A program made the translations under genes and the position numbers. 64,000 nt of DNA from Eutreptiella sp. 'Long Island Sound 2002' (taxonomy: Eukaryota > Euglenozoa > Euglenophyceae > Eutreptiales > Eutreptiaceae), in contig OZ038388.1 of the NCBI GenBank assembly GCA_964036045.1, positions 32,571,759 to 32,635,758 on the forward strand. Reading direction: 5' to 3'. Below, in pieces: positions 1 to 64,000 of this stretch. The notes beneath the pieces were generated by a model that was given only the letters and a program-made list of their open reading frames with translations, ran no database searches and was not told the DNA's origin. Numbering within the stretch: the first letter of the stretch is position 1; every line of letters starts with the position of its first letter.

Positions 1-1934
1 CCATTGCAATCTCTAAAACGTTTTGGACATTTCAAATTTTGTGTGTTCACTTCATTCACTTGGTTCATTTGGGTCTTTGGGCCAAATATCCTTGTTCTTT
101 GACCCTAGACCTCCCCAATGTTTCTACTTTGGGTATGTGAACTTGTTTTGGTACGTTCTATTACTTACCCAATCCATTGCAACGAAGTCTGCCAAGTGTA
201 TAGGATAGTGGTTTTACGTGGTCCTAGAGATGTACATTATAGACCCTGAAAACTACCCTTTCATGTAGTCACTTGGCGGGTAAACAGTAAAGAACCCATG
301 AGGAGTTGGACCTTGGGGTCTTTTCCTCTGTTTCAATGGTGCTCTCTACTTTGTATTGAGCATTTGTTGGGAGGTTACAGGTACATCGGTTCACTGTTTT
401 GAATTTTCTCTAGAACTTTGTTGAAAATTCCAAACTTCATGAGGTCACTTCTGAGCCATGGGAAAGTTAGGCCATCTTCTCGACTTGGGCCAATATTTTA
501 CCCATGGCCTCTCATCAGTGTCTATTCTTCGTATTTGAGGAGTTTGGGTGATGGCCTACCCTTATGGGATCCGACCAAACCCATATGTTGCCCCAATTTG
601 GACTTCAAATCTGACTCAGGAATGTATGCATAAGCCCTTTTTGAGGTCCCCAAAAATGACCTCAAAAAGTGGGTATTAGAGTTGGTTGCCTTGCTCCAAC
701 CTGAGGGAGAGGTAGGGCGAGCCCTTTTACGACAATCAACTCCTCTCCAGATCCTTTGTGCATGCACTTCCCTGGACCTTAGGCTGACCCTATGTGGGAG
801 TTATTTGCATTCTTTTCTCCCCTGCTTTTCACTTAGGAGAATTTCACCAAAGTGCGCAGCCTACCAGACTTGTGACAGTGACACGGTATCAGGGAGACAG
901 ACTCGGATATCTGGTGGGCATAATGTTCGACTGATGCCCTTGGGATGAGGCCGCATGGAATCCTTCGAATCCCCTTTGCCTTGGCAGGACAGTGTGTTGA
1001 AGTGGGTAACCTCTGATTTTTGGTTTTGCCTGTTTTTGTACCCTGCTTCCCATGCTAGGTCTCAGAGCCCGTGTGGAGTTGGGTCCTGCCCCTGTACGCG
1101 TGTCACGGTGAAGGTCTTGGCTACCTCCAACTACCCTTGTTTACTTTTGGGATGTTGGATCCTGAGGTGGTATGGGCAATTTACCACTTTACCCCCTTTT
1201 CCACAGAATTTCTGGGGCCTAAGTCTCATAGGCACTCAGGACCACCACCCCCCCTACGGTGGTGTGGTGGGGCTATCTCCTGCCCCAAAGGGACTTGAGT
1301 TGGGATATTTGAGGAGGATGGAGAGTGAGTGTGTAGGCACTAGACCCCCGCTTTTGGGGTCCTGTAGTGCCGGGAGTGGAGAGTGACAACCCCCCCACTA
1401 GGGTAGGCTTTGACAGCCAATGGGCCTTACCCATGTCTTGTTGTTTTTGCATGTTTTGTTCCTCCTCCTTGGGGATCCTGAATCAAGCTACCCAGGATGT
1501 GCTGATCGGGAGAGTGGGCTCCCTTTGTCCCCCCCTCTCCCGCCTTGACACCTCTTCCTTTGTGACTTATGTTGATTAGTGCACCTTACCCTAACCGGGA
1601 CATGTGTTGGGGGTTTTACATGTTCCTATGACCATGTGTACATGCTTTCTTTCCTTTGTTGTTTAGACCTCAAAGGGATTGCTTCGATTTTGCAATCCCG
1701 ATGGATGCTCACTGAGTCTGAGTGGATGTGAGTGGTCTTCTTCTTGTGCTACGCGTACGTGCAAGGAAGGAGGCCGCATGTGTTTGGAGAGGGTCGACCC
1801 GGGGACGGTAGCCCCGGACCAGCTGGTGATCGCGCTGGGGGTTTTACATCTACCCGCTTTTGTTGGCGTCAAAATCTCTGCCATGTTGAAATAGGCCTGT
1901 AAAAAGGGAGAGAAATGTACATATTTATTCTTTG
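1..1934. other. no supported gene
   Basis: I see no gene here. Open frames are short and fall in all frames, with no recognisable domain or splice-consistent exon chain. The sequence is mixed, moderately T-rich DNA with repeated phrases such as TTTGGGCC and short runs of C. It may be old repeat sequence, but I could not assign it to a family. Confidence 0.5.
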
Positions 1935-2069
1935 ATTGCGAGGGCTCGCAATGGACATTATATGTATTTGCCTCTAATTACCTACTTCGTATTGTGAGGC
2001 CTCGCATTAAGGTAACAACATATAGTCAAAAACGCACTTTTTGAAAAGACGATTGTGAGGGCTCGCATT
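1935..2069. repeat. left cluster of 18-bp palindromes (3 copies)
   Basis: Copies lie at 1935-1952, 1991-2008 and 2052-2069. Each matches ATTGYGAGGSCTCGCAWT within one or two bases, and each is nearly its own reverse complement. Spacing is 56 and 61 bp, roughly five to six helical turns. The matching cluster lies 2.4 kb away on the other side of the transposase-like gene. Confidence 0.75.
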
Positions 2070-2149
2070 CCGAACACGCAGTAGTGAGCAAAAGCACCGG
2101 TGTGCGCGCAACAACAACAACAGAGTTGGGAATCAACCTAATACGGGTG

Positions 2150-4080
2150 TTATGCATCGGCAAAGGCCCAGATTGTGTCCAGAATGTTTGTGCGCTGCGC
2201 ATCAAACCGCAGAGGAACCTTGTTGTCCATCAATCGTAATACGGAGGGTGAGAAATTCCGGGGCTGCCTCAGAAATGTACGCAAAACATCGGTTAACACA
2301 GTTCTGTATGTGTCTACCTTCGGCTCGCTGTAAGGGTCGGACGGAAAATCTGGATCACCCTCCCAGTGTCTCTCCATGGTCGACGTACCCGACTTCCAAG
2401 GACAGTACCGTATTCTCGGGCGCTCGTCAAAAACATACGAGTGCAAGCGCTGTCGGATCTCGGTTTCGATGTCGGAGGACAAACCACTAACCAGCAGGCG
2501 TCTGTTAATTCTCGCAGGGCAGATCTGGACAAACAAATCTTCGACGTGGCTGGGTGTGACAGCCCCAGTGTGTCCATCCTTCATGGACCCCGGTCAACTA
2601 AGCATGACTTCGCCAAACTCACCATAGCACAATCCTGGCAGGCCGCTGTTGAAGGTCTGCCAATGCAGCAACGCAACACCGATGGTCCTCACATACAAAA
2701 CAGGCTCAGCTGCAGCCCTCTCGAGCTCAATCAAAAGCACGAACAAGAGTCGCAAAACATTTTGGGCGTCGATGGCGGTTCAAGGGTGCCCCTCAGACCA
2801 GTTGCATTCTCTCACGCGAAATCCACAGTGGAGGACAAGCGGACACCAGTTTTGCAGTAGGATCACCATTGCTTTACATACTTCACTCTTTAGTCGATTG
2901 ATCGCCGTCCCACCATGATCGGCAACAGCCTGTAACTAGAACACTTTCCTACGCAACTGCCGCAGAAATTGCGGCGCACAGTTCAGGATGCCGGCAATAG
3001 TTCTCTCCATGACTCTGACTTTCGGGTACGACCCTACTGATTTTCCCACTCCTAAGCGGCCAAAGCGCAAGTACACAAACAGCGAATGGAAGCGGCGCCA
3101 TAGGTTGGTCACAAGGTATTTGTAGGGATGCCAGCAGCCGTACGAGAAAGGAGTCCTTTTCAGTTTTTCGTGCCAGTTACACCGCTGCGTTCTGTCGGAG
3201 TACAGTAACTTCACAATGGGGTGCGTGTGGTTTGACAGCGATGCAATGTAGTTCAACAGCTCAACCAGGCCCTTATACGAGGATACTTGATGCGTACTCA
3301 GCAGCAACGACTTCCAACCAGGATTCGGTAGTGGATCTTGCACGATGTCAAGCGGCGCTCTGATGCTCGGTATTGCTGGAGGTCTGTCCGCAAGCAGGCC
3401 CAGATCTGTCACGATCCCATGAAAATTCCGTTTCATTGTGACAAGCGCTGCAGCCACACTGCCGATGCTGCCGATGAGCACATCTATGGTTGGGTGTCCT
3501 CTGAAATACGGCAACCTGCACGGAATCTCAACGACGCAAAGGGCTGTCCAATTTTGCGACTGATCCTGGATCGTTGGATGCATTGCATACTGCTTAATGT
3601 AACAATTGTCCATCCGGACGCAAACCTGCCGGTTCTCCATCCATCGCCATGTCTCAAGCTTCTTTCCCGCAGACCATTCCTTCATGGTTTCTTCGCGGAG
3701 CCGCAGCAGTCCTGTTGTGCGCAACGGGCGCGTGTTCTGCCGACCGATTAAGGCAAAACCCGGGGCTCCTCGTCGTGGTGCTGGGGTATGCATCGCAAGC
3801 GCAAAATTTTGTATAAGTTGAAGAACTCCTCTTTGAAGTGGTTGGCGGCTCGGCTCTTTGGTCTGCTTTTCAACCTCACTAGTGAGTGCCGTATTTCCCA
3901 GTTCAGTCGCAGCAAGTGCGCAAAATCGAAAAAGAGAACAGCTCCACTGTTGTTCTTTTCAACGGCAGCCCATAGTGATTCAGCAGTGGTAAACCCGTGT
4001 TCCGTTGCACAGAAAGCTCGCAATCGCCTGACAGTCCGTTCCCTCTCCCTCTTCGCTCGATGCGCAATGTTACGTGGCAT
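2150..4080 (-). pseudogene. transposase-like protein, disrupted
   Basis: A single reading frame on the minus strand runs from about 3793 to 2150. It is broken by a TAG at 2936-2938 and TGA codons at 2780-2782 and 2594-2596. The protein text continues plausibly across each stop, so this looks like one decayed gene rather than several small ones. A further open stretch at 4080-3748, in another frame and rich in basic residues at its start, is probably the N-terminus and implies a frameshift near 3.77 kb. Visible motifs include an acidic MDNCYIKQY and a later YSD followed by WHPYKYLVTNLWRRF. These acidic positions could belong to a DDE-type catalytic core, but I do not recognise the family. The palindrome clusters on both sides support a transposase role. 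Confidence 0.45.
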
Positions 4081-4483
4081 GAAAAATCATCTCAAAGAAT
4101 CAAAAATGTGCATTTTATTATACCATTCCACAAAAAACAGGCTCCTTTAATGCTACAGTTGAATAAAATTTCTTGCCAGCAAAGCGCTGCACACGCGACA
4201 CGCACATAGCGATCTTTGCGCGCAAATCCGCCGCGCGTGCGCATTTTCGGTTGCTGGTAACGGTCAACTGGTCCCACATTTCTCTTGTTGATCACATTTG
4301 CGGTACCCAGTTGCAAACCGCCCACCATCGCTGTTGGGCAATGAAGCCAGCGGTGACCACAGTATGAAAACTCGAGATGCCGGCGGGACCTACATGGGCG
4401 CCCATGCAGCAGCGCCGCATCAACGAAATTGCACATGCTGTGTAGTTGGTGGATCTGTCCATTTTATTGTTTTCCGTTCCATT

Positions 4484-4667
4484 ATTGCGAGGCGTCGCAT
4501 TTCGATTCCTGAAACCATACCTTTTGGGCATATTTCGAAATGGAATGCGAGGCCTCGCATTCGAAAATGAATGTTATTTGTAGTAATTACCCTTATGCGA
4601 ATTTTATGTGCATTCGCTTCTGGTAAAACAAATGAAATCGAATCCTTCCATTGCGAAGCCTCGCAAT
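4484..4667. repeat. right cluster of 18-bp palindromes (3 copies)
   Basis: Copies lie at 4484-4501, 4544-4561 and 4650-4667. The middle one, AATGCGAGGCCTCGCATT, is a perfect palindrome. They match the copies at 1935-2069, and none is seen inside the gene, so the distribution is subterminal. Confidence 0.75.
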
Positions 4668-7600
4668 CTGTTGCAGAAAAAAGGGCGTCATAACCGACAC
4701 GAGGTGCGACACACAGTGGGTTGTCCTTCTTTATTGAGATACCATGGTACGCACGAGTACAAAGGAGCCTCGTTTGTTGCAACGACGGGAAAAAAGTACC
4801 TTTTTTAACTGAAAAAACAGGCATGAAAAATCAAGGTCAAAAAAACAGGGTAATTCACCGAAAAAGCCCACATCATTTCTCGGTGTTTTTTTGCAAAAAG
4901 AGCGGTACAAAAGCGTACCTGTTTCGGCCGCCTAAGCACATAGCGATCCTTCTTGCTTTGCGCAAGTTTTGTGATGCCGGCTTATGAAGAAGACGAATCA
5001 GACCGATCTGCACCTACATTACAGGTAGCGGATATGTGCTGGGCGAATGTCGCAACATGGGCGAATCTCAAAACAAATACCACTCCACGATAAGAAAAGA
5101 TGCACAATAACACTAGAAATGAGGGCAAAGTATGCATGCAATGATACATGAGTTGCGAGGGTCATTGTTACAGGTACTGGGCTACTATGCAAGTTAGGTA
5201 TGGTCGTGTATAAACTTGCACCACATACACACAGAATACCAAGATACGGGTGAAATAGTGCCGCATACATACATACATACATATATTCTTACATACCATT
5301 CCCCCCCACACCCACCACTTTTTTCGGCTATTTGATTGTACATTCCCCTTTTTGGGCCTCTATCGTTCATAAATGGTGCATTTGGTTCCGTATGATGTTG
5401 ATCTGCCATGGGCACTCTTTCATTTGAGGCTATCGAGAGCATATGTTTGCCCAATTGTATACTAAGGCTGTGTGCAGCGAGCCGTGCACCAAGTTGGGGA
5501 TGAGCTAGGTAGGAGGAGCGCATCCTACGACTCCATTGGATGGTCCATGGGTTCATAGCAGCATTTCATCAACAAACCCAATGTGAAGTATAAGCGGTAT
5601 AGTCCCCGATGTCATTTTCTTGGACAGTGTACACTAAAAGTAATTACCCTTTGCTGCTTGCGGGGGGCCCCTTGTGGCACTTCCCGGTGGGAGCAGGAAC
5701 TGGACCACCACGTTGCGCAGAGTAACTATAATGATGATGCTACCAATCACATGCCCTTTACCACCTATCTCATTGTAGCGCGATATCATATGTGCACACA
5801 GCCTAAAATGGTTGAAATCTTTGCCTACACATTCAATCCCCATCTTTATTGTTTCCAAATACTTGCTTACGGGGGGAGTTGTCGCAGGTGCCAGGGTCCT
5901 AAATTCTGCACCTCCCTACTCTTGCTAGTAAAGCAGAGTTGACGTGATATTCTCCACGAATACCCAGCGTCGCAAAGGTCAGGTTGCAAGCATTTCAGGT
6001 TTATCAGGTTGCATAGAACCGGGAAATATGCCCCGACCCAATGCATGAAACCATTCCCCCGCACAGTGGGGGGTTGTGCCCAAGCGGGAGGAGACAAGAC
6101 GCACAGAGAGGGTTTCAGTGCAATCTCCACCACGCGCTCTAACGTATGGCATCATCTCGCGCTCATGTTTCTGGGTTCCTGGGTGCAGACTCCCTCCAGT
6201 ATTGCTGGAATACTCAGCAATTAGAAGAGGGGCGACCAATGGCCAACCGTCAGCTGAATAGCTATACAGCATCCACAACAATCATGAAGAAACCCATTTT
6301 GTGGAAAGAAATCAGGCATTCCAGACATGGGTAATAAAAAACACCAAAAAATATTCACGTTGTCTGCACGGATCAAGCAACACCACCACTACCACACTTG
6401 ATCTTCCAATGTTGCCTTATTTAATAACTGACTCATCTTAACACCTTGGCACAATGGATAACAGTGCCCAGAGAACTGTGTTAAAGAAAATCAAAATTCC
6501 ATCAGTTCCATACTAGACATGAACTGAGAATACCATCCCCCCCGCCCTCGCTGAGTAAGAGTTGTACCCCCCCCCCTTTGTATAAGCTAAGCCAAAGTCC
6601 CAAATTAATACAGTCCTTACGCCTACTGTGGCTTGCGCGTGGCACATTCAACTACCAACACTGGGCACCCACATTCAAAAAGAGAAAATTGCATGGTGAG
6701 CCGGTGCAAGACAGGGGCAAATAATGCACAAGCATCCCCAAAATCAGAGCTATCTGGGGCAAAAGGGCAAACACTCATGACAAATGTGTCCATGCCTCTA
6801 TGTGACTCGCCAAACCCATGTCTTATGTGGCTGCAGTATGTTTGGTACCAAATCAAAATTAGGTCCCAAATTGACATGGTCCCTACGCCTAGTGTAGCTC
6901 GGACATAGGTTATACAAGAGGGGGGGGGGTACCCCAACTGGGGGCTTTGGAAAATGTCAACCTCGATTTTCCGCCAAACTTGAACATCGATGCGGGTGTG
7001 TTATCTTGCAGAACAGTGTAGGACAGTTTCTTGTGTTTTGGTGGGTAAATATTCTGCGAAATGGGAATGTGATGCAGCTTCCCCCTGGGATGAGTGTGAT
7101 ACTCACCCCCTCTACCCCCATTCCAGGGCAGGCCATAGTGATGCATATCCTTGCATTATTGATTAGTGTACTGCAAACCAGTGGTTCATGACTGTGCATT
7201 GCCTGCAACTTCTGTTCCAAAAAAGCTGCTGCTGAATACCTAACTGCTGTTGACTACACTTCTCTGCTTGTGGTGCATGCACCCCATGTAGCACTTTGAG
7301 GTGCTTCTGCAATAAGAGTGCAGGCAATTGTAGTAATCTCAATCCCCCACAAAAAGCTCAGAAAATTGTTTCTGTCATCCCTCACTGTGCTTGAGATCTG
7401 AGCAGAATGTATGCAGCAACAACTGGTGAGGTCATTACATTACCAGAAACAATGATTTTGGGCAAAATCCATTTTCCCATTTCCTACTTGTCAAGTGGTT
7501 GGCGTCAACGGATGTGGTGTTCAGGGTAAAAGTTTGCTCCAGGTGTGTAAACAACAGGGGAAACACACACAATTCAACCTGCACAATCAATGATGAGTCA

Positions 7601-7818
7601 GGACCGGACCCATAACGTTCCAAAAAGAGATGCAACGCCTACTGTCCTTCAGTGGTGGCCTGCATAACTTTCCCAACATTCCAATGCTCGCCTGTACAAT
7701 CCAAGCCAAACCATGCCAAAACATGATGAGCTTCGACGAATGCATTTGCTATATACCGAATGGATATGGGATTCAGTGCGCTTGGGTTATGCAGAACAGC
7801 CTTCACCTTTGCAAAGCC
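4668..7818. other. intergenic region without recognised gene
   Basis: No exon chain or known domain was found. The region contains a short (ATAC)n microsatellite at about 5266-5285 and C or G runs near 5301, 6538, 6569 and 6920. The right part is the presumed downstream flank of the THI4 gene, which is transcribed leftwards. No clear polyadenylation signal could be assigned. Confidence 0.45.
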
Positions 7819-7974
7819 TCGTAGGTAACTTGTCCAGCCTTGTGTCCACATGGCACCACAATGCGGGCTTGCCTTACTTACGCACAGGGGTGCCCTTTGC
7901 CTTCTGCAGCTGCAAAGATTCGTAGGCAACTTGTAGTGCTTCTTGTCCACATGGTACCAAAATGCGGGCTTGCC

Positions 7975-9053
<1,079 letters not shown>

Positions 9054-9134
9054 CTAACGGCAAGTGCGAAAGGGACAAGGAGCCCAGGAATGCTAGTTTT
9101 TGAACATCCCAGGTATCAATACTGAAACAAGGGC

Positions 9135-9227
9135 CTTCAACTCCCTACGCCAGTGCAAACTGGTTCAGGTTCTGCGGGTATAATCTCAGCCCCAGTTCGA
9201 GAGTGAACTGGGGCACCCCGGTTGAAG
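9135..9227 (-). promoter_or_regulatory. TPP riboswitch aptamer 1 (closest to THI4 ATG)
   Basis: Read on the minus strand, the aptamer has all conserved TPP (THI-box) elements in order. P1 is CTTCAAC paired with GTTGAAG. GGGGTGCC pairs later with TACCCG to form P2. P3 is a hairpin, CCCCAGTTC with GAACTGGGG. Then come CTGAGA, GAACCTGA, a CCAG/CTGG P5 hairpin and GGCGTAGGGA. It ends about 103 nt before the THI4 start codon. A pyrimidine-rich stretch ending TTTCAG follows it, a possible 3' splice site. Confidence 0.93.
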
Positions 9228-9278
9228 TGCTCCCCATCTCTCAGCGTCAGAGGGCTTTAATACTGAAACAACAAGGGC

Positions 9279-9371
9279 CTTCAACTCCCTACGCCAGTGC
9301 AAACTGGTTCAGGTTCTGCGGGTATAATCTCAGCCCCAGTTCGAGAGTGAACTGGGGCACCCCGGTTGAAG
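9279..9371 (-). promoter_or_regulatory. TPP riboswitch aptamer 2
   Basis: This copy has the same sequence and fold as the gene-proximal aptamer and lies 144 bp upstream of it. Its linker carries CCCTTGTTGTTTCAG and an ATG opening a short upstream ORF. Confidence 0.93.
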
Positions 9372-9422
9372 TGCTCCCCATCTCTCAGCGTCAGAGGGCT
9401 TTAATACTGAAACAACAAGGGC

Positions 9423-9515
9423 CTTCAACTCCCTACGCCAGTGCAAACTGGTTCAGGTTCTGCGGGTATAATCTCAGCCCCAGTTCGAGAGTGAACTGGG
9501 GCACCCCGGTTGAAG
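9423..9515 (-). promoter_or_regulatory. TPP riboswitch aptamer 3
   Basis: This is the middle copy of the array. No base differs from copies 2 and 4 in the aptamer core by eye, and all TPP consensus segments are intact. Confidence 0.93.
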
Positions 9516-9566
9516 TGCTCCCCATCTCTCAGCGTCAGAGGGCTTTAATACTGAAACAACAAGGGC

Positions 9567-9659
9567 CTTCAACTCCCTACGCCAGTGCAAACTGGTTCAG
9601 GTTCTGCGGGTATAATCTCAGCCCCAGTTCGAGAGTGAACTGGGGCACCCCGGTTGAAG
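9567..9659 (-). promoter_or_regulatory. TPP riboswitch aptamer 4
   Basis: The aptamer core is identical to copies 2 and 3. The linker on its 5' side carries a single base change near 9681 relative to the other linkers. Confidence 0.93.
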
Positions 9660-9710
9660 TGCTCCCCATCTCTCAGCGTCGGAGGGCTTTAATACTGAAA
9701 CAACAAGGGC

Positions 9711-9803
9711 CTTCAACTCCCTACGCCAGTGCAAACTGGTTCAGGTTCTGCGGGTATAATCTCAGCCCCAGTTCGAGAGTGAACTGGAGCACCCCGGTTG
9801 AAG
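9711..9803 (-). promoter_or_regulatory. TPP riboswitch aptamer 5 (5'-most)
   Basis: This is the copy nearest the presumed transcription start. It differs from the others at 9788, where a P3 C becomes U in the RNA. The partner is G, so the stem is kept as a G-U pair. All other conserved TPP elements are present. Upstream sequence at 9804-9830 diverges from the linker consensus, marking the array edge. Confidence 0.92.
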
Positions 9804-12800
9804 TGCTCCCCATCTTTCTGCGTCATTGAAGGCTTCAGACACAGCACCGGTTTGACAGCAGTTCGAAGTGCGCGCAAAAAGATGGACGAGGAGATGGCGA
9901 GGGGAAAGCATCGCAATTCTGTAATGCTACAACGAACTTTCACAACGAATCATGCTTTTGGGAACTGCCCTTCTAGCGACGTGGAAATTCGTGACATTTC
10001 TTCGGCGGCGAGGATATTTGTCGCTTGCGCTGACAGCTCGTCGCCCCCGCGCCCAGAAGCCAAAATTTGCTGGCATCCCAGGCCACATCCACGTGATTGT
10101 TATGAAAAAATGCTGGGTCATCAATTTTTGCGACGATATACCAGCCGTATGGTATTCGAGGGGCTACATTGGAATGTCACACGCAACATGTCGCCGACAT
10201 GACCCCAACATTGTCGGTGACAAATGACAATGTGTGGCGTGTTGCAAAACGCTGGCAGTGGCGTACTTCTGTACGTGAAGTCTTGTCTTAGGACAAGGAA
10301 AGCACTGGGGCCTTAAAAGCGCCACAGGGCATGTCTTCCCCTTTGGCTGCAACAACTTGTGTTTCATGGAAGTCGTGACAAAAGATTGGATCTTCAAGTA
10401 GTTTTCTTCGTGATTGGAAACGACACTCGACGCCATTGTAGCCGTTCTTTGATGACAGAAGATGAAGATAAAGATTCGCCATTTCCCATCGTGCGTATTT
10501 AATGCATGGATTTGATGCAACCCATTTGACCCCCGTGATGCCACTGCGTTCTATCTCGGTCGTTATGGTTGGCGACGGAAAGCCTCCACCCACCATCAAA
10601 AAGTTTGCTTTCGCTTTCGAGTAGATGATTCGTTCTACTACCGTCTTTTCTTGGCGTGGGCACTAGTAAGCAAGCATGAAAGCAACACAAATTGCCTCCA
10701 CCCATATTGCAAACGGAAGGTGCACGTGAGCGTACGTCAATCTCCAAACCCTGGAAATCCTTGTTTTAATTCTTGGGGAGTGGGGCATATTGGTGCCCGA
10801 TCACAAGTCGTTTTAGAGCATACGCCACTTGGAGATAGTACAAGGGAAAGCCACGCCATGTTTAATTGGAGGGCGTAGGCATTGCGCTCGGAACAAAGGT
10901 GGTTCTTCCTTTCATGTTGAGGGCGACCTCCGAGCATTTTGTGTCTTTGTATTAGGTTGAGCTCTTTGGGGCAAGTGGGTTGCTACAAGTTTGTGTAGTG
11001 CTTGCATGCATGGTTAATTGCTCACAGGGGTGGAAATTTTAGTCAGTCGGGACACGGGTTGCGTACCATTGGAAAGGGGGTGCTTGCTACCATGTGTTGC
11101 GCTCTTGAATGCGACAATTGCGAAGAGGCATTTTCCATTAGAAGTTGTAAGGCACTGGTGAAACAAGGTCCCAGTTGCAAGTGATCGGCGATTTTCATCG
11201 CTCGCATGTTGAAAAATCGGCGTGATACAACCCCATGAATATCACCGTCCCCATGACCAACGACTGCTCCCCTCCACCAAGAAGGCAGTGCGTGTTGTAA
11301 AGTACGTCTACAACGAGCGAAAAGTCCGGACAGTTCGAGGGACGGCCTCACCGCAAAAACGGCGCCGCGCTCGAATGTGGCAGGGAAACCCAACACGCCG
11401 AAAACAATACGTCAAAGACCAAATTCCATTGGTTCGTGGACCAATCCGCGGAAGTTTCAATTTCACGCCCGTGAATGTGCTGCTTGAGTGCTTGCTTGTG
11501 CGAGTGTGAACACACCAGACACAACACGAGATGACACGACACGACACATAAGCAAGCACAGGTGCACAAGTGAAAGCGCAATGATTGTATGCCGCCTAAA
11601 CCACAACTATGCGTCACTTAAGTGATCGATGGTATGAATTTTTCTTGGTGAGACAAGGTTGCATCGCTTTTTGCTCTTGTGTATTAGTGTATGTCGTAGT
11701 TAGTGCCAAAGGTTGTTCTGTTCTTTTTTCTTCTTTGCCCGTTGTGCTTCCGCTAATGTACCACACGTGGTCCGCGCTCGCAACCCAACGCACATACATT
11801 TGCTTCGGCAACGCACCAATGGTTTGCATGCGCGTGTGGGTGGTTGAACAATCAAAAGGCCTCCATTTTGGGGTAAGCACAAGCTCATCTTTGAACACGT
11901 TGAGCTTGTAGGTGAAGAGGCAAGCCTCCCCCCACCTGTCGCATTGGCGATGTTTATGTCGGAAATCTTCGCCCGTCGTCGTAATTTGGTGCATTGTGTG
12001 GCCCTTTGTCGCAAGACCATTTAGCACCATCAAAATTGCTCACAATGCACTTGAAGACGCAAGAAAGCACAATATACTTTGGTATAGAATGGAATTTCGT
12101 TGGCATGGAATCGTTTTTTCCTATTCCGATATTTGAAATCACGAGTGGGTAATCAACATCCATCCCGCTATTTTGCCCGGAATTCACTTGGAGCCGGGTT
12201 TGATCCGACTTAGATGTGTAATAGTGTAGTTCACATGTGGTGGTACAATGGGGACGACGTTCATTTATAGTCGATTGTTACGCCGCATGCGTCAAAATTG
12301 GTGACTTGGAACGACTTTCACTTAGATATGGCGCCACAAGATGCGTGGCAAAGAATCAACTGGAATGGATGGGGCGAAGGTGATGGGTTTCAAATGGATC
12401 CAAATAACCCAGAATGGGTCATACATCCAAAAGGTTTGCTTGTCGTTTGCATTCCGCCCGGCCGCTATGAGAACGAGCCTCATGCAAAGAAATGCCCACT
12501 CGCTCGTTGGTCTCGGCGCCAATGTCCCGAGATATTGCATCATCGTGTCTCCGATCGTTATGATGCTGCTTGCACCGACACACTTGTCCTAGGGGACTCT
12601 TTAAGAAAGATCATCCCATTCATGAAAGAAACATTCCAGATAGAAAGCATTGCACAATCCCCGTCGTTGCCCAAGAACAAAGTTATGTCGAAGCTCCCTC
12701 GTCCAACCATTTGCGCAGGATTCATGGAAAGCCTCAAGGTAAACCTTGCAACGTTTCGGTGGCCAGTCGAAGCATGTAATAGAACAAGATAACCATTCCA

Positions 12801-13097
12801 TGTCCCACGTGATTCCGACACATGGTTTTCCATGTTGATTTTATCATTAGAAATCATGTTCCCATCGGATGTTCTTTAAGGAGAGCCGGAGCCCGTTGAA
12901 AGGAAGCAGTTAAAAGGAAGGGGCTTCTTAATCGCGAAATTGTATACGCCGTGATTTAAAGCGTCTTGTGGGAGGAAAGAAGCCAACCCTATCCCCTTGC
13001 ATATGATACTTTGTGAAAAGTGAAACTGCCGAGCCTTCAAGCTGTCAACGTGGTCCATTGGTGGTTGTGGACTACGGAGCTTACCCAGCCACGGCGG

Positions 13098-13271
13098 GGG
13101 GGGGGGGGGGGGGCTCCGGCCGTGCCGTGCCACGGTGCCGCCACATAGGGTGTGTCGTGTCACACGGGGCCGCCGCTATGTCGTGTTGTGTGAGGGTGAT
13201 CGGCACTTGTGTCACCTGTGCCGGCTGTGCCACCATGACACGGAGGGGGGGGGGGGGAGGGGGGGGGGGGG
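13098..13271 (+). repeat. paired poly-G tracts
   Basis: There is an uninterrupted run of about 19 G near 13098-13116. A second tract of G runs broken by single A bases lies at about 13244-13271. GTGCCGTG/GTGTCGTG phrases lie between them. Such tracts can form G-quadruplexes and are prone to length change. Confidence 0.7.
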
Positions 13272-14413
13272 ACCATTGGAAAGTGTGCCGCGGCACGTGC
13301 CGTGACATGGGTAAGCTCCTACACCCGGCGCATCGTGGGCACGCTTCGACTCACGTCTCCGCATGTGTTGTTGCAGGCAACATTGAAACCCAACCAAGTG
13401 AGCACCGACAATGAGAATCGACTTTGCCATACCTTTGGGAAGAACTATCGGGATCTTTGGAGAGTGCGCAACGGTCTCATTGAGCGGCCCCCCGACGCAG
13501 TCGTGTTCCCTTCTTGCCACCAGGTGACGTGCATGTTGTGCCAAGCTTTTGCTAGTTTCAGCAGAACCACACATTCTTTTTTTCGCTTGGGCGTTTCTCG
13601 TGAGCGACCGAGTGATGTGGCAAACTAAGTTGATGTGGTCCAACCCCTTGAGCTCTTTCGCATACTTCAAGAAGGTCGATGGAGATAGACGTAGAGAAGC
13701 AAGTGCACTAGAGGCAGCGGGGCCTTTTTAGGAGCAATAAGGAAAGCCCCAGAGCTTTCATGACACAAACCACGAATTGCATATGGACCAAGAAAGGGAG
13801 ACGGTGTCATTGTGAGGGAGCAAAGTAAAATAGGCACATGTGAGGAAGGGATGGCTATCGATGGGCTATCGATGGAGATAGAGGTGGACATCTTGGCAAG
13901 ATTGAAGAATGTAAGTTCACCGTAACGGGCGGGCACACCATTTGGGCGAGATAATTGTAAGTGGAAGAGTTCCAAGAAGGAACCAAGTGGAATTGGAGGG
14001 GGGGGGAGTACCTTCGTGTCGGGACGATGCATGCCTAAGTCTACCACGAATACGAAGCGGTGTTGTTTCGCTCGCGGATTGCCCACTAGACACACGATGT
14101 GACCTCCAACACCCTGCATCGCCCTGCCTCAGGACGTTTATTGGGACATTAGTGCGCAATCGCCTTCCATTCTTCACCCCTGCACCCACATGGCCCTCCC
14201 GATGCCTTCCTCCCTCCCTTTTTGAAGGGCATGTTTTCTGCCTTTTTGTGTGTCTTTTCCGTGTTTTTTTGTGTTTTTTGTGTATGTGCGTGTTTTTGTG
14301 TTTTTTCAGTGTGTTGATTTTTTTGATACAATAGAGAACACACGACAGACGTGTACCAACGGGGAGAGCAACTAGAACATGCTATGCATGAGCACTTACA
14401 CACGAGTGAGAAT

Positions 14414-14415
<2 letters not shown>

Positions 14416-14460
<45 letters not shown>
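14416..14460. repeat. (GA)n microsatellite
   Basis: A perfect GA dinucleotide repeat of about 22 units. It produces serine-leucine runs in one minus-strand frame, which are not a gene. Confidence 0.9.
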
Positions 14461-14463
<3 letters not shown>

Positions 14464-14821
14464 GGGCGTCATGCAGTGCAGTGCATACGTGCATACATGG
14501 TGACTCCGCCGCTAGGTGGGCGACACGACTCAGTGGCAGCCTAATTTGTTGAGTAGGAGGTTGGTGGATCCTGGTTGAAGACACATGTAGTGAGCAATGT
14601 GTCTGACCGACCAGGCAGAGTGAAGCAGAAAGGGCTGGGCTGGGCAGGGCGAGCGAGGATCAGGGTACAAGTCTTTCTGATGTGCACAGTGCCCCTCACC
14701 GTACTGCTATAGCCTTTTGGTTCATGAACTACTGAAGAAGCTTTGCTTTCTGCTAGTGCCGTGCTTTAGCGTCATCGTCATCCACACACCCATCTGAGAT
14801 TGGTTGTGATCTGTTGCTCAG

Positions 14822-17800
14822 GACGTGGAGGTGATCATGCAGGCAGCAGTGCAGCATAACGTGTGCCTCATACCCTTCGGTGGGGGCACGAATGTCGTAG
14901 GGGCAGTGGAGCCTGATCCTTCGGAGACCAAGCGAATGATTGTCACGATGGATATGCGCCGCATGGGACGCCTGTTGGCAGTGGACCAGGTGTGTGCGCA
15001 CAGTTCCGCCTTTAGTCGCAATAGCCCTTTGTTCATGTCTGCAGGCGATGTGCGATTGCGGTGTTGTTATGGGAAATGGCGTGGATTCTCCTGCAATATT
15101 TGTTGCGGTTCTGGCCCATCGCCCGCCTCGGCCAGCTCAGGGATTGTTGGCCTGGTGCATCCCAGTGGAACAGGCCATTTTAGCATTACCTTCACTCACA
15201 CTCGCACGCAGCAAGGGAGACGTCTCAGCCGCCATGTTGTGGGCTGCTGCAGTGTGCACAGTCAATGCTGTGGTGTTTGATCGCGCAAATACCATATCAC
15301 CCGAGAAGGCAGGCTGCTTTTGTGCCGAACCCGTGTTCCCATGGTCATTGGTCGATGGTCTTCAGCAGCTTCACAGCATTGCCCTTGCCCTAGGAAGTGG
15401 TGGTTGAAAAGGTGGAGGGCAGACGGTCGAGGCCTCCACTATCTGAAATTGCAACGACAGCGGTTGGTAAGTAACAGGGGCTCCTCTTGTCATCAGTCAG
15501 AACAAGCCCAAAGGGGCAATTCAACAACCGTTACCATGTGCGCAGGAGTCCAAAACTGCAGTCTTCGAGGCGGGGGTCCTGGGGCCTGCGCTTGAGGAAC
15601 AGTTAGAGAAGCATGGCCTTACACTGGGCCATGATCCCGACTCCTTCATGCATTCAACCCTTGGAGGCTGGATCGCCACTCGCTCTTCTGGCGCCAATTC
15701 CAATAAATACGGTGACCTGGAGGTGCGCCCCCGTGACTGTGCGAGGCTGACAGTGGGTTACGTTTGAGAGTGCCCACGAGTGCATGTGTCTGACGGCCTG
15801 GGGCTGGTGTCTAGGTGTCGGTTTTGTGCTTGGGTCAGTGCGCTTCAGGATGCATGAGGTTTGTGAAGGTGTGTGGTTTCGGGTTATCAAGGGTTGTGCA
15901 TTTAAGGTGGTTGCGGGTACATGAAGGTTGGTGTTGGTGAGTGTTGTTCAGCAATGATAGGAGTTGGGCAGGGTTCGTTGAGGGTTGAGAGTCGTGGTGA
16001 TGATTGGTCCGAGTGGTTCAGGACCATTGCTGAATTGTTGAGTGTCCCAAGATCTCAAGCTCCACCGTATCCCTGGCGCGAGCCAGTGTAGGCACCCAAA
16101 TGTTCCTGCCTGCCCTCTGCACTCCCTGGGTCTGGAAAATGCATTGCTTCGGAACCTCTATGCCCAAGAGGTTGTGGGCAGTTCTGGAAGCTGATGCATG
16201 GGATTATAGCAAGTGCTGCTATGCTGAAGCAGAATCAAGAAGAATACCTCATATTTGGAAGTCCCAGGAACATGAAAATCAAGTGGTCTGAAATACAAGG
16301 GAGTTGGTAAGAAATCCAGAATTGTGGACCTAGCCTGTTGAAATTTGTATGCAATCCTCAACCAATGCTGACCAAGCAAAGCAGAGGCATGTTTGTTGGT
16401 CGCTGTCATACACGAACGTTGGAGCAAGAAAGATTGTGGCAAAACAGACTCATACATTTGGCCCTCCAAGAATAGGTCCCAGATTATTACTGTCTGGACA
16501 CCTACCCCACCTTGGATAAGGGCTTTTCTGGTGTGTTCCACTTGTTTCTGCAGGGGCGACTCAAGGCATTCAAAACGACCTCAACAGATGCAAACAAACA
16601 AAGGGGGGAAACTAGCAAATGGATGCGCGGTAGTATTGCAACAGATGCGGACCTTGGTAAGCAAAGACAACAGAACACAACACCGTACAGCACAAAATTG
16701 CAAGGGAAAAAATCAGCAACCGCCTGGCCAAGTTCACTGGGTGGACCTCAAATTTGCATAGTTACATTGGTCTGCTTAGCGAATCCATTCAGAGGCCTTG
16801 CATACTCTTGTGACAGCCCATCACATCAAACAATGATGTCCAACGTCATAAAACATATCGGGTTTGGTGGGCTTTCTCTGCTGGTGTTGCCTTGGGCCAT
16901 GTCCCACACGCCCAGGCCATCGATGCCTCCTCAGGGAGGCATTGATGGTGCACCGGGCACACAGGAGTGCCAAGCACCAATCTCAAGCTCAGCCCCAGCC
17001 CTGGCCCCAGCCAGTGTTGTCGCTTTCTGCCTATTTTTTTCGAATGCAAACCACACGCCTTGTGAACGAGCAGAACTTGCCACTGCAGCTGCCTGCCACA
17101 GGGGTAGCGCCCCCCCCCCCCAACACACACACACACACACCTCTGACTCGTGCATCTCGGGAAAATGCCAGGTGCAGAAGAACTGGACGGTGGACGCCAC
17201 ATTCTTTTTTGGGCCCATTTGGTGTACCTTAGCCCACAGGGTTGAATTTGGCATTTAGACCCTTTTTTGGCCCCTTGTTTTGCGGGGCAAAATTATCCCC
17301 AGACAGGTTCTTGGTCAGGGACCCACGATCCTCTGCACCGAGAATGCGATGGGGTCCGGAGCGCAAGTAACATCCAGACTGGGTTGTACGCGATGGGACC
17401 AGGCAGGGCGGGTTAGATGGGCCCCTTACGGGCTCTTCCCGGATGGAGCCCTCTTTTATCTCTGTTTGTTCTCTCCTCCGTCGCAATGGTAGAAGTTGGG
17501 CAGGGTTGGTTGACGGTTGAGAGTCGTGATGATGAGTGGCCCGAGTGGTTCAGGACCACTGCTAAATTGTTGAATGACACAAGATCTCAAGCTCAGCCGT
17601 GTCCCTGGCCCGAGGCACCCAAATATTCTGGTCGTTTGTAGGACATGGTGCTTGCCCTCAAGGTGGTCACCCCTAAGGGCACCGTGTGCACGCCCACCGT
17701 CCCCCGCGCCGTGGGGCCAGATGTGAACGAGGTGTTCCTGGGCTCCGAGGGTGTGTTGGGCGTCATTACTGAGGCAACGATGAAGACGCACGCACGTCCG

Positions 17801-20800
17801 CCCTGCCGCATCACCGAGGGGTGGCTCTTCCCTACATTCGCCACTGCTTGCGCTGCTTCGCAAGACGTATGTATTTCGTTGCTTTCAGGGTGGTGAAGGT
17901 GGGAGGGCGTGCGGTGCAGGATGGTGAGAGGGTCTTCGCAGCTGGAGCAAGGACGGATGCAGCGGAAGAATGGGGGCCGTTTCTGGTGGTGGGGTGCAGC
18001 GGCAGCCTGTATGAGCCCCATCTCCGACATTTTCCCGTGAAGGCTGCACTGCCAGAGGTTTGCACACGAGAGCCCCATTAGGAGCATGCTGCTGGGCCCT
18101 GCCCACATGTCCATCAGCGCTGTCCATCCTCCATGATACCCCCAAACCAGCTGCTGGAGCCTTCCCAGATGGCCCTCATAGCACTCGTGTCGCAAAAGTG
18201 CTCGTACAAATGTTTTCCCACTGTTCCGCAGATGGTCACCTCCGAGTGCCTGCCCACAGTCCTCCGGTGTTATGACGACCACGAAACTCAATTGTCATTT
18301 GCCATGAAATCCGCTGAAGGTTTTCCTTTCTGCTGTGCTCATATCAGCGGTTTTGTTGGTTCTCATGCACCACTGAATGGGCAAGGGCCACCAAATGATG
18401 ACCCAAGCCTGGCCCAACGCAACATGTTCGTTCTATATCAGTGACCCATGGTGCATCACCACCTGGTCACCCACCCTGATTCGCGAGCCCTCAAAATTTG
18501 CTTAACCTACACTTAGCACAGAACATCAGATGGGCGATGGCGTAGCAAAGGAGAGCTGGCCCCAGGTTTGCCATTCATCCCGAGGCGGCCTTCCATCCTG
18601 AATCCTTGCTTTTTGCACGCCACCTATGAAATTTTGGCGGGCTTGCGGCCCATTCCCTTACCGTTGGTGATAGGAACTGCACTCAGAGGTCAGTACCCTC
18701 ACAACATCAGCGACCCATCGTGCATCACCAGGTGGTCTCCTTCCCGAGCCCCCTCTGGGTCATTTTGGCTGGAGATTACATCAAGTTGGACCAGGAGAAA
18801 AAACACGCACCCCGTCTTGACTATGGGATGCGTTGCCTCATCCTTGATTATTTGCATCGAATGCCTGCAGTTCAGTGTGGCATTTTTTTTCATCCAATCA
18901 ATCGCTCATTAGGTTTTGCGCGCCCTACCACACGTTCTCTGCTCAACGGCTGTATGCGAGCCCTCATTTGTGGCAACAACATAATGGGGTCACAAAGATG
19001 GTTTGTGCCATGAAAGATGAGCATAGGATTGAGCCCACGAGGCACCTGTTGAGGAGCACCTATGTGGTGATGTGGGGGGGTCATTTCTGATTTGTCTATG
19101 CCCCACGTGCAACGGATACTCATAGTGTGCTGCCACGCTGCAGTGGGCACTGGGCGGTGGGGGTTCTTCAGTACACTGCCTCACTGCATGGGGCAGTGTG
19201 CAGTGGGGATCCTTCAATTCACTGTTGCACTGCACGGCGCAGTGGGCAGTGGGGAACCTTCAATACACTGCCTCACTGTAGCGATTTTATTTCTCTGAAT
19301 GGTTTAGCGGGAACTGTGCTGGCTTATTCATAATTGGGACGTTCGGGGGAGTGGGTTCGTGTACATCATGTTCACACAAGGGGTGGCGACAGGACTCGCT
19401 GCACAGCACCAGACGAGGAAGTACTTGCAATGCCTACTGTATCGATTCGCTGGCAGTCAGAGAGTTTTGCACACAGATGCCGCTGTTGTGCTCTTCAGGC
19501 CCGCTCAAACAGCTACTGTCCGATTCCATCAAACACTATTTGACCCAGTGTAAACACTTTGATCTGACGAAAGTCAGCCTCGTGATATTGGGGTATGCTG
19601 CTGCACATCGTACGCCTTTCTAGGGGCTGTTTGTTTACCTTTGTCTCGAATTGCGCCTGTGTGTCCTCTGCTACCTGTCATTTTTTTGTGCGGGGATGCA
19701 AGGGGTGGCAGACAGGAGCATTTGCTGTCATTACTATGACCACAACCGTGACCACGGTCACGACGTCCATTATCGTCACTGTGTGGTGCATGTCATGATC
19801 CTGTGTGTTCTACAGATTTGAGGGCTTTGCTGGTGCCGTCGCCATGCAGCGTGCCCAGGTCAAGAAGGTCTGCAAGCGCCACAACGGATTTAGTGTTGGA
19901 AAATCTGCCGGTGCCAATTGGCAGCGCAAGAAGTACGATCAGCCGCTGGTGCGTGATTTTCTGTTGGACAACGGCTGCTGGGCCGACGTTCTGGAGGTTT
20001 GGCTTCTCCCGGAAATGCCCGTTCTGTTCCAGTGCAGAGAGTTTTGGACGCCTTTTGTAATCAGGATGTTGGTCTGGCATAGTGCCGGAGCTGCTGCGAA
20101 CAGGAATCTGTGGCCACCTCTGGTGCTCCACATACAAGTCCTTCGTTTACAACACTTCTAGTGCCAGATCCAGTTCCACCACCAACCACTGCCAGTGCTA
20201 GTTTCACCACCAATCCTAGTACACGTCCCAGTTCTACTGCTAACCCCTTGCAGCCGCAGTTCCAACAACGCAGCCAGCAGCATCCTGTACCTATTTCAGT
20301 ACCAAATGCAGTACCACTGCCAGTACCCGTATTTATGTTCCGATATGCCCATACACCTGCCAGTACCAGCCGCAGTACCGTTGCCCGTCTACAGCTGCCA
20401 GTGCACCTGCCATTCCCATTGCCATTTGCTTGGGTCTTCTTTCTGCTGCCTTTTCAGACTGCAGTAAACTACAGTTCCGCAATCGCTTTATGGAGGGATG
20501 TCAAGGCTTCTATGCAGCGCTATTGGACGGTACTCCTCTGTGCCCCTGTGCCAAGCACATTCCCACAACTCTCCAGCCTGTGATTACGTGCCCTGTTATC
20601 TGTGCTGCAGCACACTGCTGTTGTGGAGGGTGCCACCTGCCTGGTGCAGTTTACCCATGCATTTCAAAGAGGCAGTGGTTGTCGCGGCAATTGACTGTGA
20701 ATTCTGCAAAACTGCTGGATTGCTGAATTTGTTCCAAGGTTACGAGCGCCAAAAAATCGCCCACCGGGTGTTGTTTTGAGAAAAAATGCACCATGGGATG

Positions 20801-23800
20801 ACTGCACGTGCTAAACCCCAATTTCATGTGAAATTGGGTGTGACAACGTTGTAGCCTGTGCTGTTTCAATCCCTTTGCTCAGCGACACTCTGTACTATCA
20901 GCCTTTTCGGTTTGGTTTCGTTTGGTTGCTGAAGCCGGGTCATTCTGGAAGTTGAAACCAAAAAATCACCTCGAAGAGAGCTTGTTAGGATCAAGCGCAG
21001 GCGCGTGCGTCGTATACCCCCCCCCCCCTTTTGGGGCTCATTCGTGTAGCATACCCCAGGGCATGATATTTGATGTCCAATCCCTTGTAAAGTCATTATT
21101 TTGCCCAATAAGATGATCCCCCAATGGATTTTTTGATTCTGAGGCCTCTATCCCCTGAAACTGGATTGCACTTTTTGGGGGGTGGGGGCGGGGGGGGGGG
21201 TCAAAAGTTTGTGCTCAGAAGGATTTGAACAAGGGTCAGATTGGGCATCACTGACAGGTCGGCCAACCGGGAACCAAACCGCCGACCTGCATGTCCGTGT
21301 TTGGCTGCATTACCATTCGACCACTGCTTGTTCTGACAGCTATTGCTCTCCTTGCTGCTTGTAGCCGAGTCTGCCACTGAAAAAACCCAAACTGTGTGTT
21401 TCTGTCTGTCTGCCTGCCTGCTTGCCCGACTGACTGTCTGACTGACTGCTGGCCTGACTAACTGACTGATTGGCTGACTGTCAGCCTCTCTTCGAGGTGC
21501 ACTGCCGAAGGCAATAGACTTTTCATGTACTATTGCAGATGCTGAAAAGGGCTTGTAACATTCTACTCTTCAGTGCTGAGGGTCAATTTCATCTGAGTCA
21601 TTTCCACAGATGGTAGTTATATGTGTGCTAGACCTGAGCATCTCATGCAGTGTGCATGCAGCATCATTCACCACGACACAGTGGCATAGTGTGACTGTAT
21701 GCGATGCGTTGGTGTTGTGGTCCTGAAGGCAGGCGGAACCTACAGCCATGGGGGTTGGGGGAGAGAAAGGGTGTCTGTTTCAGAGGCCACAACAGGTTGT
21801 CCACCCGAAGTTGCAAATGGCTCACCTGTCCGGTCCATGTCCTCCATCGGTTGTTGGTTGGGGTGGTCAGCCAGTGCCCCAGACACCTCCCCTCCTCTTG
21901 CTTGTCTGTGCAGGAGAAAGACCTCAAGGGCTGGGTGGGCTGCCACACATCTCATCAGTATCAGTATGGGTGCTGCATGTATTTCACGTTTGGAGGTGTG
22001 CAGCAGGGGCCCCATGATATCAATACTTTCTTGGGCCTGAAGCAAGCCGCCACGGAGGCCATTCTACGAAATGGAGGTATGGGTGGCCACCACGTGTGAT
22101 CGCAGGCTGAAGCCTTGGTGCCTCGTGGTCCAGAATTTGTTGCGGGTCAGCCTGCGAGCAAAAATGCTGGGCTGTGGTGCCCTGTGTGTACACTTCTGTG
22201 GATCTGGGATAATCATGGAGGCTGGAAGGGTATCCTAAACCTGCAAGCGCCCGGTGGTTGTTTGCTGGTCGCCTGCTCGCTGCTTGCGCCTGGGCAACAT
22301 CCAGCGCTGGACCTCTAGGTCGATTTGAGCAGTATCCTGCGAGGCGCAGCAGCGGGAAGTGGGACCTTCAGCTGCGCCAAACTGCGAAACTGTTATGTAC
22401 CAGGTCATCCATACCTGGTCCATGTCATTTCTGACGCCATATATGCACGACACTCAAGGCAACAACCCTCTGAAGTGATTGGTACCACTGATGCATCGTC
22501 AAATGTGCATTTGTTGTTCGAGAAATGGCGGGAAAGCACTGAATTATAATGACTCCGGGGATTGTGCCTGTCCAACGCTCTGGAGGATTTGTGGGCCAGT
22601 TCGTTAGAAGGGCCATGTAGCCCGTCACACAGACGGGCGGGCTTCAGCATGTAGCCTTTCTGGCCGTGTTTGTCATTACTGCGCCGTCTGATTGTCTATT
22701 TGTGCTTTTCTCTTTCGTTCTCTTGCTGTTTGTTGTATGCACTCAGGCAGTCTGTCACACCACCACGGAGTTGGTTATGAGCATGTGCCTTGGATGCAGA
22801 GGTATGCATTGGGATGCTCGCATGCACAGTGCTGCAAGCCTAGTTTCAAGCCAGTGCTGCTGGGGCCTATTGAAGTGGTGCTGTGTGCAGACAGCCATAT
22901 TGATAAGAAGTATTTTGCATGGAGGGAACTCTTGAGTGAAATTCTCGGCTCAGTAGGTGGGTGTGCATGTCATGGGGTCAGGGTTGACTACACAATTCGG
23001 CGTACACAGCCCAGAGCACCAGGCCTTGCCTGAAACAGCACCCACCACAACCCCTACTCCGAGTGTTGGTTAGTGCAAAGAGATGGCAAAGGAGTTCAAT
23101 ATAAAATGCTTTGGTCCAACCGCCGATACGGCCTCGAACGTCGTTGGCCAATTTTCTTTTTGCAGAGTCCATGATGTTGTTCTTGTACCAAAACATTGAG
23201 TTTATGAACGGCCGCAGTTTCTGTGGTGATGAAGTGACGCTCCGTCCATTTGAGCCATTGGCCCTGGGGTGGTCGTATTTCCCCACATTCCGGAGTTAAG
23301 CATTGGATACGCAACTCCCAGCCTGCTAGACTCTTTATATCAGCCCAACACCCGTCAAAGTGGCTGAGTGTACAGCCTCTTCTAAACCTACTAGCAGGAC
23401 ATAGACACCGTCGTCCAAGGCGGCTAGACACATCTCTGCATGGACAGGGGTCACACAGACACACACAATGAGGAACCATGACAAAACTACAACAAAGCAG
23501 CTAAGCGGGGTGCAAGAGCACTCCTCTGGAGCTGCAGAGCAACCCTAAGCGTCTTTCATTTGAAAAAAAAACGCTGACACACGCGCACACACATGCGCGC
23601 ACCCACAACGGCACCACAACCATTCCGAAATCTCGAGACCCTGAGGTATCTATACGCGCAAACGGATAGCTAGGTCAGGCACCTCTCGGCAGTGGGCCTT
23701 TGGGGCGTTGAAACCTGAACCCCTAGACCCCGAGGCTGGACCCAGCGGCCACTGATGTTATGGCACCCCTCGTTTTGGTCAATTCATGAGATACGCTGCT

Positions 23801-24103
23801 CTCTAGCAAATGGTGCCTGTTCGCACTGGAGTGCGTTGCGCTGCACCGCGCAGATTGCGTTGCTTACCTCAACATTCCTTTCCTGCAACGACCCTGTTGC
23901 TACTCCTGTACCCCTGCAGGTACCAAGGTAAAGGAGGACTGCAAATGCTACAGGGTTTGAAGAAGGTGTTGGATCCCAAGGGGGTGTGCAATCCTGGCAA
24001 GCTGCTGCCACCTGAGGGGGAAGAAGATGGAGAACAAGGGGATCCCAAACGGCAGGAGAGCATGATGTTCTATCGCATGGGGACTTTGAAGAGCAAACTG
24101 TGA
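14822..24103 (+). CDS. AGPS: alkyl-dihydroxyacetonephosphate synthase, peroxisomal (5' exons not found)
   Basis: AGPS is a peroxisomal FAD enzyme that swaps the acyl chain of acyl-DHAP for a fatty alcohol, making the ether bond of ether lipids. Ten exons join in phase with GT-AG borders: 14822-14989, 15546-15722, 17642-17866, 18232-18319, 19499-19592, 19816-19996, 20458-20529, 21914-22076, 22747-22801 and 23920-24103. Together they encode about 468 residues that align collinearly with the C-terminal two thirds of the roughly 650-residue family. Exon 1 here carries the FAD-binding IPFGGGTNV. Exon 3 has GSEGVLGVITEATMK. The conserved arginine of the family is in LPTVLRCYDD. The active-site HHHG motif is in GGSLSHHHGVGYEHVPWM. 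The protein ends in SKL, a type 1 peroxisomal signal. The first 180-190 residues must lie upstream of 14822 but were not recognised. No in-frame stop was found, so the gene looks intact. Confidence 0.9.
15951..16105 (+). repeat. intronic direct repeat, copy 1
   Basis: This lies in the AGPS intron between the second and third recognised exons. It begins GCAATGATAGGAGTTGGGCA and ends in GGCACCCAAATGTT. It is about 150 bp and roughly 85-90 percent identical by eye to the copy at 17483-17630, with a small length difference near the end. Confidence 0.8.
17483..17630 (+). repeat. intronic direct repeat, copy 2, next to a splice acceptor
   Basis: This is the second copy of the repeat at 15951-16105. 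It ends only about 12 bases before the AGPS exon at 17642, so the 3' end of the intron (branch point and pyrimidine region) lies within or beside the repeat. The pair encloses about 1.4 kb, which could be a small non-autonomous element with terminal direct repeats or a local duplication. Confidence 0.8.
19137..19275 (+). repeat. three degenerate minisatellite units of about 46-60 bp
   Basis: Repeated phrases CAGTGGGCAGTGGGG..CTTCA.TACACTGCCTCACTG recur three times within an AGPS intron. The units are degenerate. No coding or RNA role is apparent. Confidence 0.6.
20165..20415 (+). repeat. degenerate CCAGTACCACTGCC repeats in an AGPS intron
   Basis: The intron between the exons ending at 19996 and starting at 20458 is filled with loosely repeated CCAGT(A/T)CCAC..GCCAGT phrases. 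The open frames they produce (proline, serine and threonine rich) are not supported as coding because flanking exons join in phase without them. Confidence 0.55.
21220..21325 (-). other. tRNA-like sequence with pol III A and B boxes
   Basis: On the minus strand, TGGTCGAATGG matches the pol III box A consensus. About 80-90 nt further, TGTTCAAATCC is one or two bases from the box B consensus. A six-base inverted repeat (CCAAAC/GTTTGG) lies between. No complete cloverleaf with a paired acceptor stem could be drawn, so this is more likely a tRNA-derived SINE head or a tRNA pseudogene than a working tRNA gene. It lies inside an AGPS intron. Confidence 0.3.
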
Positions 24104-27100
24104 GGGCGGGTTATTTCATATGATGTTAGTCTTGAAAAGCTGGACAAATGCAGTCCTGCTCTCATAGCAAATATGAGGGTCTGAGCGCTGAAAGGGTGGG
24201 TTTGAAGCTCTAGTCACCTTGTCCGTCCCATGTAATGCCTGGGTGCAGTCCTACTGTGCTTGAATGTCCTTTTTGTCGAGATGCAGTGTGCACAGTGCAT
24301 GTGCGGTGCACCTGCTTGGACAGCAGTGGCACAAACTATACACCAGACCTGAATACAAACGCACTATGGAGAATTCCAACAGAAAGCTACCCCGGATCCA
24401 CAAAGTGGGCTGTTCTAAACTAGAATCCTTCTGGAAAGCTATTTTGAGTTAAGGGGAAGGGGAAAGGGGGTGTGGAACAGAGGCCAAATTTATGGACCTG
24501 AAAGTCGCTTTTAAATGATTTGGTTCAATCCATTGCATCTCCCCATCTCCTCTTGTCAAAGATTCTGACTGAACCGGAAGCGGGGAGACATGGCAATATG
24601 ATCCCTGCTGTGTTAGGGTCCCCAAAGGGAGGCATGGCTATGTGCCCCCCCCCCTCCATATATGTATATGGCCGTTTTCGGGCGAAGGAATGGGCTAATC
24701 TCCCCAAGTCTGTCCACAAGCAGTCCACAGGGTGGACTTTGAGGTGTCACAGGGTGAGGGGACCCTCCCCTGCCCATTCTGAGGGCGGGAATCCATTTTT
24801 GAAGGTTTTGGGGGTTGTCCTACCACCCTCTCCTCAGAGATTTTGATTTTGTGTCATTTTTGCCATGTTTTCACCAACGTATGGCAAGGTTGCATAGGGT
24901 GGTCCTCAACCTTGCCGGCCCTATTCCTCCATCATATATGATGATTTGGCAGTACCAGGTCAGATCCAGTTTTGCTGATATCCCGAAGATATGCATTACC
25001 TCGCAGTTCAGTCAGGCCACTGTTGGTGCTGGCGTGGGGGTGGAGGGTCTGAGGGCCTCAACCCCCAACGATGGTGAAACGGAAACACTGCAATTCAGGG
25101 CGCCCTCCATCAGAAGGCTATTCTGATTTTCATACCCCACCCCTGACAGACACCGACGACCTCGACCAGGCAGGTCACACAACCACATACTCATTAAACA
25201 TTATTTGTACCAGTAACCAACCAGCCGTTTATGCAAAACGCCCCATTTTCACCGTGACCATATACTGGAACTTAATGATTGCCTTGGCAGAGAGGCACAG
25301 GCATATGCACACGTGGCAAAATGAAGATGGCATTGGTCAACAGCTTTTTCATGTGTTGGAGCAACTATGAATTGGCACGTGCATTTGGGCAGAATCTGCA
25401 GGACGAGCAAAGCCCTTTGGCCCCTTATGCCGTGGGCGATTCTGAGACCATGGGATCTAGGCTACGTGGAGCCATCCGTGATGGTGGGAGCGGAACGCAG
25501 TTTCGTCGTGTGTTCGTAGCATTTTCAATCTTCGGAACCCTCAATACTGAACTCATTGGGGAGATCCTCCACGAAGAAAAGCGCATTCAGAATCGAAAGA
25601 CGTGTGCCAAAATTGCAGGCCTTGCAAATGCAGGTTCAACTGAGAACCCACCCAACGCCGTACCCAACGCTGTGTGCGACATATCTTGCAGCCTTTTCTA
25701 CAGCATTGCCAAAACGTTCATCCAAAAATGCTGATATAGGTACTCATATTTTGCTCAACACAACCCTTTCACGGCAAAAAAAAAAAATCAGTGTTCTGCA
25801 CCTTGACCTCAAATGCCAACAACGTGGTCTGGTTCATCGAAACATGAACGTTTGCAAAATGATCTGCAATGGCCCATGACACCTGCATACGGTGGCTATT
25901 TGTGTTTCTCCGCAGTGCTAAAGAGCCACGGCCCACAGGACGTTGATAACCAATGAAAACAGCTCCATGGATGAAAGAATGTATGAAAGAAGTCGTGATC
26001 AATCATCCAATCCTGTGAGTGCTCGGGAATCACAAATCACGGCCGCTTTTTTTTAGCAGAAGCCCCAAAATACACACCCCTGGTGTGGCTTACATTTGAT
26101 GCACCGTCACAAAATACCTAAAGTCAAGCCCCTGGGTCTTATAATTTGTTGCGGGGTTGCATGGCCACTTAATCATCAGAAAAACAGGTTCAAGATCTGA
26201 AAGAGGCGACAAAGAATAAATGATGTGCCTGCGAGATTCACTCGTGCACGATGTTATGTTCTGTAACCCTTTTCATTTGCACAGCCCTTGTACCACACCC
26301 GTACAATGCTTGATACCTTGTTGCATGTTCAATGCTGCAGCGGCAGCCTGATTTTGGTACCCATCCAATATACCCACAATCTTCTGTGGCCAACCAAGGG
26401 TCCCTCTCCAATCTGTGCTGCACACTGGTGTCGCACAAGTGGTTTGGAAAGCCCTTTAAATGCCTGTTAAAGCTCTTTACGTGACCGCGCATTCGCATGT
26501 GGCAGCACGCATCTAACCACCACCCTAGTGGCCCACAATGCATTTCCGTACGTTCCATGCATTGATTATAACGTTGTATTTGTCTAACGCCAAGTTCCTG
26601 GCGAATTCTGAAAATGCGCCATTTTTTTGCAGACATATTCTGGCTGTTCATGGAATGCTCGCTGAGTTGAGCTCAAATTTCAATGCAGTAAAAGTACTGG
26701 CTGTAATTGTTATTGGATGGTGACTTTGGATTCTGTTTTTTGTGTTGGGAGAGTATATGGGCCAATGAAGACAGATGGGAGGAAGGCCATGATCCTTGGT
26801 TGCATTCGTTGCTGCGTAGTGCTGTATAGGCCGCATGCTTCTTGCGATACAGCGGATGAGAGGGCGTTACTGCATTGGGAGGATCCAACTCTGGATTGCA
26901 GGATCTTATCCCGTCCGAATTATGATCCAAGTCTTACGCCTCTCGGGTTTTGGATCTGCGTGATCTGCCACGTAATCTGCAGCTGATCCAGATCCAGATG
27001 AGCTATGCACTTGAGATCTGGATGTGCATTGCGATGTAGATCTGGGTATGAATGTGAATGTCAATGATGTCAATCCACAAATTTGGAGCTGTTGGGGCTG

Positions 27101-27337
27101 CCTCTTCATCTGGAATGGTGTCACCAGAAGGGGATTCATATCCATTGGAAAGCAGATATCCACATGGGTCTGCAGCTGCAGCTGATGCTGATTTCTGCTG
27201 CTGCTTTGGTCTGGCTTCACAAATGGATATGAATCTGGTCTAATTCTAGGGCGGCAGGTCCAGAAACCCCTGATATGTCACTGTGCTGTGCTTCATAGGT
27301 GACAAACTAACGATAGAAATTTGTTACAACCACTTGG

Positions 27338-27471
27338 TAGAAGCACATGGTAGGCAAAGGTAGAAGCACATGGTAGGCAAAGGTAGAAGCACATGGTAGG
27401 CAAAGGCAGAAGCATATGCGGCAAAGGTAGAAGCACATGGTAGGCAAAGGTAGAAGCACATGGTAGGCAAA
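27338..27471 (+). repeat. 23-bp minisatellite, about six units
   Basis: The unit TAGAAGCACATGGTAGGCAA plus AGG is repeated in tandem. Four or five units are nearly perfect, and one (near 27405-27425) is diverged and shortened. Confidence 0.9.
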
Positions 27472-30400
27472 GTCTAAGATCTATGTGGGGGTGGTCTGGC
27501 CCGTCCCTCGTTGGAGCCCTGAGTATCCCTTTTTTGAGGAATGCTCTCTGCCAGACCATTATGCATGGTGCTTGTCTCCCATTTTTCTTTTGGGTGCACA
27601 AAATATTTCTGTGCTATTAGTTGCTGTGTGCTTTGGGGTAGAGCCACACCCATAAGAAGGCACGGATTGGCTACATATTGGAATCCACTCATATGTAGAT
27701 TGATTGTGGATTCAGATCTCAATGGACTCTCAAGATCTAGGTCCAATCTAGAACTCAATCAAAATGCCCATCCAGATCTAGAGGTGGATGTGGAACTGCT
27801 GTGGATCTGGAATTGGTTCTCGGACTGTATGTGGGTGGGAACTACTGGCCCACTTGGATTGTTCATGCAAACGTTATCTGGCTACAAGTTGTACCTCTGC
27901 ACCACTGCATCCCGGACCCGTCTAAACATTGTCAAACCCCAACCACATATATTCCTTCATTTCCTGTGAGTAGCAAGCAACAGGATACAGTCGTATAGGG
28001 ATTGTCCAAGCCCCCCCCCCCACTGTCAAAGAAAAATCATTCCTAGCATATCCCTTTGGGCACCAGGGCTGATGCAGTGGGAATGATGATTGCACCAAAG
28101 AAAAATCATTCAGCAGTCAGCAGGCAACAACAGCGATAGTGGGGTGACTGCCCTCTGGATATCGGAGACAGTGCACTCAGGACACCAACGACGAATGCAC
28201 GCAGAGGATTTAATAAATCTATCTTCACTAATGACGAAAATGCAGCATCATATTTTTCAATGTCGGTGAGGGCAAGAGTGAAGTGAGTCCAAGAACAAAG
28301 CTGAATTGCCAGATTGTACCCCCAGATTTGGAGGATGAGGGCAAGGGAAGTGGCAACAGCCATCTAACGCCAGCTGAGTCTGGGGTGGACTTGGCTGCAG
28401 CATTCACCACAAAGTTCGCAACAGTGCACCTGATCTTATTGGTTTATGGGTCAATGAATGCTGCCCATGTAGTCGCAGTGCGGTGAAACTAGCACTCGTG
28501 GTAAAGACCCTTGGGTGTTGCATGTGCCCTTAGAATTAGATTTTGAGCCACATGCCCCAAGGGCCCATTCTTGGTTTTGTTTTGAGCCAAACAGCGCACA
28601 TTCTGGACCTTTTCTTGACACTTTTAGGGCATTCCTTGGGCATGTTGCGGAGTCAGTCACTGGAAAAAGGCTTCGTTTAAAACAAGCAAAGAGGAAGTTG
28701 GTGTCAAATTGTGTTTTCCTTTGCTTTTCCCTTATATGGAAGCACCAGGGGGGTAAGGACTCTTTTTGGGGCGAAAGAAAGCTACGGGAAAATTTGCAAA
28801 TTTGGAATGATGTTCACTGCACACTGTGCACAATGTGCAAAGTTTTTTGTATGCAGATGACCACCCAAATCCTAGTTTTGGGCCTTTTTGACGAATTATG
28901 GGGTTCCTTGGGTGGAAAGCCAATTTGATCCTATTAGACATACAGTTGTTGTACAGCCACATGAAGGGCGCACAGCACGCTATGCACACATTTCACTCTT
29001 TTCACCCCTTTCACAACCTTTTTTTACCCCCTTTCACCCCCTTTGCAACCAACCTTTTCACACTCTCTTGTTTTTTGTAGATGGATTGAATGATGATGAT
29101 GGGGAATCATGCTGACCATTAGTACATTCATGACGCTACGGCTATACATAGCTTCGTTGTTCACGCATGACAAGCCTGACTGCGAATACAATGCTGGGAT
29201 GGGCATTGATATGAGCCTCAGGGATGTGCAATTTTGTTGCCCATTTAGAGATAGCAGCAAGTTAATTTTGTCTATATTGCTACCTTTCCTTGCTACACAA
29301 ACGTGGTGGGTGATTTTAATGCCTTTCTTGTTTGGTTGATTTTTCCAAATATGCATGCAATGCCCACACAATGCAAGAACATTGCCTTCGCAGGGCATCT
29401 CTCAAGTTGGCACACTCCAGCCTGCCATCATTGGGGTTTTGACTCAAATTTTAGGTTCACGAGGCTGTATGTCAATGCAAAAGATGGTTGGAGTAAAGTA
29501 GAGTAGAGCCCAAAGTGTCGCGATGGAGTGCTGCGAAAAACTACTTGGAGATATGCTTGCTTACTGCTTGCTTGCTAGCTAGCTAGCTCAAATAGGGGTG
29601 GGTGGAAGTGCAGTAATATATCCTCTCCTCTCCAGTCATGACCCCAACTTCATTTGGGTGCAAGGCATGGCACCCAGCCTAGCTCTCTCCTCAGCCACCA
29701 TGCCCCACACTCGAACAACGGGTTGTTGTTAGATTGGTCAAAATGTCCTCAAAATGGGTTAAATACTTGTTTTGGAACATCCCAAGAGGCTTAGTGTCAC
29801 TTTTGGAAAATCATAATTCATTTTTGTTCCCAAAATGGCACATCCTCATGTCTTTTTGGGAAGTTGGGAAGTTGGGAAGACATTGGGTGGGGATCCAAAT
29901 GGGCTGAAAACACACCCCAAAACACGTCCCATGCAGCCCGCGACCATTTTTGGAAAAATGTCGCTTTGAACGCTTTTGGAATGGTTTTTGGTCAAAACTG
30001 GCTCATTTTCAAGGCAGAATTAGATGGGAAGCATCACGACTACTGTGTTGAATAGGAACCTTTGGAGTCATTTATGACTCTCCTTGCCAAGCCTTACTGC
30101 TTCTTGTGATTGCTTGCCACTCGTGTAGCCTCTTGCCCACAATCACTAAGCACTTGACAACTTGCGATTTAATCTGTATTCTGATCAGGTCGCTATAGAC
30201 ATATTGTGGGGTTACCGGTTGTGACTAGTGTCTTTGAAATGATCAATGCAACACAGTTGCAACATCTGGTGCAGCTTTTGGACATCATGCATGTGCAGAG
30301 TGTATGCACCGCCAAAATCAACACACCTTGGACTTTCAGCACCCATTGATGTCAAGGGTTTTGGGCAAAGATGCTCATGTACATTGCTCTACACATTGCA

Positions 30401-30999
30401 ATATGCTGATGCATATTTTGCAACGAGGTCATTTCATAGGGGGCTAGGATCACAGTAGGATTTGACAAGAGAGCCACAATGAGGAGACCCATCTGCTTAG
30501 TTGTCCACAAAGTGATGCATATTGTGGAGAGGGAATTCCCAAGGGGAATGAGGTCACAAAAACCCTCACCGGTGAGCCACCATGAAGACCCATCCTCTTA
30601 TTTGTCCAAAAACTGATGCATTGTGAAGAGAGGTCGTTCCAAAGGGTAGGTAGGATCACAAGAAGATTTGATTAGAGGACCAGAATGGGGAGAGCTTAGT
30701 TGTCCATACAGTGGGGAACTTCTTACACTGCGTGTGCACTGTGTGGGCACTGCGTGCATACTGCGCACGCAGATGCTGGGATACTCACCCAAGTAATACG
30801 GTTGGTTGTGACCGAATTATTTCCTCGGAATCCATTTCAGAAAAATGAACAATCCAAAAATATTTAACTATTTATGGAAGCATTTTTCCTTTATAGGAAA
30901 CCAAGGGCACTGTAGAGCGAGAACATTACTGTGAAGGCCAGCTGATGTCCACTGAGTTGATACACAGTCCCCTCCAGTGTCCCACCGCACACTGATGCC

Positions 31000-31075
31000 A
31001 ATCCCCGAGTTTGAACCGGGGATCTCGGGGTCGTACATCCCATGCTCTCCTAATTGAGCTACGTCGCCGTCCGCA
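31000..31075 (-). other. tRNA-derived sequence (pseudogene or SINE head)
   Basis: The minus strand reads TAGCTCAATTAGGAGAGC, an excellent tRNA D-arm and box A. CCCGGTTCAAACTCGGG follows, a good T-arm and box B at normal tRNA spacing. The anticodon stem is imperfect, the position after the putative anticodon is a pyrimidine, and the acceptor stem does not pair. It is therefore tRNA-derived but probably not a functional tRNA. Confidence 0.45.
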
Positions 31076-33133
31076 CTGCATGGTGGTTTGGCGGTATTCG
31101 GATAAAATCCTTTTTGAGCGACATGGCACCCTGTTGACATTCTTCTTGTGCAGCATGGGAAAAATAACAAACGCCACTATTGCCACATTAAAAAATCCCC
31201 ATAAACTCAGTGTATCCACGGCAAGTCGCCATTTTTTCCTTGCTGCAGGCCCCTATCATTTCTGCCACCCTTGTACTGCTTTCCCAGCAGCATACCATTC
31301 CAAAGAAGACGCATACATAGGGCCCTGTCCATATTCAGACCAAAGAAAAACACATTCAATGCTGTTTTCTTCTTCCCTTCTGATCTACACTCCTTTACTC
31401 CAGCACTTTGGGGTTCCAAATGGCTGGGGAAAAATGGCACTTGTTAGCCACGCTTCCAATGTTACAGATGAATGGTGTGCTTGCGGCTGCAGTTTTTTTG
31501 CATGCCAGTGACCTGGTGGCAATGGGAGAAGGCCCCTGCTACCCGCAATGGAGCACCTCTCCACAATTCAAAAAGAAAAGGACATTTTTTTTCTAAACTG
31601 TGTTTTGCTTCTCCATAGCCATGTGTGTATTGTACATCATAACAATATCACACAAAACATCATTGTGCCAGGTATCGGACATCATTATAAGTATGACGCG
31701 AAACATTGGTACGGTGTGTAATATTTGGCGTTCTCTTATGACATGACAATACTACACAATGTACCCATGCACATCTTTGTCACTACACCCCTCTCGCCCT
31801 GTATCTTGTCAGCCAGCAATGAATAACAATAACAAGCAACACGCAAGCTGTTTTACAAATTCCACCATCCTAGTGCTTAGGGCTCTAGCCTACTTTGCCA
31901 TCTTTTTGCAATCACATGTGGCCTTCCCGAATCCAGAGTTTGAGGCAGTTTGTGGGAGCTATACTCCCGGGGTTATGTAATTTTGGGCCAAAAGGAGATT
32001 TTTTTCTTGCCAAGAATAGCCTTAAACCCTTGTGGAATTTTGGGGTGGCTCATTTGCAAAAGTGTACACACCCCGCACACCTTTGAGATTCGTTCACAGG
32101 GAAACAACCCAAGAGTTATGCACAATTCTGGCCGATTCTGATTCACTCCAACTCGCAAAGTAGTCGACCTCAAGTATCGGACATATAGCGAGGCATTCAT
32201 GTCAGCTAAGTAAACTGATCTATGTGTTCGGCTTTGCACAAGCCTTGTCAGCCTGCAAGACTACATGGGAATGGAAATACCTTTCACAGCCACCAATCAA
32301 GTGCCAAAATCATAACACGATTTAAATCACCAACCCCACCGAATCAGCTGCAGGAAGCACAGGAACTTAGTTTGGTGCATTTTGTCAATCCATGCAATTC
32401 AAGCTATCTCAACTGCATCGTCTTTCGAAGCTGTTTCGTATTGTTTGATATGCGATTTCGGAGTGCACAGTATGTGCAACTGCAAATTGGCTCTCTTTGG
32501 AGTGCACCCAGCTGCCACCGAATAGGTAAGGGGCTCAACACATCACATATATGGGGATGGTTCAGTCAGTTGCTTCATATGATCACAGAAATAGTGTCAG
32601 AAACCGGACGAATGATGTTTTCATTGACCCTTTGTTTCATGTGCTAAGGGGTTTTTAATGTTGACCATCTGCTGTAGTGAACTGGAATGCAAGCTTGCCA
32701 GATTCAGGGTCCAGCATCTGCAAACCGTGAGGTTACAAATCTCCCAAGGGCAAACCGGCATCCAAATCTGTCAAAGGCAAATTCAGGTTCACATTTACAC
32801 AGGTTTTGGTCCTAATTTGGACACAGCACACCGGGGTCCAAAATTGGACAGGGCACAGTCCGAATTCCGCTGCTCGGAATGATTCCCATCTTGTCTGGTG
32901 CGGGAGGTTGCATTACTACTGAAAGCTCAGTGGATCGGCTGGTATTTGCCTGTTGTGCACTGTGTGCAGTGCGTGTGCAATGCCGAAACTCCCTCTTGGG
33001 GTACTGCTGTTTGCCTGCCGAAGCTGTCAGTAGTCCCATCACCATTTTCTTCAGTTGGCCGCTTTCATTCCAAGCTTTCGTTCAATGCAATGTGTGCTGC
33101 AGTGTGCACTGTCGGCTTTTAGTCACCCTTGCC

Positions 33134-36100
33134 ATGCCCGGGGGTTGTGTAAGACTTGCGTTGGACCTATCCAAGTGGAGACCGAATGCTGCCGACTGGG
33201 AAATGTTTTTGGGAGAGCTGTCTGCTGACGATCGACTACGACTTGGTATCTCAGGGAGGGTAGACAGGGGCAAACGTGCTCTGTTCAGGGCGATCGTGGT
33301 AAGCGGCCGCTGTCTGTGACAATGTCTGGGATAATCACAGAAAACGCCCAGGCAGCCTGGAGCTCTGGAGAAGCACCAAAAGTGTGAGGCAGTGATGTAT
33401 CAGCTAGGAATGAAGAGTGTGGTGTTGAAAATCATTCTGAGGCGTGAAGTGCATTGAGGGGAGTGGGAGAGAACAGAGTGAGCTTTCGGGGTGTGGTAAG
33501 GTTATGTCGAGGGGTTGGTGAGGAAGTAGTGAGGGATTAGTGCTGAAGCAGTGAGGAAGCAGTGGCAAAAGCAGTGAGGAAGCAGTGGCAAAGCAGTGAG
33601 GAAGCAGTGGCAGAGCAGTGCAGTGAGGGGCCAGGAAAGAGCAGCGAGGGCATATGTAGGGAGCAGTGACGGGGAACTAATCAGCAGTGAGGGACTACCA
33701 ATGAGGCAAATTTGAAACAGTGTCGAGCAGTGATAGATTGTGGATGGCCTGCTGACAGAGCACCGACCTGCCTGCCTGTTGCAGCCAGTATGCGGCGCGG
33801 CCATGCCCTCGACGGGCGCAACAACCCTGATGCCCGGAAAGTGGTTGCAGGCCGGATCCTGCTGCGTGCCCTGATCTCTGAAGAGCTTGGCATTCCCTGG
33901 GGCGAATTGGCCTTCATGCAGACGCCACAAGGCAAACTGTACCTGAACAACGCCTCAGACGTGTACCCCAACTTCAACTTTAATTTGACACATGCGGGCG
34001 ATTGGGTGTGTGCCATTCTCTGCTGCATGCTTTTGACAGTACCCTCTAACGGGCCTCTCGGGTTGTAAAAGCAATCGAAGTTGGGAACAGAGACGCGCTA
34101 TGTGCGACAGGCCAAACAAGCTGCGTCTCCCTGCCCGGCTGGACACTGGAGCTACTCCTATCTCGATGGTTCAAGCTGTCGACCCGTCCCCCGTCCCCCC
34201 CTTCATTTGTCCCCCCATTTTGGTCTCAATTTCCTCACCCACTCCTCGTTTGAGAAAAGCTCCTTCCCCCCAGACCTACTTAAACCCAGTCGTGAGAGGT
34301 TTGGTCGTGTGTATGAAGGGTCACACATCTTTCAAGCTTACAAAGACTTGACGTCAATCTGGCGGAATCTCTGCAGCCAGTTATGAAGCGATTTTCGCAA
34401 GAAATCCATCAATTCGTGGACAACCATCGCCCCAAACTGCCACAGCCGGATGTCAAAGAGGAACCATTCAGAACAGCATGTAAGTGTCAACCGACCTCAC
34501 AACCAGCTCTGAAGGATTGGGGCGACTACATGGGCAGAAAACAAGCCATCGCATCACACAAGGCCTTGCGCCGGTTTCACAAATCCGCGGTCCGATCAGC
34601 CAAAACATTCTATCAGTGTGTTTTGAAATAAATCGCAGTTTTGATTTCACCCTCAGGGATTTCCGAGCTGCTTTTACACCAAACAAATCAATCAGAGTCC
34701 CTGGAACCAGCAAGGCACGTGAATCCAATCGATGGAGCGTCTTCTTGTTGATCACCTCAGTTTCCGTACATGTTTCGGCCGATCAGGCCCTCATCAGCGG
34801 AGGCTATAAACACGAAAATGGATGAAAACTGCTTTATTTCCACATCAGGAAACATCAAAACGCGGCAGGAATCTCAGTGCAGCGAATAATAAATTCGTCA
34901 CTGTGACTCTGCGATGTGCGCGCGCTTTGCCGCGGCTTTGCGTGTCTGTGTGTAGAAATATTTTGGATGCATGCACCATTTCAGATGAGTCAGCCCCAAC
35001 CCACCACGAAATCCATGGCAAAACACTTGCCCCGCTTCACAAGCGACCCGCCGTGGGACCATGCGGCCATGTGCTCACTCCTCCAACGTTCCCTAAACCA
35101 ACAGCAGGGCTTCCGCTCAACACCCCCGTTGTGGGACCATTTCCTAAAAGCCGACCCCGTCGTGGGACCAATTCCTAAAAGCATTTGGACGCCCCAAGAG
35201 GTAGGCCGCACGACTTGACGGGGTGGCACCTCATTTACATGTGCGTCAAGGACACATGGACCACTGGGAACCTTCCGGCACAATGGGCCACATCCCGCGT
35301 CACACTCCTGTGTAAGAAGGCCTCCCCCACCTCCGCACTGAACTATTGCCCCATATCCGTGTCTGACTGTATGTACACTTTGTTTGCGTCTCTCCTCCTG
35401 CACGCAATGGAACAACCCCTCCGTCAAGTGCTCTCACCCACACAAGCGGGGGCACGAAAAGGCCACACCACCAACACCCAAGCATTGAACCTGTGGACAT
35501 CCCTTTTGCAGCAGGACAACCCACAATATGTCTTCCTACTAGACGTGGCCGAAGCCTTTTCCAGCACTCCACACCCCGCCATCCTCCAAGCGTTGTCTTG
35601 CATTGGCGCCCCTGCGCACCTACTAAACCTCGTAGAGCGCACCTACCGACAGCCCATAAATGAGTGCGAAGGACTGACCTAGAGAGTCCATAGAGGCATT
35701 AAAGAAGGATGCCCTTTTTCACCAGCTCTCTTCACCCTAGTATATGAGTCCTTTCACGGGATCCTCCAGCGAGAATTTCCAAATGTGGAATTCTATGTCT
35801 ATGTTGACGACGTAGCGTTCATTGCCTACTCCGAATCAAAGCTACACGCCCACTTGCATCGAGTACAGGAGTTATCCCAACTTCTCAGTTTCAAGATCAA
35901 TCATTCAATGATAGAAATCATCCATTGGACCCCTCAGTATAAAACACACCAACTGCGATGGGCAGGGCACACCATTACCACTTCTCCGCCACTCTTCAAG
36001 TACTTGGGACACCTCATCTAGGACACCTCATCGCACACCCCACCATGACGGCATCCGCCAGAGCGGACATCCACCACACTGTGCAATCTGAGCTCGCCGG

Positions 36101-39100
36101 ATTCTAGGCATTGCCTTTGGACGCATTTGAGCAAACCAAGCTTCTGTCCGCAGTGCTATTTCCTTGATGGGTCCACCAATCCCTCTTCGTAGCGAGCAAT
36201 CAATTGCTGCACGACATCGACCCCTGGTCCGAGATTTCGTCACCACAGCCAAGGGAGTGGAGCGCCGCCACAACGTCTTTCACCTCAGTGGCCCAGCGAC
36301 AGGTGGGGGCACAGGTCTGCACCAAATATACTGGGCACTGCGATGGTGATACATCTCATTGTTGCAAACGGCACCACACAATTGGGTCAGCAAGATCAGG
36401 CTGATCGCCCAGCGCCTAGTAGACAGAACAATGGCATCAATTCGAGACGATGTCACCATGCTCCGCCGGTTGGGGGCCCGGAGGTCAATTCAACTTCACG
36501 AACATCAAGCGTCATGTAGAGGCCCTAATTTTTTCGATGAGGAATCCTCCTCTGACGGGCTTTAGCTGCATAGCCAATAGTTTGCGGTCGGAGACGAGCC
36601 CGTGTCACGGAAGTATATTGCGTCCGAATGCACGAAGCCCATCCCAGCGGACGGAAAAGTCCCACCCAGATTCACAAAATGCACCATAACCGGTCATGAA
36701 GCGTACACCAACAACAAAGCGTGAGACGGGACTAATTGGCACAACGCCGGCAGTAAACTCATCAGCCGCACGGATCACGGGGATTACTACAGAGGAGGTT
36801 GCTCCCTGACCTGCGGCCCACTCATTATGACCGCCTGCATTACAGGACCGCAAACGTGGTACAAAGCAGAGTTGCAGCCACCAGCCATGCTGACTCAACC
36901 GCTTGAACCCAAGGACACCCTCACGTTGGACAATCAAGCAGGGGTACAATGGAGCCAAATACCGCCATACAGAGAGTGCGCCGATCGCGACCTACGGGAG
37001 TACATCTTCAGCAATACACGATATGCCCGCTTTCCTATGTGATGGATCCTAGGACACCGCGAGCTAGCACAAGCCCACAGTGCACAAGACCGGGAGGGCA
37101 TACGCCACAACAACGAGGTTGGCTTGTGGGCAAAGAAAGTAGCTGCACTACCGCTCCCGGACATTGACCCTACAAATGTAAGCCACATCATACTCGGAGG
37201 GGGCTACGCGCCCACACCCGCGCGCAGGTGGCTCGTGGCTTGCACATGTGTTCTTGGATTCAATGGAGTGCATTGGACGACCTGGTTACCCCAAAAAGGC
37301 ATGTGCACACGACTGTGGCACACGTAGTTCTGGGGCAATGTGAGATGGGAAGGATGCGGGGCACCGGGGGAACAACATACCCCGGCGTGCCAGCTCTGCG
37401 GACAACACCACGTCACCACCGCACAACAACGCCTTATCACATGTCCCAAGTGGCGCACCCCCTTCATCAACTTGTGGACCCACTCCTAGGGGGAGTGGCA
37501 CCAACACGCCCACGAGTGGTAACTTACAACATTAGCTGACAACATGAAGCATGTGTCACGCCTTGGGATCCCTGCCACATTCATCGCTACACTCCCTGTG
37601 AAGGCCAGAAAAGACATCCGATATCGAGTGGCATGGTTCCAGTACCACATGTTGCTTGGGGTCACAGCCCTATGGAGCGAACTGCCCATGCCACGATAGT
37701 TTGGCTCTCGCTGAATTGTTGTTTTCGTGGAGGGCTTGTGGGGCCTTTGCTGCTTGGTGTCAGGTTTTCTAACCTATGAGTTTTTTTTGCGAATCATGCA
37801 GCCTTCTAGGTTAACCCGAGGCTCAAGCTCCAGCACGTTGACTGGGATCCTAGTGCCATGAGAGGCACGGGGCTAATTGACGAGGCCCAACTACGGGGCC
37901 TCTACGTTACCGGCGGTGTGGCTGCATTCGTCGCGCGCCAGGCTGCCGGGGGAAGACCTGATGGAGGTGACGGAGACGGAGCCGTGGAGTCCTTTGACGT
38001 AGGCGAGTACGGGGTACCAGTGGAGTCCATTAACCACAACGTGAGTCGCGAGGAGATGGTCGACGGGCAGTGGGAGGGGGATGGGGCAGGGGGCAGGAGT
38101 GTGTCCGGGGATCATACAGGATCCCGGCGGCCCACCACATGCGACGGGAACGGGTACCATGGGGACCTGGCCCAGCGCGGAAGCCACCGTGACGGCCGAC
38201 CAAGCAAACATGCCGTTGGGTATACCGCCATGGCCGAACGGGGCGGAAGCAATGGATTTTACCCCGTGGCCCCTCTGACCCAGCGTGCGGGGGGTTGGCA
38301 ACGGGTCGTGGTTTGGATCCAGGGACCGGGAGTGTGGACACAGAGGTAGGTGAGGGACTTGGGGGACGTGAGGCTCACGGTGACGGATCTTTGGGGGGCA
38401 ACGGAGGACGAATGGTGGTTGCTGAGGGGGGGGGGTGTTGGATGAGGACCGATATGGGCTGAGCGAAGGCGACCATGCACATGTGCGATTTTGAGGCCTG
38501 GGTTGAGGGGGGGACGATTAGCCCGCGCAGGGGGGGCGGGGCGCAGGGGGGAGGGCAGAGCGGGGAGGGGGAACGGGCCAGAGGCTCGAGAGGATGATGG
38601 AGATGAGGAGGTTGCAGGGGGAGCAGCTGCAGATCCTAGCCGCCAGTACAAGCGGCTTGAGGAGACCTGTAGAGTGGCAAGGGGAAGGAGCAGCCTCGCG
38701 AAGAGAAGGAGGAGGCCATCCCGCCGCTTTCGCTGGCCAGCGTGGAGAAGATGGAGAGTGCCCCGCACCTGCCGCGCTGGATGTTGGGGCAGTGTAAGCT
38801 CTTAAAGCCGCTTTTGGGGCATTGCATGGAGGGGGTGGAGGGGGATGGCGGGAAACGATGCCATGGATTCTGACATCGTCATCACGGACCCTGAGGATGG
38901 GGGGACCCTTTGGGACAAATTTGCATGGGGGGTTTGGGTTGGAATGGTGCGGAATCAGCGCGAGTATGGGGCCAAATGGGGGGGCTCTAAGCAGGCTGCT
39001 TCGGGTCATTCCGTTGCTGACTGCACCTCTAGGAGGTGGGGGGGGACATGGGGGAAATTGTGGAAGTATGCCATCGTGAGCCCGGGGAAGGGAAAAGGGG

Positions 39101-42100
39101 GGGTGCTGTCGGGGTTTTTGTTGCGACAGCCGAGAGACGGGGCCTCCGCGTCCTCTATGCGGGGAACCATCGCGGCCGTGCGCATCGCCGAGGACATGGG
39201 ATGGACCCCACCGTGGCCCCGATTCACAGGCGCTTGGCCAAAAGCAAGGGGGGGGGGCAGACTTTCAATTTTACCTTTTTCCTTGGATACTCAGGGAAGC
39301 GGCCAAAAGGGGGTGGGATATGCCGGGGGGGCAGCCCATGGTGGCACTCATGTGCCTTTCGTGGTTCGCCTTCCGGCGAGGCTACTTCCATCCGGGTGGC
39401 GGATGTAAGGGGGGAAAAGGCCCTCGGGTTCTGGGCTACTAAGCGGGGATCATCGGTCACCGTTGGCGCCGATGTTTGAGTGGTGCCAAGCTTGGGGGCC
39501 TACCTGCGGGGTTACATGAAGGGTTGGGAGGGGGGAAAAAGTGGTACTTGGGGGGCTGCCGGTCTTTGAAGCGGCCGTGGCAGGCTTCCTCCAGGGGACG
39601 GAATGAGCGGATGTGCGTTGGCATGGGCCTAGGAGGGGGGTTGCCGCGGCGGCGTGGGCTCGGGAGCCCCGGACATGTGGTTCCTTTCTTTTGGGCGGTG
39701 GGAGGATAAGCGTACGGTGATGGGGTACGCGAACGATTTTCAGGACCCGCGGGTTCTGGGCAACCTCATTTTGCCCTTGCCTGGGGAGGGCGATACGTTG
39801 GAGTTCACGGACTTGGCAGCGAGCCAGGTTTGGGCTGGGGTACACTTTGCGTTGGAATGCCTTGGGGGACGGAGGGGGAGGAAGGGGGCGGACATTGATT
39901 CCGACGCCCTTGTACCTACCAGAGACCAGCGGACCCTGCACACCAATGAGCCCACGGTTCCGACTATGCGACCTTGGGTGCGGGATGTGGCGGCGGGCAG
40001 CGATAGTGACGGCCCGGTGGGGTCATCATGCTTTGATGACGGCATGCCGTCGGAGCCCCCCCCCCCCCCCCCTTCTGAGAGCAACACGCTGTAAAGCGGC
40101 GTCCAGGGGTGGGGGGAGGCAGTGCGCCTAGCTCCAAAGGCTAATGCACGGGGAAGGGGCAGAGGCAAAGCCCCGACCCAAAGTGACAAGTTGGTCACAT
40201 CCAAGGCCTCCACTTCCCTGGTGGGGGGGATTCATCCGCCGAGGACGGCCCCAAGGGGGGATCTCCTAAGGCTGCCAATGCTGTGGCAGAAGGGCAGCCA
40301 CGTGGCGTTGAGACCATCTGTGTCTTGTCACAATCTAGAATCTGACGGTGATGGTGGTGGTGGGGGGGGGGGATAGGGAGGGGGGAGGCTAGGGGAAGAT
40401 TTGTCGTCGGCGCAAGACCGCGTCACAGTCTCGGGGGGGCCAAACCCCCACTAGTGCGTGGTAGCCCCGGGAAGGGGAGGCAACAACCTTCAGACCTTTG
40501 GCTCCCGCCAAGAGTTCATGTAAGCCGCGGACGTCGAGTGCGACGGTGGCAATGGCTTCTAGGGGGCCCGGGGTTAGACGTCCCGGAGGGAGGGTTGTTG
40601 GTCGCATGCAGGGTGTGTCAGAAGCCGGGATTTCAAGTGGAAGGGGAGGCCCGAAGCGACCCAGAATGGCCGGCGTTGTCTCGCGCGGGTGGCACCGTGG
40701 CTCGCGCCTCGGGTGCGCGTTGAGTTCAAGAAGCTCCTTGGGCGGTGCATGGTCTTGGCTGTGCGAGTATTCTCGGCAGCTCAGGACAGGGGGACGGGGG
40801 AGATTGTTACCCGTCTCTTGGGGGTTTTGGGGGAGATGACTGAGGACACGTTTGAGTCTTTAGCGCATCCGGGGACCTACCCAAGACCAAAGAAGGCCAC
40901 CCCGTCCGAGGACATTTTACGTAAGGGGTTGGCTGACATGGGGAGCTGTCCTATTCCTTGTGAGCCGTGGGATCGGCTTGTCCTGGCGGGGTTGCCGGCG
41001 AGGCTGCGAGGGGTTCGTCTTCCGGCAGGGAAGGGTTACCTGAGTGGTGAGACTGAAGTGATGCTGGAGGTGCTGAGGGGTCAGGGTTTCTTCGCGGAGG
41101 TACGGCTTCAACCAGGTGAGGTGGGGGGGCCTAATTGTACGCCCTTTGTCATACCCAAAAAGGACATTAAGGCTTCGATAATCATGGACTGCACCCCCGG
41201 GAACGCAGGTGACCCTGAACTGCCACCCCATTTCATTTTGGCTTCTTGGACGGCGTTGGGGGAGTGGATGCAGGTTTACGGGGGGGGGGGGGTGAGCTGT
41301 GTATGACGCACGTCGACTTGTCTAATTCTTTTTGGAGCTTCTTGCTCCTTGAAGGGTCTGAGGGGGCGTTTAGGTTTAGGTTAAGTGGGAAATTGTGGGA
41401 TATGAAGAGGCTACCTTTCGGGTGGAAATATTCGCTAGTGATCTGCAAGGAGCTTTTGGGGTCACTGGTTAGATATCCGGTTCCCCCGAAGCTTTGCTTA
41501 TTCATTATCTTGATGACTTCCTTTTAATTGCTAGGGATAGGGACCTCCTGAGGGGGGTGACAGGGCGGGTGGCCACACGTGTCCGGGAGTCGGGGTTCCT
41601 TGTGAGCCCAAAAAGTACGTTGGACCCTACGGACTCACTGCATTGCTTGGGCAAGTTTTTTGATGTGGGGAGGGGGGTTATTACCAACACCCAGTTTGCG
41701 CTGGCCAAGTTGGTGTTGGTTTGGATACGGCTGAGCGTCGCCCCATATTCCCAACGGGGTTTGCAGTCCTGTATAGGATCGGTGCAGTGGGCCATGCGGC
41801 CACGTAAGGGCCGATGCCATGGCTTGGGTGGTGTGGGGTAGGGAGCATTGTGATGGGCTGCCGGCGGGGGTGGGCGAGGCCCTGGCTCAGAACCTGGGTC
41901 ATGTGATGTTTCCGTGGAGACTTGCAGGTGGGGCACTGGGGTGGTCGTTGGGGCAGGTACGTGAGGGCTTGGGGTTTGGGAGGTTAGGTGGAGTGCTGGC
42001 GCCCTGTGGGCTACCTTACGACCATCCCGTGTTGGGATAGCCCCCCCTTGTTTATGGATGCAGCGTGGGATTCACTACATGGGGAGGATGGGTATAGGGT

Positions 42101-45100
42101 GGGACTTTTCTCGCCGCACATGGGGACACATGTGGAATGGTTGGGGCAGGATATTTCTTTGGGGAACCGTAGTAGGCGGTTGAATCAACAAATTGTTGAA
42201 TTGTGGGGTGTGTGGACAGCGGTCAAATTCGCTTGCCGCGTGCGGTGGAGGGGAGTTACGCTATTTTGGGACAACGCGAACGCGGGGGCCATTTATCAAG
42301 GGGTGCGAGGGAGGGCTTCAGTGGGGTGTGGGTTTAGCAGTGGTTGTTGCGGTGGATTAACCTGCTTTGATTTAGGCACCCGTTGGTGGTGCATTTTGTT
42401 TTCGTGCCAAGCTTTTTGCAGCCGGCAGATCCCGTGTCCAGGTTGGAGGCAATGTGTGCGGGTTCCAGGTCGGCGGCGTCGGAGGCGGCGAGGGCGATCT
42501 GGAGGAGGCTTGGGGACAATTTCTCTTATGCCTTGTTCATCGGGTCTGTGGCCCGATATGTGGGAGAGGGGTTAGGGCCGGTTATCCTGTGCCGTAGGAG
42601 GTGGATGGTCACGTGAACTAATAGGACGTTCCTAGTTCTGAGGACAGGTGGAGCGGGAGGGTGGGTTTATGCGTTTTGTGGGGTCCAGGGGCCTCTGGGT
42701 TTGGGTGCCGGAGAGGCTTCCGGGGCCGTGCAGGCGGTGCGTACCGGCGGGCAAGGGATTGGAGAGCAGCCGGCATTGGTTTGTGGATTGCCCGAGGTGT
42801 CGGGTGGGTGGGAGTGGTGGGAGTGTGGGGTAGCAACATGACTTTGGGAATTTGCCACTTTCGCCACTATTGCCTTTGCCACTTTAGCTTCATGCCGGTT
42901 GCTGTGGTGCTGCCCGTTTACCGACCATCCCCCCCCCCCCCCCCGGTGCTGCGGTCGGGGTTGGAGGTGCGCTGGGCGTAGTGGAGGACGGCAGTGGCGG
43001 TGTTGGAGCAAAGGGTGAACCCCATGCCGGTCGTCCAGAGGTGGGCCCGCGGGTTCACGGCGTATCGCCCGACAGCTCACTCGGAGATCAGGGTGGCGGA
43101 GAGGGCATGCTCGCTATGGGCGATTTTGGCGGCGGCCCCCGGAGTCTTGGTCCTTGAGGACGTGTTGGTGGGCTCCTTCAGACTGCTTGTGTCTACGGGG
43201 GCGGCGGAGCCCACGGCGTCTATTTTCAATACCCCCCATGGCGTGGGGGTTTCTGTGGTTGCCCTTTTGGAAGCCTTGCGGTGGAGATATCCGGGGGAGA
43301 CGTGTGGGTGTCGGTGTTGGCGACTGCATTGGAGCGAGGGGGCGGATGAGTACTTGCTGCGCTCGCTTCTCGCTCCGCTGTGGGACGGGGGCCGGTTCCG
43401 GCTCGCCAGGGAAGGACTTACCTACCGGGCTAGGATCAGGAACCGCATCGGCAGTTGGTCATGGTGGTGGGATTTGTTGCGGATGTCGTATCCGTTGAGT
43501 TTGGGCATGTGGTGGGGTTGAACAGCAGGGGTTTTATTTTCTGCTCTTGGTTTGGTGATTCGAGAGCCAATAGAAGCATCCGGGAGGAGGTGGAGTTGGT
43601 ACCGGGGAGGGTGGGGAGAGTTTGGCAAGTTTGGTACATGGTGCTCCCAAGAGGGGAAGTGATCGGCATGTGTCTGCGAGTGATGGTGGCTGAGGGGTTT
43701 CCGTCGTGGCACTAGTGGGTGGGGGAATAGAGGTTGTGGAGAGTGATATGTACAGTGCTGTCAGATTGGACCGCCGGTCTGCGGGTTCGTGGACGCTACG
43801 GAGTATCCTGGGTTCTTTGTGTTCTCCCTCTCCCCCGCATCGGAGCTACCGGGGGGCCAATTGCGTAGGGAACCCGAGGGGCCGTGAAAACTAATCAGAA
43901 CGGTGGTGGTTCCACCGCGGGCCGGGTGACCGAGCGTGTTTGGCTCCTCCTTCGTTGCCTTGTTGCGCGTTGTGGCGGTGTGCGATGCCCCCGTGGCGCC
44001 TGTTTCTGTTTTTATCCGGCGATGGCTGGCCCTCCAAGGGGATTGGAGTGGATGTCTCTTAGCTGCGGGGTATTCTTGTCGCCACCGTTGCACCCTTCTT
44101 GTTGGGTGGGTTTGACCCTGTATGTTCAGCGTCTTCTGGGTTGAGTGTTAGGGTGCAGGCGAGTGGAAGCGGTGGCTTGTACCAGAGTGCGAAGGGTTCG
44201 TCCGGATGCCCACACAGCGGTGTAGGGATCGTGGGGGGGTTGGCAATATATACCGCGCGCTGATCCCGCAGATTCCTTTGTGCTTGTGTTGCTGGTATGG
44301 GAAACAACAGTTTGGCTCTCGTTGAACTGTTGTTTTCCTGGAGGTGGAGGGCTTGTGGGACCTTTGTTGCTTGGTGTCAGGTTTTCTAACCTATGAGTTG
44401 CCCACCCTACTCAACCCACCCAGTTCCTATTGTTCGGAGTTCTATGGACTCCGAGGGCTGGGATATAGGTTGGAGAGATGCATCGACAGGTGCATCATGA
44501 CAATACATGTGTACCCGCTGGTTGCCTCATTCCGCAGATTCCTTTGTGCTTGTGTTGCTGGCATGGGAAACCACGTGTGCCCGGACAGATGATCCGTGCG
44601 TCCACATCAGTCAGCCCATGATACGGAAAGCTCTGTGGCCCCAAGGTCCACCCCAACCCCACGGAAAAGAACGTGGGTGAGCAGGTGCATTACCGCCAGG
44701 TGAAGCACAAACAACGGCCAGCATGGTTTGCGCCACAGACCAAGGATCCAGCCAAACGGATGACATAGCTTCTCACAGCACAGCGCCGGTCACCATGACT
44801 ACGAAGGCACGGATATTGCAAATGCCCCGAAGTGCAGCTCCGAGGACAGGAAGCAATTGCTAGACCTCCTGCATGCGGCCAATATGCCCGCCCCCGAACC
44901 CCCCCCGCGCGCGGTCCTCTTGTTGGAGCATTGCGGTGAATTGGCGAACCTATTACACACCTACCAGTTGGCGGCCGCTCACATACTGGAACAACGACAT
45001 GTCCTCATACACTGGGGAGCACGACTGAATCTGTACCTACGCCACGTGCAGCAGCAATACGGCCAGGCAACCGGGAGAGTCACACACACACACATCTGAC

Positions 45101-48100
45101 GGCGGCCCAGGAAGCACAAGGACAGTGGCGGGAACGTAAGTTGGGGGAACTTTCAGCATCAAGGAACATTTTTTCATGTGCCAGGGCACAGCCATACACC
45201 ACCGCATCTCACATGCCCAACACACGGCTCACCACAAACGGGTCTTGCGCACCTACAGACACGCATACATGCATGCAATCCACAACAACTTTGCCACGTT
45301 TCTGCTCGGCCGCCACTGGCGGGAATTTTTCGCACGAATTTTTCACTGCATATCAGAGATTCGGGCGGGGCTTCCGACGCTTGTGATATCACACGGCCCC
45401 AACACACGGAGGACTGCACAAGTAGGCCTGTCAGAGGTGCGCCCGCCCATCATGTGTACATTAAACGCCAGGAAGCCAGGGTCCTGGTGACCCACAGGTG
45501 TATTTTGGACCTGAGACCACCTTTCTGACAGGTCAACTGACAGAGCCCTGCACATCTTGTGCATGAATTTCCATTGATATTACGACACTGAACACATGCA
45601 AGATCATGACCTCTTGTTGCAGGTTTATCAACAGATTTCATACGGGTCGCTTTGGCGTGGCAGTACCCACTGTACTGCCATGCATCAGTATTCTCTGCAG
45701 GCACAGATCTAGGTTAACCCTACGGGGCACACCATTCATCGAGTGACTGCACTGCGCCCTGCAGCGCTGATGTAGAGACCGGGTTGTGAACCCGAGTGCC
45801 TCACTGCTACTTAGCGCAGGCCTGATGTATAAAAAAAACAAGCTTACAAAGACTTTTTCCATGCAGTGCTGCGGTGCTCACGTGCAGTGAGGAAACCATC
45901 CCAGCACTTGAGGTAGGGGCTTTGGATGATGCAAATAACAAAAAAGAATATAGAGCGGTACACGCACGATGGTCCAAAAACTGAAACTCCTGAGCGCCCC
46001 CATTTCTTTACAACTTGGAGTCCCGTACATTGTGCTGAGCCTTGACCCCGGGCGAACTTGTGCAACTGCACAGAAGATTCGAAATCCAGCAGGAATCTTC
46101 AGCAGGATTGCCCTTGCCGACGTGAAATCGTGTAATAACCCTTTCAATGAAAACATTCCACCTTTAGCCACAACAAGGGACACCACATCACTCGCTGCTC
46201 CAGTGTGTTCCCAAGCAAGCCTGTGCCGTTATTGGCAACCTCTGAAAAGTGCTCTGAAAAGCACTCTCATGGATGCTACTTTCGCCACAATTGCTCAGCG
46301 GCATGTTAGTACCAGTCACCTCACAAGAATGCAATTTTCTTGCACTGCTGAATGCCTGTTTTGCTTCATTGTAGCTACCACCTAGCAAAGGAGCCATATC
46401 TTTTGGAGTTGCTTACTGTATGAGTATGTCACAGGACCAGCTGTTGGCGAGCCTCGTTCCCCTTGTGCCTGGAAACACTTGGGAAGAGAGTTTGCAACGT
46501 GGACAATAGTGGTCTTTTGTCAATGATTCAGAGGTCAGAGTTTTGGAGAAATGGTAGATCTTCCTTTCCCTTACACTTACTGTGCTTTTGCACAGGCACA
46601 CTCTGAGCTTAAAATGCTCTGGGTGCGATGCGATTTGTTGTATTTTTGTGACGTCAGTCACAACATGGTTTGCCACACTGGCACACCCTGTGCACACCTT
46701 CAAAATGGCATGCATAGTCCCTGAGTTTCAAGCATTTATGCACTGCTGTCTCGTGCATACGATGTGGGCTGTCTAGCCGACCACTGCCTTGTGCAGGTGC
46801 TGGTGGTCTCCGACGCGTACCATATCATCGGTGTGGATGTCATGAAGGTGCAGTGCCAGCCGCCTGTCTCGAACACTGCTGACAATGTGGCTGATTTTTT
46901 CGACAGGTTCACTTGCGTGTTCACTGCAGCGGAGTGGAAAGTGATCATGCAGGCCATTGGCCCAAGGGACAAACTGGAACAGTTTTACACGTTTTGGACG
47001 CTGAAGGAAGCCTATTTGAAGGCGATCGGACTGGCATTAGGTGCCTGTGCGTGCCACGCTGCCACACTGCCGTCGCTGGTTTTGTGACGATGGTCTGTGA
47101 TGTTTCGAACATATTTCGGTAATGACGTCCAAGATGGACAGGGTTGTGTGTTGTCTGTTGCTTTTCGTGAATTGAAAGACTTGCAGGGTTATGTCTGTTC
47201 AAGGAATGTGGTGCTTTTGCTTCACAAGATGCGGCAACACGATGCACGCTTGCTGGGGTGCGCTCCATCTACACCAGAGGGGCAGGGGCTGGTGAATGAC
47301 ATTTTACACAGGTCAGAAATAGGTCTGTGATGATCACACTGCCGTCGCTTGCACAGTGCTGTTTTCCTTGCGGGCGGAAAGCAGAAGTTGCCATACCAGG
47401 CCCAATGTACATGTAATGGCCAAATGATGACTTTTGCTGAGCCTGCACATTGTGCTCATTCAATGATGTCATTTTCGCTTCTGAACTGCGGGTCATCTCG
47501 GGCTGTCCATATGGTCAGAACCCAGGGTTGAGGGGGCTGGAAAAAGGTTTCATAGCTGCCCCCGCGCTGCATGCACTTTCGAACCTTGCCTGTTCCAATG
47601 GCCAGTTTGTGGACGCGTAATCTTTGACTTAGGGTTTGACCTGCTGCGGCTGGAGTTCACGCTCAGAGATTGGATCACAGATGGTAAGCACAGGATTGCT
47701 ACTTGCCATATGGATGGCAAGCCATTGGACACGTATGCCTGTGGCTCCTGAGCTGTTGCATGTACTGTACCTGGGGTCCTTTGCATTACCTCTAATTATA
47801 GGCCTGCAACAGAAGAGAAGCAGAGGGACACAGCCCCCAATGAAGGTCAGGGCAGCCATACTGACTGCAGCTCAGCCAGAAGCGCCACCATCACTTGCGG
47901 CAGTAGCAAAAGCAGGCAGTAGCAAAGGCACACTAACCAGCAATTTAAAAGTGCAGCGCAGCATTGGGATACCGAAAATAGAAAACCGCGGAAAACACAT
48001 AAAAAGCAGAAAACCATGAGAAGACAAAAACAAAAGGCAGCAAAGCCAGGGAAAGGGAAGGGACAAGAAAGGGCTCGTTGACAAGGGCAAAGCAAGGCAA

Positions 48101-51100
48101 TTGCAGAATACGCCATTTGTTTTCCTTTGTTTGGCCGCCCTGAGGGGGTTTCAGGCCTGTTTTGGGCCACTAATGGTTGTTTTGGCTCCCAAAAGCGCAG
48201 ATGTGGGAGGGCACCTCCCGGCTTGGTGCTCATGCCCTGGGTTGCCACTGGCGAGTCAAGGGCTCATGCTCTGTATTTGGGAAGGGCACTTTCTAGTCAA
48301 AAAATGGCTAGATTACTATGTCGACATGGCTGTCCGATCGGTCAATTTGCACACTGTACCGAATTCTGTCCCACATCCCGCATAAATTCACAGTGCGTTG
48401 CAAAAAAGTTTGCGTCTTTGACCAAGCGGGGGGGGGGGCGGGTTCGTTGTGCAATGGCGGTCATTGTGCGATGGTGTGGAGGTGAGGTGGGCAGCTGCCC
48501 ACAACAGGTCCCAATAAGATGGCACGAGTGCAGTACACATACCATGCAGTCTATCAGTCTGTCGTTGCACACAATCTGTATAGTATACGGACGATGTCCG
48601 GAGACATTGTCTGCGATGATGCTGCAAAGAGTCTGGCGGATGCGTTGAACGAAATCTCAATCTGATCAGCAGCTACATCCTCTGGCGGCGCTGAAGACAG
48701 GCAGTGCACCTTTTTCTGTTCTTCAACTTCATATTGTGTACAACCAAGGGGGATTGTACACTGACAGTTGTGGGCAATATAGACCAGCAGGAACCCGCGG
48801 CCAGCCTTCATAAGATTTTACAAGGGCAGCCAGTAGACTCGTTGACAACCAACGCCACATGTCACGCCACATGTCCAACCATTTCACCTGAGTTTTGTAG
48901 GAGTTTGGCCTGAGTTCTCTAGGAGGCTGGCCCAAATCTCGCGCGAGGCTGGCTGCACTGTTATAGGAGATTGGTGTGAGTTTTGTAGGCGTGCATTCTT
49001 TTGAAGCCTAGCCTCAGTTTTGCATATGATTAGCCCGAGTTTTGTTACAAGTTGTACGAAACTCAGACTAGCTTCCCACAAGCCTGATGCCTGTCTCCCA
49101 CAAAAACCTCTGACGAAACTCATGCCAAAGTCCCACAAAATTGAGACCAACACGTGACAACACTGCGGCCAGCCTCCTACAAATTAAGGCCAGCCCCACA
49201 TCCTACAAAATCAGCCTAGGCCCCCACAAAACTCAGGTCAAGCTGTTGCAAAACTAGGCCAACCTGCAGCAATAGTTATTCCACCCTTGTGCCAAACTCA
49301 GGCCATTCTGCAGATCTCGAGCCAGTCTCATGGCAGTCTAGAGGCCCCACCCTTGGTGGATGCTTCCCCTCTATAACCTGGCCATGAGTGTGTGGAGGAG
49401 CTAGTCGGTGTGACCTAGGTGTGGAGACTGTTTTGAGGGCTAGGGTAAGATGGACCTCTCCCTGAGGAAGAGGTCCATAGAATTTTGGGTCAACCCCCTG
49501 CAACACTGAGGATACCATCATGAAGATTTGCCCCAAATTCCTATGCAACCCAGTTGTGGGCGAACTTAATTTTGTAAGAGGCTGCCTTCGTTTTATGGGA
49601 GGTTGGTGTTTTCTACGTGGCTGGCCTCAGATTTATGGGTAGTTGGCCCATTTTTAAAGGAGGCATGGTTCGCCCCCTGGTCCGCAACACTGTCAGGGGT
49701 GCTGGGTGCTTGTATAAAAAAAAGAGAGAGAGAGAGAGAGAAAAGCGGAAAATGACTCCAAAGGGGACCCTTTGGGCTGGCCTCAGTTTTTTCGGAGGTC
49801 AGCCTCAACTTTTTGGGAAGTTGCCCTGCATATTTTGGGAGGTTGGCCTGAGTTTTGTAGAAGGTAGGGCTGGGGTTTGTAGCAACCTTCCTTCACTTGG
49901 TTTTTCTGTGACGCTTGATGTGCTGTCCCCATTTTGCAATAATACAATCCCCCCTCTTGGTCCTAGCCAGCTCAAATTTCAAGCCACCATAAAGTGAGGG
50001 CGTTGACTATGGGCTGTTTTCCCGGAACAGCAAGCGACTGAGAGAACACATGGCCAGAGCAACAATGACATGTTTGGTCATGCAGGAGGGCTGCCAAGAA
50101 AGAAAACTCACCCAATGACTGAATCACTCGATTGGCAAGAACCAGTGCAGTTGTACAGTTTGATGCGAGGTTGAGCCACACCTGTATAATGTACACACCA
50201 TTACAACCTGCACCCACATGCAGCAGGAATAACGGGGGGGGGGGCGAAGGTTTCTGTTCCTTCATACACTGCTACTCCCATTCTGCAAATTTTCTGGTTG
50301 CATAAAATGCATGAAGCGGCAGATTCGGGTTTTTCATCATTTCGTTGTGTAGTCCCCTGAAGCATCATGTGATTTATCAAGGTGCATCGCTTGTGCCCGC
50401 CCATTTGGTTTCACTGACACCCAACATGCACGGTTCACAACTCAGTGCACCCGTTGCGTCAATTCTACGGTATGAGATGAGGTGAGGGGGCCTATGGCCG
50501 ACGGATGAAGATTGATATTGTACATACAATGATTTGTAGTTCCATGAATGCCTACAAACAGAACTGATCAGCAGTTGGTGAGGGTGTGATGCCTTGGGTG
50601 CGACCATCGCCAGGCATGGCCATATCAAGGTCCCAAAACAATGTGGCTAAATGCTGTCCGTCGCAGTGTCAATGTGGCCCCACCCAAAAGTTGAGTTGCG
50701 GCAGGGTATTGCAATGGTTGTTCAATCAATTTGAAGCTGGCTTGTAGCATGTTTCTGATGCACAGTTGTCGTTTTTTGTTTATGCGCTCTGTCGGCTGCA
50801 TGCTGCGTCCAAGGCCACACCGTACTGTACTTTTCTGATTGCAGGGCTTTGTGGTCATTTGAGGTGCTGGTGGTCGATGCAGTGCACATTGCGTCAATTG
50901 CACGTGGACCTCCCAAGGCGGCCTGCAAAGAGTACTATGCTACCCTGCGTGTCAGTAGTTCTGTGACGGTGGCAAACAACTTGCCTCTGAATCAGGCAGA
51001 CCCCAGCCCTGAAGTCCAGCAGTGGCACCCGGAGGATTTAATGAAAGCCATCAAAATGCTGCAGCCCGAATCCCCCAAGACACCCACCGTCGCGGTCGAC

Positions 51101-51109
51101 GCTGGGTAG
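33134..51109 (+). CDS. 4'-phosphopantetheinyl transferase (AASDHPPT/Sfp type), multi-exon
   Basis: The enzyme moves phosphopantetheine from CoA onto carrier proteins such as acyl carrier protein. Recognised exons are 33134 to about 33298 (ends at a good GTAAGC donor), 33785-34005, 46797-47040, 47633-47683 and 50845-51109 (stop TAG). Exon 1 begins with VRLALDLSKWRP, the family N-terminus. Exon 2 has RKVVAGRILLRALI and PNFNFNLTHAGDW. Exon 3 adds IGVDVMK, the metal-binding aspartate, and FWTLKEAYLKAIG, the catalytic WxxKExxxKA motif. The junctions of exons 2, 3 and 4 are in perfect phase. The first junction is off by one base with the best donor, and phase plus homology require one more small exon between 47683 and 50845; I did not find these pieces. 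The intron from 34006 to 46796 is 12.8 kb and contains two retroelements. The catalytic residues look intact, so I treat it as functional. Confidence 0.85.
33535..33625 (+). repeat. degenerate AGTGAGGAAGCAGTGGCA repeat
   Basis: Several imperfect units of about 20 bp in the first intron of the phosphopantetheinyl transferase gene; AGTGAG phrases continue to about 33690. Simple repeat only. Confidence 0.75.
34763..34801 (-). ncRNA. hammerhead-ribozyme-like motif
   Basis: The minus strand contains the hammerhead core CTGATGA, a GGCC..GGCC stem II, and GAAAC. TCCG before the core can pair with CGGA after it as stem I. A minimal stem III (one C-G pair, two-base loop) would place a GUA cleavage triplet just before stem I. 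This matches the short-stem-III type I layout known from Penelope-like retroelements. Stem III is very short and stem I only four pairs, so activity is uncertain. It lies just upstream of the LINE remnant inside the large intron. Confidence 0.4.
34990..37697 (+). pseudogene. decayed LINE: reverse transcriptase, RNase H and C-terminal Cys motif
   Basis: The frame from 35185 reads NYCPISVSDCMYTLFASLL, then LSPTQAGARKGHTTNTQALN, then FLLDVAEAFSSTPHPAI, which are standard LINE reverse transcriptase blocks. After an in-frame TAG (35680-35682) the same frame continues with GIKEGCPFSPALFTLVYE and the catalytic YVDD (35800-35811). Frameshifted downstream parts include LTLDNQAGV and an RNase H-like ILGHRELAQAHSAQDREG, then a CQLCG..CP motif near 37.4 kb. 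Several stops and frameshifts show it is dead. It is C-rich on this strand. The last codons end directly at the edge of the next retroelement (37698), so its 3' part may continue beyond 44574. Confidence 0.8.
37698..37782 (+). repeat. split direct repeat A1
   Basis: 85 bp starting AGTTTGGCTCTCG and ending TTTTCTAACCTATGAGTT. It matches A2 (44309-44399) apart from a few substitutions and a 6-bp duplication in A2. Confidence 0.88.
37858..38349 (+). CDS. possible gag-like ORF of the retrotransposon
   Basis: A 163-codon open frame with ATG start, glycine and arginine rich, lies 76 bp after A1 at the position where DIRS-type elements carry a gag-like first ORF. It has no recognisable domain. The role is inferred from position only, and G-rich sequence readily produces such frames by chance. 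Confidence 0.3.
   Translation: MRGTGLIDEAQLRGLYVTGGVAAFVARQAAGGRPDGGDGDGAVESFDVGEYGVPVESINHNVSREEMVDGQWEGDGAGGRSVSGDHTGSRRPTTCDGNGYHGDLAQRGSHRDGRPSKHAVGYTAMAERGGSNGFYPVAPLTQRAGGWQRVVVWIQGPGVWTQR
38845..40094 (+). pseudogene. tyrosine recombinase of the retrotransposon, frameshifted
   Basis: Three frames together give a tyrosine recombinase. First is an N-terminal segment with RGTIAAVRIAEDMGWTPPW. Then comes FAFRRG, continuing in the next frame as GEATSIRVADV (about 39372-39407), the first catalytic arginine box. Finally RRGVAAAAWARE (about 39631) and FGRWEDKRTVMGY form the second box, where TAC at 39726-39728 is the likely catalytic tyrosine. The order R...RRG...GRW..Y is that of DIRS/PAT/Ngaro recombinases. 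At least two frameshifts, in or near G runs, separate the parts. Confidence 0.65.
40689..41841 (+). pseudogene. reverse transcriptase of the retrotransposon, frameshifted
   Basis: The first frame (to 41306) contains CTPFVIPKKDIKASIIMDCT, the N-terminal fingers. After a frameshift in the G run at 41280-41291 the text continues MTHVDLSNSFWSFLL with the first catalytic aspartate, then RLPFGWKYS. A second frameshift leads to the catalytic YLDD (41507-41518) and LHCLGKFFDVGRG. This is the DIRS/Ty3-like class of reverse transcriptase. It is upstream of RNase H and downstream of the recombinase. Confidence 0.78.
41988..42575 (+). pseudogene. RNase H domain of the retrotransposon, frameshifted
   Basis: FMDAAWDS (first aspartate), QQIVELWGVWTA (glutamate) and LFWDNANAGAIYQ (second aspartate) follow in order. 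In a shifted frame, FLQPADPVSRLEAM supplies the last aspartate and the DPxSRL ending typical of DIRS-type RNase H. The shift near 42340 breaks the domain. Confidence 0.7.
42650..43900 (+). other. unassigned G-rich part of the retrotransposon
   Basis: Several open frames (for example 42994-43521 and 43455-43715) follow the RNase H. One frame carries CRRC followed by HWFVDCPRC near 42.74-42.80 kb, a possible zinc-binding motif. I did not recognise a methyltransferase or hydrolase, the domains found at this place in some DIRS-type elements. Confidence 0.4.
44266..44308 (+). repeat. split direct repeat B1
   Basis: About 43 bp reading CCGCAGATTCCTTTGTGCTT and onward to GGGAAACAAC. It is adjacent to A2 with no gap, as expected for B1-A2 in PAT/Ngaro-type elements. 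Confidence 0.88.
44309..44399 (+). repeat. split direct repeat A2
   Basis: 91-bp copy of A1 starting AGTTTGGCTCTCG and ending CTATGAGTT, with an extra GGAGGT relative to A1. Confidence 0.88.
44532..44574 (+). repeat. split direct repeat B2 (element 3' end)
   Basis: Copy of B1 with two substitutions, ending GGGAAACCAC. It marks the right end of the retrotransposon. Confidence 0.88.
44575..46796 (+). other. right part of the large phosphopantetheinyl transferase intron
   Basis: From 44575 to about 45500 the DNA is again C-rich on the plus strand like the LINE at 35-37.7 kb, with short open frames. It may be a further LINE fragment displaced by the insertion, but I recognise no domain. From about 45500 the base composition returns to that of ordinary introns, up to the acceptor TGTGCAG before the exon at 46797. 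Confidence 0.4.
48890..49890. repeat. degenerate repeat array with strand switches
   Basis: Units close to AGTTTTGTAGGAGGCTGGCC run forward from about 48890 to 49045. They then appear as reverse complement (GGCC.GCCTCCTACAAAACT) from about 49055 to 49330, and forward again from about 49570 to 49885. The first switch is near 49045-49055. It lies in an intron of the phosphopantetheinyl transferase gene. Opposed arrays can form long hairpins in RNA or DNA. Confidence 0.6.
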
Positions 51110-54100
51110 GCTTTGTTTCTGCGTGTTGTGCGGAGTTGGCCGGCTTTCTTGATGACTTTGGTGTTCATTTGGGAATCTGCACCATGAAGAGCATATGGCT
51201 GGCTTTGGTTCTTGAACTCAAAGCCCTGGTCCTCACCCCGGTTACAATCCCATTCACACTTTGGCTGCAAAGTCCAAAGGCTCTCCTCAGACTGCCTTTG
51301 AAGTACGTTGATCCAGGGATTTGCATGACGGGTAGACAGCTGATGATTGTCTTGAATGTGCAGAAGTCTGGTACAAGCCATTTGTCAGGCAAAAGTTCCC
51401 AAGTGCAATTCTGATGATGAACGACATGGTGCAAGGAAGGTGCATCGGGTTTCTTTTTCCATTTCTGCGGATTCACCCGCGATGCACCCATGCCCCCATG
51501 CACCCATGCACCCATGCACCCCGCGATGCACCCATGGTGTCCTTTTTCCGGCCCCCAACGCAGCACCCTACTCCTGTTCCTCGAAGGACTGCTGCAGGAA
51601 TGCACAGGCAAGGAGATGCACCTGCCACAACCATCGGTGGTGCAGACGTGTGGTGGCAGACCAAAATGAAGGAGCAGGGCAAGATAAACAAACTTCATGT
51701 AGAGGACACACTGACAGATTGCAGCTGAAAGCTGCAAGGCGAGCAAAGACCCTACGGTGTCTCTGGTGCCCACGTTGACGCCCAGAACAGCCTGCCTTTC
51801 CGTACCTCCCTGTAGACACCTCAGAGAGGACAACTCACCTGCGGCACCTGCAGTGGGCCTCTTCAGTGTACCTTGCAGGTTTGTTGCCATGGCGATTCTG
51901 CTGGGAGGCCCCACATTGCAGCAGCCCCCACATTGCAGCAAGCGCCTTTGGATAGACTGCAACTCTGTGTGCAGGGATGCGTGTAGTGTCCAACAGTCGA
52001 TGGTTGCTGGTCCATTTGGAATCCAATTCAATGCAACGGAAGGAGGTAATGCGGTGGTGCAGACCATGACCAGTTTTGCTGGAAAATCCGAACGAGGTTT
52101 GCATTAGACGAGCAGTGAGAACACAGGAATGCGTCCCATCTTCTAATTTGGAGTATCTGTAGTATCTGCTGCCTCACGCAACACGCAACACGCAACACGC
52201 CACACTCTTTGCCAACCCCGGCATCTTCCCCCAAGCCGGCAGGCTATGCATGTGCGTGTGACGTGCTGACTCGTCTATGAGCGCCACAATTGGCTTCCTT
52301 GCTCTCGCTTACAGTGTCGCAATTAGAAAGCTGCTAAAGTTGTAGGCACTGGGAAGACGAGAGAGTCATGCAATCTGTGTACAGGCCTTTGCCACTGCAC
52401 AAAATTATGTGCCAGCTCTTTACACGAACATTGGATACTGTGATCCCATGCATAGAAAATTCCTTTTCATATTCCTTTCCAAATTGCACCTCCAGCTCAA
52501 ATACCTGGGGCACAGTTGTCAAGGAGGGTGGATTGGCAGGGTAGCGTGTCAAAATTTGGTCCTCGTGGAGCTTGAGGGGATTTTCGGCCATTTTTGCATG
52601 TACGATGGATGGTGTTCGAGGTTTGGGGTGCACTGTGGGTGAGGTCTTCATTGTGACTGGCACCTATGCTGTGCGCGTCGGCTGTGGTGCCGCCTTTGGG
52701 TCTGGGTCCTTGAGGAGGCTGGTGGAGTGATAGTGTGTCTGAATTGTGCCCTCCATATGAGACCCAATCTGGCAGTCGCCCTTTGTCGTAAAAGCCATAA
52801 CCACTAGGCATGTGCAACACTAAAAAGATCACCTCCATTTAAATAAAAACGGGACTGTACATTCCATGGGTCCAAAATTTGCAGCAACCACACCGCGAGT
52901 GGTTTGGACGAGAGCACCACATTCCACAAGGCAATGAATTTGCGATTGAAAGTACGGGTTTCTATGGCCTGGGAGGGCCTAGATATCATTGTTTGAAAGC
53001 CTGGAGAGCACCACATTTCAAAAGCTGTGGCTTGTGCAAAGAGGTTTGAGGTAAGACGCCTCCAACTGTGGGCTTCCTGAGTTTTGAGGCCCAGCATCAT
53101 GCAACAGTGACAAGAGGTTGCCATCATCACTGCATCTTCCATGTACTGTATTCGCTTCTTATCCCTCAACGGGGTGTTCCCGAATCGCGTGGGTGCAGCA
53201 TCATTTGGTTCATTTTACCACATTTGTACCTCAAAACCACTTAAAAACACCAACCCCAGCATATGCAGGTCAAAAGCTGTAACTGAACATGAATGGCCTC
53301 TTACATACCAGTGAATTGTGGTCCCTATCCAGGGATAACATTTTTTGTTGATGTATTTGCTGATGCCCCAGATTCCTTCACAATGTCAGCAGTAAGTTGC
53401 TGGGCCTGCGTGCAATAATCAGTCTTCAAAGGTGCATTCACAAGTGGGTTATCCACCATGTGGTTTTACAAATCATCTGGCAATCATAGATCATTGTGTC
53501 TTGTGGCAATTGAGCATGGTTTATGCACCTCAACCCACTTCTAAATGCATTTTTACAATCATTGCCTGGGTTATCCCAGAGAAACAACCGTTTTACCAAG
53601 TCTGTTCTGTCCTTATGTTATCCCTGTGTTGCCAAGGAACCGGACCATGCACACATTGCATAATATCTCGAAACTTACTGATGCAAAGTGAAAAAAGACA
53701 ATGCCCCCTGAATTACAACAAGCACAAGCAATGAATACGTTTGGCCAGTCATCACAGAGAACCAACCGTTCCCCATTTTCAAGGCATCAGTGTGGTTTGC
53801 AAGGATGCAGACAGGCCGTAAGTGGGTGGTCATGAACCAAAATTGCTGGTTTTTCCATCATAAGTGATCTTTTTGTTCGGGGCAATTGATGTTTGTGTTG
53901 TAAAGTGCATAGTGTGGAATGTGGAATTTGCATTGTGCTTTAAGCGTGGTGCATGGTGTATAGTGTGCAAAGTGCAAAATGCGAAATGCACAGCGACATG
54001 GGGAAAAAGCATATTAAGAAAGGACACCAGTATGGGTATACGTCCCTCCGAGCTGGGTGATGCTTTTTTTGGGGGGTTGGGTCAAAAATCGAAAATTTGA

Positions 54101-54414
54101 CCCCCCTTATTCTTTGAACCCGGGATAATGAATCTTTGGGGGTCTTTGGTTTTGAGCAATTTAAGTTGCTACAAATTGGATGACCTATAAAACCAAGGCA
54201 AGCCAGCTTTCAGCCCCAGGGGGGGGGGGGGGACTCCGCGGGTCCTAGGACGCCAACTACCCCCCCCCCCCCCCCCAAGGGGCCTTCGGCCAACAGTTAG
54301 TCACCAAAGGTGTTGCCCCCAGGCGTCCATGGGCGCCTAAGGCGCCCGATGCTCCATGAACACCAAAGGTGCCCTAAGGAAAATTTTGTCCAATTCGCAC
54401 CCCAACACTATCCT

Positions 54415-54550
54415 TAAACCCAACCTTGACTCTAACACCCACCCCCAACCCTCAGCCTACTCCTATCCCTACACCTAACCCTGACCCTAGCCCTAGCCCT
54501 AACCCTAGCCCTGGCTCTCACCCTAGGCTAGGGTTAGAGTGAGTGTTAGG
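54415..54550. repeat. degenerate telomere-like (CCCTAA/CCCTAG) tract with inversion
   Basis: Variants of CCCTAA and CCCTAG run for about 120 bp on the plus strand, then switch at about 54530 (CCTAGGCTAGGGTTAG) to TTAGGG orientation. GGTTAGGGTTAGG occurs again at about 54657. Many units are diverged, which fits an old internal telomere-like sequence or a simple repeat of similar composition. Confidence 0.65.
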
Positions 54551-54834
54551 GTCCAAAATGGAGAGCAATGATGTGGCAAAAGCAGCCATGAACGAAATTG
54601 GGGGCTTGTTCAGCCCAATCAACATGGCTGGCATGGCCAAACCAACTGGTTGCAAAGGTTAGGGTTAGGTTTATGGTGATGGTATGGTTAGAGGGAGGGC
54701 AAGGGGAGGTAAGGGGAGCCTGTGCCCCCCTCCCCCCCCAACACCCCAAATCGCCCCACCTGGACCCCCCCCCCAACCGACCCTCCCGGAGCCCCCCCCC
54801 CCCCAAGCCCCTCCTAGACCCCCCCCCAATGGAG

Positions 54835-54900
54835 ACCACCGATCCCGGGACTCGAACCACCTCCCTCACGGCAAACGCCGGGTGCGCTGCCACTTGAGCG
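54835..54900 (-). other. tRNA-derived sequence with strong box B
   Basis: The minus strand has GCTCAAGTGGCAGCGC (D-arm-like) and a perfect box B, GGTTCGAGTCC, followed by CGGGA. The T-stem and acceptor stem do not pair well, so this is a tRNA pseudogene or SINE head rather than a functional tRNA. Confidence 0.35.
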
Positions 54901-55569
54901 GCCGCCTTCTGAGAAGTGCTGGAACTTGGCACAGGGAACAACCGCACACGCAAACACACACACCACACATGCAGGCGCCTCGGCGCCGCCCAGCCTTCCC
55001 ACCCTCTGTATGGCTGTATGTTGACCTCCAAAAAGCCAGTACCCACTGGGGTTTTTAAATCCTAAGGACCTAAATAGCCCAGGGCCGGTGGCAGTGGCCC
55101 ACAAGGGTGACCTCTGACCGCCCCACCCCCCACGACCAGGTGACCCGGAAACACAGGTGTGTGGCCGAGAGGGGCCAGCGCAAGCGAGCATGCCAGTGCG
55201 ACGGTGGGAGCCAAAGTGGGACACAACAAACGCTACGCCCCAAACTCAGTCCGAAGGCGACAATGCCCTGAACCCTGTAGAAGCAGCCCGACTCTTACCC
55301 CATCCAGGGACGAGGGACGGGACGAACTGCAAAGCACTGTCTGCGTGACACGGACAATCATGGAACTGAGATGGCGATGAAGGTCGTGAGGCAGGCGCGG
55401 CTGGAGCTAAGTGGCGGGTCCACACCTGACCAATTGAGGCCCCAAGCCCCTCCTAGACCCCCCCCCCCAATCGCCCCTCCCTGAACCCCCCCTCCCATCC
55501 CCCCCCCCCCCCCCCAAGGGGCCTCCGGCCAACAGTACGGCATCTATTCTGAGGGCCTGCACGCTGTTA

Positions 55570-56007
55570 GTGCATATCTACGCCAAACGAATAATTTTGC
55601 GGAAATTTTTGCAGCTACCCAAACCCTCAAACTTTTCCCCATGGATGGGGAAGGTAGCCATCTGCACTGACTCAGCGCTGGTTTTTCTTGGAGCCACTGG
55701 GAAATGCCGCAAATGGGCCCTTAACAACCAGGTTGGGTCCAGAGGACCCCTCAGGAATGTTGAGCTGTGGAAAGAGCTTCTGCATGAGCTGGACTCCCCT
55801 GACAAGGTGGCTGAATGAATTAAGGTGCCATCGCACGTAGGAATTCAAGGCAATAAAGAAGCCGATTCTCTGGCTGAAAACAGGCGGTTGAGCAGCCCTC
55901 TGCTCAAAGAGTCCATTGCTCTTGCAGCTCGCAACATCATACGATCCCTGGCCCCGAAAAGGGGGGCTTGCCCCCTCCGTGATCCAGACCCATTGTGTGA
56001 TTTCTGA
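55570..56007 (+). pseudogene. retroelement RNase H fragment
   Basis: The frame from 55570 reads VAICTDSALVFLGATGK, then RNVELWKELLHELDS, then after a stop KVPSHVGIQGNKEADSLAE. This is the order of a LINE-type RNase H: the catalytic DS, the LW helix and the closing HxGxxGNxxAD box. The TGA at 55816-55818 falls where the family usually has tryptophan, so one base change explains it. No reverse transcriptase part is visible next to it. Confidence 0.75.
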
Positions 56008-56923
56008 TTCCAATTCTTGAGTCCTCGGATGAGGGACACAAACTACGCCCCAATTTTGAACCTTTGCTCCAGACCATATTTTTATCCCACCCATGAAACC
56101 CCAGGGGTCTAAAACACCAAGTCTCCGGGTTTCATCCACTCAGCTGAAGCCCAGCGGCACGTGTGCTTGCCTCCTTGGACCTACAGTTGCTCTCCTCTCC
56201 TGGTTTCACCTCCCCCATTTGCGGGGACCACGTTTTTTGAGTTTGATTCCGATGCCAACGCTAGGTTTTTTGCTAGTGACTCAGACCAGAGCACAATTTC
56301 TATGGGGGCTCGTCGGGCTCCTCTGTCAGCACCGAGGTCTCGATGCCTGGAAAAAGAATGCGATTTCGCGTTTAACTTGACATGACCCTTTGCATGATTC
56401 CTTTTCAGCCATAGCCCCACACAAACTTAGGACAACCACAGTTACCGAGAGCTGAAGGAGTGCTTGAACATGGTGCCTTTGGTTGGCAGGACAGACAGTG
56501 AGCTGTACGCAGGCACCTTTGGATGCCGTGATATATCATCATCTTTCCAGTAGCACGAGGTTTGACTGATTGTAGATATGTATGCTTGTCACGGATGGAT
56601 ACGTGGTATCTCATCTAGATTGTTCATACCTTATCCCTTCGAACACCAGAACTGACGCAGTGTGAATGATGATTGCGCCACCCTTTAAGGTTGTGTTGAG
56701 CAAGGTAAGTCTACCAAAGGTTCCACCTACACCTTTACTTAAATCAGGCTCTACCCTTCCCTCCAACAAAACTTTCATCATTTCCTTCCAAAATATTCTT
56801 CTGAACACATTTTGGCCTGCACATATTCGTTTTTTAGCCTTCCCTGGTCATTGTGCTGCCGGCTGCAGGTGTTTTCTACACCCCGTCTGCCTGCAACGCT
56901 GCCCCGGCCCTGCGTATTGGGCA

Positions 56924-59900
56924 ATGGCTGCGGCGCTCGTAGAATACCTGCAGTCAACTCCGGGGCCCCACAACCCCGGTTTTATGCCCCCTGCTGCACC
57001 CCCAGCCCTGGTTTCCGCCAATGAGCAGCTCCAGCGTGATCTCTTTGACGCCGAAGAGGCCTTGCGCTCCACATGCCAGGCCTTCAGCTGCGCTTCCCAA
57101 ATCAAAAGCGTGCGTGAGCAGCTGCAGTGTGCAACACAAGCCTTGCGCACTTATGAGCAGGTACCTTGGCGCTGTTGACCTAGTGCAGTGCAGTGCAGTG
57201 CAGTGCAGTGCAGTGCAGTGCAGTGTACTTCACTGCAGTGCAGTACATTCCGGTCACACAATGCAGTACAGTGTAATGTAGTGTTTGGTGTTGCAACACA
57301 AAGATTTGGAGCATGGGGAGGGGGTTGTGGATGCAAACAGGGGACCTGGTGAGGGCACTGAGTTGTGGATGGACAGGGTGGACGGGGGGGGATGGAGACT
57401 GAGGCAGGGGGAGGTGGAGATATGTAAGTGTAAGTGTAAGTGTAAGTGTCACAAGAGCTCTTACGCGCCGGGCTGGACCCCCATCCCCACCCCAGGACCC
57501 ACCAACCCACACCAATGGTCAACAATGGGGAACAACCAACTTGGGTGCCAATGGCACCCAATTTTTTTTTTGGCTTCTGTGGAAAGGGACCGAAAATTTT
57601 TCATCCAATGTGTTTATACCCAAAGTGTTCAGATTTGAATGGAGAGTTTAAATATGACTAATGGACCCGCAGTTACCTACCTGTTTCATTTCTCCCAAGA
57701 CGGCAGGGGTTACATAGCCATCCCCGAGATGGCAGAGGTTACATAGGCGTTTATTTCACCTCTCCCTGAGACAGCTGGCAGGAATCATTTCATTTCCCAT
57801 CAAGGCAGGCATTTATTTCACCTCTCCCTGAGACAGCTGGCAGGAGTCATTTCATTTCCCATCAAGGCAGTAGGCGTTGTGTAGCCATTTCATTTTTCCT
57901 TGAGACGGTAGGGGTTTCACAGCCGTTTCACTTTTTTTGTGAGACAGCAAGAGTTGCGCAACCTCACCTGTGATGGATGTGCTGCTAGTCAAGGATCCCT
58001 CACTAGACCTTCAAGCCAGATGCTTCAAGTGGTCGTTGGATGCTGGAGTGTCAATGCCTGTGTTTGCAAGACACACCAACTACTCTGGGGATGGTACAAC
58101 TTCCATTGGTTTCTGCAGTGTGGTGAATGTGTTGAAGTATGGTAGGGAAGTTGGCGTGACGCAAGGGGAGGTGGCGGATCCGGATACCAATGGTTCAGTG
58201 TTGTCTCAGTACCAGCGTTGGGAAGTGTTGCAAGAAGCTAGTGTTGTAAATTGGTGTGGGCGATTGCATGGTGTAGTTCAGACCATACTAGGTGAAGGCT
58301 TTCATTTTGTGAAACAAAAGCATGTCACATTTCATATCAATTCATAGTAGACAAGGTTGGCGCACTATCTGAATACCTTTTGGGCCGCACCATGTCCATA
58401 AGCAATCCTCAATGTCCCTTTTAGTAGCTTGGGTTGTGCCAAAACCATTCCATGGTTAAAGACTGTTGTCGGGCAAGGGATAGTGACATGCTGTTTCAAA
58501 GCCACTGCGTATGCAATTGGTAGGGATGCGAGCACACATTGTCGCGCCTTCCTTTTTGGGATGTCATTTCGAGGGGGAAGAAGGCGTCTATTCCGAAGGG
58601 TTTTGTCTTTTTTTGTGGGTCCTGTCGTGGGTTGTGTAATGTAATATAATGCGAGCTTCACTCAACACCTTCAAAGGCAAAGGGGAAGCAATGGTGTGAT
58701 GTGCGTGGATTGCGTGAATGGAGCGCTGACTCTGATTTGAATGAGCCTTATGGGTGTTTCATTGCATATGAGGACGCTCCGCCACATCTCAAACCTGTAC
58801 CAAGGGAGCCAAATGCCCAAGCTAAGTGTAAGTATAAGTGTGAGTGTCTCAAACCTGTACCAAGGGAGCCAAATGCCCAAGCTAAGTGTAAGTATAAGTG
58901 TGAGTGTGAGTGTGAGTGCCAGTGTCAGTGTGAGTGTGAGCGTGAGCGTGAGTGCGAGTGTAAGAGTGGGGCTGTAGGTGTAGGTGTAGGTGTAGGTGTA
59001 GGTGTAGGTGTAGGTGTAGGTGTAGGTGTAGGTGTAGGTGTAGGTGTAGATGGAAGCGTAGTTGTAAATGTATGCGTCTAAATAAGGTTGCGTGTAAGTG
59101 CATATGTGAGCATGAGTGTACATATACGCGTCGGAGTAGTGTGGTGTGGTGTGGTGTGGGTGTGGTGTGGTGTGGTGTGGTTCCTGTCTGTTTGATGCTA
59201 ACCTTCGCCTGCACTTGGTCTCCCCCTTCAAATCCATTTGTCCCCACACTTCTGCCTCATCCAGCCTCCTCGCTGTTTAGCGTGTGGATTTCAGCGAACC
59301 ACTGGACTTCGAACCGCAACAGTGCCTTGAGGACTGCAGGCAGGGTGTGCCAGTGGAGTTGCTGATTCAGAGCACCGAGGCCCCTGAACCAGCCGCGTTT
59401 CTGCAGTACCACGAGCGCCTGCAGGCCATGCGATGCACTGTGCAGGAGCGTGGGAACACTTCCTGGTTTGCAGACCTGTGTGATCGGGGGCTAAAATGCT
59501 TTGGGAAGGCAGCGGCGAATATTCAAAACAGCAGTCTGCGTGCCTCAAGGTCCCTGAAGGCCCCAGCCTCCCTCTCCCTTGTACAAAGGAGACCCAAGTA
59601 GAGGAATCAGTCCGCGCACCCACCACCCTTCTGCTTGTGCACCCTCCACTCCTGTCTGTTACACTGCTGCCCAACATCCTTCTCCCTTGTGCACGCGTAT
59701 CCTTTTCAAACTGCCTGCCTCCCACAGCCGTTGTTCCTTGGAGAGTCGTGGCTGTTATACAAGAGGCAAAGGATGCATGAGGCAGAGCAGTGTAGAAGCA
59801 GAAAATTAGTTGATACACAAGGCTTAGGGAGTGCAGGTTTATAAGGACTTTTCAAGACAGTCATGGTGGACAGCCATCGGGTCCATGTGTCCACTCTGTG

Positions 59901-62900
59901 TAGGGCTGAAATCACACGAAAAATGCTGTCATATCAATCTGATGTGGGTTCAGCCCCCGGAGTGCCCAAAACACACAAAACGAGCAGTGGCGGACGATTG
60001 CATTTCTCTGAGGATGCAGACCACGTGCACGTAGCTTTGAAGCAGCGCTACTCGTGCGTCCAGGATTCTCCTGACATTTGCAGCTTACTGCTGTCAAAAT
60101 TGAATCCCTACTTTAGTGAATTGCAACCATGGCATTGCAAACAGTGACCACATAGTTGGCTGTTTGAGTAGGTGCTTCGTATCAAGCCGCCCAGTAAGTA
60201 TTCACTTTTTGCCATGCCATGACGACAGCACCTTGTATTCTAGCCTCCACACGTAAGAGCAGTATAGGACCATACACATCATGGGACCATAAACATTGCA
60301 GGCAGAATCCAAATGATGACATCCATGGCTCAAAAGCATGATGGAAACCCCAGGGCCCACAAATTGCACCATTGGGAATGCTGTGCACGCAGTGCGCACA
60401 CAGTGCGAAGTTTTGGATGTCGGCAAATACTCGGACCCTACGTTTGGCCCCTTTTGACAAGTTTTTGGTTCCATACTGGTTTTTTTTCCCAGCTTCCTAT
60501 GCATTTGGGATGTAGCACATTTGAATTGTCACCTTTTGTTGCCCATTTCAACCATTTTTACCCATTTTCCATCCCCCATATTGAACTCTCCCCACTATGG
60601 GGGCCCCAAGAAAGCAGGGGTGATGTAGCCATATTGATTTCTCCCCAATATGGGGACCCCAAGAAGGCAGGGGTGATGTAGCCAATTGGGACAATTGTGC
60701 TTATCAATCTCGTTCCGATTGTTCGGATGACGTGTATATGCGAAATGTTTCTCGTGTCCGAACCTTGTTGAATTCCGTGGTGGATGAGATATGGTGGGTG
60801 GAGAGACTTTCTCCGTACAACCATAATTCCCACTTCCCGTATTTCGTAACACATTTTACCGCAGCATGCCCATATGCTCGGTGGGTGGAGATTTGTCGGA
60901 TGTCCTTTTCAATCCCGAGTACACAGGCCATGTTTATAAGATAACCGTGGCTGTGGACAATCTTGGGAATATAGTATGGATATGCGACCTTACGCCGGGA
61001 ACCTCCACAGATGTTATGATTTGGGATCAACGTGGTCCTTCGCGAACACATGGGCAGTTTTTCGATTTTGAAATAGGTGCGCATGACGGCGCCTATAAGG
61101 GCCGCTTGCACACCACTGTACCTTATATTGGTTGGAAAGCTTTGAATGAAGACCCACAAGAGTATAACAATGTGCATGGCTTCTATCGTGCAAGGGTGGA
61201 GCACCTCTTTGCACGGTTGTGGCAATGGCGGATTGTCCGCAATGTTTGGGCACACTTTGCATCGGAGCTACATGGCCATGTGCGTATTTTGCTCCACCTT
61301 ACTCAATTTTGTATTTGCAGGCAGACTAGGTATCAACCCTATGGACCCTAGGTATCAACCCTATGGACCCTGGCCTCATGTGCTTGAGTTTGTGTGGGCA
61401 CATGAGGAGGCAACCATTGAGGAGGAGGAAAATGATGATGGTGTTTGTTGCCAATTGTGTGGCCACCGTCTTGGTGATATATCTGAGTGTGGCACTTGCC
61501 ACTTGAACATCTTGCATGCCCCTACATAGTTGTACCTTACAAGGCCGAGTGATTTGTTCATAGGGACAGTGGAGTACCAAAGTTGAAGGCCGTTTCGTTG
61601 TTCTCATGTGGGCGTTGCTGCTTCGCTGTGCTACCATTCAGGTGACAGGTATTCTTGGGTGAGTATCCTAGCCTGTGCGTGCGCAGTATGCACGCAGTGC
61701 AACCACTTGGCCATTGTATGCCCGGTAGGGCATGCTGTGTACTCTTTGGCTGCATCAAGTGGCCTTTGTAGGAGAATTCCACTTGCTGAAGTCTGAATCA
61801 CTGTCGTTCCGAGGTCTCTGACTTTGTGGTGTTCATAACCTAATTGAACAGCAAAGAAAGCCGTCCGAACCCGAGCACGCAGCATCAGGGGAAGCAAGTA
61901 TTCGGCCTGTTGTTTCGTTGTTGTTGACACTGTGAAAACTCCATCCCATGTCACACCCATAGCTCAGTGGTAAATGGCTTCGTGAGGTCTTGCAAGAAGA
62001 GGTGGGCCAACACTGGCCCACAATTGCATGCCAGGACTCCCCGTTCCCCCCCCTGCATATGCTCCCAAGCAGACTCGGTTCCGCTGGGCCTCCTCACTCC
62101 TTGGCCCTGTCCTTGTAAGCCGATGGCCCGGGGGGATGGTGTGAGCCACCCTGCCATCCCCTGAGCATTATATATTACCGTCTTTCATGCGTGCGGTCCG
62201 CAAACCGCCAGCGGAGGTCTGCAGCAGCAGATGGGGTGCAGCAGAACGCTGTCCCTCTGACGAAAGTTGTGTACATCGCACACACACCTCGATATCGGTT
62301 TGCAAATCAGAGGTACACTGGTATCATTAGCCCTTCCCTTTCACGAAAATGGGCTGCTATGGCGACACAAGGGGGGGGGATATTTGTGGTTTGATGAACT
62401 CAGGGCCTTGCGTGTTCTTGGCCAGATGCTGTTCCTTTTCGCCCTCTTGTATCCCCCCCCCCCCCAACGTGTCTTCCCGTCCCTCCCTCCCATGGTCCAA
62501 CAGCAAGGCTGGATATGGGAGTGCGCTTCTGTGCTAGTGAATACAGGTGAACACCAATGGGGCATTGCTGCCCGCATCCACATGTGCCTCCGCCCTGGCC
62601 CCCAATTTGTGCCCCATTGTTGGTGAGTAATTCTGGCTTTTGAGCACATCTGACCGCTGCAGGTACACAACTCCGATTGAGGGGCTCTTGGCGCTGGTGA
62701 ATCAGGTGATGGTTGAGCCGCGGCTTCAAGACACAGCAGCATTCGTGGGCCACGATGAGCGATTGCGGCGGCTGAAGTTTGACATTGAGGAGGTCATGGG
62801 GGCGCAGCAGACGCTATTTATGGAGGGCGAAGTGAAGGCTGGCGAACAGAAGTACCACGAGACACTGGAGCTGCAGGAGCGAGCTATGACGGAGAGGGCT

Positions 62901-62912
62901 AACCGACTGAAG
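56924..62912 (+). CDS. coiled-coil protein of unknown function (partial gene model)
   Basis: I do not recognise the family. Three exons are supported. The first, 56924-57160, starts at ATG and encodes 79 residues with a proline-rich stretch and then a helical segment, ending at a GTACCT donor. The second is 59281 to about 59450 and joins it in phase 0 (VDFSEPLDFEPQQC, AAFLQYHERLQAM). The third is 62663-62912, with 83 residues of charged helix (FDIEEVMGAQQTLFMEGEVK, YHETLELQERAMTERANRLK) and a GTAACG donor. The second and third do not join in phase with any donor I can defend, so an exon may be missing. Later exons probably continue into the proline-rich stretch after 63.0 kb. Charged heptad-like sequence suggests a coiled coil. 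A Harbinger-like transposase and several minisatellites sit in the introns. Confidence 0.55.
57181..57247 (+). repeat. (GTGCA)n pentanucleotide repeat
   Basis: About nine perfect units, then degenerate ones, begin 20 bp after the first exon of the coiled-coil gene, within its first intron. Confidence 0.9.
57681..57955 (+). repeat. minisatellite of about 40-60 bp units
   Basis: Imperfect repeats of TTTCACCTCTCCCTGAGACA followed by GC(T)GGCAGG.(A/G)TCATTTCATTT, four to five units. They lie in the first intron of the coiled-coil gene. Confidence 0.7.
58788..59048 (+). repeat. 60-bp duplication followed by GTGAGT-type and (TAGGTG)n repeats
   Basis: A 60-bp segment starting CTCAAACCTGTACCAAGGGA occurs twice (58788 and 58848). 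It grades into (AAGTGT/GAGTGT)n and then a clean hexanucleotide (TAGGTG)n of about 12 units at about 58973-59048. All lie in the first intron of the coiled-coil gene. Apparent valine-glycine or threonine-tyrosine proteins here are repeat artefacts. Confidence 0.88.
60577..60682 (+). repeat. two 53-bp tandem units
   Basis: CATATTGA..TCTCCCCA.TATGG and following bases to GGGGTGATGTAGC are repeated at 60577 and 60630 with a few differences. The pair lies just upstream of the transposase-like gene. Confidence 0.85.
60866..61529 (+). pseudogene. Harbinger-like (DDE) transposase fragment
   Basis: The frame from 60866 reads GHVYKITVAVDNLGNIVWI, then TPGTSTDVMIWDQ, FEIGAHDGAYKGRLHTTVPY and HGFYRARVEHLFARLWQWRI. 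This matches the DDE_Tnp_4 nuclease order of Harbinger/HARBI1 proteins: a strand block followed by (G)S.HD, then D-AY, then RxxVExxFxxL with the last acidic residue. The N-terminal part (60732-60944) is in another frame. The continuation after 61350 (WPHVLEFVWAHEEATIEEEE) is also shifted and overlaps a 22-bp duplication at about 61329-61371. No terminal inverted repeats were identified. It lies in an intron of the coiled-coil gene. Confidence 0.65.
61964..62000 (+). other. tRNA D-arm-like / pol III box A sequence
   Basis: ATAGCTCAGTGGTAAATGG contains a perfect box A match (TAGCTCAGTGG). No convincing box B follows at normal spacing, so this is only a tRNA-like fragment, perhaps a SINE head. 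Confidence 0.3.
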
Positions 62913-64000
62913 GTAACGCCCTCTGTGCCTGACGGTACTGGGTGATCTGGGCAGGGCAGGACAGGGCGGGGCAGGGCAGGGCAGGGCAGGGTTTCGACCC
63001 CCTGCTGGGTGTGCAGCTGCCGCTGCACCCTGTCTCTACCCCCTCCCGCAGCTTCCCACGGCATGCCACCTGCTCAAACGCCCCCCAGCCCCCATCCCAA
63101 GTACCAACCGGCACCCTTACTCAGCCTTTATGGCAGCCCCCCCCCCCCCCTTCGCTGTCCTACATACCCTTTCCCAAGGGTGCAGCCCCCTTTACCCCCC
63201 CCCCCCCCCCCGCCCCTCACCCCTTCCTGCACCTTCCCGGGTCTACACTTGGGAACGTGGGGATGGTGTGCATAGGAGACTCCACACACGCGATGTTGCA
63301 GGGGTTACACCATCTGCAAATGGCTGGCTCGGGTGTAAAGTGGCAGTGGCCCTTGGCTGGGTCGTGAGTTTGTGCTTCGACATATTTGCTCTTTGTGAAG
63401 GGAAGCGCCATCCATTACTGTACATTTGGTACCGCTGCACCCCTTGTGCTAGGACAGCCTTTCTGACCACTGCCATTTCTGTGAGAACCGTTTTGCTCCT
63501 CGCCACATGGTGCTTGAGACCGCAACTCTGAATCCTGCTCTGCCTTGCCTGAGGTTGGACCATGTTTTCGGTGCACACGTTTCGTTTTGCATTCCAAGTT
63601 CCGCGTAAGCACAGTTTTGTTGAAGCTCCAGATCTCCGTTCCCTGATTTCGGCTGCGCGGAGCTCATGTTTACCGTTGTGTCGTGTAGTCATTGTGTGTC
63701 AGCCATGCAATAAGATGAACTGGAGATGGAGATGCTCCCGCTAGAGTTCCGTGTTTTCAGACTTGATCACAGTGTTATGTCACAGCCTGCGGCACATAAA
63801 ACGGCTGCTGTTGTGTTGTCGGGTCCCGTCCAGTCCATTGAGGGGAATGGTCACCGGGGAGGTCTTGGACCAGCTTTAGCCCTTGGAGGATCAGCCATCC
63901 GTCCTTGAGCATCAACAGCCCCAAGGGTGAGGTTCTGCAGTAAAGAGGCCCATGGTCATGTGCATACCCCTCGATCACCGTCATTTCGTCCCTTGCAAAC
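62913..64000. other. proline-rich and low-complexity end of window
   Basis: GGGCAGGGCAGG repeats (about 62950-62990) and poly-C runs (about 63138-63150 and 63197-63212) lie here. A pyrimidine-rich CTCCCGCAG at 63043-63051 could be the acceptor of a next, proline-rich exon of the coiled-coil gene, but the frame could not be decided. No other gene is recognised to the window end. Confidence 0.4.

Follow-up and report, generated by a model that had tools for sequence, protein, structure and literature searches.

Among described systems, the THI4 riboswitch of C. reinhardtii shares with the locus studied here the gene, the position in the 5' leader, the TPP aptamer and an upstream open reading frame (uORF), predicted here; in C. 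reinhardtii one splice form keeps the uORF, which is inhibitory, and TPP leads to its retention (PMC12371167). That system has one riboswitch acting on alternative splicing, whereas the leader described here has five aptamers, lacks the AGGG in P2 and belongs to a spliced-leader host. In green-algal TPP riboswitches, the AGGG of P2 supplies the alternative acceptor AG (PMC9544697). Several complete units for the same ligand in front of one gene are also known from bacteria, with 213 in tandem and one triple (PMC9481103), a TPP TPP TPP arrangement in Bacillota (PMC12452182) and quadruple glycine aptamers (PMC9481103). The bacterial tandems differ in their bacterial expression platforms, and the portions of the literature consulted gave at most three TPP copies. 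In the oomycete Saprolegnia, two TPP aptamers lie in the 5' leader of NMT1, with a mechanism described as unknown (PMC5882874); this is likewise a eukaryotic leader, but with two copies, located in introns, in another gene and another lineage. Finally, prasinophyte ATS1 encodes a folate-receptor-family protein under a TPP riboswitch, and in Micromonas the absence of thiamine raised it 80-fold at the final time point (PMC4260697). The preliminary description of the present DNA, made from its letters, was not aware of five such riboswitches in series in a eukaryote. The available text of the open-licence PubMed Central literature agrees in that no eukaryotic TPP array above two was found there, although eukaryotic pairs were already known (Saprolegnia NMT1, PMC5882874). 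The same literature yielded no euglenid riboswitch. If confirmed, the array would be the first riboswitch of a euglenid and the longest eukaryotic riboswitch series for one ligand within the literature searched.

The window analysed comprises 64,000 nucleotides of Eutreptiella sp. 'Long Island Sound 2002' and lies on a 70-Mb contig of a host genome assembly of 2.28 Gb in 2205 contigs. Five TPP aptamers (RF00059) were detected by cmscan on the minus strand of the window, spanning 9806-9125 and all above the gathering score of 54.3 bits: aptamer 1, the 5'-most (9711..9803, 68.5 bits), aptamer 2 (9567..9659, 70.4 bits), aptamer 3 (9423..9515, 70.4 bits), aptamer 4 (9279..9371, 70.4 bits) and aptamer 5, the 3'-most (9135..9227, 70.9 bits). 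This was the outcome predicted for an Infernal search with that model. Measured from P1 to P1, each aptamer is 93 nt long, and the five follow one another in an exact 144-nt register. The near-identity first read from the letters was borne out, as four of the five are identical and the 5'-most differs at one position of P3, where T replaces C and the pair becomes G-U. TRF reported the array as 144 bp x 4.9 with 99% matches, confirming the tandem arrangement; this is the longest period among the 40 TRF rows of the window, the next being 101 bp. No other Rfam family exceeded its own gathering score in the window, and a laxer RNA-family scan of 4000-16000 (E 1) added no family beyond RF00059.

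The gene downstream of the array is THI4, on the minus strand, whose product supplies one half of vitamin B1. The exon model and protein search gave three coding exons (8650..9032, 8263..8554 and 7975..8169, the last including the stop codon) with the ATG at 9032, GT-AG introns and a 289-aa thiazole synthase product. The spliced protein matched a protein of Eutreptiella gymnastica (Euglenophyceae) at 100% identity over 267 aa, so that the host is probably E. gymnastica or very closely related to it. The earlier identification of TPP aptamers in front of a eukaryotic THI4 holds; its 'directly upstream' corresponds to a distance of 102 nt from the end of aptamer 5 to the ATG. The protein search of the genome placed THI4 at a single locus with three exon matches, and further arrays at THI4 paralogues were rejected on this result. 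The last 24 THI4 codons and the 3' flank are tandemly duplicated (window 7810-8051; 101 bp x 2.4, 87%). THIC (PF01964) was not found in the host genome, and the same search was positive in 13 of 14 controls. The alga possibly needs the pyrimidine half (or thiamine) from outside, for which the absence of THIC is good evidence, non-final because the controls were all prokaryotic and the genome was searched exon by exon.

Genome-wide, 49 of 62305 candidates were scored with the Rfam model, giving 29 matches, 28 of them above the cut-off; a DNA search with one unit as query likewise returned 29 places. Both searches agreed on 28 places, five at THI4 (contig C11), 19 on contig C3 and four on contig C10. 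A divergent aptamer on contig C20 (51.4 bits, below the cut-off) was matched by Infernal only, and a decayed C10 aptamer (80% identity, 37.6 bits) by the DNA search only; both are omitted from the 28 intact units counted below. The C20 match (G000:C20:15679518-15679616; L022:5518-5616) lies upstream of an uninterrupted short-chain dehydrogenase frame. The 19 C3 aptamers form nine groups (2, 2, 2, 2, 2, 3, 2, 2, 2) with a spacing of 144-147 nt, each preceding one copy of the same gene, so that eight copies have two aptamers and one has three (G000:C3:161586767-161719481; L009-L017). With the THI4 array, the host genome has ten leaders that carry several aptamers: at least two complete aptamers for the same ligand stand before one gene at THI4 (five) and at the nine C3 genes (two or three). 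Since nine further genes carry two or three units, the tandem copies are no one-off assembly error, and an assembly artefact as the whole explanation was set aside. The exact count of five at THI4 rests on the present assembly and is less secure because units 3-5 are identical.

The C3 gene encodes a secreted solute-binding-like protein with a signal-peptide-like stretch at its N-terminus, and is a candidate receptor for thiamine or a precursor. The first exon was complete and identical to the query in eight of the nine copies; the three-aptamer copy matched over 177 of 241 residues at 93%. A two-exon model agreed at 99% over 99% with a JGI-sourced protein from short contigs (P0121). The protein itself had no Pfam match and its best hit in a PDB sequence search had an E of 0.074, but two of the three relatives scanned matched SBP_bac_3, at or just below the curated cut-off. 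It has a relative in Pyramimonas parkeae (P0129) and might be UNK1; it differs from the prasinophyte ATS1/UNK1 genes in its tandem aptamers. The end of C3 exon 1 and its splice donor are repeated within the next intron (L009, minus strand, ~1173 and ~1660 of the reverse complement of 1-5100). The 45 kb examined on C10 (G000:C10:63531001-63576000; L018-L021, L027) contain six copies of an ATS1-like gene; a single intact aptamer precedes four of them and the decayed aptamer a fifth, and none was found at the sixth. The product matched the folate-receptor family (PF03024, E 7.4e-30) and the upstream TPP aptamers scored 73.6 bits, the combination that marks ATS1. The C10 and C3 proteins have similar C-termini, VVINMYN and VVINMFN, respectively.

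The aptamers were more conserved than their surroundings. Between THI4 unit 2 and one C3 unit, a pair chosen as the most alike, the aptamer was identical at 93 of 93 positions, the linker at 42 of 53 and the 190 nt upstream (leader/promoter region, 9804..9993 in the window, minus strand, alignable to the C3 genes) at 136 of 204 columns (Fisher p 6e-13); the other aptamer of the same C3 gene was identical at 92 of 93 positions (p 6e-5 against the linker alone). Selection would account for this difference, as would gene conversion limited to the aptamer. One pair of P3 varied between A-U, G-U and G-C and was broken in two of the 24 THI4/C3 copies (A against C). The 5' side of P2 reads CCGGGG in all 28 intact copies, and the green-algal mechanism with an acceptor in P2 was rejected on this basis. 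These data also bear on the value of the repeats. We consider it doubtful that only one aptamer matters and that the extra ones are a neutral tandem expansion or an assembly-inflated number, as ten genes carry two to five units and the linkers and flanks have diverged more than the aptamers, though gene conversion could also yield that. On the other side, units 3-5 are identical, tandem duplication also occurred at the 3' end of THI4 and the C10 genes carry single aptamers.

Each THI4 and C3 unit contains more than an aptamer. Within 20 nt after P1, a pyrimidine tract of variable length followed by TTCAG was present in all 24 THI4/C3 aptamers, a count that represents far fewer independent cases because the units are recent copies. 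At THI4 (minus strand), these acceptor-like sites lie after aptamer 1 (GCCCTTGTTGTTTCAG, 9695..9710), aptamer 2 (9551..9566), aptamer 3 (9407..9422), aptamer 4 (9263..9278) and aptamer 5 (GCCCTTGTTTCAG, 9122..9134). In addition, an ATG 10 nt before the aptamer opens a 30-aa frame that runs through the aptamer to the TAG of GCGTAGGGA. On the minus strand, the predicted uORFs occupy 9721..9813 (aptamer 1), 9577..9669 (aptamer 2), 9433..9525 (aptamer 3), 9289..9381 (aptamer 4) and 9145..9237 (aptamer 5), and a second predicted frame of 37 aa starting at 9826 crosses aptamer 1. An aptamer-crossing upstream ATG was present in 5/5 THI4 units and 17/19 C3 units (22/24 overall). The four intact C10 copies have an ATG 7 nt before the aptamer in the same frame, and all four lack the adjacent TTCAG. 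Between the array and the gene, a pyrimidine-rich stretch (9054..9090, minus strand) ends with TTAG at 21 nt from the ATG and is a candidate normal acceptor for a spliced leader (SL), proposed from the sequence and the published mean 5'UTR. Trimming at the acceptor that follows aptamer 5 would leave a 4-codon uORF (9093..9107, minus strand) in the mRNA, which the TTAG site avoids. The C3 genes are similar: in all nine copies, an mRNA starting at the acceptor after the last aptamer would have a 32-aa uORF that overlaps with the first main ATG, and one starting at the next acceptor-like site, 65 nt upstream of this ATG, would be free of it.

SL trans-splicing occurs in trypanosomes, dinoflagellates and many animals. 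The mRNAs of a Eutreptiella species carry a 28-nt SL, and their 5'UTRs measure 21 ± 25 nt without it (Kuo et al. 2013, PMC3621762). The SL plus G, with up to one mismatch, had 2608 matches in the host genome compared to none for the reversed control. Three of the four SL loci examined continue with a GT donor and one with GA; the GA-type locus, the only SL locus scanned for RNA families, contains a 5S rRNA gene within the same 3 kb. The host genome thus encodes the SL of Eutreptiella. The matches at G000:C2:188591371-188608331 have a spacing of mostly 1303 bp, so that SL RNA genes appear to be arrayed there in tandem. Among 198 proteins, only the THI4 relative P0009 matched SL-like patterns (CLFFFE shortly before the start); this possible SL remnant was treated as a lead only, as the preceding residues do not fit the SL. 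Because the host encodes a spliced leader, the THI4 array probably lies in the outron, the part of the pre-mRNA removed by SL trans-splicing. With the TTAG site near the ATG as the normal acceptor, the array would belong to the outron.

We regard it as very probable that the array is a TPP-responsive repressor of THI4, and as rather probable that control is exerted through the choice of a splice acceptor, in trans or in cis. More tentatively, and at somewhat less than even chances, the choice would be between SL acceptors, with TPP favouring the aptamer-linked sites. The THI4 pre-mRNA would then carry a serial TPP riboswitch in its outron, each of the five units consisting of an aptamer with its own 3' acceptor-like site, crossed by a short uORF. 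At low TPP, the SL would be joined at the acceptor 21 nt before the ATG, giving an mRNA with a short leader and THI4 protein. At high TPP, the locked aptamers would favour an aptamer-linked acceptor, a structured leader bearing uORFs would be kept and THI4 would fall. The five units would act as repeated decoys that lower both the TPP threshold and the leak. TPP binding, acceptor use, the direction of the switch and the effect of the series, including cooperativity, are steps that we infer. Some features count against this SL acceptor model: the C3 leader of 65 nt exceeds the published mean 5'UTR, the upstream ATG is missing in two of the 24 THI4/C3 units and TTCAG is missing at the C10 genes. 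No natural riboswitch acting on SL trans-splicing was found in the available text of the open-licence PubMed Central literature; if confirmed, this one would possibly be the first.

Two other modes of action were weighed against the same features. A cis-splicing switch of the algal/fungal type, in which a donor ahead of the array or within it is spliced to acceptors linked to the aptamers or lying downstream and the SL is added further upstream, would agree with the published eukaryotic TPP riboswitches, which act on cis splicing (PMC10043782), and with the two cis introns of THI4 itself. We consider it unlikely, given that no strong GTRAGT-like donor common to the THI4 and C3 upstream regions was seen by eye and that the green-algal P2 AGGG acceptor is absent. 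Less likely still, the array may be kept in the mRNA, where uORFs and TPP-locked aptamers would block scanning and control would be exerted on translation or RNA stability. The uORFs do cross all five aptamers, and algal riboswitch genes that have a single exon and no splice forms have been described (PMC4260697), but a leader of ~800 nt would be exceptional against the mean Eutreptiella 5'UTR of 21 nt (PMC3621762).

The direction in which TPP acts on the aptamer-linked acceptors was examined separately. That TPP promotes their use is favoured as a judgement, because C. reinhardtii THI4 retains its inhibitory uORF with TPP. By eye, the sole pairing seen that would free the acceptor on TPP binding is a 5-bp complement between CUGAA in the aptamer and UUCAG in the acceptor; it could mask the acceptor without TPP and recalls the fungal P4/P5 splice-site pairing (PMC5882874), yet it is short. 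The purine-rich linker can, in several predicted folds, pair with the acceptor tract beside P1, and TPP would therefore hide the acceptor, against the favoured direction. With this opposite polarity, TPP would close P1 and the adjoining linker helix over aptamer-linked acceptors that are the productive ones, the leader would go unadded or be added elsewhere and THI4 would fall. The acceptor starts right after P1, and its tract is U-rich, ends in CAG and looks stronger than the TTAG near the ATG. Against this, an mRNA starting at the acceptor after the last aptamer would retain a uORF in the case of THI4 and, in 9/9 C3 copies, an overlapping one, and its 5'UTR would be far above the published mean (PMC3621762); we judge the opposite polarity improbable. 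In folding calculations, the openness of the five THI4 acceptors was 0.14/0.14/0.14/0.14/0.40 in the free leader vs. 0.62/0.15/0.42/0.15/0.28 in the TPP-constrained one. The corresponding values were 0.27/0.22/0.18 vs. 0.11/0.22/0.43 in the three-aptamer C3 leader and 0.58/0.69 vs. 0.58/0.76 in a two-aptamer C3 leader. The leaders differ, and predicted folding does not settle whether TPP opens or hides the acceptor.

The benefit of several sensors was considered with a toy model in which sensors in series act independently. The half-point was 0.149 K at n=5 compared to 1 K at n=1, the effective Hill coefficient at n=5 was 1.33 and the leak fell as the fifth power. Of the benefits suggested for the series in the preliminary description, a sharper response thus survives in modest form, whereas the dynamic range in terms of ligand becomes narrower, not wider. 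The host genome holds genes with one, two, three and five copies of nearly the same aptamer, and the benefit of serial sensors is therefore directly testable.

Neighbouring units may also interact. A more elaborate proposal, which we consider speculative and unlikely, is a metabolite riboswitch on SL trans-splicing in which five aptamer-acceptor cassettes in the outron choose the leader site and neighbours swap P1 strands, which would provide the ligand-free fold and couple the sensors. In silico, own P1 was kept in an isolated unit (1.0); in idealised arrays of two to five units, P1 helices between neighbours were favoured (mean 0.54-1.0; own P1 0-0.14), and the state with all aptamers formed cost 6.9-16.8 kcal/mol. 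Repeats always offer inter-unit pairings of this kind. When the linkers of five-unit arrays were shuffled, one of 12 arrays attained the inter-unit value of the real one; own P1 was 0.03-0.44 in 11 of the 12, so its loss is not special to the real linker. Folding of the real THI4 leader gave 0.51-0.66 for inter-unit P1 and 0-0.29 for own P1. The three-aptamer C3 leader agreed with this exchange, and one real two-aptamer C3 leader disagreed with it, its units keeping their own P1 at 0.97 and 0.71.
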